From Thermotoga sp. (GTDB lineage Bacteria; Thermotogota; Thermotogae; Thermotogales; Thermotogaceae): 60,520 bases of DNA. The notes below the pieces were generated by a model. The model did not search any database. It was not told where the DNA came from and worked only from the letters and a program-made list of their open reading frames with translations. How positions within the stretch are numbered: the first letter of the stretch is position 1; every line of letters begins with the position of its first letter. Made by a program: the position numbers and the translations under genes. Shown here in pieces: positions 1-60,520 of the stretch. The stretch spans positions 1 through 60,520 of the forward strand of contig NZ_JAGGZH010000026.1 of the NCBI RefSeq assembly GCF_021162145.1, given 5' to 3'.

Positions 1-160
1 AGACACACTGGAACAGGCACTAAACAGAGCAGGTGCGAAAAGCGGGAACAAAGGTTTTGAGGCTGCCATGGTGGCAATTGAGATGGCAAATCTATCAAAG
101 AAACTCAGGAGGGATACTTTTGAAACACCTGATAGCAACCGCGGCAAACAGCAAAATTGA
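1..160 (+). CDS. ribH: 6,7-dimethyl-8-ribityllumazine synthase, C-terminal fragment
   Basis: The frame is open from base 2 to a TGA at 158-160. It reads [20 protein letters not shown] and then an [11 protein letters not shown] stretch, the typical C-terminal helix region of lumazine synthase (RibH), which condenses the ribityl-pyrimidine with 3,4-dihydroxy-2-butanone 4-phosphate in riboflavin synthesis. The 5' part lies outside the window. After the conserved IEMANL helix there is a polar tail of about 20 residues, longer than is usual for the family. The stop lies 41 bases inside the next gene, so the two are probably translationally coupled. Confidence 0.85.
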
Positions 161-932
161 GGAATTTCTCAAGAACGATTGGTATCGTTCTCTCAGAGAA
201 AACGTTGATTTGACAAAAATCGATGTTCTGATCATTGACTACGGGCTGAACAATCCTCCTGAAGGAGTCATAATCTTTCCTGCTGTTGTACATTCCGGAC
301 TCATAAACAACACCAGATTCTTGAACCTGGCCCTCTTTCTGGAAGAACATCCTGAGTACGATCAGATTCTTTTCTGTGACGGGGGAGACATTATCTTTCA
401 GAAAGACATCTCACATCTTTTTGAGGAACACAAAGATTCATATCGTGCTGTTGTGGAACGACTGAGTCCTCCTATCGATCTGTTGGTAAAAGAAGAAGAC
501 CTGATTAACGGAAAAGAGATAAAATCCTTTCTCTCTGAAAAAAGGCTCTTTAACGTGGGAATGATAATGGCGCCGAGAGAAGGCTTCATCAAGTTAGCAG
601 ATGAAATGAAAAAACACCTGAAAAACATGAATGTCTGGGGAGGAGACACTGTCATTGGAAACTTTGTGATGTACAAAAATTCCTATGTTGAACTTCCCAC
701 CAAATACAACTTCATCCCTTCAACCGCAAGGGAGAAGTTTTATGTCAAAGATTCAAAGTTCTACCTCCAGAACGGTGAGCTGATTCCAATAGTGCACAAT
801 GCAGGAAGGTACAGATTTCTAAGACCCGTTCGGAATTTCGGTTACGGAGAAGGAAAAAATAAAGTCAACAGGTTGAACATCTTCTTATTCAGAATCTCTT
901 TTAGCATAGCAAATCTTTTGAAAAGAAAATGA
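120..932 (+). CDS. Putative GT-A-fold glycosyltransferase (GT8-like)
   Basis: A protein of about 270 residues. I chose the TTG at 120 because AGGAGGG (107-113) lies just upstream; an in-frame GTG at 33 has no SD and falls deep inside ribH. Residues 84-93 ([10 protein letters not shown]) resemble the metal-binding DxD region of GT-A glycosyltransferases, and a late [11 protein letters not shown] segment fits the C-terminal His/Gly motif of GT8-like enzymes. There is no signal peptide. The C-terminus is basic and hydrophobic ([16 protein letters not shown]), possibly for membrane association. Donor and acceptor cannot be inferred. Family-level assignment only. Confidence 0.55.
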
Positions 933-950
933 GGGGATTTCCCCCTCATT
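928..950. terminator. Convergent hairpin between the glycosyltransferase gene and hflC
   Basis: AATGAGGGG (928-936) pairs perfectly with CCCCTCATT (942-950) around a 5-base loop. The stem contains the stop codons of both converging genes. On the minus strand it is followed by a T-rich stretch (TTCTTTTC), so it fits best as the hflC terminator; on the plus strand there is no T-tract. Confidence 0.65.
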
Positions 951-1797
951 CTGACTTTAGATACTTGAAGGAATCAAGTTCATCTCCTATGAGCAAAATT
1001 CCTCCTTCGATAGATCTGTACACCTCCATTGTACGCCAGAATTCGTAGAAGTCTTTGTCCTTTGAGAAAATCTCCGCGTAGATCTTCACTGCACTCGCTT
1101 CTCCTGTACCCTTTATTTGCTCTGCTGTGCTTTGGGCCTCGGCTATCAACACCTTTGCTGTTTTATCCGCTTCAGCACGTATCTTTCTGGCTTCCTTTTC
1201 TCCCTCAGCTCTTATTTGCGCAGCTATGCTGTAGCGTTCTGCTCTCATTCTGTTGTACACAGCCTGTTCGTTTTCTGCGGGAAGGTCCGCATGCTTCACT
1301 CTGACGTCAACCACCTCTATCCCGAAATCTTTAAGAGCTTCCCTAGAAAGCTCCGTAACTTCCTTCAGGAGTTCTTCTCTTTTTTCCGAAATGATCTCAT
1401 CGAAGTTGGACTTTGCAAAAATGTTTCTGACATGTGAATACACCACATCATCTATTCTTGGAAGAGCAAGCTGAACACTTTTAAGAGATTTTATGAAAGT
1501 CTCTGGATCCTTTATCCTCCAGAGAACGTAAGTGTCTATCACAAGTGTCTTCTTATCAGAAGCTATGATCTTCTCCGGTTCGATATCATAAAGAAGAATC
1601 CTTTTGTCAAACCTCACCACCTTATCGATGAAGGGCTGTTTAATGTAAATTCCCGGCTCTGTCTTGACTGAAACAATCTTTCCAAATCTCAGCACCACTG
1701 CCTGCTGCGTTTGATCAACAATGTAGAAGGAAGCCAGAGCGAGCACAAAACCAACCACGATCAAAATGATCAGAAGAGAAAGAATCCATATTTTCAT
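946..1797 (-). CDS. hflC: HflC, SPFH/prohibitin-family membrane protein
   Basis: 283 residues. An N-terminal membrane helix (about residues 4-26) is followed by an SPFH/Band-7 domain beginning IVDQTQQAVVLRFGKI. The C-terminal half is a charged, Ala-rich coiled coil (IRAEGEKEARKIRAEADKTA) typical of HflC. HflK and HflC form a large cage on the inner membrane that, in bacteria where it has been studied, encloses the FtsH protease and modulates its access to membrane substrates. The start overlaps the hflK stop by 4 bases, the usual hflK-hflC arrangement. Confidence 0.92.
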   Translation of the reverse strand: MKIWILSLLIILIVVGFVLALASFYIVDQTQQAVVLRFGKIVSVKTEPGIYIKQPFIDKVVRFDKRILLYDIEPEKIIASDKKTLVIDTYVLWRIKDPETFIKSLKSVQLALPRIDDVVYSHVRNIFAKSNFDEIISEKREELLKEVTELSREALKDFGIEVVDVRVKHADLPAENEQAVYNRMRAERYSIAAQIRAEGEKEARKIRAEADKTAKVLIAEAQSTAEQIKGTGEASAVKIYAEIFSKDKDFYEFWRTMEVYRSIEGGILLIGDELDSFKYLKSE

Positions 1798-2720
1798 TTT
1801 CCCATCTCCTTGAGCAATTCAGAAATGTTCAAAACGTTAAGAGAATCAGCATCCCCTATGAATATAACTTTGTCCTTGTTTTTCTCAAGAATAGACTGGA
1901 GAGCATCCAGAAGCATGCGCTTTCTTGTGATATCCGGTGCCTTGGTGTATTCCTTGAGTATCCTGTTAAATCTTTCTGCCTCTCCCAATGCTTTCAGATA
2001 GACCTCCTGAGCGTAAGCTTCTGCCTGTCTCAATATTTCCTGAGCCTGACCCTGTGCTTTGGGTACTATGTCGTTGGCGTATTTTCTTGCCTCGTTTATC
2101 AATCGTTCCTTGTCCTGTCTTGCGTTGTTCACATCGTCAAAGGCATCCACCACAGGATCTGGTGGAACGACTTCTTGAAGATAAACGTTTTCCACTTTTA
2201 TACCACAGTTGTAGGAATCCAGTATCTTCTGAACCATTTTTGCAGTTTCAAGTCCTATCTCGTCTCTTCCAATTGTAAGAACATCGTCTATGTTTCTCAT
2301 AGCCACTTTTTCTCTGAGAACAGATTCCGTCGTGAATCTAACGATCGAATCCGCTTCCGTTATGTTGAAGGCATAAGCAACTGGATCCTTCACTCTGTAC
2401 TGAACGACAGCCTCAACGCTAACCAGGTTGTTATCTCCGGTTATCATGATGGCTTCCTGCGAAACAGACTGATAGGTTATTCTTCCGCCTCTTTGAATAC
2501 TCCTGAAACCTATCTCGACTTTTCTCACCGTCGAGATATCAACGATCACATGTGACTGGAAAGGATAGGGAAGATGATAATGAATTCCTGGCTGGACAAC
2601 AGAAGAGAATTTCCCAAAGGTTTTAATGAGTGCAACTTCAGACGGTCCCACCTGATAAACTCCCGTGAGCATGTAGATTCCTACAGCGATGAAAAGAACT
2701 ATCCATACGTATTTTCCCAC
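1794..2720 (-). CDS. hflK: HflK, SPFH/prohibitin-family membrane protein
   Basis: 308 residues from a GTG start preceded by GGAGGTGAAAGA. One N-terminal membrane helix is followed by a Band-7 domain (VGPSEVALIKTFGKF) and a long region with VYLQEVVPPDPVVDAFDDV, characteristic of HflK, then an Ala/Glu-rich coiled coil. It lacks the Gly-rich N-terminal tail of the E. coli protein. It is the partner of HflC downstream and probably shares a transcript with guaA and the glycosylase gene upstream. Confidence 0.92.
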   Translation of the reverse strand: MGKYVWIVLFIAVGIYMLTGVYQVGPSEVALIKTFGKFSSVVQPGIHYHLPYPFQSHVIVDISTVRKVEIGFRSIQRGGRITYQSVSQEAIMITGDNNLVSVEAVVQYRVKDPVAYAFNITEADSIVRFTTESVLREKVAMRNIDDVLTIGRDEIGLETAKMVQKILDSYNCGIKVENVYLQEVVPPDPVVDAFDDVNNARQDKERLINEARKYANDIVPKAQGQAQEILRQAEAYAQEVYLKALGEAERFNRILKEYTKAPDITRKRMLLDALQSILEKNKDKVIFIGDADSLNVLNISELLKEMGK

Positions 2721-2732
2721 TCTTTCACCTCC

Positions 2733-3356
2733 TTATTTTTCCACCTTTCCTTTCACAAGATACCACAGATAGAGATCAAACTTCCCCAGAGGTTCGCCGA
2801 ATTTCTCCGCCACTTTCCGCAGAAGCTCTTCTATGTAGAGATACCTTTTTTTGGACCAGCTTTTTGGAATGTCTGTCAGTAAATTGTGGCTTTTCACCAA
2901 TCTCAGAACGTGCTTGTCTAAGATGGCAAGATCTTCTACCCCTGCGTTTCTAAGAAAGTGGCTGGACTCTTTCCAGCCTATTCCCCTTGCATTCTTCACG
3001 AGAAACTCTCTCGAGAGGAAGGGATCTCCGTTTACCAGTTCTCTCAACCTTCCTACCAACCATCTGTTTGCCACGATGAACTCTGCCCTCTTTTGAGGAT
3101 ATCTGTGACCGAGCTTTCTCAGTTCTTCTGCAAGCTTCTCGGGAGGAAAATGAACAAAACCTTTTCCGATGTCCTTCTGTGCTCTGATTCCACCTTCAGC
3201 ACTCCAGTTTGCTGTGAGAACACAAAAGGAAAGCTCACAGAACAGATCTTCCTCTGTTCCCTCTTTTCCGAGTTTTATGAACTCCTCGAATCTTTCCTCG
3301 ACCAGGGGTTTTGCCTTCCAGCGAATTTCCTCAAGCTCTTCCAGGAGTTTTTCCAA
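2733..3356 (-). CDS. ogg: 8-oxoguanine DNA glycosylase/AP lyase, Ogg2 type
   Basis: 207 residues from a TTG start. It has the small-domain layout of archaeal-type Ogg2: a helix-hairpin-helix ending in ARGIGWKESSHFLRN, with Lys129 as the expected Schiff-base lysine, and Asp147 in LAILDKHVLR as the catalytic aspartate. It should excise 8-oxoguanine and nick the abasic site. This family is mainly archaeal and is found in some thermophilic bacteria. Its start lies 4 bases beyond the guaA stop, so it is co-transcribed with guaA. Confidence 0.88.
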   Translation of the reverse strand: MEKLLEELEEIRWKAKPLVEERFEEFIKLGKEGTEEDLFCELSFCVLTANWSAEGGIRAQKDIGKGFVHFPPEKLAEELRKLGHRYPQKRAEFIVANRWLVGRLRELVNGDPFLSREFLVKNARGIGWKESSHFLRNAGVEDLAILDKHVLRLVKSHNLLTDIPKSWSKKRYLYIEELLRKVAEKFGEPLGKFDLYLWYLVKGKVEK

Positions 3357-3360
3357 GCTC

Positions 3361-4872
3361 TCACTCCCACTCTATAGTTGCAGGAGGCTTGGAGGTGATA
3401 TCGTAAACCACTCTTCCTACGCCTTTCACTTCCCTTGTGATTCTTCGTGCCACTTCGTCCAGTATATCATGCGGAATTCTAGACCAGTCTGCCGTCATTC
3501 CTTCCACGCTGTTCACAGCTCGAAGTGCGATCACGTACTCGTATGCTCTTGCGTCCCCTTTCACTCCTACGCTTTTTATTGGTAGAAGAACGGCGAATGC
3601 CTGCCAGACCTTGTCGTAGTAGCTGTGCTTTCTGAGTGTTTCTATGAATATGTGATCTGCTTCTCTCAACATCTCGAGCTTTTCTTCTGTTACTTCTCCC
3701 AGTACTCTCACGGCAAGGCCCGGCCCAGGGAACGGATGTCTGTTTATGATTCTGTCCGGGATACCAAGATACTTTCCCACTTTTCTCACTTCGTCTTTGA
3801 AGAGATCTCTCAGCGGTTCTACCAGTTTCAGGTTCATCTTTTCTGGGAGTCCTCCTACGTTGTGGTGGCTTTTTATCTTCGCTGTTGTTTTGCCGGACGC
3901 TGCGCTCTCTATCACGTCTGAGTAGATCGTTCCCTGAACAAGAAATTCCACATCATGTTTCTTTGCTTCTTCTTCAAAAACCCGTATGAACTCTTCTCCG
4001 ATGATCTTTCTTTTCCTTTCTGGATCGGTCACTCCTTTGAGTTTTTCCAAGAAACGCTTTCTTGCATCCACAACCACAAGATTCATATCGAAGTGTTCCT
4101 TGAATACTTTCTCCACTTCTTCTCTTTCGTTTTTTCTCAAAAGACCGTGGTCCACAAAGACACACACAAGGTTCTTTCCGATTGCTTTGTGTGTGAGAAC
4201 GGCTGCTACGGAAGAGTCGACCCCTCCCGACAGCGCAAGGATCGCTTTTTTGTTACCTATCGTCTCTTTGATCTTTCTTATCTTCTCTTCGACGAGATCT
4301 CCTATCTTCCAGTTTCTTTGAAACTTACACACTTTGAAGAGAAAATTCGAGATAATCTTTTTGCCGTACTCCGTGTGATGAACTTCCGGATGAAATTGAA
4401 GAAGCCAGAATCTCTTTCCATCGGTCGCAGCCGCTATCACACCCGTTTCCGAAACGGCAATAGGGTGAAAACCCTCCGGTAGTCTTACCACCTCGTCACC
4501 GTGGCTCATCCACACGTGAATTTTCTTTGGTATCCCTTCGAAAAGCGGGTCTTCCGAAAGTTCCACAAGAGTTCTTCCATACTCTCCTCTTCCTCTTTTC
4601 ACTTCCCCACCGAGTTCTTTCACCACCAGTTGCATGCCGTAACAGATGGCAAGAACAGGGCCTTTGTATTCATAGAACCACGCTGGTAGTTTCGGGGCAT
4701 CTTTTTCGTAAACGCTTCTTGGACCACCTGAGAGGATCACCGCGTCCACCTTGGAAAGATCCACGGCGTCGTCTGGAAAAGCTATCTCGGAGTAAACTTC
4801 GTTTTCTCTGATCCGTCTTGTTATCAATCGAGAGTACTGTGAACCGTAGTCTACTACAAAGACCAACTCCAT
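3361..4872 (-). CDS. guaA: GMP synthase (glutamine-hydrolysing)
   Basis: 503 residues. The N-terminal class I amidotransferase domain has its nucleophile Cys77 in AICYGMQL and the catalytic His in QFHPEVHHT. The ATP-pyrophosphatase domain follows with the P-loop [12 protein letters not shown], then the C-terminal dimerisation domain ending [11 protein letters not shown]. It aminates XMP to GMP with glutamine and ATP. The ATG has the strong SD GGGAGGG. It is the first gene of a minus-strand unit guaA-ogg-hflK-hflC. Confidence 0.97.
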
Positions 4873-4889
4873 CCCTCCCAGCTCTTTTA

Positions 4890-4917
4890 ATTCTATTAAA
4901 TCATATATTTAACCCAA
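4890..4917 (-). promoter_or_regulatory. Candidate promoter of guaA-ogg-hflKC
   Basis: On the minus strand TTGGGT (4917-4912) and TAGAAT (4895-4890) are separated by 16 bases. Initiation would fall near 4883, about ten bases upstream of the guaA ATG. The -35 matches consensus at only part of its positions. Confidence 0.4.
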
Positions 4918-4924
4918 AAGAAAT

Positions 4925-4952
4925 TTGCGTTGAAGAGAGTGAATCCTAAAAT
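4925..4952 (+). promoter_or_regulatory. Candidate promoter of the chromate-transporter genes
   Basis: TTGCGT (4925-4930) and TAAAAT (4947-4952) are separated by 16 bases. Transcription would begin near 4959, close to the SD GGGAGGTG of the first gene. It lies back-to-back with the guaA promoter in this short divergent region. Confidence 0.4.
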
Positions 4953-4972
4953 CAAATCGGGAGGTGGGAAGT

Positions 4973-5488
4973 TTGGTTGCAAGGCTTTTCCTGCTGTTTC
5001 TCAGAATATCCGCTTTAACGATAGGTGGAGGATACGCCATGATTCCTGTGATGAAATGGGAGCTGGAAAAGTCCGGGCTTTTGACAGAAAGAGAATTCTT
5101 TCGGATTGTCAGCATGGCACAGGTAATACCGGGTCCTATCGCTTTCAACACGGCTATCCTGGTTGGAAAAAGACTGTCGGGACTGTCTGGTGCGATCGCA
5201 TCTGGGGTGGCCGTTGTATTGCCACCGTTCTTTGCTATCGTTATCGTGGCGGAGATCATTCGTTCCCTTTCCGGGATCAGCTACGTTCGAAGCTTTTTAA
5301 AGGGAGCATACATTGCTATTGTTGGGCTTGTGGGAAGTGTTCTGTTTCGACTCGTGAAAAATCAACGTTGGAATCTGTACAGATTATCTCTCGTGGGCCT
5401 TTCTGTTCTTGTTCTAATTTTCCACAGCTTTCTTGTCATACCAGTGATTCTTTTGCTTGCCATTGCACTTTACTTGAGGGAGGAATGA
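4973..5488 (+). CDS. chrA: Chromate transporter family protein, first half-size subunit
   Basis: About 171 residues of mostly hydrophobic sequence with some six membrane segments. It carries the CHR-family signatures GGGYAMI near the N-terminus and MAQVIPGPIAFNTA. I prefer the TTG at 4973, six bases after GGGAGGTG; an in-frame GTG at 4964 overlaps that SD. Full-length ChrA proteins hold two such domains. Here, as in many bacteria, two adjacent genes each encode one half and probably work as a heterodimer. Chromate efflux is the family role; the true substrate is unproven. Confidence 0.82.
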   Translation: MVARLFLLFLRISALTIGGGYAMIPVMKWELEKSGLLTEREFFRIVSMAQVIPGPIAFNTAILVGKRLSGLSGAIASGVAVVLPPFFAIVIVAEIIRSLSGISYVRSFLKGAYIAIVGLVGSVLFRLVKNQRWNLYRLSLVGLSVLVLIFHSFLVIPVILLLAIALYLREE

Positions 5489-5491
5489 ACC

Positions 5492-5992
5492 TTGTGGAAG
5501 CTCGCTCTTGTCTTTCTTAAAGTGGGGTTTCTATCTTTCGGTGGTGGATGGGCAATCGTTGGAATTCTGAAAAACGAACTCGTCTCCGGAGGGTTCCTCT
5601 CCCTTGAGGAGTTCTCGCAAGCCGTTTCGATCGCTCAGATGACACCAGGGCCTGTGGCGATAAACCTTGCCACCTACACGGGCTACAAATTCTTCGGATT
5701 GGCTGGAGCCATACTGAACACGATCTCTTTTCTTGGAGCACCAGTTTTGGTGCTCTCCGCTGCTATTTTTCTTGGGAAGCGCCTGGGGCTGCAGAGAAGA
5801 AGGTTGATGAAGGCCTTGGAGGGTGTTACTACCGCTCTCATGTTCGTCACTCTCTTTTCTCTGATGGGGGCTATCAAGAACCCTGTTATGATCGTTTTCG
5901 GCGTTGCCGCCTTTGTGTGTTCGTTTACAAAAGTACACCCGCTTGTGATCATACTCGGTTGTGGTCTGGTGGGTGCCCTTCTCAGGTTTTGA
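5492..5992 (+). CDS. chrA: Chromate transporter family protein, second half-size subunit
   Basis: 166 residues from a TTG preceded by GAGGGAGGA, three bases after the first subunit's stop. It shows the family motifs SFGGGWAIVG and AQMTPGPVAINLATY, and about five to six membrane segments. The two halves diverge from each other, as expected for opposite-topology partners. Its 3' end lies 31 bases before the valS start, so the transporter pair and valS are probably co-transcribed. Confidence 0.82.
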   Translation: MWKLALVFLKVGFLSFGGGWAIVGILKNELVSGGFLSLEEFSQAVSIAQMTPGPVAINLATYTGYKFFGLAGAILNTISFLGAPVLVLSAAIFLGKRLGLQRRRLMKALEGVTTALMFVTLFSLMGAIKNPVMIVFGVAAFVCSFTKVHPLVIILGCGLVGALLRF

Positions 5993-6023
5993 TAAAATAT
6001 CTCAAGAGAAGGAGGTGCTGAGA

Positions 6024-8621
6024 GTGGCAGAGCTTTCGACCAAATACAATCCAGCGGAAATAGAAACCAAATGGTACAGGTACTGGGAAGAAAAAGGTTA
6101 CTTCACACCAAAGGATGTCGGTGAGAAGTTTTCCATTGTGATACCACCACCGAACATCACGGGAAGGATTCACATGGGGCACGCCCTCAACATAACGCTT
6201 CAGGACATAGTAGTTAGGTACAAGAGGATGAAAGGATACGATGTCCTGTGGGTCCCCGGTGAAGACCACGCGGGAATAGCTACCCAAAACGCCGTAGAGA
6301 AGTTCCTTCTCCAAACACAGGGTAAGGCTCGAGAAGAGATAGGAAGAGAAAAGTTCCTCGAGATCACCTGGAGATGGGCGAACAAGTACAGAAAAGAGAT
6401 CAGAGAACAGATAAAGGCCCTTGGAGCATCGGTAGACTGGACGAGGGAGCGCTTCACTCTGGATGAAGGACTCAGTAGAGCGGTAAGAAAGGTCTTTGTA
6501 GAGCTCTACAAGAAGGGTCTTATCTACAAGGGAAAGTACATCGTGAACTGGTGTCCAAGGTGCAAAACTGTGCTCTCAGACGAAGAGGTAGAACACAAAG
6601 AACACAAGGCAAAGCTCTATTACGTGAAGTATCCAGTTAAAGGTTCCGATGAGTACATCGTCGTTGCAACCACAAGACCAGAAACGATGCTTGGAGACAC
6701 AGCAGTGGCTGTCCACCCGGAAGATGAAAGATACAAAGACTTTGTCGGCAAAACGCTCATCCTTCCACTCGTTGGAAGAGAGATCCCGGTTATTGCGGAC
6801 AAATACGTTGACCCGAAATTTGGAACGGGGGCAGTGAAAGTGACACCTGCTCACGATCCAAACGACTACCTCATCGCACAAAGACATAACCTTCCAATGG
6901 TAGAGATTTTCGATGACAGCGCACAAATAAACGAAAACGGTGGAAAATACAGGGGGCTGGACAGGTACGAGGCAAGAGAAAGAATCGTGAAAGACTTGGA
7001 AGAGCGGGGTTTCCTTGTGAAAATAGAAGACTATACGCACTCCGTTGGCCACTGTTACAGATGTGATACGGTGATAGAACCCAAGCTCTCCGATCAGTGG
7101 TTTGTTGCCACAAAGCCACTGGCAAAAAGAGGAATCGAGGCTGTTGAAAAAGGAGAAATCAAATTTTTCCCGGAAAGGTGGACAAAGGTCTATCTAAACT
7201 GGATGCACGAGATCAGGGACTGGTGCATTTCCAGACAACTCTGGTGGGGTCACAGGATTCCGGTTTGGTACTGTCAGGACTGTGGGCACCTCAATGTCTC
7301 CGAAGAGGAGGTAGAAAGATGTGAAAAGTGTGGCTCCACGAACTTGAAACAGGATGAAGACGTACTCGACACGTGGTTTTCCTCTGCTCTATGGCCGTTT
7401 TCCACACTTGGTTGGCCAGAGGAAACGGAAGATCTGAAGAGGTACTATCCAACCGACCTTCTCGTCACTGGTTTCGATATCATCTTCTTCTGGGTTGCGA
7501 GAATGATCATGATGGGATACGAGTTCATGAACGAAAAACCATTCAGTCATGTCTACATACACCAGCTCGTCAGAGACAAGTATGGAAGAAAGATGAGTAA
7601 GTCCCTGGGGAACGGTATCGATCCCCTCGAAGTGATAGACAAGTATGGAGCAGATCCCATGAGATTCACCCTTGCTATACTTGCAGCCCAGGGAAGGGAC
7701 ATAAAACTCGATCCGAGGTACTTCGAAGCTTACAAGAAGTTTGCAAACAAGATATGGAACGCTACAAGATTCGTTTTGATGAATCTAGCCGATTACAAAG
7801 GAGTCCCACTTGAAAATCTTAAAACGGTTGACAAGTGGATACTCACAAGACTCAACAGAACGGTCGAAGAGGTAACAAAAGCTCTGGAAAGCTACGACTT
7901 CAACATAGCGGCGAGGGCCATATACAATTTCTTCTGGGACGAGTTCTGTGATTGGTACATTGAAGCTTCAAAACCAAGACTCAAGGCGAGCGAGAGAAAT
8001 CTTGTCCAGACGGTTCTTGTCAAAGTACTGGACACCTCTTTGAGACTTCTTCATCCGTTCATGCCGTTCCTCACAGAAGAGCTCTGGCAGAAGCTCCCCA
8101 TCGATGGTGAGTCGATAACGATAGCAAGATGGCCTGAGATCGAAGAAAAATACATTGATGAAACAGCGGAGAGGGAATTCACAAGGCTCATGAACATAAT
8201 ACGTGGTGTCAGGAACGTAAGGGCAGAAATGAATCTTCCGCAGTCTCAAAGAGTGAAGATTTTTGTCAAAGGGCTCGATGTCACGGACGAGATGGATCTG
8301 CTCTTCAAGACGCTTGGGAACATAGAGGATGTATCAGCTGTGAATGAAAAACCTCAGAAAACAGCAACTGCTTATGTTGAAGGAAATGTCGAAGTGTACG
8401 TTGACCTTGGCGGTTTGATCGACTTCGAAAGGGAAAAGGAGAGACTGAAACAAAACATGGAGAAAATCAAAAAGGAAATCGATCGTCTTGAAAAGAAACT
8501 CGCCAACAAGGAATTCGTAGAGAGGGCTCCCGAAGAAGTGGTTGAAGAAACAAAAAAGAGGTTGAATAACAACAAAGAACGCCTTGCAAGACTCGAATCG
8601 ATACTGAGAGATCTGGAGTAA
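6024..8621 (+). CDS. valS: Valyl-tRNA synthetase
   Basis: 865 residues from the GTG at 6024, chosen because GGAGGTG lies 6-12 bases upstream; the frame is open to 5961 but nothing supports an earlier start. The class Ia catalytic core has PPPNITGRIHMGHAL (HIGH-type motif) and KMSKSLGNGIDPLEV (KMSKS). The CP1 editing domain contains the conserved TTRPETMLGDTAVAVHP. Two Cys-rich zinc-binding knuckles are visible (WCPRC, YCQDC). The C-terminal coiled-coil arm (about the last 70 residues) is typical of ValRS. Confidence 0.97.
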   Translation: MAELSTKYNPAEIETKWYRYWEEKGYFTPKDVGEKFSIVIPPPNITGRIHMGHALNITLQDIVVRYKRMKGYDVLWVPGEDHAGIATQNAVEKFLLQTQGKAREEIGREKFLEITWRWANKYRKEIREQIKALGASVDWTRERFTLDEGLSRAVRKVFVELYKKGLIYKGKYIVNWCPRCKTVLSDEEVEHKEHKAKLYYVKYPVKGSDEYIVVATTRPETMLGDTAVAVHPEDERYKDFVGKTLILPLVGREIPVIADKYVDPKFGTGAVKVTPAHDPNDYLIAQRHNLPMVEIFDDSAQINENGGKYRGLDRYEARERIVKDLEERGFLVKIEDYTHSVGHCYRCDTVIEPKLSDQWFVATKPLAKRGIEAVEKGEIKFFPERWTKVYLNWMHEIRDWCISRQLWWGHRIPVWYCQDCGHLNVSEEEVERCEKCGSTNLKQDEDVLDTWFSSALWPFSTLGWPEETEDLKRYYPTDLLVTGFDIIFFWVARMIMMGYEFMNEKPFSHVYIHQLVRDKYGRKMSKSLGNGIDPLEVIDKYGADPMRFTLAILAAQGRDIKLDPRYFEAYKKFANKIWNATRFVLMNLADYKGVPLENLKTVDKWILTRLNRTVEEVTKALESYDFNIAARAIYNFFWDEFCDWYIEASKPRLKASERNLVQTVLVKVLDTSLRLLHPFMPFLTEELWQKLPIDGESITIARWPEIEEKYIDETAEREFTRLMNIIRGVRNVRAEMNLPQSQRVKIFVKGLDVTDEMDLLFKTLGNIEDVSAVNEKPQKTATAYVEGNVEVYVDLGGLIDFEREKERLKQNMEKIKKEIDRLEKKLANKEFVERAPEEVVEETKKRLNNNKERLARLESILRDLE

Positions 8622-8623
8622 AA

Positions 8624-8645
8624 AAGAGGGGCTGAAGCCCCTCTT
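8624..8645. terminator. Bidirectional terminator between valS and the NifX-like gene
   Basis: AAGAGGGGC (8624-8632) pairs with GCCCCTCTT (8637-8645) around a TGAA tetraloop. On the minus strand the stem is followed by a run of T (complement of 8621-8625), so termination looks stronger for the minus-strand gene; on the plus strand CAGTTTTC follows. Confidence 0.8.
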
Positions 8646-8651
8646 CAGTTT

Positions 8652-9020
8652 TCAATGGTGATGGAATTTTTCCCGGACTTCATAATCCGAGTCTCTCAGC
8701 TGCCCGGTTAAATATTGATTTATCACCTCTTCTACCGTTCCTGAAGCTCCTCTTATCACTTTTATGCCCAAACTCTCAAAGACAGAAATGGCCTTTCTTC
8801 CAATGCCCCTCACTATGACCAATTCCGCTCCTTTCTCTTTTACAAAGTTTGGAACAGCACCGGTGGTATGGTCCTGCGCAAGAGGGTTCTCCTCAACGAA
8901 CACGCTCATTAATTCGTTATTTTCCACCTTCACAAACGCGAAGTAAGGTGCTCTCCCGAAGTGTTCCGATATAGGGGAGTCTTTCCCTTTGTTTTCAGAG
9001 ACTGGAATGGCTATGATCAT
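8652..9020 (-). CDS. NifX/NafY-type dinitrogenase iron-molybdenum cofactor-binding domain protein
   Basis: About 122 residues starting [14 protein letters not shown]; the ATG at 9020 follows GAAGGAGGTG. The single domain contains [10 protein letters not shown] and [17 protein letters not shown], typical of the NifX/NafY/VnfX superfamily, and the protein ends in a His cluster (KFHHH). As I recall, the T. maritima counterpart (TM1816) has a solved RNase H-like fold. No nitrogenase is present, so a role in handling a metal or Fe-S cluster is inferred, supported by the ferredoxin gene 13 bases upstream. Physiological role unknown. Confidence 0.8.
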
Positions 9021-9033
9021 CGTTTCACCTCCT

Positions 9034-9453
9034 TCAAGGTTCAGGATTAGTTTCTGTTTCCTTTGCTGATAGGTGTTCATCGGGTAGCAGAGGTTTTATT
9101 ATTTCAAAAGCCTTTTTCACAATCTTGTTCTGCGCAACCAATTTCTTTATGTAAGAAACATCGGGGAAACTTATTGCCCCCGTTGGGCAAAGATTCATAC
9201 ATGTCTGGCATGCAACCATGCAATTGTAAGGACGTGCCACAATCACTTTTCCTTCTTTTTTGTCGAAGTCGAACACTCGTCTTCCACAAGTTACAAAGCA
9301 AATACCACACGTTGCGCATTTGTCGTAGTTGATGATTGGATACCACTCTATCGTTTTTCTATCTACACCCCACCATGGAATTTCAGAAAGATCACGAATT
9401 TCCCGTCCTAGAGCGTCCTTTCCGATCACTGGAGTGTTTTTGAATTCCGCCAT
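9034..9453 (-). CDS. 2[4Fe-4S] ferredoxin-like protein
   Basis: 139 residues. Eight cysteines form two cluster motifs: C46, C49, C52 and C56 (CxxCxxCxxxC), and C78, C82, C85 and C89 (CxxxCxxCxxxCP). Both have non-standard spacing at one end, and the second has [14 protein letters not shown] 40-residue N-terminal extension precedes the cluster domain and a helical tail follows, so it is not a plain bacterial ferredoxin. ATG at 9453 with SD GGGAGGGAG. That SD lies inside a perfect 11-bp hairpin and is preceded by a 12-codon Cys-rich ORF (see those entries). Electron-transfer partner unknown. Confidence 0.85.
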
Positions 9454-9456
9454 AAT

Positions 9457-9507
9457 CTCCCTCCCTAGCTCGTTTTTTTATTTTCCTAATTGTAAATAGG
9501 GAGGGAG
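9457..9507 (-). promoter_or_regulatory. SD-masking hairpin in front of the ferredoxin gene
   Basis: On the minus-strand RNA, CTCCCTCCCTA (9507-9497) is exactly complementary to TAGGGAGGGAG (9467-9457), an 11-bp perfect stem with a 29-base AT-rich loop. The downstream arm is the ferredoxin Shine-Dalgarno sequence. The upstream arm starts two bases after the stop codon of the 12-codon ORF, within the footprint of a ribosome paused at that stop. The complementarity is seen directly; its regulatory role is inferred. Confidence 0.65.
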
Positions 9508-9509
9508 TT

Positions 9510-9548
9510 TCAGTGACCACACCACCAGCACCGGCATACTTTTCTCAT
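9510..9548 (-). CDS. 12-residue Cys-rich leader peptide (MRKVCRCWWCGH)
   Basis: The minus-strand ORF ATG (9548) to TGA (9510) encodes MRKVCRCWWCGH, with three Cys, two adjacent Trp and a C-terminal His in 12 residues. GAGGTGG precedes the ATG at normal spacing, and the ORF is the first translatable element after a consensus promoter whose start point would lie almost on that SD. It sits 56 bases upstream of the ferredoxin start. I infer a translated leader peptide controlling the ferredoxin/NifX-like genes; a tiny metal-binding peptide is the alternative. No known family recognised. Confidence 0.6.
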   Translation of the reverse strand: MRKVCRCWWCGH

Positions 9549-9566
9549 GACTTCCACCTCAGGAAA

Positions 9567-9595
9567 ATTATATACTTTCTACATATATTTGTCAA
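9567..9595 (-). promoter_or_regulatory. Consensus sigma-A promoter of the leader peptide-ferredoxin-NifX-like unit
   Basis: On the minus strand TTGACA (9595-9590), a 17-base spacer and TATAAT (9572-9567) give a perfect consensus promoter. Predicted initiation near 9560 leaves almost no 5' leader before the GAGGTGG of the 12-codon ORF. Confidence 0.85.
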
Positions 9596-9631
9596 ATGAA
9601 AAAAACGAAGAGCTCGAAAAAAGGTGTGAAG

Positions 9632-9661
9632 GTTTTCATACCTCAAAGGAAGCATTGGAAC
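9632..9661 (+). repeat. Single degenerate CRISPR-like repeat
   Basis: These 30 bases begin GTTTTCATACCTCAAAGGAA and end ATTGGAAC. They match, at about 25 of 30 positions, my recollection of the Thermotoga CRISPR repeat read in this direction (GTTTCCATACCTCTAAGG..., ending ATTGAAAC). No second copy occurs at a spacer's distance on either side, so this is a solitary relic or a repeat-like sequence, not an array. No cas genes are in the window. Confidence 0.5.
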
Positions 9662-9822
9662 TCTAACATACAAAAAGTACCATCAGCTACTGTTTGGAAA
9701 GGTGGAACAACCGCATATTCGAAGAAAAAGAATCTGCATAGCTTCCAGTATCACAAATGCACATGAATCTTTTCACTGCCGGTAATTGCATACTATACAT
9801 TCCAACGTTAACTTCCCCTTAA

Positions 9823-9851
9823 TTGCCTTCGTTTTGAAATACTGATACAAT
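9823..9851 (+). promoter_or_regulatory. Promoter of the lysine biosynthesis operon
   Basis: TTGCCT (9823-9828), a 17-base spacer and TACAAT (9846-9851). Initiation would fall near 9858, about a dozen bases before the 5' strand of the riboswitch P1 helix, the expected geometry. Confidence 0.7.
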
Positions 9852-9869
9852 TAAGCTAAAGTAAACAAC

Positions 9870-10046
9870 GACCCGACGGAGGAGCGCCCGAGATGAGTAG
9901 GCTGCCTCTTCAGGGGAGGAATTGGGGGCAGTTGAAAGGCGAGGGCGCCGAAGGGTATAGGGTTCCTCCCGCCCTATACGCCTGGGGGTATGGGGAATAC
10001 CCATACCACTGTCACGGAGGTCTCTCCGTGGAGAGCCGATCGGGTC
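9870..10046 (+). ncRNA. Lysine riboswitch aptamer (L box)
   Basis: P1 is formed by GACCCGA (9870-9876) and TCGGGTC (10040-10046). Conserved L-box elements follow in order: GGAGGAGCGCCCGAGATGAG, AGGGGAGG, GAAAGGCGAGGGCGCCGAAG and a P5-type hairpin CACGGAG/CTCCGTG near the 3' end. The layout matches the structurally characterised T. maritima asd riboswitch. Lysine binding stabilises P1 and is expected to favour termination ahead of asd, giving feedback control over the whole lysine operon. Confidence 0.95.
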
Positions 10047-10076
10047 TGGAATCAAAAAAAATGATTTCAGACCTGA
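10040..10076 (+). promoter_or_regulatory. Alternative hairpin sharing the 3' strand of riboswitch P1
   Basis: TCGGGTCTGGAATCA (10040-10054) pairs with TGATTTCAGACCTGA (10062-10076) over 15 bp, including two G-T wobbles, around a loop of seven A. The first seven bases are also the 3' strand of P1, so this helix and the ligand-bound aptamer exclude each other. It probably forms in the lysine-free state. Confidence 0.7.
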
Positions 10077-10081
10077 TTTGG

Positions 10082-10113
10082 CGTCTCTTCGGGGAGCGAA
10101 GAGACGTTTTTTT
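10082..10113 (+). terminator. Intrinsic terminator of the lysine riboswitch
   Basis: CGTCTCTTCG (10082-10091) pairs with CGAAGAGACG (10097-10106) around GGGAG, followed by seven T (10107-10113). It lies 33 bases upstream of the asd ATG and is the expected output element of the riboswitch. Confidence 0.88.
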
Positions 10114-10146
10114 ATCATTGTTTATTCGTAAAGAGGAGGGAAGAGG

Positions 10147-11124
10147 ATGAAAGTAGGAGTGGTAGGTGCCACGGGAGAAGTTGGACGAGCAATGGTGAAG
10201 GTTCTTGAAGAGTTCAACGTTCCAGTCACAGAACTGAGGTTGTTTGCCTCTGAAAGATCTGTGGGGAAGGAGATAGAGTTCAAAGGTGAGAAGGTGAAGG
10301 TAGAGCTCCTCACGGAAGATTCGATGAAATGGGACTGCGATTATTTTCTGTTCTCAGCGGGTGCTAGTGTTTCGCGAAGGTTCGCCCCCATAGCTGCTGA
10401 GAATGGTGTTACGGTGATCGACAACTCTTCTGCTTTCAGGATGGAAAAGGATATTCCCCTTATTGTACCTGAGGTGAACTCTCACCTGCTCAAGGGATAC
10501 ACCGGCATAATAGCGAATCCCAACTGTTCGACGATACAAATGATCCTGTCCATATACAAATTGCACGAAGTTTATGGAATAGAGGAGATCTTTGTGGCAA
10601 CATATCAATCTGTTTCTGGAGCGGGTCACAAAGGCATCGAAGAACTCTTGTCTCAGGAAAGAGGGGAAGACGTTGTTAAGGTGTTTCCAAAACCGATTCA
10701 CAGAAATGTCATACCTCTGATCGGTGATGTACAGAGCAATCTTTTCACCCAAGAAGAGATGAAAATGGTGAACGAAACAAGAAAGATTCTAAACGATTAC
10801 TCGATAAGGGTCTATCCAACGACTGTGAGGGTTCCCGTTCTCTACGGCCACTCCGAAGCGATCATGGTGAGGTTAAAAAAACCGTTCGAGTCGTTGGAGA
10901 AGGTTAAAGAGGTCATAGCAACCGGAGAAGACGTGGTGGTGACGGACGATCTGGTAACTGCCATAGACGTTGCAGGAAAGAACGAAACGTACGTCTGTAG
11001 ATTGCGGCAGGGTGACGAACGCTCCGTTCTGTTCTGGAACGTATCAGATAACATTCGCGTTGGAGCCGCAACCAACGCGGTGAGAATCCTATTGAAACAC
11101 GCGAAGATGAACGAAAGGATGTGA
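10147..11124 (+). CDS. asd: Aspartate-semialdehyde dehydrogenase
   Basis: 325 residues. The N-terminal NADP-binding motif is VVGATGEVG, and the catalytic cysteine is C127 in NPNCSTIQ. The SVSGAGHKGIEEL loop and VPVLYGHSEAI region are typical of bacterial Asd. It reduces beta-aspartyl phosphate to aspartate semialdehyde, the branch-point substrate for DapA. ATG preceded by GAGGAGGGAAGAGG. First gene of the lysine operon, under the lysine riboswitch. Confidence 0.96.
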   Translation: MKVGVVGATGEVGRAMVKVLEEFNVPVTELRLFASERSVGKEIEFKGEKVKVELLTEDSMKWDCDYFLFSAGASVSRRFAPIAAENGVTVIDNSSAFRMEKDIPLIVPEVNSHLLKGYTGIIANPNCSTIQMILSIYKLHEVYGIEEIFVATYQSVSGAGHKGIEELLSQERGEDVVKVFPKPIHRNVIPLIGDVQSNLFTQEEMKMVNETRKILNDYSIRVYPTTVRVPVLYGHSEAIMVRLKKPFESLEKVKEVIATGEDVVVTDDLVTAIDVAGKNETYVCRLRQGDERSVLFWNVSDNIRVGAATNAVRILLKHAKMNERM

Positions 11125-11128
11125 AAAA

Positions 11129-11826
11129 GTGGTCTGTTACTCTGCGAACGGAAACACTTTTCTGTTGGTTGATAACACGGAGAAAAAGATTTCCGATGAT
11201 GAAAAGCCGGTTTTTGTGAGGAATCATGCAGGAGATCTGGACGGTGTGATATTCGTTGAAAAGGTAAACGAGGAGTTCTTCATGGACTACTACAACCGTG
11301 ATGGAAGCACGGCGGCCTTCTGTGGAAATGGTGCCCGAGCCTTTTCACAATATTTGATAGACAGAGGGTGGATCAAGGATGAAGAATTTTCTTTCTTCTC
11401 AAGAGCCGGTGAGATAAAGGTTATTGTCGAAGACGGTGTGTGGGTCAGAATGCCGCGGCTTTCTGAAAAAAGAGAAATGACCGTGAATGGATATAACGGA
11501 TACTTTGTGATAGTAGGTGTGCCCCACTTTGTCGTCGAAGTGGAGAATGTAGACAAGATCAACACGGAGAAATTGGGAAGAGATCTCAGGAACAAAACGA
11601 ACGCGAACGTGGATTTTTATCAGGTGATCGAAGATGCTTTGAAAGTGAGAACTTACGAACGAGGTGTTGAGAGGGAAACGAAGGCTTGTGGAACGGGAGT
11701 CACAGCGGTTTTTGTGGTGCACAAAGACAAATCGGGATTGAACGAGGTGAAAATTCATGTTCCAGGAGGTACTCTGTTTGTGAAAGAAAAAAGCGGTGAA
11801 ATCTTCCTGAAGGGGGAAGTGAGAAG

Positions 11827-11842
<16 letters not shown>
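11129..11842 (+). CDS. dapF: Diaminopimelate epimerase
   Basis: 237 residues, shorter than the roughly 275 usual, from a GTG four bases after the asd stop. The N-terminus SANGNTFLLVDN matches the family's GxGNDFVxxD region. The two catalytic cysteines are C65 (FCGNGAR) and C187 (ETKACGTGV). It interconverts LL- and meso-diaminopimelate, the substrate of LysA. The 3' end overlaps dapA by 16 bases. Confidence 0.93.
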
Positions 11843-13358
<1,516 letters not shown>

Positions 13359-13359
13359 A

Positions 13360-14061
13360 ATGGACGCCAGAGAGATCATAGAGATGATAGCAAAGGCAAA
13401 AAAGAAAACCCCTGTGGTTGCTTATATAAAGGGAAAACTCGGCGAGATAGACTTCTCGAAATTCAAGTTCTTTGGGGACGATAGGTTTGGAATACTCTTT
13501 GGAGAGTACGAAGATTTCAAAAGGTTACTCGAAGAACATAGAGAAAAAATAGAGGACTATCATCTGGAAGTGAGAGCAAGGAACTCTGCACTTCCCCTCG
13601 CGGACATCACTAAATACAGAGCTCGAATTGAGCCTGGAGCGATCATAAGAAACATGGTGGAGATCGGAGAAGGTGCTGTGATCATGATGGGAGCCGTTAT
13701 AAACGTTGGAGCGATGATAGGAGACGGTACGATGATCGATATGAACGCCGTTATCGGGGGGAGAGCCATCATTGGGAAAAGATGTCACATCGGAGCAGGC
13801 GCGGTTATCGCTGGGGTTATAGAACCTCCAAGTGCAAAGCCGGTAGTAATAGAGGATGAAGTGGTCGTGGGTGCAAACGCGGTGATTCTTGAAGGAGTTA
13901 CCGTTAGAAAAGGTGCGGTCGTTGCGGCAGGCGCGGTTGTAACGAAAGATGTTCCACCTTACAGTGTGGTTGCCGGTGTACCCGCTCGTGTGATAAAGCA
14001 GATAGACGAGAAGACAAAAGAGAAAACCAGGATCATTGACGAGCTGAGAAACCTGGAGTGA
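13360..14061 (+). CDS. dapH: Tetrahydrodipicolinate N-acetyltransferase
   Basis: 233 residues. The ATG at 13360 was chosen because GGAGGTG lies just upstream; the frame is open further 5' inside dapB without an SD. The C-terminal two thirds is a left-handed beta-helix with hexapeptide repeats ([19 protein letters not shown]). Length and sequence fit the acetyltransferase DapH rather than the succinyltransferase DapD, and the acetyl-specific deacetylase three genes downstream agrees. It acetylates tetrahydrodipicolinate. Confidence 0.92.
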
Positions 14062-14075
14062 TGGAGGTTGCAGAG

Positions 14076-16492
<2,417 letters not shown>

Positions 16493-17569
16493 ATGAACGA
16501 GATCGAACTGAGACATCTTCTTCACATGAATCCAGAGCTTTCTTTCGAGGAATTCAAAACCAAGGAGATCTTGAAAGCAGCAGTCCAGAAGATCGGTTAC
16601 AAAGAGATAGTAGAAGTTGCTGAAACGGGACTGGTTGTTGAGAAAAGAGAAACAGAAGGCCCCTATGTTGTCCTGAGGGCGGAGATGGACGCCCTTCCCA
16701 TCAAAGAAGAGACGGGATGGGAATTTGCTTCAAGAAACGATTACATGCACGCCTGTGGACATGATTTCCATATGAGCGCTCTCTTCGGTGCTATGAAACG
16801 ATTGAAGACAGCGAAAAAAAACTTTCTTTTTATTTTTCAGCCGGCCGAGGAGACCGGGGGTGGTGCAAGAGAGGTTGTTGAGTTCCTCAGGAAAAACTAC
16901 GATATCAAAGCCGCCGTTGGATACCATGTGACAGACGAGTATGACGTGGGCACGGTGGCATCCAGATCCGGGGTGTTGTTTGCTTCGGCGACGGAGTTCG
17001 ATGTATACTTTAAGGGTGTCCCCGCTCATATTGCCTTTGCCGAAAAAGGAAAGGACGCGCTGAAAGCAGCAGCCTCCTTCCTGCACTGGCTCTACGGTAG
17101 AAGCTGGGACACTCTTGTTGGAGTCGGCAGGATCCTCGGTGGCCAGGTGAGGAATGTGATCCCGGCTGAAGTGAAGATAGAAGGCACCATAAGGGCAAAG
17201 ACTCTGAGGATAGCAGAAGAGGCTCTATCAGAGATGATGAATCAACTTCTGTGTCTCAAAGACAGAATTGGTGTTGATTTCTCTCTCGAAAAAGGGAGTG
17301 TCTATCCAGAAGTAAAGGTCGATGCAAAGCTTTTGGAGATCTTGAAGAAAACGTGTGAAAGACTGAATCTCAGGTTCATTGAATGCGAGATGAAGAGAAC
17401 GGGAGAAGACTTTGGATACTTCACGCAGGTGTTTCCGTCTCTTTCCTTCTGGTTTGGCGTGGGAGAGGGGGAAGAGCGAGTAGGTCTTCATCATCCTCGC
17501 TTTCTTCCGAAAGATGAGTACATACCCATGGCATCAGAGCTTCTTGCCTCCCTCGCGGTGGCAATATGA
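16493..17569 (+). CDS. dapL: N-acetyldiaminopimelate deacetylase (M20 metallopeptidase family)
   Basis: 358 residues. The M20D amidohydrolase fold shows LRAEMDALPIKEETG, the metal-binding YMHACGHDFHMSALFG, and the catalytic glutamates in FQPAEETGGGA; a dimerisation domain lies between. With DapH in the same operon, the substrate is very probably N-acetyl-LL-diaminopimelate rather than a generic N-acyl amino acid. The symbol follows B. subtilis usage for the deacetylase and should not be confused with the LL-DAP aminotransferase of the same name. It immediately follows lysA and overlaps fur by 4 bases. Confidence 0.85.
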   Translation: MNEIELRHLLHMNPELSFEEFKTKEILKAAVQKIGYKEIVEVAETGLVVEKRETEGPYVVLRAEMDALPIKEETGWEFASRNDYMHACGHDFHMSALFGAMKRLKTAKKNFLFIFQPAEETGGGAREVVEFLRKNYDIKAAVGYHVTDEYDVGTVASRSGVLFASATEFDVYFKGVPAHIAFAEKGKDALKAAASFLHWLYGRSWDTLVGVGRILGGQVRNVIPAEVKIEGTIRAKTLRIAEEALSEMMNQLLCLKDRIGVDFSLEKGSVYPEVKVDAKLLEILKKTCERLNLRFIECEMKRTGEDFGYFTQVFPSLSFWFGVGEGEERVGLHHPRFLPKDEYIPMASELLASLAVAI

Positions 17570-17994
17570 GGAGTGTGAAGGAGATGAACTTAGAGGAAAT
17601 CGTTGAACAGTTGAAGACAAAGAAGATCAAACTGACCACCCAGAGGATGGAAATCATCAAGTTCATATCGGGAATGAAAAAGGGACATTTCGAAGCAAAA
17701 GAACTGTTTGCTGTCCTTTCGAAGAAAATACCATCGCTCTCCATAGCGACCCTCTACAGTACCCTGTACCTTCTGGTGGATCTCGGTGTGATATATTCCT
17801 TCAGCGATGGGCAAAGAACCGTATTCGATTTCAATCCTGTTCCACACGGGCATTTTATATGCAAGATCTGTGGAAGGATAGAGGATGTTGAGATAAAAAA
17901 GTTGGAGCTGGGGGAAATTAAAGGGAAGAGAGAGAAGATAGAGCTTGTCATACGCGGTGTATGCGAAGATTGTCTGAAGAGGGTGAAAGATTGA
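17566..17994 (+). CDS. fur: Fur-family metalloregulator
   Basis: 142 residues from the ATGA overlap; starts at the downstream GTG or ATG (17584) are also possible. The N-terminal winged helix (LTTQRMEIIKFI, SIATLYSTLYLLVDLGVI) is the DNA-binding domain. The C-terminal dimerisation domain has H94/H96 (PHGHFICKICGR) and two CxxC motifs (C99/C102, C133/C136) forming a structural zinc site. Whether it senses iron, zinc or peroxide cannot be told. It is an unexpected passenger at the end of the lysine genes. Confidence 0.9.
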   Translation: MRSVKEMNLEEIVEQLKTKKIKLTTQRMEIIKFISGMKKGHFEAKELFAVLSKKIPSLSIATLYSTLYLLVDLGVIYSFSDGQRTVFDFNPVPHGHFICKICGRIEDVEIKKLELGEIKGKREKIELVIRGVCEDCLKRVKD

Positions 17995-18383
17995 GATTTC
18001 TCACCCAGTTCTTGTCCATTCTCCTCATACTTGTGGGCACGATGGGATTTGTGGGGTGGGTAGCGCTTTACCTCCTTGCACCCTACATTCACACATTTTT
18101 GGGATTGAGCATTCCAGATGACACACTTTTGATGTTGCTCTTTTGGTTTCTTCCGTTTCTTTGCTCAGGTGTCTCTTTGAACTATTACGCGTCTTCCGGT
18201 AGGAAGTGGCTTGCGGTACTCGGCTTTCTTCTCCTCTTTCCCTCCCTAGTGATTCAGCTTTATGGGCTTTACGCCTTTGGAGGCATCATCTCCAAAGCCA
18301 GTTTTGTGTATCTTCTTTTTCTACTCTTCACTGTGGTGTCGCTGGCTTTCTTCCTGACCGTCATCAGGAGGGATGAACGCTGA
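17991..18383 (+). CDS. Small four-helix membrane protein, function unknown
   Basis: About 130 residues from a TTG at 17991 overlapping the fur stop. Four hydrophobic segments are visible: residues about 6-30, 45-62, 68-88 and 97-120. Short polar loops include SGRKWL, and the basic tail is IRRDER. I recognise no family. It lies between fur and tmcAL with overlaps on both sides, so it belongs to the same transcript. Confidence 0.72.
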   Translation: MRFLTQFLSILLILVGTMGFVGWVALYLLAPYIHTFLGLSIPDDTLLMLLFWFLPFLCSGVSLNYYASSGRKWLAVLGFLLLFPSLVIQLYGLYAFGGIISKASFVYLLFLLFTVVSLAFFLTVIRRDER

Positions 18384-19657
18384 AAGTTTTGGGAGTCATA
18401 GTGGAGTATAACCCGTTTCACAACGGGCACCTCTATCACCTGAGCCTCGCCAAAGAGATTGTGGAGCCTGAGTATACAATCGCGGTGATGAGCGGGAATT
18501 TCTGTCAAAGAGGAGAACCCGCGGTGATAGACAAATTTGCGCGCACTGAGATCGCGCTGAGAATGGGAGTAGATGTTGTTCTGGAACTTCCAACGGTTTT
18601 CGCCACTCAGGATGCCGGTGGATTTGCCTTCGGCGCTGTAAGCTTACTGGACGCTACGGGTGTTGTGACGGACGTTGTTTTTGGAAGTGAATCCAACGAC
18701 ATAGATTTTCTGTGGCAAGTAGCGAAGATCCTATTTGAACAGCCTGAGGAGTATCGAGTGTCCTTGCATGAAGAATTGAAAAAAGGCCACTCCTTTCCAA
18801 ATGCGCGCAAATTTGCACTGATGAAGTATTTTTCGTTCAAAGGTTGGAACGAAAGAAATATTTTGAGACTCGAAAAGTCCAATGACATACTAGGAGTCGA
18901 ATATCTGCATTCTGCTCTCCGAATAGGGTCTCCCATCAGGTTCCACACAATAAAAAGAGTGGGTGCAGAGGAGAAAGATGTTTCGTTTAAGGGACGGTTT
19001 TCCAGTGCCACAGCGATCAGAAATCTCCTGAGAGAAAAGAGATGGAATGAGGCCAGAGAGTCTCTTCCGGAGGCGTCTTATGAAGTCCTGATGAGGGAAT
19101 TCAAAGAGGGAAGAGGTCCCGTTTTTCTTGAACACATAGGAGATTTCATGCTAGCGTTCTTCAGGTTGAAAGATAGGGAGTATTTCGAAAAAATACACGG
19201 ATTTTCCGAAGGACTCGAAAAAAGATTTCAGGTGTGTTCCAGGCGAACGGGATCATACAGGGATTTCTTGGAATGCGTTAAAACAAAGAGATTCACTTTC
19301 TCACGAATAAGAAGACTGTGTCTTTTCTCCGTGCTGGAAATGAGTAAGAAGTTCGTCGAAAAAAGTAACGTAAGGGGTCCTCAGTACCTTAGGGTACTCG
19401 GTTTCACTGAGAAGGGAAGGGAAATTCTAGCAGTCATGAGAAAAAAAGCGAAACTCCCCATTGTGACCAATATGTCTCTCTACAGAAAGATACTGAAAAG
19501 AACAGAACTGCCTGTGGACAAAAATCTCTTCATCGAACAGCTGCAACTCGACGTGAAGTCGACCAATTTCTACTCTATGTTCTTCCCCTCAAAAGAACAA
19601 AGATGTGGAGAAAGAGACTTCGCAATTCATCCTGTCTTTCTGAGAGCAGAAACGTAG
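18380..19657 (+). CDS. tmcAL: tRNA(Met) cytidine acetate ligase
   Basis: 425 residues if translation starts at the CTG 18380, which lies 7 bases after AGGAGGG and gives the canonical N-terminus MKVLGVIVEYNPFHNGHLYH; the first conventional in-frame start (TTG 18389) is too far from that SD. The nucleotidyltransferase-like HxGH motif is HNGH, with SGNFCQRGEPAV following. TmcAL activates acetate with ATP and forms N4-acetylcytidine at the tRNA-Met wobble position. The 3' end overlaps the convergent rsmB gene by 31 bases. Confidence 0.92.
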   Translation: MKVLGVIVEYNPFHNGHLYHLSLAKEIVEPEYTIAVMSGNFCQRGEPAVIDKFARTEIALRMGVDVVLELPTVFATQDAGGFAFGAVSLLDATGVVTDVVFGSESNDIDFLWQVAKILFEQPEEYRVSLHEELKKGHSFPNARKFALMKYFSFKGWNERNILRLEKSNDILGVEYLHSALRIGSPIRFHTIKRVGAEEKDVSFKGRFSSATAIRNLLREKRWNEARESLPEASYEVLMREFKEGRGPVFLEHIGDFMLAFFRLKDREYFEKIHGFSEGLEKRFQVCSRRTGSYRDFLECVKTKRFTFSRIRRLCLFSVLEMSKKFVEKSNVRGPQYLRVLGFTEKGREILAVMRKKAKLPIVTNMSLYRKILKRTELPVDKNLFIEQLQLDVKSTNFYSMFFPSKEQRCGERDFAIHPVFLRAET

Positions 19658-20922
19658 AACGGGGTGAGAGTCTCATCTGGAAGCATCAAAAATCCAAAAC
19701 CATCCCACAATCCTTCTACCCCGTAATCTTCCAGTTTCTCCCTCAAGTCGATCACCTCAAAATCAGGCGTTTGGCTGGCAAAAGCTTTTATCACCTCTGT
19801 GTTCTCTTCTTTTGTCACAGTACACGTACTGTACAGAAGAATTCCACCTTTTTTCAAGAGCTTCCACGCCTGAGAAAGTATTCTAAGTTGCTTTTTTGAA
19901 AGTTCACTGAATTCTTCTTTCTTCACTCTCCTCAATACCTCTGGATGGTGTCTTGCCGTTCCTAGTGAAGAACACGGTACATCTACGAGAATTCGATCAA
20001 ACGCATCCTGGACGTATTCCGTGAGGTGTTCTGCATCTGCAAGCTTGATCTTCACGGAGGAGAGCTTCAATCGCTTCACATGTTTTGTGACCAGCTGTAA
20101 TCTTTCCATGCTCACATCCGTTGCCAGAATTTCACCTGAGTCTTTCATCAGTTCGGCAATGAAAGTTGTTTTTCCACCTGGTGCAGAGCACGTATCCAGT
20201 ACTTTCATGTTCGGTCTCAAGTCCATCAGCAACGGTACCATCTGGGAAGATTCACCCTGAACTGTTGCAAAGCCTTCCGTTATGACCCTTGAGTTGTTCA
20301 GGGGAACCCCCAGTTTCTTTATCACAATTGAAAACGGAGAATGTTTTCCATAGACGGCTTCTGCTCCCTCCTTTGAGAGGATCTCTATGACCTCGTCCCT
20401 GGTTGTAACAAACGAGTTCACGCGAAGCACTGTCGGGAGCGGTTCTTGATTCCACTCCATGATCCTCAGCACCACGTCTTTTGGGAGAAAAGATCTCCAG
20501 TAATCGACTATCCACTTCGGATGTGAAAGGGCAACATGAAGATCACTGGGAGGTGGCACACTCTTTATTCTCCTCAACACAGCGTTAATCAGCTTTTTGA
20601 AGCTCTCGTTCTTGATCAGCTTTACTGTTTCACTCACCGCAGCGTAATCTGGAACGCCGTCCATGAAGAGGAGTTGGTAGGTTCCCATTCTCAATGCTAC
20701 TCTTACAGCTGGCGGAATGTCGGTCTTTTTGAGAAGCTGATTTATGTACCAGTCCAGAAGCTCTTCCTTTCTCATGACTCCCCACACGAGTTCTTTGAGG
20801 AATCTCCTGTCTCTATCGCTCAAAACAGAGAGGACGCTGTCCACGTCCTCTCTGCCTATGAGCCTCTCCTTTTCGTACTTTCGCAGGAGCCTATAAGCGA
20901 GTAGTCTCACATTTGTCGTCAT
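19627..20922 (-). CDS. rsmB: 16S rRNA (cytosine-C5)-methyltransferase RsmB (Sun)
   Basis: 431 residues. An N-terminal NusB-like RNA-binding domain (about 1-125) is followed by the SAM-dependent methyltransferase domain. CSAPGGKT (245-252) is the SAM loop. C317 in DVPCSSLGT and C367 in YSTCTVTKEEN are the two cysteines used for release and catalysis. It methylates C967 (E. coli numbering) of 16S rRNA. The start overlaps the peptidase stop (ATGA). Last gene of the minus-strand phoH operon. Confidence 0.94.
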   Translation of the reverse strand: MTTNVRLLAYRLLRKYEKERLIGREDVDSVLSVLSDRDRRFLKELVWGVMRKEELLDWYINQLLKKTDIPPAVRVALRMGTYQLLFMDGVPDYAAVSETVKLIKNESFKKLINAVLRRIKSVPPPSDLHVALSHPKWIVDYWRSFLPKDVVLRIMEWNQEPLPTVLRVNSFVTTRDEVIEILSKEGAEAVYGKHSPFSIVIKKLGVPLNNSRVITEGFATVQGESSQMVPLLMDLRPNMKVLDTCSAPGGKTTFIAELMKDSGEILATDVSMERLQLVTKHVKRLKLSSVKIKLADAEHLTEYVQDAFDRILVDVPCSSLGTARHHPEVLRRVKKEEFSELSKKQLRILSQAWKLLKKGGILLYSTCTVTKEENTEVIKAFASQTPDFEVIDLREKLEDYGVEGLWDGFGFLMLPDETLTPFYVSALRKTG

Positions 20923-21611
20923 CTTCTATCACCGAACAGCCCTGCCAGAACTATCATTCTGAGGAGCTGGAGAATCGCTGTTAGAGACGAAGCGACGTAT
21001 GTGAGGGCAGCCGCACTCAACACCTCTTTGACGCCTTTCAACTCGTACTCGGGCATCAACATGGAAGTCTCAAGAAGTCTAACTGCACGCCTGCTAGCGT
21101 TGAACTCTACGGGGAGAGTGATCAACGTAAAGAGTACGACCAACGAAAACAGGATTATACCCAGTCTTATCAAAAGCGGTGTGTAGAAGATGAAGCCAAG
21201 AACAAAGATGATCCATGCAAGATACGATCCCGTTGCGGCCGCTGGTACCATCATGTTCCTCAGAGCGAGTAAAGGGTACTTTTCCGCATCTTGTATAGCA
21301 TGCCCCACCTCATGAGCTACAACTCCAAGCGAGGCAACAGATGTCCCTCTAAAGTTTTGTGGGGAAAGCCTGAGTACCTTCTTCACAGGATCATAGTGGT
21401 CGGAAAGAAATCCTGAAACGACTTCTATTTTCACGTCGTAGATACCGGCGCTTTCGAGTAATCTCTTTGCAAGCTCATATCCTGTGAGTCCCAGGGAAGA
21501 TTTCACCTGTGAATATCTGGTGTAAGCCGTCTGAACACGTATCTGCGCCCAAAGAGCCAGAAGAAGGCCAGGAATGAGTATGATGAATGTAGGATCAAAG
21601 AGGAAGAACAC
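20919..21611 (-). CDS. YugP-type membrane zinc metallopeptidase
   Basis: 230 residues from a GTG with SD GGAGGTGATAGC. An N-terminal membrane helix is followed by a cytoplasmic region with the zinc motif VVAHEVGHAIQDAEKY (HExGH), then two further membrane segments and an Asn/Arg-rich VEFNASRRAVRLLE region. This matches the YugP family of putative membrane zinc proteases (PF04298). Substrate unknown. Confidence 0.85.
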   Translation of the reverse strand: MFFLFDPTFIILIPGLLLALWAQIRVQTAYTRYSQVKSSLGLTGYELAKRLLESAGIYDVKIEVVSGFLSDHYDPVKKVLRLSPQNFRGTSVASLGVVAHEVGHAIQDAEKYPLLALRNMMVPAAATGSYLAWIIFVLGFIFYTPLLIRLGIILFSLVVLFTLITLPVEFNASRRAVRLLETSMLMPEYELKGVKEVLSAAALTYVASSLTAILQLLRMIVLAGLFGDRR

Positions 21612-21623
21612 GCTATCACCTCC

Positions 21624-22844
21624 TCAGCCAAACACGTGTACCACAAAACCACTCAAAAGCTTTGGTTCAAACCAGGTAGATTTTGGGGGCATAGTTTTTC
21701 CTTCATCTGAGACTCTCATCAGTGTTTCTATGTTCACAGGGTAGAGGGCGAAAGCCACATCGAATTCTCCTTTGTCAACAATTCTCTCCAGTTCACAGAG
21801 TCCCTTTATTCCACCTATGAAGTCTATCCTATCGTCCTCTCTTGGGTTGGAAATTCCAAAAATTGGTTCGAGCAACTCGCGCTGAAGGATGTTCACGTCC
21901 AAACTTTCGACGATGTCTTCGGGGATTTTTTTGGGAATCAAAACGTACCATTTACCGCTTCCTGTGTACATTGTAATCTCGTGTTCTCTTGAAGGTCTTG
22001 CGGGAACAACGTAGGATCTGTAGACATCGAACTTTTCTGAGACTTTCTCCAGAAGTTTTTCCACTGTGAAGTGAGATCGAATAACCCTGATGTAATCGAA
22101 TATCCTGAGTTGATTGTGAGGAAACACAGTTGCCATGAAGTAATTGTGCGGCCCCTTTCCGATTTCTCTATCGAGGATATCACTCACCCTCGCCGCTGCG
22201 GCTGCTCTGTGGTGTCCATCTGCTATGTACAACTTTTCTATATTCTTGAAGAGATCCTTTATTTCTTCGATCTCCTTTTCATCAGACACGACGAAGAACT
22301 CGTGAACCACATCCAGATCGTCTATCACTTTGTAGACAGGTTTCAAGGAGTCAGCAAGCCTCATCAATTTTCTATCCAGTGTTTCCATGGATTCGTAAAA
22401 GAGAAAAACCTGCCCCGTATGTGCTCTGGCCTTCAGAATATGCAAGACCCTTTCTTCTTCTTTTTTCTTTCTGGTGAGCTCGTGCCTTTTTATGCGGCCT
22501 TTTTTGTATTCTTCCACGGGGAACAACGCCACAAGACCCGTTTGAACGTGATCCCCCATCTTCTGACGATATATGTATAAGACATCATCTTCTTCCTGAA
22601 TCAGGATTCCTCTTTCTATGAAGTCTTCGAGATTTTTTCTGGCTTTTTCCATGTCCTCAGGAGTAGGATCCATCTCTATTTCATGTGTTTCTGCCTCAAC
22701 TCGCGTTACTCTGAGAAAACTGAGTGGGTTGTTCTTGATGGTTTCCTTGGCTTCCAAGAATGAAACCACATCGTAGGGCTTTGCCACGAACTTTTCAACT
22801 ATGTCTTCTCTTGGTCGGTATCCTCTGAAAGGCTTGATTTCCAT
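21624..22844 (-). CDS. DUF1015 family protein
   Basis: 406 residues. The N-terminus PFRGYRPREDIVEKFVAKPYDVVS and the motif IADGHHRAAAAARV are hallmarks of DUF1015 (SerC-adjacent in many anaerobes). As I recall, the family is sometimes annotated as a HTH/kinase-like protein without biochemical proof. The 5' end overlaps ybeY by 46 bases, so the two are coupled. No membrane segments or signal peptide. Function unknown. Confidence 0.82.
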   Translation of the reverse strand: MEIKPFRGYRPREDIVEKFVAKPYDVVSFLEAKETIKNNPLSFLRVTRVEAETHEIEMDPTPEDMEKARKNLEDFIERGILIQEEDDVLYIYRQKMGDHVQTGLVALFPVEEYKKGRIKRHELTRKKKEEERVLHILKARAHTGQVFLFYESMETLDRKLMRLADSLKPVYKVIDDLDVVHEFFVVSDEKEIEEIKDLFKNIEKLYIADGHHRAAAAARVSDILDREIGKGPHNYFMATVFPHNQLRIFDYIRVIRSHFTVEKLLEKVSEKFDVYRSYVVPARPSREHEITMYTGSGKWYVLIPKKIPEDIVESLDVNILQRELLEPIFGISNPREDDRIDFIGGIKGLCELERIVDKGEFDVAFALYPVNIETLMRVSDEGKTMPPKSTWFEPKLLSGFVVHVFG

Positions 22845-23248
22845 TCATTCCATACCTCCTCCGCATATCTTTGTTGCTTTTCGAACATCTCTTTTGTGCC
22901 TTTGTTTTCAAACTCGTGATCGTATCCGGCAAGATGAAGGATCCCATGTACCACAACTTCTATTAGTTCCCTTTCAAAGGTATTGTAGTAGTTCTTTGCA
23001 TTCTCTTCGATAACATCAGGGCATACATATATTTCCCCGTAAACTTCCTCGAAAAGGGGAAAAGTGAGCACATCCGTTGAGAAATCTTCTCTACGAAACT
23101 CTTTGTTCATTTTCTTTATTCGATCTTTGCTCACAAGTATCACGTTCACGTTGACATTTCCTATCTCTTTCTTTACAATCTCATCTAATTTTTCACTCAA
23201 ACTTTTCAAGATTTCTTTCCCTTTTCCTTCACCCAGAATTTCGACCAT
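22799..23248 (-). CDS. ybeY: Endoribonuclease YbeY (16S rRNA maturation)
   Basis: 149 residues. The metal-binding signature VVHGILHLAGYDHEF (HxxxHxxxxxH) is complete, and STDVLTFPL is the conserved segment upstream. YbeY takes part in 16S rRNA 3'-end maturation and ribosome quality control. It follows phoH and a 7TM-HD gene, the widely conserved phoH-pgpH-ybeY order, and overlaps the 7TM-HD gene by 20 bases and DUF1015 by 46. Confidence 0.95.
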   Translation of the reverse strand: MVEILGEGKGKEILKSLSEKLDEIVKKEIGNVNVNVILVSKDRIKKMNKEFRREDFSTDVLTFPLFEEVYGEIYVCPDVIEENAKNYYNTFERELIEVVVHGILHLAGYDHEFENKGTKEMFEKQQRYAEEVWNEWKSSLSEDTDQEKT

Positions 23249-24602
23249 TTATCCTTACCACCTTCTGCAGTTTTGCTTCTTCTGGATACTCTATCCTAGA
23301 ACTGGATATGTTGACAAGCACCTGTAGAAAGGCATCTGAGATCTTCTCCAGTTCGCTCAAAGTGATGCCGGACTCATCGAGTTGTCTCTCGAAGAAGATA
23401 GAGGAAATAACATCTTCCACACATTCTTTTATCTGGGGCACGGAAGGATTTTTCAAGCTTCTGGATGCTGCTTCCACGGAATCAGCAAGCATGATGATAG
23501 CGGCTTCTTTGAACTGCGGTTTCGGACCCGGATACCGGAATTCCTCTTCTGGTATGTCCTCGAACTGCTGCTTGGCTTTGTAGTAGAAGTACTTCTGCGA
23601 TCTGGTCCCATGGTGCTGTGGGATTATGAACTCCACGAGTAGAGGAAGACGGTGCTTGCGTGCCAGTTCTATTCCGTATTTTACGTGCTCGTTGAGAACA
23701 AGATGACTCAAAGAAGGAGTAATGTCCTCATGAGGATTTTTACCATCCCTTATGTTTTCCGTGAAAAAGTGAGGCCTTTTCATCTTACCTATATCGTGAT
23801 AGTAAGCACCTATTCGGGCCAGGGTAGGATTCGCTCCTATCCTCTCTGCAGCTGCTTCTGCCAGGTTCGCTACGATCACACTGTGATAGTATGTCCCAGG
23901 AGCTTTCATGGCAAGCATTTTGAGAAGAGGATGATTCAAGTTTCCAAATTCGATGAGACCGAGGTTGGAATAGAGACGACTTGTGTACTCCACGTACGGA
24001 AGGATGCCCAGCACCATCACGCCCGAGAGAATCGGATTGAGAAGAGCAGCTAGGAAATCGTACTGAGAGTATTCGATACCCAGGGCGATCTTCATGAAAA
24101 GATGTGCTCCTACAAGTGCCAGCGACGTCAGAGCAGACGATTTCATAACATCGAGTCTTCTGTCGGCCTTTGAAAGAGTTTTTGCAGCGATGAAAACCAT
24201 CAAGAGAAAGGGCAGCATCAAGCTGACATCGGAGTACCATCTGTACATAGAAACAACGGAGAGAAGAACACCACTCGTTAAAGCGATCTCAAAGTTGAAG
24301 ATCAGACTCATCAATGCAACTGGTATGTAAAGTGGCGTCATGAACGGACCTATTTCTGGAAGGGAAAGTCCGATAAAGGCAGCTCCCAGCAGAATCAAAA
24401 GAAGATGTGTGTAAGTATAAACCTCACTGAGAGAGTATTTTCTGAAATACTTGACACTTGTTTCCACCAATGAAAACCAAATCACGAAAGTAACGACACC
24501 TTCCGAAACCAGTTTCAGAGGTTGAAACCCTGTGCGGATATGTGCTATCAGCAGGGACAAAAGTATGGTTACTGCTACCACAAGCAATCGCTTTCGATTC
24601 AT
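23229..24602 (-). CDS. PgpH-like 7TM-HD phosphohydrolase lacking the extracellular domain
   Basis: 457 residues. About seven hydrophobic segments span residues 5-205, followed by an HD domain: H240 in GTYYHSVIVANLAE, H269-D270 in AYYHDIGKMKRPHF, and PQHHGT further on. The family member PgpH hydrolyses c-di-AMP and carries a large extracellular 7TMR-HDED domain, giving about 700 residues; that domain is absent here because the protein starts directly at the membrane region. c-di-AMP as substrate is an inference from the family and the phoH-ybeY context. ATG overlaps the phoH stop. Confidence 0.85.
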   Translation of the reverse strand: MNRKRLLVVAVTILLSLLIAHIRTGFQPLKLVSEGVVTFVIWFSLVETSVKYFRKYSLSEVYTYTHLLLILLGAAFIGLSLPEIGPFMTPLYIPVALMSLIFNFEIALTSGVLLSVVSMYRWYSDVSLMLPFLLMVFIAAKTLSKADRRLDVMKSSALTSLALVGAHLFMKIALGIEYSQYDFLAALLNPILSGVMVLGILPYVEYTSRLYSNLGLIEFGNLNHPLLKMLAMKAPGTYYHSVIVANLAEAAAERIGANPTLARIGAYYHDIGKMKRPHFFTENIRDGKNPHEDITPSLSHLVLNEHVKYGIELARKHRLPLLVEFIIPQHHGTRSQKYFYYKAKQQFEDIPEEEFRYPGPKPQFKEAAIIMLADSVEAASRSLKNPSVPQIKECVEDVISSIFFERQLDESGITLSELEKISDAFLQVLVNISSSRIEYPEEAKLQKVVRINGRNSG

Positions 24603-25591
24603 GATTTTCTCAGCCTTTCGTATTCCTCATAAGCTTTTATGATCTTCTTCACAAGAGGATGTCTCACAACGTCACTTTCATCGAGATACACGAATTCTAT
24701 CCCAGATATACCCTTTAATATTTTCTGACACTCTATGAGGCCAGATTTCTCCTCCTCTATATCAACTTGAGTAATGTCACCAGTTACAACCGCCTTTGAG
24801 TTGAATCCAAGCCTGGTCAGGAACATTTTCATCTGTTGATAGGTGGTGTTCTGGGCTTCATCCAGGATTATAAAAGAGTTGTTCAGCGTGCGTCCCCTCA
24901 TGTAGGCAAGTGGCACGATCTCTATGATACCTCTTTCGCGATAACTGTTGAATTTATCTGGAGAGGTGATGTCGATTATGGCATCGTACAGAGGTCTCAG
25001 GTAGGGTTCCACTTTTTCAGCTAAATCCCCGGGCAGGAAACCAAGCTTTTCTCCAGCTTCAACTGCTGGCCTTGTCAGAATAATCCTGTTCACTTTGCCC
25101 ATTTTCAGATAGTCGAGAGCGATGGCCACTGCTAGGTACGTTTTTCCCGTACCAGCTGGTCCTATCACGAAGACCACGTCGTTCTTTTCGATCGCTTCCA
25201 GGTATCTCTTCTGTCCCAAGGTTTTGGGCTTCACTTTTTTTCCAATGACGGGTCCTCCGTTACTCTTTGAATAAACCTCTTTTACGCTCTCCGCGTTCGA
25301 GACTTTTTCCACCAAGTACTCAAACTCAGTCCAATCCAGCAAATGCCCATCTCTCGTTATGGATATGATTTCATCTAAGACTCGATGCGCTGCTTCCACA
25401 TTCTTTTCGTCTGAACCTCTTATAAGGATTTCGCTACCCCGAACCGCAAGATCTACATTGAACATCTTTTTGAGGTACCTCGCTCTTCTATCGTACTGTC
25501 CGAATATCTCCAGCATGGCCACATCCTCGGGAAGCCTAACTTTCCTCACAGTGACCGTGGTTTCCACCTCCAAACTGGTATACTTTTTCAT
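24599..25591 (-). CDS. phoH: PhoH-like ATPase
   Basis: 330 residues. An N-terminal KH-like region (about 20-80, ending EAAHRVLDEII) is followed by a P-loop ATPase with GPAGTGKT (144-151) and Walker B FIILDEAQNTT. PhoH proteins are RNA-linked ATPases associated with YbeY. No SD precedes the ATG. Instead TATAAT ends six bases before it, so the mRNA may be leaderless. First gene of a six-gene minus-strand operon. Confidence 0.92.
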   Translation of the reverse strand: MKKYTSLEVETTVTVRKVRLPEDVAMLEIFGQYDRRARYLKKMFNVDLAVRGSEILIRGSDEKNVEAAHRVLDEIISITRDGHLLDWTEFEYLVEKVSNAESVKEVYSKSNGGPVIGKKVKPKTLGQKRYLEAIEKNDVVFVIGPAGTGKTYLAVAIALDYLKMGKVNRIILTRPAVEAGEKLGFLPGDLAEKVEPYLRPLYDAIIDITSPDKFNSYRERGIIEIVPLAYMRGRTLNNSFIILDEAQNTTYQQMKMFLTRLGFNSKAVVTGDITQVDIEEEKSGLIECQKILKGISGIEFVYLDESDVVRHPLVKKIIKAYEEYERLRKS

Positions 25592-25597
25592 AAGGAA

Positions 25598-25605
25598 ATT
25601 ATACT
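25598..25605. promoter_or_regulatory. Overlapping divergent -10 elements, phoH (-) and DUF1893 gene (+)
   Basis: On the minus strand TATAAT (25603-25598) lies six bases before the phoH ATG. On the plus strand TATACT (25600-25605) would start a transcript near 25612. The two share four bases, so only one polymerase could bind at a time. No good -35 is visible on either strand. Confidence 0.5.
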
Positions 25606-25629
25606 ACTACATGCAGGAGAGTGAAAGCT

Positions 25630-26049
25630 GTGGAAAGTACTGTTGAGAGAGTGAGGAATTTCTTTAAGGAGAGAGGTCTGAGTTTGATTGTGATAAGGAA
25701 CAACCAAGTGATCTTTGAAAGCGCAGAAAACGGTTTGAAGCCTCTAATTGAGGTCTATCGATCTTTTGAAGATCTGTCCGGATGTACGGTGGTAGACAAG
25801 CTCGTTGGAAGAGCGGCGGCCTTCTTTTTTGTGGAACTGAAACCCTCCTTTATTCACGCTCTTGTTATCAGTGAAGGTGCCATCGATTTGTTGAAGAAAC
25901 ACAGTGTACCGTTTTCTTATGAAAAGAAGGTGCCTTTTGTGCTATCGAAAGATGGAAAAAACGTGTGTCCATTCGAAAAGATGCTCATGGACGTGAATGA
26001 TTCGAAAGAAGCCATAGAAAGAATTCTCTCAAAGTTCACTTTATCTTAA
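25630..26049 (+). CDS. DUF1893 family protein
   Basis: 139 residues from the GTG at 25630, ten bases after AGGAGA; an alternative GTG at 25621 directly abuts the SD. Recognised as the counterpart of T. maritima TM1506, a DUF1893 protein with a cytidine-deaminase-like fold as I recall. Visible features are VRNFFKERGLSLIVIRNNQ, DLSGCTVVDKLVGRAAAFF and NVCPFEK near the end. Function unproven. It is transcribed divergently from phoH and upstream of the ribosomal superoperon. Confidence 0.82.
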   Translation: MESTVERVRNFFKERGLSLIVIRNNQVIFESAENGLKPLIEVYRSFEDLSGCTVVDKLVGRAAAFFFVELKPSFIHALVISEGAIDLLKKHSVPFSYEKKVPFVLSKDGKNVCPFEKMLMDVNDSKEAIERILSKFTLS

Positions 26050-26096
26050 ACAAACCCTTAAGCTACTTATGGTAAATTGATCAGAGGTCTCTTCTG

Positions 26097-26125
26097 TTGA
26101 CAATCGTTTGTTTAAAGAGTAAAAT
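26097..26125 (+). promoter_or_regulatory. Main promoter of the str-S10-spc-alpha superoperon
   Basis: TTGACA (26097-26102), 17-base spacer, TAAAAT (26120-26125). Initiation near 26132 would leave a leader of about 35 bases before rpsL. I see no intrinsic terminator with a T-tract until after rplQ, 19.4 kb downstream. Confidence 0.8.
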
Positions 26126-26168
26126 AAAAGCCTGGCTTGGCTTGAGGTAGAAGGAAGGGAGGATGAAG

Positions 26169-26552
26169 ATGCCGACTATCAATCAATTGATCAGGCATGG
26201 AAGAAAACCTAAAAAGAAGAAATCGAAGGCTCCCGCTCTTCAGGGAAATCCCCAGAAGCGAGGTGTCTGTATAAAGGTCTCCACCATGACACCGAAGAAG
26301 CCGAACTCTGCTCTCAGAAAAATCGCAAGGGTCAGGCTTTCCAATGGTATAGAAGTCACAGCGTACATACCGGGTATAGGTCATAACCTTCAGGAACACT
26401 CAGTTGTTCTTGTCAGGGGTGGAAGGGTAAAAGACCTTCCAGGCGTCAGGTACAAGATTATAAGGGGCGCTCTGGACGCAGCTGGAGTCGAAGGAAGAAG
26501 GCAGTCCAGAAGTAAATACGGTACCAAGAGACCCAAGGATCAAAAGAAGTGA
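26169..26552 (+). CDS. rpsL: Ribosomal protein S12
   Basis: 127 residues starting [15 protein letters not shown]; the ATG at 26169 is 6 bases after GGGAGG, whereas the in-frame ATG at 26163 abuts it. The decoding-centre loop [11 protein letters not shown] is intact, with the lysine at which streptomycin resistance arises. First gene of the str block. Confidence 0.97.
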
Positions 26553-26563
26553 GGTGACTGTGG

Positions 26564-27031
26564 GTGCGTAGAAGGAGAGCTGAAAGAAGACAAATACCAC
26601 CCGATCCTGTCTACGGGGATGTTCTGGTGGCAAAGCTGATAAACAAAGTAATGTGGGACGGAAAGAAGACGATCGCTCAGAAGATCGTCTACGGTGCTTT
26701 CGACATCATCAAAGAGAAGATGAAAAAAGATCCTCTCGAGGTCTTCAAGCAGGCTGTTGAGAATGTAAAACCCGTTCTCGAAGTGAGACCAAGAAGGGTT
26801 GGAGGTGCAACCTATCAGGTTCCCATTGAAGTTCAAGAACCGCGAAGAACTTCCCTTGCTATAAGGTGGATCGTGGAGGCTGCAAGAGCCAAAAAAGGAC
26901 GGCCCATGAAAGAGAAGCTGGCCGAGGAGATCATGGCAGCCTACAACAATACGGGTGCGGCCATCAAGAAGAAGGAAGACACCCACAGAATGGCAGAGGC
27001 GAACAGAGCTTTTGCGCACTACAGGTGGTGA
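26564..27031 (+). CDS. rpsG: Ribosomal protein S7
   Basis: 155 residues from a GTG after [26 protein letters not shown] and [13 protein letters not shown] are characteristic. S7 nucleates assembly of the 30S head and contacts E-site tRNA. Located between rpsL and fusA as in the standard str operon. Confidence 0.97.
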
Positions 27032-27037
27032 TGGGTT

Positions 27038-29125
27038 ATGAAGAATGTGGAAGCGAGATACGTTGACCTGGACAAGCTTAGGAACATCGGTATAATGGCA
27101 CACATCGACGCCGGGAAAACAACTACGACGGAGAGGATTTTGTACTACACCGGAAGAAAACACTTCATAGGGGACGTTGACGAAGGGAATACGACCACAG
27201 ACTGGATGCCTCAGGAAAAAGAAAGGGGCATTACGATACAATCTGCCGCCACGACGTGTTTCTGGAAGGGATATCGAATCAACATAATTGATACACCCGG
27301 ACACGTTGACTTCACAGCTGAAGTCGAGCGAGCACTTCGCGTACTCGACGGTGCAATAGCCGTCTTCGATGTGACGGCAGGTGTTGAACCACAGTCAGAA
27401 ACCGTTTGGAGGCAGGCAGACAAGTACAACGTCCCCAGGATAGCCTTCATGAATAAGATGGATAAAGTTGGAGCAGATTTCCACATGGCGGTCGAGACGC
27501 TTGTTACAAAGCTCAGGGCCAACCCTGTACCCATTCAAATGCCCATTGGAAGTGAAAAAGATTTCCAAGGAATAATAGACCTCATAAAAATGAAGGCGAT
27601 CTATTGGATCAGTGAGGATGGTGCTGTGTACGAAGAGAGGGAGATTCCAGAGGAGCTGAAAGAAGAGGCAGAATTGAGAAGAGAGGAGATGCTGGAGAAA
27701 TTGGCGGAGCTGGATGAGACAATACTCGAGAAATATCTTGAGGGAGAAGAGATCACAGAAGAGGAAATCAAGAAGGTATTGAGAAAAGCCACTATAGAGA
27801 ACAAAGCAGTTCCCGTTCTATGCGGTGCAGCAAAGATGAACAAAGGAATACAACCCCTGCTGGACGCCGTTGTGGATTATCTTCCGTCTCCTCTAGATCT
27901 TCCACCAGTAAAAGGTTGGAGAGTCTCTAATGGCGAGGTCATTTACAGAAAACCGGATGAAAGCGAGCCATTCACAGCCCTTGTCTTCAAGGTCCAGGTA
28001 GACCCATACATAGGGAAACTGGTGTACTTCAGAGTATACTCTGGAAGGCTAGAAAAAGGAAGTTACGTGTACAATTCCACAAAAGATCAGAAGGAAAGAA
28101 TTTCCAGGATTGTCTTCATGCATGCTGACAAGAGAGAAGAGGTCGATTACGTCAGGCCGGGTGATATAGCAGCAGGAGTTGGGCTGAAAGTTTCTCAGAC
28201 GGGAGACACTCTCTGTGACGAGAAAGAACCAATCGTTCTGGAGAAGATTGATTTCCCAGAGCCAGTCATATCTCTTGCCATCGAACCGGTGACGAAAAAC
28301 GACGAAGGCAAGCTGGTAAAAGCGCTTCTGGCACTGTCTGAAGAAGACCCTACTCTGCAGGTGAAAGTGGACAAAGAAACCGGAGAGACGATAATCTCCG
28401 GTATGGGAGAATTGCATCTCGAAATAATCGTCGACAGATTGAAGAGAGAATTCGGCGTCAACGTCAGAGTCGGGCAACCCCAGGTGGCCTACAGAGAGAC
28501 CATCAAAAAAACTGCCGAGGCAGAAGGGAAGTACATCAGACAAACCGGTGGTAGAGGACAATACGGTCATGTTATCCTTAGAATTGAACCTATACCGGAG
28601 GAAGAGGATAAAAACTTTGAATTCATCGATAAAACTGTTGGTGGTGTAATTCCAAAGGAGTTCATGCCTGCCATCGAAGCGGGGATCAAAGAAGCGATGT
28701 TGTCAGGCCTTCTTGCAGGGTATCCTGTTGTGAGAATAAGAGCGATCGTGCTCGACGGATCATACCACGAAGTTGACTCGTCTGAGATGGCCTTCAAAAT
28801 AGCTGCCTCTATGGCGTTTAAAGAGGCAATGAGAAAGGCACAACCCATCCTTCTTGAACCGATCATGAAACTGGAGATCACCACCCCGGAAGAGTACATG
28901 GGGAACATCATCGCTGACCTCAATTCCAGAAGGGCGAAGGTGGAATCTCTCGAAACGAGAGGCCACTTGAAGGTTATAGTGGCAAAAGTTCCTCTCTCTG
29001 AAACGTTTGGATATGCCACAACACTGAGATCTTTGAGCCAGGGAAGAGCGAGTTACATCATGCAGTTCTCTCACTATCAAGAGGTCCCGGAGAAAATCGC
29101 CGAGAAGATCATTAAAGTTGTTTAA
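27038..29125 (+). CDS. fusA: Elongation factor G
   Basis: 695 residues. G1 motif [14 protein letters not shown]3 DTPGHVDF and G4 NKMDK are intact; domain II and the C-terminal domain IV-V region ([17 protein letters not shown]) follow. EF-G catalyses GTP-dependent translocation and, with RRF, ribosome recycling. The start lies six bases after rpsG. Confidence 0.98.
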
Positions 29126-29136
29126 GGAGGGAGAAT

Positions 29137-30339
29137 ATGGCGAAGGAAAAGTTTGTAAGAACAAAACCCCATGTTAACGTTGGAACCATTGGACATATCG
29201 ACCACGGAAAATCCACACTGACAGCAGCCATAACGAGGTACCTCTCTCTCAAAGGTCTTGCACAGTACGTACCTTACGATCAGATCGACAAGGCTCCTGA
29301 GGAGAAGGCAAGAGGTATCACCATCAACATCACACATGTTGAATACGAAACGGAGAAAAGGCACTACGCACACATCGACTGTCCTGGCCACGCCGACTAC
29401 ATCAAGAACATGATCACTGGTGCTGCCCAGATGGATGGAGCCATTCTTGTCGTTGCCGCAACCGATGGACCCATGCCACAGACGAGGGAACATGTGCTCC
29501 TCGCAAGGCAAGTTGAGGTTCCTTACATGATCGTTTTCATCAACAAAACGGACATGGTCGATGACCCTGAACTCATCGAACTTGTTGAGATGGAAGTGAG
29601 GGACCTTTTGAGCCAGTACGAATATCCCGGCGACGAGGTACCTGTTATAAAAGGATCCGCGTTGAAAGCCCTTGAAGCCCCGGATGATCCAAACCACGAA
29701 GCCTACAAACCTATTCAGGAGCTGCTCGATGCTATGGACAACTACATTCCCGATCCTCAGAGGGAGGTTGACAAACCGTTCCTCATGCCCATTGAGGATG
29801 TCTTCTCCATCACAGGAAGAGGAACCGTTGTCACCGGAAGGATTGAAAGAGGAAGAATCAAACCTGGTGACGAAGTTGAGATCATAGGACTCAGTTACGA
29901 GATAAGGAAAACGGTTGTAACAAGCGTTGAAATGTTCAGAAAAGAACTCGATGAGGGTATCGCCGGAGACAACGTGGGATGTCTGCTCAGAGGTATCGAC
30001 AAAGATGAAGTTGAGAGAGGGCAGGTTCTTGCGGCACCCGGAAGCATCAAACCTCACAAAAGATTCAAAGCGGAAGTCTACGTTTTGAAAAAGGAGGAAG
30101 GCGGAAGGCACACACCGTTCACGAAGGGTTACAAACCTCAGTTCTACATAAGAACCGCTGATGTTACAGGAGCAATTGTGGGACTTCCAGAAGGAGTCGA
30201 AATGGTGATGCCTGGAGACCACGTTGAAATGGAAATAGAACTCATCTACCCTGTGGCCATCGAGAAAGGACAGAGATTCGCTATAAGAGAAGGCGGAAGA
30301 ACGGTTGGAGCTGGTGCCGTCACAGAGGTTATTGAGTGA
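29137..30339 (+). CDS. tuf: Elongation factor Tu
   Basis: 400 residues. G1 GHIDHGKS (19-26), G3 DCPGHADY and G4 NKTD are intact, and the C-terminal beta-barrel ends [17 protein letters not shown]. It delivers aminoacyl-tRNA to the ribosome. It is the only tuf gene in the window, and a strong hairpin begins at its stop codon. Confidence 0.98.
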
Positions 30340-30378
30340 GGGGGAATTTTCCCCCTCCTTCCTAAGAGAAGAGGGAGG
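30338..30378 (+). promoter_or_regulatory. Tandem hairpins between tuf and rpsJ, the second masking the rpsJ SD
   Basis: Hairpin 1: GAGGGGG (30338-30344) pairs with CCCCCTC (30351-30357) and begins within the tuf stop codon; no T-tract follows, so it is not an intrinsic terminator. Hairpin 2: CCTTCCT (30357-30363) pairs with AGGGAGG (30372-30378), the rpsJ Shine-Dalgarno, with one wobble pair. Processing or translational control at the str/S10 junction is inferred. Confidence 0.5.
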
Positions 30379-30389
30379 GTGCTTAGAAT

Positions 30390-30698
30390 ATGCCTGGACA
30401 GAAGATAAGGATAAAACTCAAAGCCTACGACCATGAGTTGCTTGATGAATCTGCAAAGAAAATAGTAGAGGTTGCAAAATCAACAAACTCTAAGGTGTCC
30501 GGTCCAATTCCTTTGCCCACTGAACGGACACTTTACTGTGTGTTGAGATCTCCTATGAAACATAAAGACTCCAGAGAGCATTTCGAGAAGAGAGTTCATA
30601 AAAGGCTGATAGACATCATAGATCCATCTCCAAAAACCATCGACGCTTTGATGAGGATAAATCTCCCAGCAGGTGTCGACGTTGAGATCAAACTGTAA
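30390..30698 (+). CDS. rpsJ: Ribosomal protein S10 (NusE)
   Basis: 102 residues beginning [19 protein letters not shown], the standard S10 start, with SGPIPLPT in the middle. S10 is a 30S head protein and, as NusE, binds NusB and NusG in antitermination. First gene of the S10 block, 50 bases after tuf. Its SD is embedded in a small hairpin. Confidence 0.97.
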
Positions 30699-30716
30699 TC
30701 CCTGGAGGTGTCTTTG

Positions 30717-31340
30717 ATGAAGATGATAATAGGAAGAAAAATCGGCATGACGAGAGTCTTTGTTGGTAACGAAGCGGTCCCGGTTACTGTCATAAAAGCA
30801 GGCCCTTGTGTTGTTGTTCAGAGGAAAACAGCTGAAAAAGATGGATACAACGCTGTTCAACTTGGATTTGAAAAAGCAAAAAAGGTGAACAAGCCTCTTG
30901 CCGGTCACTTCAAAAAGTTCGGTGTTGAACCGATGAAGATACTCAAGGAGTTCAGAGTAGACAACCCCGACGAATACGAACCCGGACAGGTTATAAAGGT
31001 CGATATATTCGAGAAAGGGGAATACGTGGACGTTACCGGTTGGTCCAAGGGAAGAGGATTCGCAGGAGCAATGAAAAGATGGGGATTCAGTGGTGGTCCA
31101 AGGAGCCATGGTTCCAAATTCCACAGAGAACTTGGATCCGTCGGTCAACATACTGAACCTGCAAAGATATGGAAAGGCAAAAAAATGCCAGGAAGATATG
31201 GAAACGAGAGGATAACCATCAGAAATTTACAGGTCATAGACGTCGATCCAGAAAATGATCTAATAGCGATTAAAGGTGGAGTCCCTGGAGCGAGGGGCGG
31301 ACTTGTTCTGATCAGAAGCGCCAAAGCCCCGAAAAAGTAA
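30717..31340 (+). CDS. rplC: Ribosomal protein L3
   Basis: 207 residues from the ATG at 30717, just after GGAGGTGTCTTTG. The N-terminus [12 protein letters not shown] and the [10 protein letters not shown]-type loop (here [20 protein letters not shown]) reach toward the peptidyl-transferase centre. An early 50S assembly protein. Confidence 0.96.
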
Positions 31341-31360
31341 CAGTGGAGGAGGAATAGAAG

Positions 31361-32068
31361 ATGGCTCAGGTAGACCTTTTTAACGTGAAGGGAGAGAAAG
31401 TCGGTACTCTGGAGATCAGTGATTTTGTCTTCAACATCGAACCGAACTATGACGTGATGTGGAGATATGTGGACATGCAGCTCTCCAACAGGAGGGCTGG
31501 TACTGCCTCTACAAAAACAAGAGGTGAGGTCTCCGGCGGTGGTCGAAAACCTTGGCCACAGAAACACACAGGAAGAGCAAGACACGGATCCATAAGATCT
31601 CCTATCTGGAGACATGGAGGCGTAGCCCACGGTCCAAAGCCAAGAGATTGGAGCAAGAAACTCAACAAAAAGATGAAGAGACTCGCACTGCGATCCGCCC
31701 TGTCTATCAAGTTCAGGGAGAGCAGACTCCTGGTACTCGAAGATCTGAAGTTCGAAAGGCCGAAAACGAGGTCCTTGAAAGAAGTTCTTCAGAATCTTGA
31801 TCTCGCCGATAAAAAAGCTTTGATCGCTCTTCCGTGGAAAGAAGAAGGCTACATTAACGTGAAACTCTCTGGAAGAAATCTTCCAAACGTAAAAGTGATA
31901 ATAGCGGATAATCCAAACAACAGCAAAAATGGTGAAAAAGCGGTAAGAATAGATGGTCTCAACGTTTTTGACATGCTCAAGTACGATTACCTGATTCTCA
32001 CCAAAGATATGGTCTCCAAGATAGAGGAGGTGCTCGGAAATGAAGCAAGAAAAGCTCTCACTGAATGA
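31361..32068 (+). CDS. rplD: Ribosomal protein L4
   Basis: 235 residues. The extended exit-tunnel loop contains [19 protein letters not shown], including the [12 protein letters not shown] signature where macrolide-resistance changes occur. In E. coli L4 represses the S10 operon; whether that applies here is unknown. The 3' end overlaps rplW by 29 bases. Confidence 0.96.
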
Positions 32069-32342
32069 TGTGCTGGTCAGACCCATAATCACAGAAAAAG
32101 CTTTGGGACTCCGGGAGCAAAGGAAATACGTCTTCGAAGTGAATCCGCTTGCGAACAAAAACCAAATAAAGGAGGCAGTGGAAAAAATATTCAACGTCAA
32201 GGTGGAGAAGGTGAACGTCATCAACATTAAACCCAAGCCAAAGAGAAGGGGTATATTCGAAGGAAGGACTCGCAGCTGGAAAAAGGCAATAGTAACTCTC
32301 AAAGAAGGTTATACCATCAAAGAGCTGGAAGGCGAACATTGA
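32040..32342 (+). CDS. rplW: Ribosomal protein L23
   Basis: 100 residues. [14 protein letters not shown] and [22 protein letters not shown] are the classic L23 segments. It sits at the exit-tunnel rim and docks trigger factor and SRP. It starts inside rplD, so translation is probably coupled. Confidence 0.96.
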
Positions 32343-32355
32343 GAGGGGTGAAGTC

Positions 32356-33186
32356 ATGGGACTCAGAAGATTTAAACCAGTTACCCCGGGCAGGCGTTTC
32401 ATGGTAATCTCTGATTTTTCCGATATCACAAAAACGGAGCCGGAAAAGTCCTTGCTTGCTCCTTTGAAGAAGACAGGCGGTAGGAACCATCACGGCAGAG
32501 TAACCGTCAGACACAGGGGTGGAGGACACAAAAGAAGATACAGGATCATAGATTTCAAGAGATACGATAAAGCTGGGATTCCTGCAAAGGTCATGGCTAT
32601 CGAATACGACCCGAACAGATCTGCCAGGATAGCGCTTCTTTTTTACGCGGATGGAGAGAAGAGGTACATCCTTGCTCCGAAAGGTATCAAAGTTGGTGAC
32701 ACGCTCATGAGTGGTCCTGACGCAGAGATAAAACCTGGAAACGCCTTGCCACTGGAGAAGATTCCCGTTGGAACGCTCGTACACAACGTTGAGTTCATTC
32801 CTGGCAAGGGAGGCCAGATTGCGAGAGCAGCCGGGACTTACTGCCAGATTATGGCAAAAGAAGGAGATTACGCATTGTTGAGGATGCCGTCCGGGGAACT
32901 GAGAAAGATCCACGTTAAATGTTATGCAACGGTGGGTATGGTCGGTAATGAGGATCACAAAAACGAAGTACACGGAAAAGCGGGAAGGGTGAGGTGGCTG
33001 GGCAGGAGACCACATGTCAGGGGAGTTGCCATGAACCCGGTGGACCATCCACATGGCGGTGGTGAAGGCAGAGGCAAAGGACATCATCCAACCAGTCCCT
33101 GGGGCTTGCCCACCAAGGGTTACAAGACGAGACGCGGCAAGAAGCCATCTGACAAATTCATCGTCAGAAGGAGAAACGAAGTGTAA
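32356..33186 (+). CDS. rplB: Ribosomal protein L2
   Basis: 276 residues. [28 protein letters not shown] and the C-terminal [14 protein letters not shown] with the conserved histidine near the peptidyl-transferase centre are all present. Essential for subunit joining and peptidyl transfer. Confidence 0.97.
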
Positions 33187-33199
33187 GGAGGTGAATTGA

Positions 33200-33487
33200 G
33201 TGGGTCGCTCTAAGAAGAAGGGCCCCTATGTAGATAGAAAACTCTTGGAGAAGATCAGAAAACTCAACGAAACAGGAGAAAAGAAAGTAATAAAGACCTG
33301 GAGCAGGGCCTCCATGATCATACCCGAGATGGTTGGGCACACGATAGCCGTTTACAACGGTATGAAGCACATACCAGTTTACATCACAGAAAACATGGTA
33401 GGACACAGACTTGGGGAGTTTGCCCCAACCAGGAGATTCGGAGGTCACGCTGACAAAAAGGCGAAAAAAGGCGAATTGAAGAAGTGA
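33200..33487 (+). CDS. rpsS: Ribosomal protein S19
   Basis: 95 residues from a GTG after [24 protein letters not shown] and [16 protein letters not shown] are diagnostic. S19 binds S13 in the 30S head. Confidence 0.96.
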
Positions 33488-33499
33488 GGAGGGGAACCA

Positions 33500-33979
33500 A
33501 TGAGGCTCCAGATACCGAGGAACGGGCTGAAGCGTTCGCTTTTCCATAGAAAGAGAAAGGAACTTCTAGCTTCTCTTCCGAGGATAGAAGCCAGGGCTGT
33601 TGCAAAGTATATCCGCATTTCTCCAAGAAAAGCGAGGGCAGTGGCGAACACGATAAGAGGAAAGTCCGTTGAAGAAGCGTTCCAGATACTCGCGTTCTCT
33701 CCCAAAAAGGCTGCCAGGATCATCGAAAAGGTCCTGAAATCAGCTGTTGCGAATGCTGAGAACAATTTCGGCCTCGATGCCGATAATCTTTACGTTGCTG
33801 AGTGTTATGTGAACGATGGGCCAAGACTGAAAAGAATCTGGCCCAGGGGACGAGGAAGAGCAGACATAATTAAAAGGAGAATGTCTCATATCACCGTTGT
33901 TGTAAGAGACCGCACCAGGGAAGAAGAGTATAGAAGAGCTCTGGAGGAACTAGAAAAAAAGATATTATCCAAAGAGTGA
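33500..33979 (+). CDS. rplV: Ribosomal protein L22 with N-terminal extension
   Basis: 159 residues. The core ([20 protein letters not shown] to ISHITVVV-type end) is standard, and the tunnel hairpin is recognisable at [17 protein letters not shown]. About 30 extra basic residues precede the core ([18 protein letters not shown]); L22 normally has about 110 residues, so both termini are extended. ATG at 33500 after GAGGAGGGGAACC supports the long start. Confidence 0.95.
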
Positions 33980-33988
33980 GGTGATAAA

Positions 33989-34618
33989 GTGGGTCAGAAG
34001 GTGCATCCCCGAGGATTCAGGCTCGGACTGAGCGCCGATTGGCAGGCAAAATGGTTCAACGAGAAAAACTACAAGGAATGGCTCCTCGAAGATGAAGAGA
34101 TAAGGAAGATAATAAAGAACAAGTACTACCACGCTGGAATTAGCGAAGTCTACATAGAAAGGCCCGATGCTGAAAGGGTCAACATCACGGTGAAAACGGC
34201 AAGGCCTGGTATCATCATAGGAAGGAAAGGAACGGAAATTACGAGTTTGAGAGAAGAGCTGGAAAAGAAGTTCAACAGAAGAATGATTATTAACATTGAA
34301 GAAATAAAAACGCCCGAACTCGATGCACAACTTGTTGCTGAATCTATAGCCTCTCGTATAGAAAAAAGAGCATCTTACAAAGTAGCTATGAAAAGAGCCA
34401 TCACAAACGCCATGAGAAAAGGCGCTCAGGGAATAAAGGTGATGGTCGCCGGAAGACTCGGTGGCGCGGAAATAGCGAGGAGAGAATGGTACCTCAGGGG
34501 AAGACTTCCGCTTCAAAAGATAAAGGCGATCATAGACTACGGAACGGCTGTCGCTTGGACAAAGTACGGTACCATTGGTGTCAAAGTGTGGATTTACAAA
34601 GGAGACGCTGATATCTAA
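33989..34618 (+). CDS. rpsC: Ribosomal protein S3
   Basis: 209 residues from a [15 protein letters not shown] at the N-terminus and the KH motif [17 protein letters not shown] are intact. S3 lines the mRNA entry channel and has helicase activity with S4 and S5. Confidence 0.96.
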
Positions 34619-34632
34619 GGGAGGTAATCACC

Positions 34633-35061
34633 ATGTTGATGCCCAGAAGGGTTAAGTATAGAAAGCAACAGAGAGGAAGGTTGAAGGGAAAAGCAAAAGG
34701 AGGAACTCTCGTTCAGTTCGGTGAATGGGGTCTCAAGGCGCTTGAACCGGCCTGGATAACAGCCCAGCAGATAGAGGCCTGCAGAATAGCAATGATGAGG
34801 GTTATGAAAAGAGCAGGTAAGATTTGGATAAGGATATTCCCCGACAAACCTTACACGAAGAAACCCGCTGAATCCAGGATGGGTAAGGGAAAGGGAAACG
34901 TGGAAGGATGGGTTGCCGTTGTGAAACCTGGAAAGATCCTCTTCGAAATAGCCGGCGTGAATGAAGAAACGGCTCACGAAGCTCTCAGATATGCTGCCAG
35001 CAAATTGCCGATTGCCACGAAGATAGTACCCCGTCATCACATTGGGGGTGAAGCGGTATGA
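34633..35061 (+). CDS. rplP: Ribosomal protein L16
   Basis: 142 residues. [20 protein letters not shown] and the loop [16 protein letters not shown] near the A site are diagnostic. ATG after GGGAGGTAATCACC; stop overlaps rpmC by 4 bases. Confidence 0.96.
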
Positions 35062-35258
35062 AGGCTTCTGAGCTCAGAAATTACACGGATGAAGAACTGA
35101 GAAATCTCCTTGAAGAGAAGAAGAAGCAACTGATGGAGTTGAGGTTCCAGCTGGCTATGGGGCAGTTGAAGAACACCTCACTCATAAAACTGACAAAAAG
35201 AGACATCGCGCGGATAAAGACCATTCTCAGGGAGAGGGAGCTAGGTATAAGGAGGTGA
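35058..35258 (+). CDS. rpmC: Ribosomal protein L29
   Basis: 66 residues, two-helix coiled hairpin ([34 protein letters not shown]). It lies at the tunnel exit beside L23. Start overlaps rplP (ATGA). Confidence 0.95.
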
Positions 35259-35262
35259 AACC

Positions 35263-35601
35263 ATGCCCAGGAAACGAATGATAGGAACGGTCGTGAGCGA
35301 TAAAATGGATAAAACAGTCGTTGTGGCAGTGGAAAGGTATGTGCAGCATCCTCTTTATAAAAAATACATCAAGAGAACCAAGAAGTACCACGCCCATGAT
35401 GAGAAGAACGAATGCAAAGTAGGGGATGTCGTTGAAATAGAAGAGACCAGACCTCTCAGCAAGACCAAAAGATGGAGAGTTGTGAGGATCATAAAGCGAT
35501 TTGAACCTGAGAAAGTTTTGAAGGAAGAAGAGGAGGTCCAGGACGAGCTTGAAGAAATCGAAAGGGAAGTGGTCGAGGAAAAAGGAGGGGCTGAGTCATG
35601 A
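35263..35601 (+). CDS. rpsQ: Ribosomal protein S17 with acidic C-terminal tail
   Basis: 112 residues. The OB-fold core ([40 protein letters not shown]) is normal and would end near residue 83. A tail of about 28 residues rich in Glu follows ([20 protein letters not shown]), unusual for a ribosomal protein. Stop overlaps rplN by 4 bases. Confidence 0.95.
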
Positions 35602-35966
35602 TCCAACAGGAGACCTATCTCAACGTGGCTGACAATTCTGGCGCCAAAAAGCTCAGGGTTATAAGAGTTCTCGGTGGTTTCCACAAAAAGTACGGAACGA
35701 TTGGGGACATTGTAGTGTGTTCTGTCAGGGACGCTATTCCCAATTCCGACGTGAAAAAAGGTGATGTGGTAAGAGCAGTCATTGTGAGAACGAAAAAAGA
35801 GATCAGAAGAAGCGATGGTACTTACATCAGATTCGACGATAACGCGGCCGTTCTCATCGACAAATTCAACGCCCCAAGGGGAACGAGAATATTTGGACCC
35901 GTCGCTAGGGAACTTCGTGAAAAAGGCTTCATGAAAATCGTGTCTCTCGCACCAGAAGTTTGGTGA
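35598..35966 (+). CDS. rplN: Ribosomal protein L14
   Basis: 122 residues, the family length. [19 protein letters not shown] and the end [12 protein letters not shown] are diagnostic. It binds 23S rRNA at the subunit interface and is the RsfS target. Confidence 0.97.
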
Positions 35967-35978
35967 GGTGATATGAAG

Positions 35979-36296
35979 ATGAGGATAAAAAAGGGAGATT
36001 TGGTCGAAGTGATCTCTGGGAAAGATAAGGGAAAGAGAGGAAAAGTTCTCAGAGTTCTGCCGAAGGAGAACAAGGTGATAGTCGAAGGTGTGAACATGGT
36101 GAAGAAGCATCAAAGGCCCATCCCTCAACTTCGGGAAGGTGGAATTATAGAGAGGGAAGCACCGATTTATGCCTGTAAGGTCATGGTTGTCTGTCCCGCT
36201 TGCGATAGAAGAACGAGAGTGGGGTACAAGTTTACTGAGGATGGAAAAAAGGTGAGATATTGTAAAAAGTGTGGTGAGATCATTGACAAAGATTGA
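35979..36296 (+). CDS. rplX: Ribosomal protein L24 with C-terminal zinc ribbon
   Basis: 105 residues from the ATG at 35979, eight bases after GAGGTG; the ATG at 35973 is too close to that SD. KOW domain [20 protein letters not shown] followed by [15 protein letters not shown] and YCKKCGEII, a four-cysteine zinc-ribbon-like tail. Assembly-initiator protein of the 50S subunit. Confidence 0.95.
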
Positions 36297-36309
36297 GGGA
36301 GGAATCGGT

Positions 36310-36864
36310 ATGAGATTTGAATACGTTCCTCTGAAGGAAAAGTATGAAAAGGAGATTGTTCCCGCTTTGATGAAGGAATTCAACTACAAGAACATCCATC
36401 AGGTACCCAAACTGGTCAAGATCGTTGTGAACATGGGAATCGGAGAAGGCGCCAGAAACTACGATCTCATTGAAAAACACGCGAACGAACTCGCAAAGAT
36501 CACCGGACAAAAACCTGTTGTCACCAGGGCAAGGAAGAGCATATCCAACTTCAAAATAAGGAAGGGAATGCCAATCGGTCTCAAGGTCACCCTCAGGAAG
36601 GCGCTGATGTACAACTTCCTCTATAAGCTCATAAACATCGTGCTTCCGAAGGTGAGGGACTTCAGAGGACTGGATCCGAACTCTTTTGACGGAAGAGGGA
36701 ACTACTCTTTCGGCCTCTCCGAACAACTGGTATTTCCGGAGCTGAGCCCCGATGAAGTGAGAAGAATCCAGGGAATGGACATCACGATCGTCACGACCGC
36801 AAAAACGGATCAGGAAGCCAAGAGACTTCTTGAACTCTTTGGAATGCCTTTCAAAAGAGGATAA
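36310..36864 (+). CDS. rplE: Ribosomal protein L5
   Basis: 184 residues from the ATG at 36310 behind GAGGGAGGAATCGGT; the frame is open upstream but inside rpl[18 protein letters not shown] and [19 protein letters not shown] are diagnostic. It binds 5S rRNA and contacts P-site tRNA. Confidence 0.96.
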
Positions 36865-36879
36865 ATGGAGGTGAGATAA

Positions 36880-37065
36880 ATGGCCAAGAAAGCGATGATA
36901 GAAAGATGGAAGAAACCCAAAAAATACAAGGTTCGTGAGTATACCAGGTGTCATATCTGTGGACGTCCAAGGGCAGTTTATCGAGAATTCGGTCTTTGCA
37001 GGGTTTGCTTTAGAAAGCTTGCCCTGGAGGGAAAGCTCCCCGGCGTCCGGAAGGCAAGTTGGTAA
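36880..37065 (+). CDS. rpsZ: Ribosomal protein S14, type Z (zinc-binding)
   Basis: 61 residues. Zinc-coordinating [20 protein letters not shown] (two CxxC motifs) marks the short zinc form of S14. Ends LPGVRKASW as usual. Confidence 0.97.
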
Positions 37066-37080
37066 GGGAGGGATGGTACT

Positions 37081-37485
37081 GTGTGGAGTGATCCAATTGC
37101 CGATATGCTAACGAGGATCAGAAATGCAAACATGGTTTTCAAAGAATATACCGACATTCCCGCTTCCAATCTCAAAAGAAAGATATGTGAAATCTTGAAA
37201 AGGGAAGGTTTCATAGCCGACTACAAATACATTGAGGATGGGAAACAGGGCATACTGAGAGTCTATCTCAAATACAAAGGTGGTAGAAAGAACAGGGAAA
37301 GGGTTATCCATGGAATTGTCAGAGTTTCACACGCGGGAAGAAGAGTCTACGTTGACAAAGACCACATACCCAAAGTAAAAAATGGCCTTGGAATAGCTAT
37401 ACTCACCACTTCAAAGGGTGTTCTCACGGACAAAGAAGCGCGTCAGCTTGGAGTTGGTGGAGAAGTAATCGCCTACGTCTGGTGA
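37081..37485 (+). CDS. rpsH: Ribosomal protein S8
   Basis: 134 residues from a [21 protein letters not shown] and the C-terminal GGEVIAYVW are diagnostic. It binds the central domain of 16S rRNA and in E. coli represses the spc operon. Confidence 0.97.
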
Positions 37486-37498
37486 GGAGGTGTCTTGA

Positions 37499-38053
37499 AT
37501 GTCTCGACTCGCAAAAAAGCCCATAGATATTCCTCAGGGTGTCACCGTTGAAGTGAAGGACAGTACTGTTAAAGTGAAAGGTCCCAAGGGGGAGCTGACT
37601 CAGGAATTTCTCCCTTACGTGAAGATAGAGGTTGAAGATGGGAAAATCTGGGTAAGACCAAACGAGGATCAGGTCAGGAGAAAGTCTGACTGGAGAAAAG
37701 TAAAGATGTTCCAGGGAACTTATTGGTCTCTCGTCAGGAACATGGTAATCGGTGTTACAGAAGGTTACAAAAAAGAGCTTGAAATAGTAGGGATAGGCTA
37801 CAGGGCGCAGCTTCAGGGAAACACCCTCGTGATGAACCTTGGTTACGCACACCCCGTTGTCTACGAGATACCAAGTGACGTGAAAATAGAAGTCCCGGCC
37901 CCAAACAGGATCATCGTCTCCGGCATCGACAAACAGAGAGTAGGACAGGTGGCGGCTGAGATAAGGGCATTCAGGCCACCGAACGTTTACACCGGTAAGG
38001 GTATCAGGTACGTCGGTGAAGTGGTGAGACAGAAGGAAGGTAAGAAAGCATAA
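37499..38053 (+). CDS. rplF: Ribosomal protein L6
   Basis: 184 residues. [34 protein letters not shown] and the [13 protein letters not shown] end are typical. Contacts the factor-binding region of the 50S subunit. Confidence 0.96.
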
Positions 38054-38067
38054 AAGGGGGTTGTTGT

Positions 38068-38436
38068 ATGATAAAGAAGGAGTCCAGAAACGAGCGAAGA
38101 ATCAGAAGGCACAAAAGGGTCAGAAAGAAGGTCTTTGGTACTCCCGAAAGACCCAGGCTTTGTGTGTTCAGAAGTAACAAGCACATATATGCCCAGATCA
38201 TAGATGACACAACAGGACATACTCTTGTTTTCGCATCCACACTCGATCCCGAGCTGAGAGAGAATCTTCAAAAAACATGGAACGTAGAAGCTGCAAGGAA
38301 AGTAGGTCTTCTCATTGGGAAAAGAGCCCTTGAAAAGGGAATAAAGAAGGTCGTGTTCGACCGAGGAGGATACAAATATCACGGTAGGGTCAAAGCTCTG
38401 GCAGATGGAGCCAGGGAAGCTGGACTCGAATTCTGA
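38068..38436 (+). CDS. rplR: Ribosomal protein L18
   Basis: 122 residues. [20 protein letters not shown] and [20 protein letters not shown] are diagnostic. It binds 5S rRNA with L5. Confidence 0.96.
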
Positions 38437-38450
38437 GGGAGGGTGATACT

Positions 38451-38987
38451 GTGGAAACACAGGAGGTCATGAAAGAAATTCAATATGAGGAGTTTGAAGA
38501 GAAGATAATAGAGATCAGAAGAACGTCTAAGGTTACAAAAGGTGGGAAAAATCTCAGCTTCAGGGTCGTCGCTGTTGTTGGAAACAAAAACGGTAAAGTC
38601 GGTCTGGGAATAGGCAAAGCAAGAGAAGTTCCAGAGGCCATTAGGAAGGCTATCTCCGAGGCCAAAAAGAATGTGATAGAAGTTCCCGTAATCAACGGTA
38701 CGATCCCCCACGAGGTGATCGGAAGACAGGACGCTTCTAAGGTGCTTCTAAAACCTGCTGCACCAGGTACGGGTATCATAGCGGGTGGAACGGTACGAGC
38801 AGTCGTGGAACTCGCTGGAATTCAGAACATCCTCACGAAAGCACTCGGGTCCACCAATCCTCTGAACCTCGCGATGGCTACGATAGACGGACTGAAAGAA
38901 CTTCTTGATCCAAGAAAAGTAGCAAAGCTCAGAGACATCACAGTTGAAGAAGTGTACAAAGGTGTGAGGAGGGAGAACAATGCCTAA
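38451..38987 (+). CDS. rpsE: Ribosomal protein S5
   Basis: 178 residues from a GTG after [35 protein letters not shown] and [19 protein letters not shown] are intact. It affects decoding fidelity. Overlaps rpmD by 8 bases. Confidence 0.96.
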
Positions 38988-39183
38988 AAAACTGAAAATA
39001 AAACTCGTAAAAAGCCCCATTGGTTACTCGTGGGATCAAAAAGACACGGTGAAAAGACTTGGACTCAGGAGGATGAATCAGGTGGTCATCAAAGATGACT
39101 GCCCTCAAATCAGAGGAATGATCAGAAAGGTCAAGCACCTCGTAGAGGTGGAAGAGGTCGAGGAAGGGGGTAGCGACGCATGA
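38980..39183 (+). CDS. rpmD: Ribosomal protein L30
   Basis: 67 residues. [20 protein letters not shown] and [10 protein letters not shown] are standard; a short acidic C-terminal tail follows. Overlaps rpsE (8 bases) and rplO (4 bases). Confidence 0.95.
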
Positions 39184-39623
39184 GGCTTGAGGACTTAAGA
39201 CCTACTCCCGGAGCCATGAAAAAAAGAAAGAGAGTAGGAAGAGGTCCAGGCTCCGGCCATGGAAAAACGAGCGGAAGAGGGCACAAAGGTCAGAAGGCAA
39301 GAGGAACTGGAAAGGTTCACCCCTGGTTCGAAGGAGGACAGACTCCCCTTCAGAGGAGGCTTCCTAAGAGAGGCTTCAAGAACATAAACAAGAAGGTCTA
39401 CGCCGTTGTGAACGTCAAAGTACTCGAGGAAAAGTTCGAGGCAAATGAGGAGGTCACACCTGAAAAACTCCTCGAGAGAAAGATCGTAAAGGATATGAAG
39501 GACGGTATAAAAATACTCGGAGATGGAGAACTCACCAAACCTCTGACCGTCAAAGCACACGCTTTCAGCAAGAGCGCGTTGGAGAAGATAGAAAGCGCTG
39601 GTGGTAAGGCTGAGGTGATATAA
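39180..39623 (+). CDS. rplO: Ribosomal protein L15
   Basis: 147 residues. [20 protein letters not shown] and [20 protein letters not shown] form the Gly/Arg-rich N-terminal tail. The secY ATG follows the stop directly with no gap. Confidence 0.96.
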
Positions 39624-40919
39624 ATGTGGCAAGCCCTCAGAAACGCTTTCAAAATACCGGAGCTGCGGAGCAGGATAATCTTTACCTTCCTCGCTTTGAT
39701 CGTTTTTAGGATGGGGATCTACATCCCCGTTCCTGGTTTGAATCTGGAAGCGTGGGGGGAAATCTTCAAGAGGATAGCAGAAACAGCTGGTGTTGCCGGT
39801 ATTCTAAGTTTCTACGATGTGTTCACTGGAGGTGCCTTGAGTCGATTCTCTGTCTTCACCATGAGTGTCACACCCTACATTACTGCATCGATCATACTTC
39901 AACTTCTTGCCTCCGTCATGCCTTCATTGAAGGAGACACTCAGGGAAGGTGAAGAGGGAAGAAAGAAGTTTGCAACCTATACAAGACGTCTTACACTCCT
40001 GATAGGAGGCTTCCAGGCGTTTTTCATATCTTTTTCTCTTGCTCGGTCGAACCCCGACATGGTGGCTCCCGAAGTGAACGCACTCCAGTTCATTATCCTT
40101 TCTACCATATCCATGCTGGCGGGAACGATGTTTCTGCTCTGGCTCGGTGAAAGAATCACTGAAAGAGGTATAGGTAACGGTATTTCCGTTTTAATCTTCG
40201 CGGGAATAGTGGCGAGGTACCCTAGCTACGTCAGAAGGGCCTACCTCGGTGGTCTTAACATACTGGAGTGGATCTTCCTGATCGCTATTGCTCTCATTAC
40301 CGTCTTTGGTATCATCCTTGTTCAGCAAGCAGAAAGACGGATCACCATCCAGTACGCAAGAAGGGTTACTGGGAGAAGAGTCTATGGAGGAGCGAGCACT
40401 TACCTACCTATAAAGGTGAACCAGGGTGGTGTGATTCCGATCATCTTCGCGAGCGCTATCGTTTCGATACCATCGGCAATAGCTTCCATGACGAACAACG
40501 AAACACTCAAGACTCTCTTCAGAGCAGGAGGTTTCCTCTATCTGCTTATCTATGGTCTACTCGTTTTCTTCTTCACCTACTTCTACAGCGTTGTGATATT
40601 CGATCCCAGAGAAATATCCGGTAACATCCAGAAATACGGTGGATATATTCCCGGTTTGAGGCCAGGAAGGTCAACCGAGCAATATCTCCACAGAGTGCTG
40701 AACAGGGTCACGTTCATTGGAGCGGTCTTTCTTGTCGTCATAGCGCTTCTTCCGTACCTGGTCCAGGGAGCCATAAAGGTGAACGTTTGGATCGGAGGAA
40801 CGTCTGCTCTGATCGCCGTCGGTGTCGCTCTAGATATAATTCAGCAGATGGAAACACACATGGTGATGAGGCACTACGAAGGTTTCCTCAAAAAAGGTAG
40901 AATAAGGGGGAGAAGATGA
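39624..40919 (+). CDS. secY: Protein translocase subunit SecY
   Basis: 431 residues with about ten transmembrane helices. Conserved segments include [13 protein letters not shown] (TM1), [18 protein letters not shown] (TM2b plug/lateral gate region) and [12 protein letters not shown] at the C-terminus. Central channel of the Sec translocon. It lies between rplO and adk as in many bacteria. Overlaps adk by 4 bases. Confidence 0.97.
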
Positions 40920-41578
40920 TGGCATACCTGGTGTTTCTCGGACCACCGGGTGCTGGAAAGGGTACATACGCGAAGCGGATTCAGGAAAAAGCGGGTATCC
41001 CGCATATATCCACCGGTGACATCTTCAGAGAGATTGTGAAGAAAGAAAATGACGAACTTGGAAAGAGAATAAAGGAGATAATGGAGAAAGGAGAACTGGT
41101 TCCCGACAAACTGGTGAACGAGGTTGTAAAGAGAAGACTTTCAGAGAAAGACTGTGAGAAGGGTTTCATCCTGGATGGATATCCGAGGACTGTGGCTCAG
41201 GCAGAATTTCTCGATGATTTCCTGAGTTCTCAAAACAAGCAGCTCACAGCCGCCGTTCTTTTTGACGTTCCAGAGGACGTGGTTGTCCAAAGACTCACCG
41301 CAAGGAGGATTTGTCCGAAATGTGGTAAGATCTACAACATGATCTCCCTTCCCCCAAAAGAAGATGAAATGTGCGACGACTGCAAGGTGAAACTCGTACA
41401 GAGAGACGACGACAAGGAGGAAACGGTGAGACACAGGTACAAGGTTTATCTCGAGAAGACACAGCCCGTGATAGATTATTACGAAAAGACAGGGTTGTTG
41501 AGGAAGATCGATGGTACCATAGGGATTGACAACGTTGTCTCTGAAGTTCTTAGAATAATGGGGTGGAGTGGTGAATGA
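40916..41578 (+). CDS. adk: Adenylate kinase, zinc-lid type
   Basis: 220 residues. P-loop [24 protein letters not shown] and the lid domain with four cysteines ([15 protein letters not shown]) that bind structural zinc, typical of Gram-positive and thermophile enzymes. Interconverts ATP, ADP and AMP. Start overlaps secY and stop overlaps map. Confidence 0.97.
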
Positions 41579-42327
41579 TAAGGATAAAGACACCTTCAGA
41601 GATCAAAAAAATGAGACGTGCTGGAGAAGCGGTAGCTGTTGCTTTGCGTAAGGCAAGGAAAGCTGTTCTTCCTGGAAAGAGTGCTTGGGATGTTGAGAGA
41701 ATCGTTCTGGAGGTCTTCAAAAAGTATGGAGTAAAACCGGCTTTCAAAGGTTACAACGGATACAAATACGCAACTTGTGTTTCGGTCAACGAAGAAGTTG
41801 TTCATGGTTTGCCGTTGAAAGAGAAGGTCTTCAGGGAAGGGGACATCGTATCGATCGACGTAGGGGCGGTGTATCAAGGACTTTACGGAGATGCGGCGGT
41901 CACCTACATAGCTGGTGAAACCGACAAGAAAGGAGAAGAGTTGGTGAGGATAACAAGAGAAGCCCTTGAAAGAGCCATAAGAATCATAAAACCAGGAATC
42001 AGGCTTGGAGACGTGTCCTACTGTATACAAGAATTCGTTGAGTCAGCTGGTTTCAATGTTATCAGGGACTATGTGGGACACGGTGTGGGAAGAGAGCTCC
42101 ACGAAGATCCTCAGATTCCGAACTACGGCACACCGGGGACGGGGATCGTTCTTCGTAAGGGAATGACACTGGCCATAGAACCTATGGTGAGTGAGGGAGA
42201 CTGGAGGGTTATTGTGAAGGACGATGGATGGACCGCTGTGACCGTGGACGGTTCAAGATGTGCTCATTTTGAACACACTGTATTGATTGCAGAGAGTGGA
42301 GTGGAGATATTGACCAAGGAGGGATGA
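41575..42327 (+). CDS. map: Methionine aminopeptidase, type I
   Basis: 250 residues. The five metal ligands are recognisable in [18 protein letters not shown] (two Asp), [12 protein letters not shown] (His), LAIEPM (Glu) and HFEHTVLI (Glu region). It removes N-terminal Met from nascent proteins. Located adk-map-infA as is common. Confidence 0.97.
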
Positions 42328-42328
42328 A

Positions 42329-42553
42329 ATGGGAAAGGATGATGTCATTCGAATGGAAGGTACGATAATAGAGGCTTTACCAAATGCCATGTTTAGAGTA
42401 GAATTAGACAATGGTCATAAGGTCCTGGCTCACGTGTCTGGCAGGATGAGGAAGCATTTCATAAGATTGGTGCCGGGTGATCGTGTTATCGTTGAACTTT
42501 CTGTGTACGATCTTACCCGTGGCAGAATCGTTTATAGGAAGAAACCGGAATGA
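42329..42553 (+). CDS. infA: Translation initiation factor IF-1
   Basis: 74 residues, OB fold. [20 protein letters not shown] and [19 protein letters not shown] are diagnostic. It binds the 30S A site during initiation. Starts two bases after the map stop. Confidence 0.97.
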
Positions 42554-42568
42554 AAGGAGTGAAGGAGC

Positions 42569-42685
42569 ATGAAAGTGAGAGCTTCTGTCAAGAAGAGATG
42601 CGAGCACTGCAAAATAATCAGAAGGAAAAAGAGAGTTTACGTCGTCTGCAAGGTTAACCCCAAACACAATCAAAAGCAAGGTTGA
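42569..42685 (+). CDS. rpmJ: Ribosomal protein L36
   Basis: 38 residues, [20 protein letters not shown] then a [12 protein letters not shown] end. The zinc-type Cys/His set (C11, C14, C27, H33) is complete. ATG at 42569 with SD AAGGAG. Standard position between infA and rpsM. Confidence 0.97.
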
Positions 42686-42700
42686 GAAGGAGGGAAATGA

Positions 42701-43078
42701 ATGGCTCGTATCGTAGGTGTCGAGCTACCCAACAACAAAAAGGTCTGGGTTGCACTGACCTATATCTACGGGATCGGTAGAAGTAGATCCCTTGAAATAC
42801 TGAAAAACACGGGCGTGGATCCAGACAAGAGAGTAGGCGAACTCACCGATGAAGAAATAAGTAAGATAACCAAGTACATCCAGGATCATTTCAAAGTCGA
42901 AGGTGAATTGAGGAGTGAAGTGGAAAGCAACATCAGAAGACTCATAGAGATAGGATGTTACAGGGGTATAAGACACAAACTCGGCCTTCCAGTAAGAGGT
43001 CAGAAAACTCGATCCAATGCGAGGACCAGAAAAGGTCCAAGGCCCAGCAGGATAAAGACCAAAAAGAGGACTTCATGA
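42701..43078 (+). CDS. rpsM: Ribosomal protein S13
   Basis: 125 residues. [32 protein letters not shown] and the basic C-terminal tail ([15 protein letters not shown]) are standard. It forms bridges to the 50S subunit. Confidence 0.97.
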
Positions 43079-43091
43079 AGGAGGGAAATAA

Positions 43092-43487
43092 ATGGCCAGA
43101 AAGAGAGGAACGTCGGCTAGAAAAAAACAGAAGAAGCTCAGTTTCGACTACGGAATTGTCCATATAAAATCCACCTTCAACAACACCATCATCACCCTCA
43201 CGGACAAGGATGGAAACACTCTGACGTGGGCTAGCGGAGGCACTGTCGGTTTCGAAGGAACCAGGAAAGGAACCCCGTATGCCGCGCAGTTGGCTGCTGA
43301 CAAAGTAGCCAGAGAAGCCCTCAGGATGGGCATAAAGAAGGTGGACGTTCTGGTCAAAGGACCTGGTCCGGGAAGAGAACCTGCTATCAGAACACTTCAA
43401 GGAGCCGGTCTCGAGATCAACCAAATAAAGGACGTTACACCCATTCCTTTCAACGGTTGCAGACCCAAAAAGAGGAGAAGAGTGTGA
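43092..43487 (+). CDS. rpsK: Ribosomal protein S11
   Basis: 131 residues. [20 protein letters not shown] and the C-terminal [13 protein letters not shown] are diagnostic. 30S platform protein. Confidence 0.97.
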
Positions 43488-43499
43488 GGAGGGAAGAGA

Positions 43500-44129
43500 A
43501 TGGCAAGGTATACGGGACCCGTCTGCAGGCTTTGCAGAAGAGAGGGCATGAAGCTTTACCTCAAAGGTGAAAAATGCTATACCGACAAATGTCCATTTGA
43601 TAGAAGGCCGTACGCTCCAGGCCAGCATGGACAAAGAAGAAGAAAGCTCACTCAGTACGGGATACAGCTCAGGGCTAAGCAAACGGTCAAAAGAATATAC
43701 GGTATCCTCGAAAGACAGTTCGAAAGGTACGTTGAAAAGGCCATGAGGAAAGCAGGCGATACTCGAGAAAACCTGATTCAGCTTCTCGAAGCCAGGCTTG
43801 ATAACGTGGTATACAGAATGGGTTTTGCTATCAGTCGAAGACAGGCAAGACAGCTCGTCAACCATGGTCACTTTCTTGTGAATGGGAAAAAGGTTGACAT
43901 ACCAGGCTACCTTCTGAGACCGAACGATGTGGTGGAGGTCAGGGAGAAGAGCAGAGATCTTGAGGTGATCAAAAAGGCCATAGAGCTCAACAAGGAAAGG
44001 AACACGGTTCCTTGGATAGAGGTTGACTTTGACAACTACAGGGGAACCTTCTTGAGGTATCCGAGTCTTGAAGAAGTTACAGACCTCCCGGTCGACTTGC
44101 AAACCGTCATCGAATTCTACTCGAGGTGA
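43500..44129 (+). CDS. rpsD: Ribosomal protein S4
   Basis: 209 residues. The N-terminus [20 protein letters not shown] contains a C4-type zinc-binding knuckle (CxxC ... CYTDKC), found in a subset of bacterial S4 proteins. S4 domain: [20 protein letters not shown]. Primary 16S assembly protein. Confidence 0.97.
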
Positions 44130-44134
44130 TGAGA

Positions 44135-45148
44135 ATGATAGAGTTTGTGATGCCGAAAAGGCTAAGAGTGGAGGAAGAGCGAGAAGAGAAAGATTACTAC
44201 TACACCAGATTCTCGCTCTCGCCACTTGAAAAGGGATACGCCATAACCATTGGTAATGCTTTGAGAAGGGTCCTCCTTTCCTCTATACCCTCGCTTGCGG
44301 TCGTTGGGGTGAGATTCATAAAGCCAGAGAAGTACCACGAGTATGATTACATCGAGGGAGTCAAGGAAGACATTCTTGACATCATATTGAACCTGAAGAA
44401 AGTCCAGTTCCGTGTGAACGTGACTGTCAAAGATAGAATTAAAATGGAAGTGGAAAAGAAAGGACCGGGTGAGCTCGTGGCTGGTGACATAAAGACACCT
44501 GCTGGTATAGAGGTAGCAAACCCGGATCTTCATATAGCGACTCTGAATTCAAAAGCCGATCTCTTCTTCGAAATCTACGCTGAAGTTGGAAAGGGCTTTG
44601 TCCCGGTTTTAGAAAGGGAAGAAAAGCCCGAAGTGGGATGGATACCGATCGACGGTGTCTTCAGTCCAGTTATGAAAGTGAATTTCTTAACGGAGAACGT
44701 ACGTGTGGGAAAGAGAACAGACTACGACAAACTCATCCTCGAGATATGGACAAAAAAGTCGATAAGACCCGAAGAAGCGTTGCAGAAGGCGGCTGACATT
44801 TTGATAAACCATTTCAGGATAGTCATGGAGGGACTCCCGGAGCTGAAGATATCCGAGGAGTACGTCATCACTGCAGAGGACGAAGAAGAAATTGCAGCCG
44901 CTGTTGAAGGAGAGGAACAAGAAAGAGGGGAACACCTGGATGTGTACAGCAAGAAGATAGACGAACTGGAACTGTCCGTGAGATCTCTGAACTGCCTCAA
45001 GAGAGCGAAAATAGAAACGATAGGTGATCTGATGAGCAGAACAGAAGATGAGCTCTTGAAGATCAAAAATTTCGGACAGAAATCTCTCGACGAGGTCAAA
45101 AAGAAGTTGAAGGAAAAATTTGGACTCGAGCTCAGGAAGGGGGAATGA
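44135..45148 (+). CDS. rpoA: RNA polymerase alpha subunit
   Basis: 337 residues from the ATG at 44135, 6 bases after GAGGTG. N-terminal assembly domain with [20 protein letters not shown]. The C-terminal domain follows an acidic linker and contains [20 protein letters not shown] and [18 protein letters not shown], the UP-element/activator-binding fold. Part of the alpha block rpsM-rpsK-rpsD-rpoA-rplQ. Confidence 0.97.
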
Positions 45149-45151
45149 GAG

Positions 45152-45547
45152 ATGAGGCATAGGATGAAGAGACACAAGCTAGGAAGGTACGGAAGTCACA
45201 GAAAAAGCCTTTTGAGGAATCTCTCAAGAGAGATAATTGAACACGGATCCATCGTGACCACCACAGCCAAAGCGAAAGCATTGAAAACATTCATGGATAA
45301 GCTCGTTAGCAAGGCAATAGAAGCTGCCACAACCGGCGATAAAGCAAGAGGCGTTCATCTGAGAAGACAGATCAACGCGGTCCTTGGGGACAGAAGGCTC
45401 ACAAACAAACTGGTGGACGAAATAGCGAAGAATTATGCTGGAAGGAGAGGCGGTTACGTGAGAGTACTTCGAATAGGTTTCAGGAGAGGAGACGCCGCCG
45501 AAATGTCTCTCGTTCAGCTAGTGGAGGCATCCAGTCAGGAGGACTGA
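45152..45547 (+). CDS. rplQ: Ribosomal protein L17
   Basis: 131 residues. [20 protein letters not shown] and [13 protein letters not shown] are diagnostic. Last gene of the superoperon; its final codons form part of the terminator stem. Confidence 0.97.
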
Positions 45548-45560
45548 TGCCTCCTTTTTT
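45523..45560 (+). terminator. Intrinsic terminator of the ribosomal superoperon
   Basis: GGAGGCATCCAGTC (45523-45536, one bulged base) pairs with GACTGATGCCTCC (45542-45554), loop AGGAG, followed by six T (45555-45560). The rplQ stop codon lies inside the 3' arm. Confidence 0.9.
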
Positions 45561-45579
45561 CTTTCCCGCCTTTTCCTCC

Positions 45580-45605
45580 TTCCACCAATCCCTAGGGAGG
45601 TGGAA
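45580..45605 (+). promoter_or_regulatory. Hairpin covering the rho Shine-Dalgarno
   Basis: TTCCACC (45580-45586) pairs with GGTGGAA (45599-45605); the 3' arm and loop contain the rho SD GGGAGGTGG. I see no promoter between the superoperon terminator and rho. Control of rho translation is inferred. Confidence 0.45.
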
Positions 45606-45607
45606 AG

Positions 45608-46891
45608 TTGTCAGAAGAACAAAAGACCATTAGCATATCGGAGCTGGAGTCGATGAATATAAAACAGCTCTACGAAATAGCAAAATCCCTAGGTATTCCT
45701 CGATACACCTCTTTGAGAAAGCGAGATCTCATATTTGCAATTTTGAAAGCACAAACGGAATCCTCTGGTTACTTCTTCGGTGAAGGCGTTCTGGAGATAC
45801 ACCCAGAGGGCTTTGGTTTCCTCAGACGTATCGAAGACAATTTACTTCCGAGCAACGATGACATATACATTTCCCCTTCTCAGATCAGAAAGTTCAATCT
45901 GAACACAGGAGATATCATATCGGGTGTCATAAGAAAGCCGAAAGAGGGAGAAAAGTACTTCGCCATGATAAAAATCGAAGCCATAAATTACCGTCCGGTC
46001 GAAACGGCCAGCGAAAGGGTGAATTTCGACAATCTCACACCGGACTATCCAAGGGAACGCTTCATCCTTGAAACCGATTCGAAGATATACTCCACGAGGC
46101 TGATAGATCTCTTCGCCCCCATTGGAAAGGGCCAGAGGGGAATGATCGTTGCTCCACCCAAGACGGGGAAAACCACTATCTTGAAGGAGATAGCAAATGG
46201 CATAGCAGAGAATCACCCAGACACCATAAGGATCATCCTTCTCGTCGATGAAAGACCCGAGGAAGTGACGGATATAAGAGAATCCACGAACGCCATTGTC
46301 ATAGCAGCTCCCTTCGACATGCCACCTGACAAACAGGTGAAAGTTGCAGAGCTCACCCTCGAGATGGCAAAACGCTTAGTTGAGTTCAACTATGACGTGG
46401 TTATTCTCCTTGACAGCTTAACAAGGCTTGCAAGGGTCTACAACATAGTTGTTCCCCCGAGTGGAAAACTTCTGACGGGTGGTGTGGATCCTGCTGCTCT
46501 GTACAAGCCGAAGAGATTCTTCGGAGCAGCAAGGAACACAAGAGAAGGTGGTAGCCTCACGATCATCGCCACTGCTTTGGTAGAAACCGGATCGAAGATG
46601 GACGAGGTTATATTCGAAGAATTCAAGGGAACGGGTAATATGGAACTCGTCCTTTCCAGACAGCTAGCGAACAAGAGAATATTTCCCGCTATCAACCTTC
46701 TCCTTTCTGGGACCAGGCGGGAGGAACTTCTTCTGGATGAAGAAGCACTGAAAAAGATATGGCTCCTCCGAAGGATGCTCTCCGCCATGACAGAGGAAGA
46801 GGGGCTGACTTTGATTCTTAACAAGCTTGCTGAAACATCTTCAAACGAGGAGTTTTTGAAACTGATAGACAAGGAAAAAGCAAGGTACTGA
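45608..46891 (+). CDS. rho: Transcription termination factor Rho
   Basis: 427 residues from a TTG. The N-terminal RNA-binding region has the cold-shock-like segment GVLEIHPEGFGFLR. The ATPase has P-loop APPKTGKTTILKEIA, DERPEEVTD, and the Q/R-loop region SGTRREELLL. Hexameric RNA helicase that terminates transcription. No long insertion domain is present, unlike the Rho I recall from T. maritima relatives with a larger N-terminus. Confidence 0.96.
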   Translation: MSEEQKTISISELESMNIKQLYEIAKSLGIPRYTSLRKRDLIFAILKAQTESSGYFFGEGVLEIHPEGFGFLRRIEDNLLPSNDDIYISPSQIRKFNLNTGDIISGVIRKPKEGEKYFAMIKIEAINYRPVETASERVNFDNLTPDYPRERFILETDSKIYSTRLIDLFAPIGKGQRGMIVAPPKTGKTTILKEIANGIAENHPDTIRIILLVDERPEEVTDIRESTNAIVIAAPFDMPPDKQVKVAELTLEMAKRLVEFNYDVVILLDSLTRLARVYNIVVPPSGKLLTGGVDPAALYKPKRFFGAARNTREGGSLTIIATALVETGSKMDEVIFEEFKGTGNMELVLSRQLANKRIFPAINLLLSGTRREELLLDEEALKKIWLLRRMLSAMTEEEGLTLILNKLAETSSNEEFLKLIDKEKARY

Positions 46892-46912
46892 TCATACCAG
46901 GGGGTGCTGGAG

Positions 46913-47857
46913 TTGAAACTGATAGGTGTTGATCTCGGTGGAACAACGTTCTCGGTGGGACTGGTGAGTGAAGACGGAAGGATACTGAAAAAAATCACCC
47001 GAGACACACTCGTTGACAATGGAAAAGATGACGTGATCAGAAGGATATCAGAAGCAATCCTTGAGGTATCTGTCGGTGAGGAAACTCCCTATGTTGGGAT
47101 AGGCTCTCCCGGTTCGATAGACAGGGAGAACGGTATTGTGAGGTTCTCTCCGAACTTTCCAGACTGGCACAATGTTCCCCTGACCCAGGAGATATCGAAA
47201 CTTACAAAAAAGAAAGCTTTTCTCGAAAATGACGCGAACGCCTTCGTTCTCGGCGAGAAATGGTTTGGAGCAGGAAAAGGTCACAACCACATTGTAGCTC
47301 TAACACTTGGAACGGGAATTGGCGGGGGTGTTGTAACCCAAGGGCAGCTTCTCACGGGTAAAGATGGAATAGGAGCAGAACTGGGGCACGTGGTCGTTGA
47401 ACCAAACGGTCCCATGTGCAACTGCGGCACGAGGGGTTGCCTTGAGGCGATAGCCTCTGCAACGGCAATAAGGAGATTCCTCAGAGAGGGTTATAAGAAG
47501 TACCACGATTCTTTGGTTTACAAACTGGCAGGTTCTCCAGAGAAGGCAGATGCCAAGCACCTCTTTGACGCTGCAAGGGAAGGAGATCGGTTCGCTCTCA
47601 TGATAAGAGACCGGGTAGTGGACGCACTGGCACGGGCTGTAGCCGGTTACATTCATATATTCAATCCCGAGGTGGTCATCATAGGCGGTGGTATCTCCAA
47701 AGCGGGAAGCGTTCTGTTCGACCCCCTGAGGGAAAGGGTGATAGACTATATCATGCCTTCTTTTGTGGGAACTTATGAAATAGTGGCGAGTCCTCTTGTC
47801 GAAGACGCTGGTATCCTTGGTGCAGCCTCGATAATAAAAGAGAGAATAGGGGGCTAA
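46913..47857 (+). CDS. glk: Glucokinase, ROK family
   Basis: 314 residues from the TTG at 46913; an in-frame GTG at 46904 lies within the GGGGGTG SD. Phosphate-binding LIGVDLGGTTFSVGLV, GTGIGGGVVTQGQL, and the ROK zinc motif CNCGTRGCLEAIAS preceded by GAELGHVVVEPNG. These are typical of ATP-glucokinases, but sugar specificity within ROK is not certain from sequence alone. Confidence 0.85.
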   Translation: MKLIGVDLGGTTFSVGLVSEDGRILKKITRDTLVDNGKDDVIRRISEAILEVSVGEETPYVGIGSPGSIDRENGIVRFSPNFPDWHNVPLTQEISKLTKKKAFLENDANAFVLGEKWFGAGKGHNHIVALTLGTGIGGGVVTQGQLLTGKDGIGAELGHVVVEPNGPMCNCGTRGCLEAIASATAIRRFLREGYKKYHDSLVYKLAGSPEKADAKHLFDAAREGDRFALMIRDRVVDALARAVAGYIHIFNPEVVIIGGGISKAGSVLFDPLRERVIDYIMPSFVGTYEIVASPLVEDAGILGAASIIKERIGG

Positions 47858-47860
47858 AGC

Positions 47861-48727
47861 ATGAAAGTGAAAATTCTCGTCGACAGTACCGCAGATGTTC
47901 CGTTTTCCTGGATGGAGAAATACGACATGGACAGCATTCCCCTTTACGTGGTGTGGGAAGATGGTACCACTGAACCCGATGAGAGAACACCAGAAGAGAT
48001 ACAAAGTTTCTACAGAAGAATAAAAGAGGCGATCAGTGTTCCAAGGACCTCTCAACCGAGTGTGGAGGACTTCAAAAAGAGATATTTAGAATACAAAGAG
48101 AAAGGATACGATGAGGTTCTGGTTTTCACCATATCCTCCAAACTTTCTGGGACCTACAACTCTGCTGTCCTTGCTTCAAAGGAGGTGGACATTCCCGTAC
48201 GCGTTGTTGACACCCAGCTTGCTTCTGGAGTTGTCCCCTTACCGGCACGAGTAGCACGAGAGATGTTGGAGAAAGGAGCAACTGTTGAGGAAGTTTTGAA
48301 AGAGCTCGACGAAAGGATGAAGAACAAGGATTTCAAGGCGATTTTCTATGTCTCGGATTTCAACTACCTTGTCAAGGGTGGAAGGGTGACAAAATTTCAG
48401 GGGTTTGTGGGAAATCTCCTCAAAATAAGGGTGTGTGTACATATAGAGAATGGAGAGCTGATACCCTACAGGAAGGTCAGGGGAGACAAAAGGGCAATTG
48501 AGGCTCTCATAGATAAACTGCGTGAAGATACACCGGAGGGTTCCAGACTCAGAGTGATAGGAGTTCATTCGGACTGTGAGGTGGGTGTTGTAGAACTTCT
48601 GAACACACTCAGGAAGAGCTATGAGATTGTCGATGAGATAATCTCACCTATGGGAAAGATCATCACGACTCATGTGGGACCCGGGACGGTTGGCTTTGGA
48701 ATCGAGGTTTTAGAACGAAGAAGATAA
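47861..48727 (+). CDS. degV: DegV family fatty-acid-binding protein
   Basis: 288 residues. KILVDSTADVPFSWME at the N-terminus, VPRTSQPSVEDFKKRY with the lipid-carboxylate contacts, and GKIITTHVGPGTVGFG at the end are the family hallmarks. DegV/FakB proteins present fatty acids to the FakA kinase; no fakA is in the window. The last 65 bases overlap the convergent DUF5317 gene. Confidence 0.9.
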   Translation: MKVKILVDSTADVPFSWMEKYDMDSIPLYVVWEDGTTEPDERTPEEIQSFYRRIKEAISVPRTSQPSVEDFKKRYLEYKEKGYDEVLVFTISSKLSGTYNSAVLASKEVDIPVRVVDTQLASGVVPLPARVAREMLEKGATVEEVLKELDERMKNKDFKAIFYVSDFNYLVKGGRVTKFQGFVGNLLKIRVCVHIENGELIPYRKVRGDKRAIEALIDKLREDTPEGSRLRVIGVHSDCEVGVVELLNTLRKSYEIVDEIISPMGKIITTHVGPGTVGFGIEVLERRR

Positions 48728-49169
48728 AAACGCCAATGAACACCAGAATGTCCCCCACGCTTATAACGAACTTTCTCTCCCACGGAAAATAGACGGGAAT
48801 GTAATCTGCCAACATAGTTTTCCAGGAGAATTTGGTGAACGTGCTGTGCTTGAAATCCAGGCCGAGGTTGAGGAGTCTGAGTGTTGGTTCCCAAACCGGC
48901 ATCTTTCCGCCGTTCACACTCATAGTGAACCCGTTTAAGACAGCCCCTACGGCCATGATTTTAAAACCGGGAAGCTTTCTGTTCCACACGAAAAACAGAA
49001 ATAGCATGAAAAAAGAAACGGGAACGGTGATCGCTTTCCACGGAAGAAGTTGAAGGACGAATGGAACAGCGAAAAGATAAAGCCCTCTGTACTCGTACTT
49101 CAGAATGTTTTTGATGTTCCCAGTGATCAGTGAAAGGGTCAGGGCAATCACAAACACGTCAATCATCAT
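48663..49169 (-). CDS. DUF5317 membrane protein
   Basis: About 168 residues from the tandem ATG codons at 49169/49166, with GGAGAGG upstream. About five hydrophobic segments; NGGKMPVWEP and the late GDILVFIGVFIFFVLKP are typical of DUF5317. Function unknown. Start overlaps the HD-GYP gene by 11 bases and the 3' end overlaps degV, so it belongs to the HD-GYP transcript. Confidence 0.75.
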   Translation of the reverse strand: MMIDVFVIALTLSLITGNIKNILKYEYRGLYLFAVPFVLQLLPWKAITVPVSFFMLFLFFVWNRKLPGFKIMAVGAVLNGFTMSVNGGKMPVWEPTLRLLNLGLDFKHSTFTKFSWKTMLADYIPVYFPWERKFVISVGDILVFIGVFIFFVLKPRFQSQPSRVPHES

Positions 49170-50448
49170 CTTTTTTTTCCTCTCCTTTCTCCTCTTCATC
49201 GAGTATTTCAAAGAGAAGCTTGACAAGGTCTGGATCGAGCACTGTACCACTCATTTGTTTTATCATGATTTCCCTCGCCTGCTCCTCCGTGAGAGCCTTT
49301 CTATAAGGTCTGTCACTTGTGAGAGCTTCGTACACATCGGCAACTGCTATGATCCTGGAGGGTAGAGGTATCTCTCTTCCCTTTAACCCATCAGGGTATC
49401 CTGTACCATCCCACCTTTCATGATGGTGTCTCACCCACTTGCTTTCTCTGTTGTTGAATATATCCACTTCCCTTAAGATGTCTTCACCCATGACTGGATG
49501 GTTCTTCACTATGCTCATCTCCTCTTTTGAAAGGATAGTGGGCTTTTTCAAGATGTGATCGGGTATTCCGATCTTTCCTATGTCATGCAGAAATGCCGCG
49601 TTGTAGATTCGATCCACCTTCTTGGGTGAGAATCCAAGTTTTCTTGCCATCTTCTTTGCAAGTTCTGCCACTCTTTCACTGTGCCCGCGGGTGTACTCAT
49701 CCTTCTCTTCTAAGCTTTTCGCAAGAAGTTTCAGGTGTTCCAGCTTTGCCTCGTAGTATCTGTACCTGTAGTAGTTTCCAATTTGAATAGAAAGGACGGC
49801 AGCAAGAGAGACAGGGATGGCGATGAAACCGATGTACTGATAGAGGATGTAGATGACGGCAATGACAGGAATCATGAGGGCCATGCTTGTGACGGGGCCG
49901 GAAAGAACTTTAAAAGCGGTTTCTCGGATGTCGTCTCTAGAGAGGATATAAACGGCAAGGAAAACAAAGACATTGTTGATAAAAAAGTAAACGAAGGTGC
50001 TCAACAATACAGCAAAGGTATTTTGAAGACTACTTTGGCCAGATAGTCCGTGGAACAACAAGCTTGTGATGTAGGTGGTTATAGCCAGCTGGGAAAAATT
50101 GAATATGTATCGACTGATGGGATATTTCTCTCCCAGAAAAACTTTTATCAATTTGAGAAAAATACCAGATGTAGCAGCCACAAGGGAAGCTTCAAAAGGA
50201 TTTAGAAGAACTGCCGCGAAAATATTAACAATGAAGACAGCTGATGTCTCTACTTTTCCTTTTGTGAATTCAAGAGTTTTTATATTGACACTATCGAAGA
50301 ACAAATTTGTCAGGAAAAAGATGAAAACCAATCTCAATTGGTGGACCTTGAAGTAGTGGATATTTGTGGATAGCAATCCTAGATACACCCCGAGTATCGT
50401 CAAGGAATAAAGAAGAAAATTCCTTTCTGTTTTGTCTTTCCTTTTCAC
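49159..50448 (-). CDS. Membrane-anchored HD-GYP phosphodiesterase
   Basis: 429 residues from a GTG with GAGAGGAGTGAAGAG upstream. Six to seven membrane segments fill residues 10-225, followed by a short coiled linker and an HD-GYP domain: HSERVAELAKKMA, HD at 288-289 (FLHDIGKIGIPD), HHERWDGTGYPDGL (342-355). HD-GYP domains hydrolyse c-di-GMP to pGpG/GMP. All catalytic motifs are present. The membrane part resembles a sensor module, ligand unknown. A structured leader with a 28-codon ORF precedes it. Confidence 0.88.
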   Translation of the reverse strand: MKRKDKTERNFLLYSLTILGVYLGLLSTNIHYFKVHQLRLVFIFFLTNLFFDSVNIKTLEFTKGKVETSAVFIVNIFAAVLLNPFEASLVAATSGIFLKLIKVFLGEKYPISRYIFNFSQLAITTYITSLLFHGLSGQSSLQNTFAVLLSTFVYFFINNVFVFLAVYILSRDDIRETAFKVLSGPVTSMALMIPVIAVIYILYQYIGFIAIPVSLAAVLSIQIGNYYRYRYYEAKLEHLKLLAKSLEEKDEYTRGHSERVAELAKKMARKLGFSPKKVDRIYNAAFLHDIGKIGIPDHILKKPTILSKEEMSIVKNHPVMGEDILREVDIFNNRESKWVRHHHERWDGTGYPDGLKGREIPLPSRIIAVADVYEALTSDRPYRKALTEEQAREIMIKQMSGTVLDPDLVKLLFEILDEEEKGEEKKDDD

Positions 50449-50471
50449 CTCTTCACTCCTCTCAAAAACCT

Positions 50472-50707
50472 GGGGCAGGGGGAAGTTGGGCTTTACCGAA
50501 AGCTAATTTATTCTTACCAAACTTTATTAGCCCCAACAACTGCCATCAGCGTTCCAAGCAAACTCCCAAGAACGAGGATTATTTTCACGAGTTTTCTCAT
50601 GGCTTCCCCCCCTTTCATTGCTTGATCTCACAACTTCGCTTGTTACCAAATCTTCGCTGACCGTATCTTCTCCTGCGAATCTCCGCTGCTGAAAAATCCC
50701 CTGCCCC
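50472..50707 (-). repeat. 10-bp inverted repeat enclosing the leader of the HD-GYP gene
   Basis: GGGGCAGGGG at 50472-50481 is the exact inverse complement of CCCCTGCCCC at 50698-50707. The arms bracket 216 bases that hold the 28-codon ORF. A minus-strand transcript starting near 50708 would begin with the G-rich arm, so the arms could close a long stem. The span also contains three similar decamers on the plus strand (CAACTTCGCT 50631, AATCTTCGCT 50649, AATCTCCGCT 50678). Confidence 0.5.
50514..50600 (-). CDS. 28-residue single-span membrane peptide, unknown
   Basis: Minus-strand ATG (50600) to TAA (50514). MRKLVKIILVLGSLLGTLMA then VVGANKVW: a basic N-terminus followed by about 18 hydrophobic residues. 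AAAGGGGGGG lies 5-14 bases upstream and can pair with the anti-SD through one wobble. It is in the same direction as engB, 65 bases before the HD-GYP gene. It may be a small membrane protein or a leader peptide. I recognise no family. Confidence 0.5.
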   Translation of the reverse strand: MRKLVKIILVLGSLLGTLMAVVGANKVW

Positions 50708-50714
50708 TAACTCT

Positions 50715-50744
50715 ATTTTATCAATTTTCTTTCAAGAGTGTTGA
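50715..50744 (-). promoter_or_regulatory. Candidate promoter inside the end of engB for the HD-GYP leader
   Basis: On the minus strand TCAACA (50744-50739), 18-base spacer, TAAAAT (50720-50715). Initiation near 50708 would place the G-rich inverted-repeat arm at the very 5' end of the RNA. Confidence 0.4.
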
Positions 50745-51308
50745 AATCAGATCCAGGAGATCACCGATCCCTTCACCTGTCACAGCAGAAGTTGGTATCA
50801 TTGTGTACTCCCCGTACTTTGAAAACGCTTTTCTGTGTTCATCCAGTTTTTTCTTTCTTTCAGACATTTTGACTTTGTCCATCTTGGTGAGAACGATGGT
50901 GAAAGAGATGTTTAAACTTTTCATCCACTCCACCATTATGAGGTCTGTATCCTGAGGTGGGATTCTTCCATCCACAAGTAGGAACACCAACTGAAGAGAC
51001 CATCTGTTTGTGAAGTAGTCTTCCACCAGTCTCTTCCAGAGCATGCGTTCTTTTTTGGAAACCTTCGCGTATCCATATCCTGGCAGATCCGTGAAGTAAT
51101 ACCTAGAATTCACAAGATAGAAATTTATCGATCTGGTCTTCCCCGGTGTCTTGCTCACATAGGCGATCTTTCTGTTGAAAAGGGCGTTAAGGAGAGACGA
51201 TTTTCCCACGTTAGACCTTCCGACGAAGGCTACTTCACCCTTCAAAGGAGGGGGATAATCACCCGGCGTCCTCGCTACTTTGACCAGTTTCACATCTCTT
51301 ATGACCAT
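50721..51308 (-). CDS. engB: Ribosome biogenesis GTPase EngB (YihA/YsxC)
   Basis: 195 residues. G1 GRSNVGKS (30-37), G3 [10 protein letters not shown] and G4 TKMDKVK are intact. Members are needed for 50S assembly. ATG at 51308 with GAGAGGAA upstream. It is divergent from the adenosyltransferase gene. Confidence 0.95.
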
Positions 51309-51325
51309 TTCCTCTCACCCCTTCC

Positions 51326-51337
51326 TATGCTAGCATA
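51326..51337. promoter_or_regulatory. Palindrome in the engB/cobO divergent region
   Basis: TATGCTAGCATA is a perfect 12-base palindrome centred in the 49-base gap between the divergent starts. Each half presents TATGCT, a plausible weak -10, toward its gene, so it may be a paired divergent promoter or an operator. Confidence 0.35.
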
Positions 51338-51357
51338 CAGAAAAGGAGGGGTAAAAG

Positions 51358-51870
51358 TTGAGAGGATACGTTCAAGTCTACACAGGAGACGGTAAAGGAA
51401 AAACCACGGCCGCTTTGGGACTTTCGATCAGGGCGGCCTGTGCAGGTCTGAGGGTGTTTATAGGGCAGTTCCTGAAAGGAACTCCAACGTCGGAGTTGAA
51501 GATAGGAGAGTTCTTTCCAAACATCGAGATTGCTCAGTACGGAACTCCCGAATTTGTCGTGGAGAAGCCCTCGAAAAAGCAGATAAAAAGGGCAAAAGAA
51601 GGCCTGGAAGATGCTAGAAAAAAACTGGTTTCTGGAAGATACAACGTTGTTGTGCTGGACGAACTCTGTGTGGCGATTCACCTCGGATTTTTCTCGAGGG
51701 AAGAGATAGAAGAACTGCTGAACGCCAGACCAGAACATGTGGAGCTCGTGATAACGGGAAGGTACGCCCCCGAGTGGCTGATTGAGAAAGCAGATCTCGT
51801 CACGGAGATGAAAGAAGTGAAGCACTACTACAAAAAAGGTGTTCCTGCAAGGAAAGGAATAGAATTCTAG
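51358..51870 (+). CDS. cobO: Cob(I)yrinic acid a,c-diamide adenosyltransferase (CobO/BtuR type)
   Basis: 170 residues from a TTG after AAAGGAGGGG. The P-loop YTGDGKGKTTAALG at the N-terminus and VVLDELCVAIHLGF are the family hallmarks. It transfers the 5'-deoxyadenosyl group of ATP to cob(I)alamin precursors. Probably used for corrinoid salvage, as no de novo corrin genes are nearby. Confidence 0.9.
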   Translation: MRGYVQVYTGDGKGKTTAALGLSIRAACAGLRVFIGQFLKGTPTSELKIGEFFPNIEIAQYGTPEFVVEKPSKKQIKRAKEGLEDARKKLVSGRYNVVVLDELCVAIHLGFFSREEIEELLNARPEHVELVITGRYAPEWLIEKADLVTEMKEVKHYYKKGVPARKGIEF

Positions 51871-51881
51871 GAGGGAGCGTT

Positions 51882-52736
51882 ATGATACTGGAAAACAGGG
51901 TGGCAGGAGAAAAACTCGTGGTGGGAATGGAAACTACTGTTTTTGTTCATGGATTGCCCAGAAAAGAAGCCATGGAACTCTTCAGAAAAGCAAAGGAAAT
52001 ATCTGAAAAAATGGGATTCCGGTTAGCGGTGGTGGGCGTTTTGAAAGGAAAGATCATTGTCGGAATGAAAGAAAAAGACCTCGACATCATGATAGGCGAA
52101 GGTGCTGAAAAGGCGGGGACCCGGGAACTTCCGATTGCGATAGCGAAAGGAATGAACGCTGCCACCACCGTGAGTGCCACCATCTTTCTCTGTAGAAGAC
52201 TTGGGATAAATGTTGTTGTAACAGGTGGTACGGGAGGTGTTCATCCTAGTCGCGTGGATGTTTCTCAGGATCTCGCGGAGATGGCATCCTCTAGGGTCAT
52301 CCTCGTATCTAGTGGAATAAAATCCATTCTCGATGTGGAAGCCACCTTCGAGATGCTTGAAACCCTGGAAATTCCGATGGTGGGATTCAAGACTGATGAA
52401 TTTCCACTGTTTTTCTCAAGAAGAAGCGGACGGAAAGTGGAGAAAGTGGAGAGTGTGGAAGAAGTACTGAAGATTTATAGAACGATGGAAGAACTGAACC
52501 TTGAAAAGACCCTCATGGTGTTGAACCCCGTTCCAGAAGAACACGAAGTTCCACGGGAAGAGATAGAACGTCTTCTTAAAAAGATCAAACTGGAGGTGAA
52601 GGGAAAAGATGTAACACCCTACCTTCTCAAAAAACTCGCGGAGATGACAAACGGCAAGACTTTGAAGGCGAACCTTTCCCTTCTTGAAGAGAACGTGAAG
52701 CTCGCAGGGGAAGTAGCACTGGCACTTGAAGGATAG
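51882..52736 (+). CDS. psuG: Pseudouridine-5'-phosphate glycosidase
   Basis: 284 residues. METTVFVHGLPRKEAMEL, ATTVSATIFLCRRLGI and VTGGTGGVHPSRVDVSQDLA are signatures of PsuG (IndA-like family). It splits pseudouridine 5'-phosphate to uracil and ribose 5-phosphate. No pseudouridine kinase (psuK) is adjacent, so the kinase must be elsewhere. Eleven bases after cobO. Confidence 0.93.
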   Translation: MILENRVAGEKLVVGMETTVFVHGLPRKEAMELFRKAKEISEKMGFRLAVVGVLKGKIIVGMKEKDLDIMIGEGAEKAGTRELPIAIAKGMNAATTVSATIFLCRRLGINVVVTGGTGGVHPSRVDVSQDLAEMASSRVILVSSGIKSILDVEATFEMLETLEIPMVGFKTDEFPLFFSRRSGRKVEKVESVEEVLKIYRTMEELNLEKTLMVLNPVPEEHEVPREEIERLLKKIKLEVKGKDVTPYLLKKLAEMTNGKTLKANLSLLEENVKLAGEVALALEG

Positions 52737-52762
52737 CAAGGGGTTCCAGCGTTTCTGGTATG

Positions 52763-52771
52763 TGGTATACT
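52763..52771 (+). promoter_or_regulatory. Extended -10 promoter of rpmH-rnpA
   Basis: TGGTATACT: a TG one base upstream of TATACT (52766-52771), an extended -10. No convincing -35. Initiation near 52778, about 40 bases before rpmH. Confidence 0.55.
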
Positions 52772-52818
52772 AAGAATCGATGACAATACAGACACCGTGA
52801 AAAGGGAGGGCAGGTGAG

Positions 52819-52953
52819 ATGAAAAGAACGTACCAGCCTTCGAGAAGAAAGAGAAAAAGAACCCACGGATTTCTGGTACGAAAGAGAACACCAGGTGGTA
52901 GAAGAGTTCTCAGGAACAGGAGGAAAAAAGGCCGCTGGAGACTGACTGTATGA
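52819..52953 (+). CDS. rpmH: Ribosomal protein L34
   Basis: 44 residues, [20 protein letters not shown] then a [18 protein letters not shown] end, the standard L34. ATG at 52819, a few bases after GGGAGGGCAGGTGAG. The stop overlaps the rnpA start by 4 bases. Confidence 0.97.
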
Positions 52954-53303
52954 CGCAGCGGTTCACCAGGGAGGAACGCCTGAGGCTCAGGAGAGATTTT
53001 CTGGCGATATTCAAGGAAGGAAAGAATCTCCAAAACGAGTACTTTGTGGTTCTGTTTCGAAGGAGCGGTCTTGATCACTCGAGATTGGGGATAGTGGTAA
53101 AAAGGAAGTTCGGAAAGGCGACCAGAAGAAACAAACTGAAGAGATGGGTGAGGGAAACGTTCAGAAGAAATAAAGACAGGATACCGAAGGGTTTCGACAT
53201 TGTGGTGATTCCCAGGAAAAGATTGTCTGAAGAATTTGAGTACATCAATTTCTGGGTGGTTCAGGAAAAGTTGCTCAGTCTCTTAGAGAGGATAGAAAAA
53301 TGA
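52950..53303 (+). CDS. rnpA: Ribonuclease P protein component
   Basis: 117 residues. The signature [13 protein letters not shown] (the RNR motif region) is preceded by [12 protein letters not shown], with [10 protein letters not shown] near the end. It assists the RNase P RNA in 5' tRNA processing. Classic rpmH-rnpA-yidD-yidC-jag order with overlaps. Confidence 0.95.
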
Positions 53304-53539
53304 AAAGGTTGCTCATAATGATTGTACGGTTCTATCAAAGATACATCTCTCCTCTCAAACCCCCAACCTGCAGGTTCGAGCCAACCTGTTCAACTTATTT
53401 CATACAGGCTTTGGAAAAACACGGCCTTCTGAAAGGTCTTTTCCTGGGCCTCGGGCGTGTTCTTCGCTGCAATCCTCTGTCGAAGGGTGGTTACGATCCG
53501 GTGCCGGAGGAATTCTCGTTCAAACTGAGGAGGCGATGA
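53300..53539 (+). CDS. yidD: Membrane protein insertion efficiency factor YidD
   Basis: 79 residues. [20 protein letters not shown] and [13 protein letters not shown], then [18 protein letters not shown], cover the whole family signature with its conserved cysteines. It is membrane-associated and assists YidC-dependent insertion. Overlaps rnpA and yidC by 4 bases each. Confidence 0.95.
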
Positions 53540-54873
53540 TCTTGAGAAAGATTGCGGCAGTGCTGTTTGTCATCTTACCTCTTCTTCTGTTCGGAACCGA
53601 ACCCATTAAGGTCACACGCTCTGATGAGGAAATCGTTGTCTTGACGAGGTTCAAAGAGTATCACTTCGATCTGGAAAAAGGTATTCTGAAAGATTTCTAC
53701 ACTCTCGTCGAAGGCAGAAAGCACGTTTTCACATACGGAAACGATGGCTTCGATGTGCTCGATGAAGGAACTCCTCTCAAGATGATCGAAGAACCCATAG
53801 TGACCGGAAAAGGGAAAACTCCGGAGGGTTTTTCAGATGAAGTGAGTATCGTGTACAACTACGGATACGTGAAGAAGATCTTCACGATAAAAAATGACGA
53901 AAATTATCTCTTCTTTGTAGACATAGAAAGCTCCAAACCTGTGGAGATAACGATCCCCAGAGTTTCTCTGGATCCCTCTACAGATAGATACGTGGAGAAT
54001 TACTTTGCTTCCTTTAATCCAAAATCGCGAACTCTGGTTCTTGTCAAGCACGATGAAGGCCTTCGGTTTAAGGGAACGCTGAAGGTGAATGGTCAAAAAA
54101 GATTCACCATTTTTATGGGACCGAACAAGAGAACGTTGATCAAAAAGGCATTCCCCACAGACTACGAAATCCTGATGAAAACCCTTGGAAACATTCCAGG
54201 ATTCAACAGATGGTACGACTCCGTATTCTACGGACTCGTTTGGTTCTTCTGGTGGCTCAAAGATCTGACGAAAAGCTTTGGATGGGCAATAGTTCTGTTC
54301 ACGCTGGTAGTCAGGCTGGTTCTGTATCCGCTGTATCATGCCCAAACAAAATCCCTCATAAACATGAGGAAACTCCAGCCGCGCATAGAGGCGATCAAAA
54401 AGAAGTACAAAGATCCTGCAAAACAGCAGGAAGCGTTGTTGAAGCTCTACAAAGAAGCAGGTGTGAACCCCGCCAGCGGCTGTTTGATGCTTCTCATACA
54501 GCTGCCGATCTTCATTCTTCTATGGTCCGTCATCAGATATTACGTAGAAGAGTTCGCCTACAGCGGCGGCTTCCTCATCTGGAAAGACCTCTCGGCGGGT
54601 GGTTTTGCCAACAACTGGCTTTTCCTTGTGATAACCATAGTAGCAAGTTACTACACCACATTGCTCACAAGCCAGGATGCGAGAACGGCCTGGCAGGGCC
54701 TTATAATGTCCATCATCTTTCCATTCTTGTTCATAGGACTCCCAAGTGGTCTGTTCCTTTATTACACAACGAACACGCTGATCCAACTTGCGGTCACCTA
54801 TTACACTTACAAGCGGTACAAGATCAAGGGAATCACCACCAGAGAACTTCTAGGACTTCCGAAAAAGGCCTGA
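53536..54873 (+). CDS. yidC: Membrane protein insertase YidC
   Basis: 445 residues. N-terminal signal-anchor (about 2-20), a periplasmic beta-domain of some 180 residues, then the conserved insertase core starting near [16 protein letters not shown] with [16 protein letters not shown] and five membrane segments. The long periplasmic domain is of Gram-negative style. It inserts membrane proteins alone or with Sec. Confidence 0.95.
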
Positions 54874-54889
54874 GAAGAGGGGGGATTGG

Positions 54890-55555
54890 ATGAAAAAGGT
54901 TATCGAAAGAGCTCCTTCTGTCGACGAAGCCATCGAAAAAGTGGTTAAGAAGTACGGACTCGAAGAAAATGAGTACACGATCAACGTTTTGGAAAGGGGG
55001 TTCCAGGGAATATTTGGGCTTTTCTCAAAAGAAGCCGTCGTAGAAGTTTCGATCAAGAGAACCTACTTTGAAAGAAGGTTGAGAGAGTTTCTGGAAGATA
55101 TCCTGCATGTGGTAGATCCCGGTGTCAAGGTTTCTGTAAGATCTTCCGGAAGGAGCTTCTTCGTGAACGTGAGCAGTGAAAACGTGGGCAGATTGATAGG
55201 GAGGCACGGGAAAACCCTAGGTGCTCTTCAACACATCACAATGATTTTCTTGAACAGGCTGAGCGACACGAAGTTGAACGTAATTCTCGACATGGGAGAT
55301 TACAGGGAGAAAAGAAAGAAATCTCTTGAAAAGATTGTGGAAGAGGCGGTAAAGAAAGCTCTCTCAGAGAAGACAAAGGTAACACTCGATCCCATGTTTG
55401 CTTTCGAAAGAAGACAGGTTCACAAGTTAGTGAAGAAGTACAAAGGTGTCACGAGTTACTCGGTGGGGGTGGAACCGTACAGACGGGTCGTCATAGAGTA
55501 CATTGGCACAAAACGGGAGGGAAGAAGAAGGCATGATATTAAAGAAAGCATATGA
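54890..55555 (+). CDS. khpB: RNA-binding protein KhpB (Jag/EloR)
   Basis: 221 residues. Jag N-domain (residues 1-50, ERAPSVDEAIEKVVKKYGL), KH domain with GRLIGRHGKTLGAL (GRHG 104-107 loop) and a C-terminal R3H domain with R174xxxH178. The partner of KhpA in RNA binding and cell-elongation control in Firmicutes. Directly downstream of yidC as usual. The last 23 bases overlap the cupin gene. Confidence 0.93.
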   Translation: MKKVIERAPSVDEAIEKVVKKYGLEENEYTINVLERGFQGIFGLFSKEAVVEVSIKRTYFERRLREFLEDILHVVDPGVKVSVRSSGRSFFVNVSSENVGRLIGRHGKTLGALQHITMIFLNRLSDTKLNVILDMGDYREKRKKSLEKIVEEAVKKALSEKTKVTLDPMFAFERRQVHKLVKKYKGVTSYSVGVEPYRRVVIEYIGTKREGRRRHDIKESI

Positions 55556-55877
55556 TGTTGTACCCCAGGAAATATCTACAGACAGCGTAAAGGGTGTTCA
55601 AAAGCGAGTCCTGATAGGGCTTAAAGAAGCACAGAATTTCGTCATGAGACTCTTCACCGTAAAACCAGGTGGCGTCATAGACAGGCACAATCATCCTTGG
55701 GAGCATGAGATCTTCGTTTTGAAAGGAAAACTGACGGTTCTGAATGAAAAAGGCGAAAAGGTAGTGGAAGAAGGACACTGTATTTACATTGAACCCAGTG
55801 AAATGCACGGGTTCAGAAACGATACGGATGCTGAAGTGGAGTTTCTCTGCTTGATACCCAGAGAGGGTGGAGAGTAA
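55533..55877 (+). CDS. Small manganese cupin (TM1459-like)
   Basis: 114 residues from the ATG at 55533, behind GGGAGGGAAGAAGAAGGC. A single cupin barrel with the four metal ligands H52, H54 and H58 (DRHNHPWEHEI) and H92 (EMHGFRND), plus C106. These match the residues reported for T. maritima TM1459, a manganese protein that cleaves alkenes with peroxide in vitro. The native substrate is unknown. It lies inside the khpB-rplU transcript rather than a metabolic operon. Confidence 0.9.
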   Translation: MILKKAYDVVPQEISTDSVKGVQKRVLIGLKEAQNFVMRLFTVKPGGVIDRHNHPWEHEIFVLKGKLTVLNEKGEKVVEEGHCIYIEPSEMHGFRNDTDAEVEFLCLIPREGGE

Positions 55878-55889
55878 TCCTTTTTTAAA

Positions 55890-55980
55890 GTATACGAAAA
55901 AAAAGAGTAGTAGAATACTCTTCTGGCGCTTGAAGTGCGTCGAAAATCCCGTATGGGTACGTACTTCAGCGCATGTATAC
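55890..55980 (+). promoter_or_regulatory. Structured leader upstream of rplU
   Basis: GCGCTTGAAGTGCGT (55926-55940) pairs with ACGTACTTCAGCGC (55959-55972) with one bulge and one wobble. The loop holds CCCGTATGGG. Flanking copies of the self-complementary GTATAC (55890-55895 and 55975-55980) could close an outer stem. The element ends about 10 bases before the rplU SD. No T-tract, so translational control by L21 is the likely reading (inferred). Confidence 0.55.
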
Positions 55981-56001
55981 CAAAGGTGGGAGGTGAAGGC
56001 T

Positions 56002-56316
56002 TTGTACGCTGTCGTGGAAACAGCAGGAAGACAGTACAGAGTGGAGGAAGGTAAAATCCTTTACACCGAAAAGCAGACAGATTACTCTCCAGGAGATGAG
56101 ATCGTTTTCGACAAAGTGGTGTTCCTCAGGAAGGACAGCGAGGTACTCGTTGGAAAACCCTACGTTGAAGGCGCCAGGGTTGTTGGGAAGGTTCTTGAGC
56201 ACACCAAAGCTAGAAAGGTGAAAACAGTGAAGTACAGACCCAGAAAGAACAGCAAGGTGGAAAAAGGCCACAGGCAGTGGTACACTGCTATCAGGATCGA
56301 AAAGATCGAGGTATGA
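56002..56316 (+). CDS. rplU: Ribosomal protein L21
   Basis: 104 residues from the TTG at 56002 ([18 protein letters not shown]), behind GGGAGGTGAAGGCT; the frame is open upstream but passes through the structured leader. [20 protein letters not shown] is typical. Stop overlaps prp by 4 bases. Confidence 0.96.
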
Positions 56317-56597
56317 TAGAGATAATTGTCACCGGGTCTTTCTTTGAAGTGAAGGGACATTCATCGGACAAAGTTGCCTGTGCATCAGTTAGTGCTCTTA
56401 CTCAGCATGTTGCAAATTTCCTGGAGGAAGAAAAAGTCGCCAGAATAGAAAAAAGATCAGGTTATCTGAGAGTCGAGTTTGGGAAGTTGGAGACGTGTGA
56501 GTTGAAAGTACTCGCAGCGATGGTGAGATCGTTGAGAGAACTGGAACGGAAGTTTCCTTCTCAAATCAAAGTGGAGGTGATCGTGGATGGCCCATAA
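56313..56597 (+). CDS. prp: Ribosomal-processing cysteine protease Prp
   Basis: 94 residues from the ATG at 56313. [15 protein letters not shown] carries the putative catalytic pair H16 and C23. In Firmicutes, Prp removes an N-terminal extension from L27. The gene lies between rplU and rpmA as usual, but the rpmA here encodes no cleavable extension. The spacing between His and Cys is shorter than in S. aureus Prp, as I recall it. Confidence 0.88.
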
Positions 56598-56838
56598 AAA
56601 GAGTGGTGGTGTTGCAAAGAACGGCAGGAGCAGTCTTCCAAAGTATCTTGGAGTTAAAGTTGGAGACGGACAGTTTGTGCAGGCAGGGAACATCCTTGTG
56701 AGGCAGAGGGGTACGAAGTTCCATCCGGGCAAGAATGTAGGAATGGGAAGAGATTTCACACTCTTTGCCCTGAAGAATGGTAGGGTGAAGTTTGAGCAGA
56801 GAAACAACAAAAAGTATGTGAGTGTCTATGAGGAGTGA
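56587..56838 (+). CDS. rpmA: Ribosomal protein L27
   Basis: 83 residues beginning directly [20 protein letters not shown], the mature form. The upstream in-frame triplets are tgg, tcg and tga, so a longer start is excluded by a stop. SD GGAGGTG at 56574-56580. The N-terminal tail reaches the peptidyl-transferase centre. Confidence 0.97.
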
Positions 56839-56842
56839 AAAA

Positions 56843-57394
56843 ATGAGCAGTATAAAGCGTATCTCCTTTGTTGGGGTGTTTTCTGCCCTTGCAACTCTCA
56901 TTATGTTCCTGGAATTTCCCATATTCCCGCAGGCGAGTTTTCTTAAATACGATCCCAGTGAGATACCAGCTTTGATAGTGAGCTTCCTCTTGGGACCGAA
57001 AGTGGGTATGCTTGTGATCTTGATCAAGGATGCCCTGTTCTTTCTGGCGAAGTCCGGTGATCCTGTGGGGATCGCCATGAATGCGGTTCTGGGCATGTCT
57101 TTTGTTGGATTGGCTGGTCTCATTTATCACAGGAACAAAAGCAAGATAACAGCTGTAAAAGGAATGACTATCGCAACTCTCTTCACAACAGGATTCGCAC
57201 TTGGATTGAACGCATTCATTGTGCCCCTGTACTTCAGGGCTCCTTTTGAGTTGTACCTGAAGTTCTTTCCGTTCATTCTGACCTTCAATCTCATAAAGTT
57301 CGGCGTCGACTCGGTGGTCACCTTTTTCGTCTATAAGAAGGTTTCGAGTGTCTTCAGGTTAGAAATAGTGGAAGGGAGGAACAGCAATGGCTAG
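56843..57394 (+). CDS. ribU: Riboflavin ECF transporter S component RibU
   Basis: 183 residues from the ATG at 56843 behind GAGGAGTG. Six membrane segments. [20 protein letters not shown] is the RibU riboflavin-binding signature, and [14 protein letters not shown] follows. It is the substrate-binding subunit of an energy-coupling-factor transporter, whose ATPases and EcfT must be encoded elsewhere. No FMN riboswitch precedes it. Embedded in a ribosomal-protein operon. Confidence 0.92.
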
Positions 57395-57836
57395 ATATTT
57401 TCCCGTTCAAAAAACAACGATGGTGAAGCCAGAAGAGGTAGAGAGAAAGTGGTATGTTGTTGACGCTTCCGGAAAAGTTCTGGGAAGGTTGGCGACGCGG
57501 ATAGCAAAGATTTTGATGGGAAAGCACAAACCTTATTACACCCCTCACGTTGACACAGGAGACTACGTGATCGTTGTGAACGCGGACAAGGTAGTGCTTA
57601 CAGGTAAGAAGTGGGACCAGAAGGTGTACTACTGGCACTCTGGATATCCAGGTGGGCTTAAATCGATGACTGCAAGGCAGATGCTCCAGAAACACCCAGA
57701 AAGGCTCGTATGGCTTGCGGTCAAGAGGATGCTTCCGAAAAACAGGCTAGGCAGGAAGATGCTCAGGAGGCTCAAAGTGTACGCATCTCCTGAACATCCT
57801 CACCAAGCCCAGAAACCAGAGCCCATTGAATTGTGA
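57387..57836 (+). CDS. rplM: Ribosomal protein L13
   Basis: 149 residues. [20 protein letters not shown] and [17 protein letters not shown] are diagnostic. Starts within the last 8 bases of ribU with SD GGAAGGGAGG. Confidence 0.97.
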
Positions 57837-57851
57837 TGAGGAGGGAATAAA

Positions 57852-58256
57852 ATGGCCGGTGTTGTGGGATATTACGGAACTGGAAGAAGAAAGACTGCAG
57901 TTGCAAGAGTTTACCTGAGACCTGGTGATGGGAAAGTGAAGGTGAACGGAAAGAAATACGAGAGTCTGAACGATTATTTCAAAAACATCGCATGGACAAA
58001 ACACGCCATAGAGCCTCTTGAGGTAACAAACACTCTCGGAAAATTCGATCTTGTGATCAGGGTCAACGGTGGAGGCCTTTCCGGACAGGCCGGTGCCGTA
58101 AGGTTGGGAATAGCCCGTGCCCTGTTGCAGTACGATGAAAACCTAAAACCTATCCTCAAAAAATACAAAATGCTTACAAGGGATCCAAGAGAAGTCGAGA
58201 GGAAGAAGTACGGTTTGAAGAAGGCAAGAAGGGCACCCCAGTTCTCCAAGAGATGA
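57852..58256 (+). CDS. rpsI: Ribosomal protein S9
   Basis: 134 residues. [20 protein letters not shown] and the C-terminal [12 protein letters not shown], whose final Arg contacts P-site tRNA, are standard. SD GAGGAGGG. Confidence 0.97.
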
Positions 58257-58282
58257 TTTTCAAGAGAAGGAGGAATATCGAG

Positions 58283-58310
58283 GGTCCGGTTGCCCCGGAC
58301 CTCTCTTTTT
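58283..58310 (+). terminator. Intrinsic terminator after rpsI
   Basis: GGTCCGG (58283-58289) pairs with CCGGACC (58295-58301), with flanking GAG/CTC reinforcement, followed by TCTCTTTTT. It ends 24 bases before dnaG, so dnaG must be reached by read-through or an undetected promoter. Confidence 0.8.
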
Positions 58311-58334
58311 CTGTACATCCCAGGGAGTGAGAAC

Positions 58335-60038
58335 GTGATCCCCCGAGAGGTGATCGAGGAAATAAAGGAAAAGGTCGACATCGTTGAAGTAGTCTCGGAG
58401 TACGTGAACCTTACAAAGGTTGGGTCTTCGTATCGAGCGCTCTGTCCCTTCCATGCGGAAACAAGTCCTTCCTTCTACGTTCACCCAGGCCTGAAGATAT
58501 ATCACTGCTTTGGATGTGGTGCGAGTGGGGACGTCATCAAGTTCCTCCAGGAAATGGAGGGAATAAGTTTCCAAGAGGCTTTGGAAAGACTCGCAAAAAG
58601 AGCGGGAGTTGATCTTTCCGCGTATAAGTTGACTGGAAGCTCTGAGTACACCAGATACGTTCAACTGTACGAGGAAGTCTGGAGAAGGTACACCACCGAA
58701 CTCAAGAAATCCGATCGAGCGAAGAAATACTTGCTGTCCAGGGGCTTTGCGGAAGGGGAGATAGAGAGCTTTGGATTTGGATACGCTCCTGAAGATTCGA
58801 GGATATCTATTGAAATTGGGAAGAGGTTGAACCTGAAAGAAGACGAGGTAATAAGGTATGGGCTGGCTTTGAAGAGAGGAAGTAGGTTGATCGATAGATT
58901 CGAAGGAAGATTGATCGTTCCGATAAAAAACGACAGGGGACATATCGTTGCCCTCGGGGGTCGTTTGTTAGGCGATGGTGAGCCGAAGTACCTGAACTCT
59001 CCAGATACCAGATATTTTTCCAAAAGGAAGACACTGTTTCTCTTTGATGAAGCAAAAAAAGTAGCAAAAGATGTTGGCTTTTTCGTGGTAACCGAGGGGT
59101 ACTTTGATGCTCTGGCATTCAGGAGAGATGGAATCCCAACAGCGGTGGCGGTTCTGGGAGCGAATCTTTCTCGTGAAGCTATTCTAAAACTTTCTGCTCA
59201 TTCAAGGAATGTGATCCTGTGTTTCGATAACGACAGAGCGGGTCTCAAAGCCACTTTGAAATCACTGGAGGACCTTCTGGAGTATGAGTTCAACGTTTTG
59301 ATAGCAACTTCAGATCCTTACAAGGATCCCGATGAACTTTTTCGGAAAAAGGGAAAAGGATCTCTCAAAAAGATGCTCAAGGAATCGGTTTCATTCGAAT
59401 ACTTTTTGATGAAGGCGGGAGAAGTTTTCTTCGATAAAAACAGTCCCACAGGTGTGAAGTCCTACCTCTCTTTCTTGAGAAAGTGGGTTCAAAAGATGAG
59501 AAGAAAAGGATATTTGAAACACGTCGACAACCTTGTGAAGGAGGTCTCCAGCTCCACACAAATACCAGAAAGTCAGATATTGAACTTTTTTGAAAGTGAT
59601 AGGTCTAACAATATGCTTGCACAAGAGGTGAAACCATCAAAAATCTACGACGAAGGAAAGGGACTCGTGTACTTGTTTTTGAACTACGAAGACTTCAGAA
59701 GGAGAATACTGGAACTCGACCTGAATGTTTTGGAGGATCGTAATGCGAGAGAATTTTTCGAGAAGGTGGCTTCTATCGGGAATTTGAACGAGGCGACAGA
59801 ATCACTCCCGAAAGAGGTGAAGGATTGGATCTTCAAAGTCCTGGAAGAGGTTCCCCCCCCAAAAAATCCGGAAAAGTTTTTTCAGGATCTCTCCGAAAAG
59901 TTGAAAGTGCGTCAGTTAAAAAAGCGCCTAGGGGAGATAGAAAAGATGATAAAACAGAGCACCAGTGAAGAGGAAAGACGTATCCTCTTGAACATGAAAG
60001 TGGACCTTTTGAGAAAAATCAAGAGGAGGAGAAAAAGT
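58335..60038 (+). CDS. dnaG: DNA primase DnaG, reading frame continuous with rpoD
   Basis: 568 codons from a GTG with GGGAGTGAGAAC upstream. CHC2-type zinc ligands C37, H40, C58, C61 (ALCPFH, YHCFGCG), then an RNA-polymerase core, then the Toprim motifs E254-G-Y-F-D258 and D298/D300 (CFDNDRAG). The helical C-terminal DnaB-binding domain ends [14 protein letters not shown]. There is no stop codon: the next codon in frame is the ATG of rpoD. A C8A6 run (59853-59866) at codons 507-511 could shift the frame and end DnaG early. Full catalytic content, near-normal length. Confidence 0.92.
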
Positions 60039-60520
60039 ATGGCAGAAAAGAAAGAGGCTATCACGAAAGAGGAACAGGCCAAAGAACAGGAAAAAAGGTT
60101 TTCCTCTCAGATAGAAAAGCGGATAAAAAAACTCATAAATCAGGGAAAAAAGAGGGGATACATCACCTATGAAGACATAGACAAAGCATTTCCACCCAAT
60201 TACGAGGAGTTCGATACGAACTTGATAGAGAAGATATACGAGGAACTCGAAAAGCATGGAATAAACATCGTGGAGAGCGATTCAGAGGAAGAAACAGAGA
60301 CCTCCGCTGAGGAACTGGAAGAGCTCCTTGAAAGGGAATCCCCTGAGATACACGACACCAGCAACGTGAGGGATTCTATAAAGATGTATCTCAAGGAAAT
60401 TGGCAAGATACCACTCCTCACACCGGCCCAGGAAAGAGAGCTCGCAAGACGAGCCCAGATGGGCGACAAGAAAGCCAAAGAAAAGCTCATAACGTCGAAC
60501 CTAAGGCTGGTTGTCAGTAT
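60039..60520 (+). CDS. rpoD: RNA polymerase sigma factor SigA (RpoD), N-terminal part
   Basis: 160 residues in the window; the 3' end is cut off. The internal ATG at 60039 has AGGAGG (60024-60029) nine bases upstream, a normal start signal. Region 1.1-like [20 protein letters not shown] is followed by an acidic linker ([20 protein letters not shown]) and region 1.2-2.1 ([39 protein letters not shown]). It is in the same frame as dnaG with no intervening stop, so it is either expressed from its own start, as a DnaG-sigma fusion, or both. Confidence 0.93.

Follow-up and report, generated by a model that had tools for sequence, protein, structure and literature searches.

A 12-codon leader ORF encoding MRKVCRCWWCGH (9510–9548, minus strand) lies upstream of an 8-Cys ferredoxin gene in the 60,520-nt stretch of Thermotoga DNA analysed here (the window), and it is a member of a CxCWWxG-[HYND]-stop family that is used before several genes, beyond the single locus of the preliminary description. 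Our favoured reading, to which we give a probability of about 0.58, is that this is a cis-acting leader of a new family, in which an inducible ribosome arrest at the stop codon opens a stem masking the ferredoxin Shine-Dalgarno (SD) sequence and turns on the ferredoxin and NifX-like genes. The ribosome would translate MRKVCRCWWCGH and, under the inducing condition, the nascent CxCWWxGH chain would hold the stop codon in the A site; the held ribosome would cover an anti-SD arm, an 11-bp stem could not form, and the ferredoxin SD would be left free for ferredoxin and NifX-like protein to be made. Without arrest, the ribosome would depart, the stem would close and the SD would be hidden. Sensing is likely to reside in the Cys-x-Cys/Trp-Trp core.

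All elements of the locus lie on the minus strand. A perfect TTGACA-17-TATAAT promoter (9595–9567; −35 box at 9590–9595, −10 box at 9567–9572) is the sole perfect match in the window, against a chance expectation of 0.02, and comparison of upstream regions showed that it is also kept in Thermotoga relatives, with TTGACA or TTGACC as the −35 box. From the position of the −10 box, transcription is predicted to start near 9560, about 7 nt past it, giving a 12-nt 5′UTR whose SD, GAGGTGG (9560–9554), lies almost at the +1. Such an arrangement is normal in T. maritima, since a class of short, 11–17-nt 5′UTRs, and no leaderless transcripts, has been reported there (Latif et al., PMC3636130). Beginning 2 nt past the leader stop, the 5′ anti-SD arm CTCCCTCCCTA (9497–9507) is perfectly complementary over 11 bp to the 3′ arm TAGGGAGGGAG (9457–9467), which contains the ferredoxin SD. 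The ferredoxin gene under the leader (9034–9453) encodes Fer4 domains of the [4Fe-4S] type and is presumably the ortholog of T. maritima TM1815; it is followed by the second gene of the operon, which is NifX-like (8652–9020; Nitro_FeMo-Co, PF02579), and by a likely intrinsic terminator (8632–8648). The promoter, the SD close to the +1, the ORF with its complementary arm and the nature of the two genes had all been proposed in the preliminary description and are borne out here, the gene assignments by Pfam.

Further upstream, a lone degenerate Thermotoga CRISPR repeat (GTTCCAATGCTTCCTTTGAGGTATGAAAAC, recognised by eye; about 9632–9661, minus strand) lies about 40 nt from the leader promoter, and intact CRISPR-array repeats are present in the corresponding region upstream of the leader in two other loci (L006 and L011). 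Rfam covariance models gave no match in the leader; their sole match in the window is a lysine riboswitch (RF00168, 103.5 bits; 9869–10047, plus strand) before divergent aspartate-semialdehyde dehydrogenase/dapF/dapA-like genes.

The original proposal was staked on conservation of the peptide and its pairing among relatives, and both recur. With the ferredoxin as query, 103 Thermotogota genomes yielded 16 close orthologs (E below 1e-50), nine of which have the leader upstream: that of the window, those of five other Thermotoga, with leaders reading MRKVC[WQ]CWWCGY and starting with ATG or GTG, and those of three distant genomes (L012, MRKICHCWWCGH; L014, MRRVCQCWWRGH; L013, IRKVCFCWWHGD). No leader was found upstream of the remaining seven. 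Compared with the window, the leaders of L007 and L012 each differ by six synonymous and two nonsynonymous changes (P = 0.0002 and P = 0.0004, respectively); judged by these substitutions, the leader is under purifying selection at the amino-acid level both in Thermotoga and in distant Thermotogota. One ferredoxin homolog (L020, genome G096) has an internal stop and a disturbed frame at its start, and is possibly a decaying gene or a sequencing error.

Outside the ferredoxin context, a search of the phylum Thermotogota with the core pattern added one locus, in a Thermosipho genome whose ferredoxin has no leader. A scan of 84,980 genomes returned 72 exact-pattern matches, nine of which represent short ORFs that have a plausible start and immediately precede a gene, making this a rare family; the other 63, which fall within coding sequence in another frame or have no started short ORF, were discarded. 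The same grounds, judged from the surrounding sequence, removed all 20 core-pattern matches on viral contigs, and likewise L036, L138–L141, most of L156–L201 and L203–L213, L215–L218, L221 and L223. The hosts comprise Thermotogota, Dictyoglomota, Spirochaetota, Fibrobacterota, Bacillota and two other lineages. With gene families assigned by Pfam for the representatives scanned and by sequence likeness to those for the remainder, the leader stands before rhodanese and TauE/SafE genes in Chitinispirillaceae; before TauE/SafE, then DUF364, disulfide oxidoreductase and NifU-like genes, in Spirochaetes; before TauE/SafE in Syntrophomonadaceae, where an ATG, GTG or TTG start is lacking and ATT is possible; before an MFS gene, downstream of a thioredoxin gene, in Deltaproteobacteria; before a ferredoxin gene, downstream of an ArsR-like gene, in Dictyoglomus; and before FmdE, downstream of thioredoxin/CcdA-like genes, in one further bacterium. 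Four added Spirochaetota loci place it before TauE (twice), before rhodanese and TauE, and before an ArsP permease gene, and a second Dictyoglomota locus came from further genome searches. Both Dictyoglomota loci encode, after the ferredoxin, a conserved 117-aa protein (MKGLLLCVCQGTCPSFQGM...) with no Pfam match, located in L202 at 339–693 counted from the first leader Cys codon.

Across 21 loci, the peptides, 12–16 aa long and with no proline at the C terminus, end in C-x-C-W-W-x-G followed by His (6), Tyr (11), Asn (3) or Asp (1) and the stop. Numbered from the stop, Cys-8, Cys-6, Trp-5, Trp-4 and Gly-2 are invariant and codon -1 is NAY in 21/21, while the x positions vary, Cys is written as TGC and TGT, and Gly uses three codons. 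Because the residues are invariant while the Cys and Gly codons vary, selection acts on the amino acids. This stop-anchored pattern of amino-acid conservation favours termination arrest, of which it is the expected trace, over sensing of codon supply.

The stem of the window stands out from its surroundings. Extended, its arms pair over 14 nt at 93%, and among the 71 genes of the window, which form the background for this comparison, it is the top helix between an upstream segment and an SD, with a score of 29 against 20 for the runner-up; its z-score against dinucleotide shuffles is −4.5, and it is predicted to persist at 70 degrees. Stems masking the next SD were found at eight Thermotogota loci (six Thermotoga, genome G101 and Thermosipho; shuffle p 0.000–0.014). 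In Thermosipho, MKKRKVCNCWWVGH and its stop are followed by TGTATCCCTCC...GGAGGGATACA, an 11-bp stem covering the SD of a SLAC1/TDT transporter gene. The arm sequences differ among hairpin loci (CTCCCTCCCTA, CCCTCCTCT, TGTATCCCTCC), although the purine-rich SDs limit how much true covariation can be observed. In 8/8 hairpin loci, the 5′ arm, 8–11 nt long, begins 1–4 nt past the leader stop.

This near-fixed distance from stop to anti-SD arm speaks against the possibility that the product is a metal- or sulfur-binding micropeptide of 12–16 residues acting in trans, with its position before a gene reflecting operon organisation only. Selection on the amino acids and a CxC motif resembling a metal ligand would suit such a peptide, as would the frequent location of the leader directly downstream of an ArsR or thioredoxin gene. 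Yet the peptides are very short and every real member lies 48–148 nt upstream of the next gene start, and we consider a role in trans unlikely. At two loci, in keeping with the favoured reading, the leader start codon overlaps the stop of the upstream gene, thioredoxin in L013 (permease, thioredoxin, leader, ferredoxin; names read from sequence) and ArsR in L202 (NifX, ArsR, leader, ferredoxin, the 117-aa protein, DGC), which places the leader within an operon, where it may be coupled.

The same geometry bears on where the ribosome would have to pause. By established toeprint geometry, a ribosome whose A site contains a stop codon shields about 10–12 nt beyond it. With the 5′ arm beginning within 1–4 nt of the stop, opening of the stem would therefore require a ribosome at the stop, and one held 4–8 codons upstream would leave the arm free, so that starvation for Cys or Trp would not expose the SD. 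The preliminary description had allowed a pause either at the Cys/Trp codons or at the stop; the latter fits the geometry, whereas the former leaves the arm out of reach. A classical amino-acid attenuator, in which a shortage of charged tRNA slows the ribosome at Cys/Trp codons and frees the SD, as in trp and mycobacterial cysteine leaders, would account for the three Cys and two Trp codons among the 12 and for the Cys-rich downstream proteins. Against it, besides this geometry, Cys and Trp are no more conserved than Gly-2, the last codon and the placement relative to the stop, residue -3 is Cys in just 7/21 loci, and none of the members stands directly before a gene for cysteine or tryptophan biosynthesis, the downstream genes being ferredoxin, TDT, TauE, rhodanese, ArsP, MFS and FmdE. 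We give this explanation little credence.

The last sense codon is worth separate consideration: it is NAY in all 21 leaders, a codon class read by queuosine tRNAs, and the final residues (His, Tyr, Asn, Asp) are four chemically different amino acids, all encoded by NAY codons. Part of the 21-locus set came from an NAY-biased pattern; with the last three codons left free, 10/10 real short ORFs in Thermotogota (the other four matches lie inside other frames) and 5/5 in 393 Spirochaetota genomes still end in x-G-NAY-stop. Under-modified tRNAs, lacking queuosine at NAY codons or ms2i6A at Cys/Trp/Tyr codons (via the Fe-S enzyme MiaB), might delay the ribosome as it reaches the end of the leader, a reading to which these 15 loci, found without the restriction, and the constancy of NAY despite the changing residue lend some appeal. 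It is nevertheless improbable: Gly-2 is kept through different codons, indicating amino-acid selection, no queuosine or tRNA-modification genes lie downstream, and the biased pattern contributed to the set. Constitutive coupling, in which ordinary leader translation melts the stem and aids initiation at the next gene with no sensing, is favoured by a geometry that would let any terminating ribosome open the stem and by the existence of members without a hairpin, but coupling would not by itself keep CxCWWxG-NAY across phyla, and it is a similarly poor prospect.

If arrest at the stop is the shared element, its output is not, because the SD-masking hairpin is absent from L012, L014 and most members outside Thermotogota, all eight hairpin loci belonging to that phylum; a universal SD-masking hairpin is thereby ruled out. 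In hairpin-free lineages, arrest would need another output, such as a terminator or Rho. An intrinsic terminator is not universal either, being seen only in L191 and, weakly, in L059. In L191 (Spirochaetota), the leader stop is overlapped by a terminator-like stem (AAAGG/CCTTT) followed by a T run, suggesting transcription attenuation there; other members outside Thermotogota have no clear structure. In L195, an AT-rich 14-bp hairpin starts from the leader stop and ends short of the SD of the TauE/SafE gene.

The genes under the leader, which deal with sulfur, arsenic-type and redox chemistry, form a guild. In leaderless Thermotogota, the ferredoxin adjoins a TDT gene (L010, L015) or lies near TauE-like/ArsR-like genes (L019), with names read from sequence, and the leader therefore precedes genes that are mutual neighbours elsewhere. 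Where characterised, TauE and SSU1-type TDT proteins export sulfite. ArsR proteins include As(III) sensors and sulfane-sulfur sensors (e.g. PMC12423496). As the same leader precedes TauE/SafE, SLAC1/TDT, rhodanese and ArsP genes, the most probable class of signal is a thiol-reactive or thiophilic species (sulfite, polysulfide/persulfide or an arsenic-like metalloid), although the diversity of the controlled genes makes this a guess. The earlier suggestion of cysteine, Fe-S or metal sensing thus survives in its sulfur/Fe-S/metal theme, which fits the genes found under the leader elsewhere, and not as Cys-codon sensing. More tentatively, and with the odds against it, the leaders may constitute a cross-phylum stop-arrest family whose CxC/WW nascent chain directly senses thiol-reactive sulfur or metalloid in the exit tunnel and has been redeployed upstream of exporter, rhodanese and Fe-S genes, with downstream switches that differ among them.

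Were the proposed mechanism and signal class correct, Thermotoga, Spirochaetes, Dictyoglomus and others would have in common a small, transferable sensor by which ribosomes detect sulfur or metalloid stress, overlooked because ORFs of 12 codons are seldom annotated, and poorly understood genes (the TM1815-type ferredoxin, NifX-like, TauE, TDT, ArsP and ArsR) would be tied into one response. The leader core offers a short candidate arrest sequence, as in MRKVCRCWWCGH and MKRKRICHCWWRGH, and the identity of the signal would show the role of the transporters and ferredoxins. We found no leader with a CxCWWxG-[HYND]-stop motif described in the open-access literature, and the family is apparently undescribed.

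Among known systems, mycobacterial cysteine attenuators also have a Cys-rich short upstream ORF, in which tracts of Cys codons sense Cys supply; here there are two to three Cys, and other positions are no less fixed. CutF of Rhodobacter capsulatus (PMC9973294) likewise has a Cys motif in a nascent chain, followed by a stem-loop hiding the next SD, and is metal-dependent, but CutF is exported, carries a Sec signal and has CxxxC and a proline-rich C terminus, in contrast to our peptides of 12–16 aa with no signal or terminal prolines. The copper-responsive CruR/DUF2946 uORF (PMC9426467) likewise has a Cys motif in its nascent product, senses metal and controls the next genes; it differs in its length of about 145 aa in B. 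pertussis, its Rho dependence, its CXXC and its RAPP arrest motif, neither of which occurs here. The leader family has neither CxxC/CxxxC with a proline-rich arrest motif nor a signal peptide or DUF2946. Closer are the ErmCL/ErmBL leaders (PMC8274638, PMC4935803), in which a short leader ORF precedes an SD-hiding hairpin that a held ribosome opens, as it would here. This erm-type architecture, already recognised in the preliminary description, was found in the window and seven other Thermotogota loci, and not in L012, L014 or other phyla; in Erm leaders a macrolide arrests the ribosome within the ORF, whereas the present geometry would require it to halt at the stop, and the genes that follow do not include one for drug resistance. 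TnaC of the E. coli tna operon (PMC8429421) differs in its sequence, with a critical Trp and a Pro before the stop, in the tnaAB genes downstream, in sensing free Trp and in acting on Rho, whereas our leaders have a CxCWWxG-NAY core, joined in Thermotogota by an SD-masking stem. What the two have in common is conserved residues at a fixed distance from the stop, here in 21/21 loci, and, as we infer for our leader, termination arrest that leads to downstream expression. Judged by its stop-anchored conservation and hairpin geometry, the leader is probably a termination-arrest peptide that joins TnaC-like logic to an erm-type output.

Follow-up and report, generated by a model that had tools for sequence, protein, structure and literature searches.

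A single base joins the dnaG and rpoD reading frames on one contig of a Thermotoga draft genome

Described arrangements of neighbouring information-processing genes

The dnaG-sigA operon was described as highly conserved in the excerpt of one published account (PMC2824700). Passages of a second paper (PMC1557499, citing Zakharova et al. 1999) reported that rpoB and rpoC are a single gene in Helicobacter and Wolinella, and overlapping stop and start pairs were studied as cases of termination-reinitiation coupling in a section of a third (PMC6728339). A literature search for a report of a dnaG-rpoD fusion found none, and one on TM1451 returned nothing relevant.

The locus analyzed here resembled the usual Thermotoga arrangement of dnaG and rpoD as separate genes (the macromolecular synthesis operon, with its dnaG-sigA core) in gene order, in the 565-aa length of DnaG, and in the position and sequence of the Shine-Dalgarno site, and its flanking genes were colinear with those of the nearest Thermotoga genome. 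It differed from the usual pair by one base, TGA to AGA at position 60030, which joined the two frames on this haplotype. The window, that is, the whole stretch of DNA analyzed (60,520 nt), is the entire contig C26 of a 152-contig, 1.69-Mb Thermotoga sp. draft genome with scores of 99.04 for completeness and 0.04 for contamination. The contig terminates at 60520, inside rpoD, so that the rpoD stop lies beyond the window. At the opposite end, positions 1-1500 were 74% identical to positions 1599-3094 of contig C77 in the same genome, a resemblance that suggests a paralogous gene or a repeat.

The open frame and its two genes

Translation from the dnaG GTG codon at 58335 gave 728 stop-free codons (58335-60518), reaching the final complete codon before the contig end and passing through the rpoD ATG at 60039, exactly as originally predicted. 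The list of open reading frames contained the same frame, open at its 3' end and counted from an upstream TTG at 58290. The features of the junction were as follows.

58335..60029, + strand: dnaG (primase), 565 codons, GTG start; its end set by the TGA stop of the relatives
60024..60029, + strand: Shine-Dalgarno core AGGAGG for rpoD, 9 nt upstream of the ATG
60030..60032, + strand: AGA codon (Arg); C91 and all Thermotoga relatives read TGA (stop) instead; single T-to-A difference at 60030
60039..60520, + strand: rpoD / sigA (primary sigma factor), 5' part, truncated by the contig end; complete on C91
59869..60520, + strand: 652-bp overlap of C26 with C91 (10759-11410, minus strand of C91); 20 substitutions, no indels

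Both halves of the frame were genuine, as had been proposed from the look of the residues on either side of the junction. Zn_ribbon_DnaG, DNAG_N and Toprim domains were found within residues 3-341 of the fused frame, and the zinc ribbon, the DNAG_N core and Toprim all exceeded the curated cut-offs, placing the product among the DnaG primases. It also matched TIGR01391 with 425 bits and shared 83-85% identity with DnaG, likewise 565 aa long, in the two nearest genomes. Sigma70 regions 1.1 and 1.2 lay within residues 594-712, both over the Pfam cut-offs, and identified the second half as the primary sigma factor RpoD/SigA, of which C91 supplied the full-length protein. The RpoD of C91 was complete at 390 aa and 96-97% identical to the RpoD of the two nearest genomes, which measured 392 aa; the original prediction was therefore correct in expecting a DnaG of 565 residues in relatives, but its figure of 399 for RpoD was not recovered. 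Since dnaG and rpoD were both well conserved, only the missing stop needed explaining.

Upstream of the pair, between rpsI and dnaG, we noted a terminator-like hairpin (GGGTCCGGTTGCCCCGGACCT, 58282-58302) followed by a T-rich tail; given this hairpin, transcription of dnaG-rpoD may be partly separate from that of the ribosomal protein genes. A promoter scan around rpoD returned nothing over chance level.

The second haplotype and the ancestral junction

A search of the draft genome with the fused protein gave a second match, 97% identical and containing one internal TGA, on the 11,410-bp contig C91. Direct alignment of the window and C91 at the junction read AGGAGGTGAAAAAGTATG against AGGAGGAGAAAAAGTATG, with A in the window (AGA) and T in C91 (TGA) at 60030. 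Among the neighbouring differences, the window has C at 59993 and G at 60065, where C91 has T and A. On C91, dnaG closes after codon 565 and rpoD begins 9 bases past the T of TGA, encoding a separate 390-aa sigma-A. C91 was colinear with the locus of the nearest complete genome over its full 11.4 kb, and the window was colinear with that same locus over 5.5 kb, each at about 83% identity. Colinearity of both contigs with one locus indicated alleles of a single locus from two strains rather than paralogues. The fused frame is real in the sequence, but it does not represent the species.

The differences between the two contigs fell largely at third codon positions (14 of 20), and all but two were transitions (18 of 20). 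Together with the absence of indels, this pattern looks like natural strain variation. At many of the 20 sites the window carried the base of the relatives, which argued that the window haplotype is itself real. We infer from the contigs that two strain haplotypes were assembled and binned together. The far end of C91 was identical to contig C54 (6181-6307) over exactly 127 bases, a length that is likely the assembler's k-mer length, and C91 and C54 are probably neighbours. The overlap of the window with C91, long and divergent, differed in kind from this one.

Inside dnaG, a C8A6 run occupies 59853-59866, and its C8 portion (59853-59860) exceeds every other C run in the window; the run is interrupted in both of the nearest genomes (CCCCCTCCAAAG). 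C91 begins 9 bases after the end of the C8 run, which may be a site of slippage or may have caused the contig to break. We considered a frameshift or a homopolymer error at this run as the origin of the open frame and rejected it, as the frame aligned with the relatives on both sides.

The junction was then compared with that of six further Thermotoga species genomes and one genome from a sister genus. In all seven the dnaG stop was TGA directly after GGAGG, within the Shine-Dalgarno sequence of rpoD (GGAGGTGA), and the rpoD ATG followed 7-8 bases past the T of TGA; position 60030 was T in all six of the relatives that were aligned. The ATG was out of phase with the dnaG stop in the two nearest genomes (+7). 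On both haplotypes here it was in phase with the stop position (+9), owing to two additional bases in the A run relative to those two genomes, and this phasing placed the species one base from a fused frame.

In a wider sample, the dnaG/rpoD junction region was read in each of 65 other Thermotogota genomes, and none carried dnaG and rpoD in a single open reading frame; for one locus the fetched stretch held no rpoD, and in another dnaG was shortened. The original prediction had proposed looking for a dnaG stop in other Thermotoga genomes, and this search went against the fusion, with TGA in all close relatives and no fused genome in the phylum sample. Two long open frames, of 1034 aa (G081) and 1026 aa (G095), were rejected as candidates, as they consisted of separate dnaG and rpoD frames with spacers. 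The junction was also sought in IMG/VR viral contigs, where none was found, and a genome-contig search returned only a distant sigma-factor fragment. The T of the relatives at 60030, together with the lack of any fusion in the phylum sample, indicated that AGA is the derived state.

Origin and consequences of the missing stop

The locus is, with high confidence, an ordinary Thermotoga dnaG-rpoD pair on one of two co-assembled haplotypes, in which a one-base stop loss reflects either a rare allele or a miscall. In the ancestral and usual form, the TGA stop of dnaG is built into the Shine-Dalgarno site of rpoD (AGGAGGTGA), and the layout suggests coupling, by which ribosomes terminating primase synthesis could restart on sigma-A. 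The internal AGGAGG that had been predicted at 60024-60029 was present. In the TGA allele, pairing with the 16S rRNA continues through the stop codon (AGGAGGTGA); the duplex predicted between this site and the 3' end of 16S rRNA came to -18.2 kcal/mol for TGA versus -13.0 kcal/mol for AGA, calculated with the 3' end GGATCACCTCCTTTCT as found in two relatives (sister genomes). The draft genome held no exact copy of this 16S 3' end. A single T-to-A change at 60030 both opens the frame and weakens the predicted Shine-Dalgarno pairing. In the AGA allele, ribosomes would continue through Arg-Lys-Ser into sigma-A. If the A is real, the strain would make a DnaG-sigma-A fusion of about 958 aa and 111 kDa (computed with the C91 tail of RpoD), and some free sigma-A (45.5 kDa) would presumably still arise from the retained AGGAGG core. 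The claim that ribosomes finishing dnaG would produce a primase-sigma fusion stood in part: the frame and the Shine-Dalgarno site are there, and standard translation would fuse the two proteins if the base is real, but the fusion does not extend to the whole organism, as C91 has the stop.

One explanation, on which we are evenly divided, is that a natural stop-loss allele is segregating, so that some cells make the DnaG-sigma-A fusion along with free sigma-A initiated internally. In other respects the window haplotype is natural, its frame is intact on either side of the junction, and the kept AGGAGG core and ATG spacing mean that free sigma-A could still form. When the window was compared with the nearest genome, 65 of 72 matched gene-like open reading frames ended at the same stop, those with a differing stop, besides dnaG-rpoD, were mostly antisense or short, and no other convincing stop loss or frameshift appeared. 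With the window otherwise clean, the A could not simply be attributed to poor assembly. However, the allele was absent from all relatives, 60030 is one of only 2 transversions among the 20 differences, and the change removes the stop between two essential genes while weakening the Shine-Dalgarno site of the essential rpoD (-18.2 kcal/mol with TGA, -13.0 kcal/mol with AGA). The overlap is also where both contigs stop.

That last point also bears on a base error, in which the window haplotype truly carries TGA and the A is a consensus mistake, introduced near the end of the contig on a strain path of low coverage; we rate this slightly below an even chance. The two contigs break within 652 bp of one another, C91 starts 9 bases past the C8 run, as expected where coverage drops, and the change is both a transversion and unique among the relatives. 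Nevertheless, 490 bases separate position 60030 from the end of the contig, the remaining 19 differences look natural and include no indels, and no other gene of the window was convincingly broken or fused.

A DnaG-sigma-A fusion gene fixed throughout the species would account for the uninterrupted frame, but it is very improbable, since C91, which belongs to the same draft assembly, retains the dnaG stop and codes for RpoD as a protein of its own (390 aa). A duplication of the region within one chromosome, with the genes fused in one copy only, would explain the two sequences in the assembly, yet this is scarcely credible, as a single locus of the nearest genome is colinear with the window and with C91, both of which end within their overlap, and no other phylum genome listed had two near-identical copies.

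For the stop loss on one of two haplotypes, the meaning depends on the base. We hold, with a little less than even confidence, that a natural strain carries a primase-sigma stop-loss fusion beside an unfused sister strain, a fusion event caught while polymorphic. If the base is real, one mutation would have joined, in living cells, the protein that primes replication to the one that starts transcription, with the unfused sister strain as a control. Such a strain would reveal the first step in the fusion of essential genes and whether sigma-A can bear an N-terminal partner of 65 kDa. If the base is an error, the locus illustrates that a fused frame at the end of a draft contig must be compared with the other contigs of the assembly.

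As in the rpoB-rpoC fusion, two adjacent, co-directed, essential information-processing genes are here read as one polypeptide. That fusion is fixed in whole genera, whereas the dnaG-rpoD frame was found in a single draft genome, on one haplotype of two; a fixed fusion of the rpoB-rpoC type, shared by all members of a lineage, was contradicted by the TGA of C91 and the 65 unfused genomes. The TGA allele is akin to termination-reinitiation pairs, as the available section of the source presents them, in placing a stop, the next Shine-Dalgarno site and a start within a few bases, and the AGA allele is predicted from its sequence to lose termination and hence termination-reinitiation coupling.
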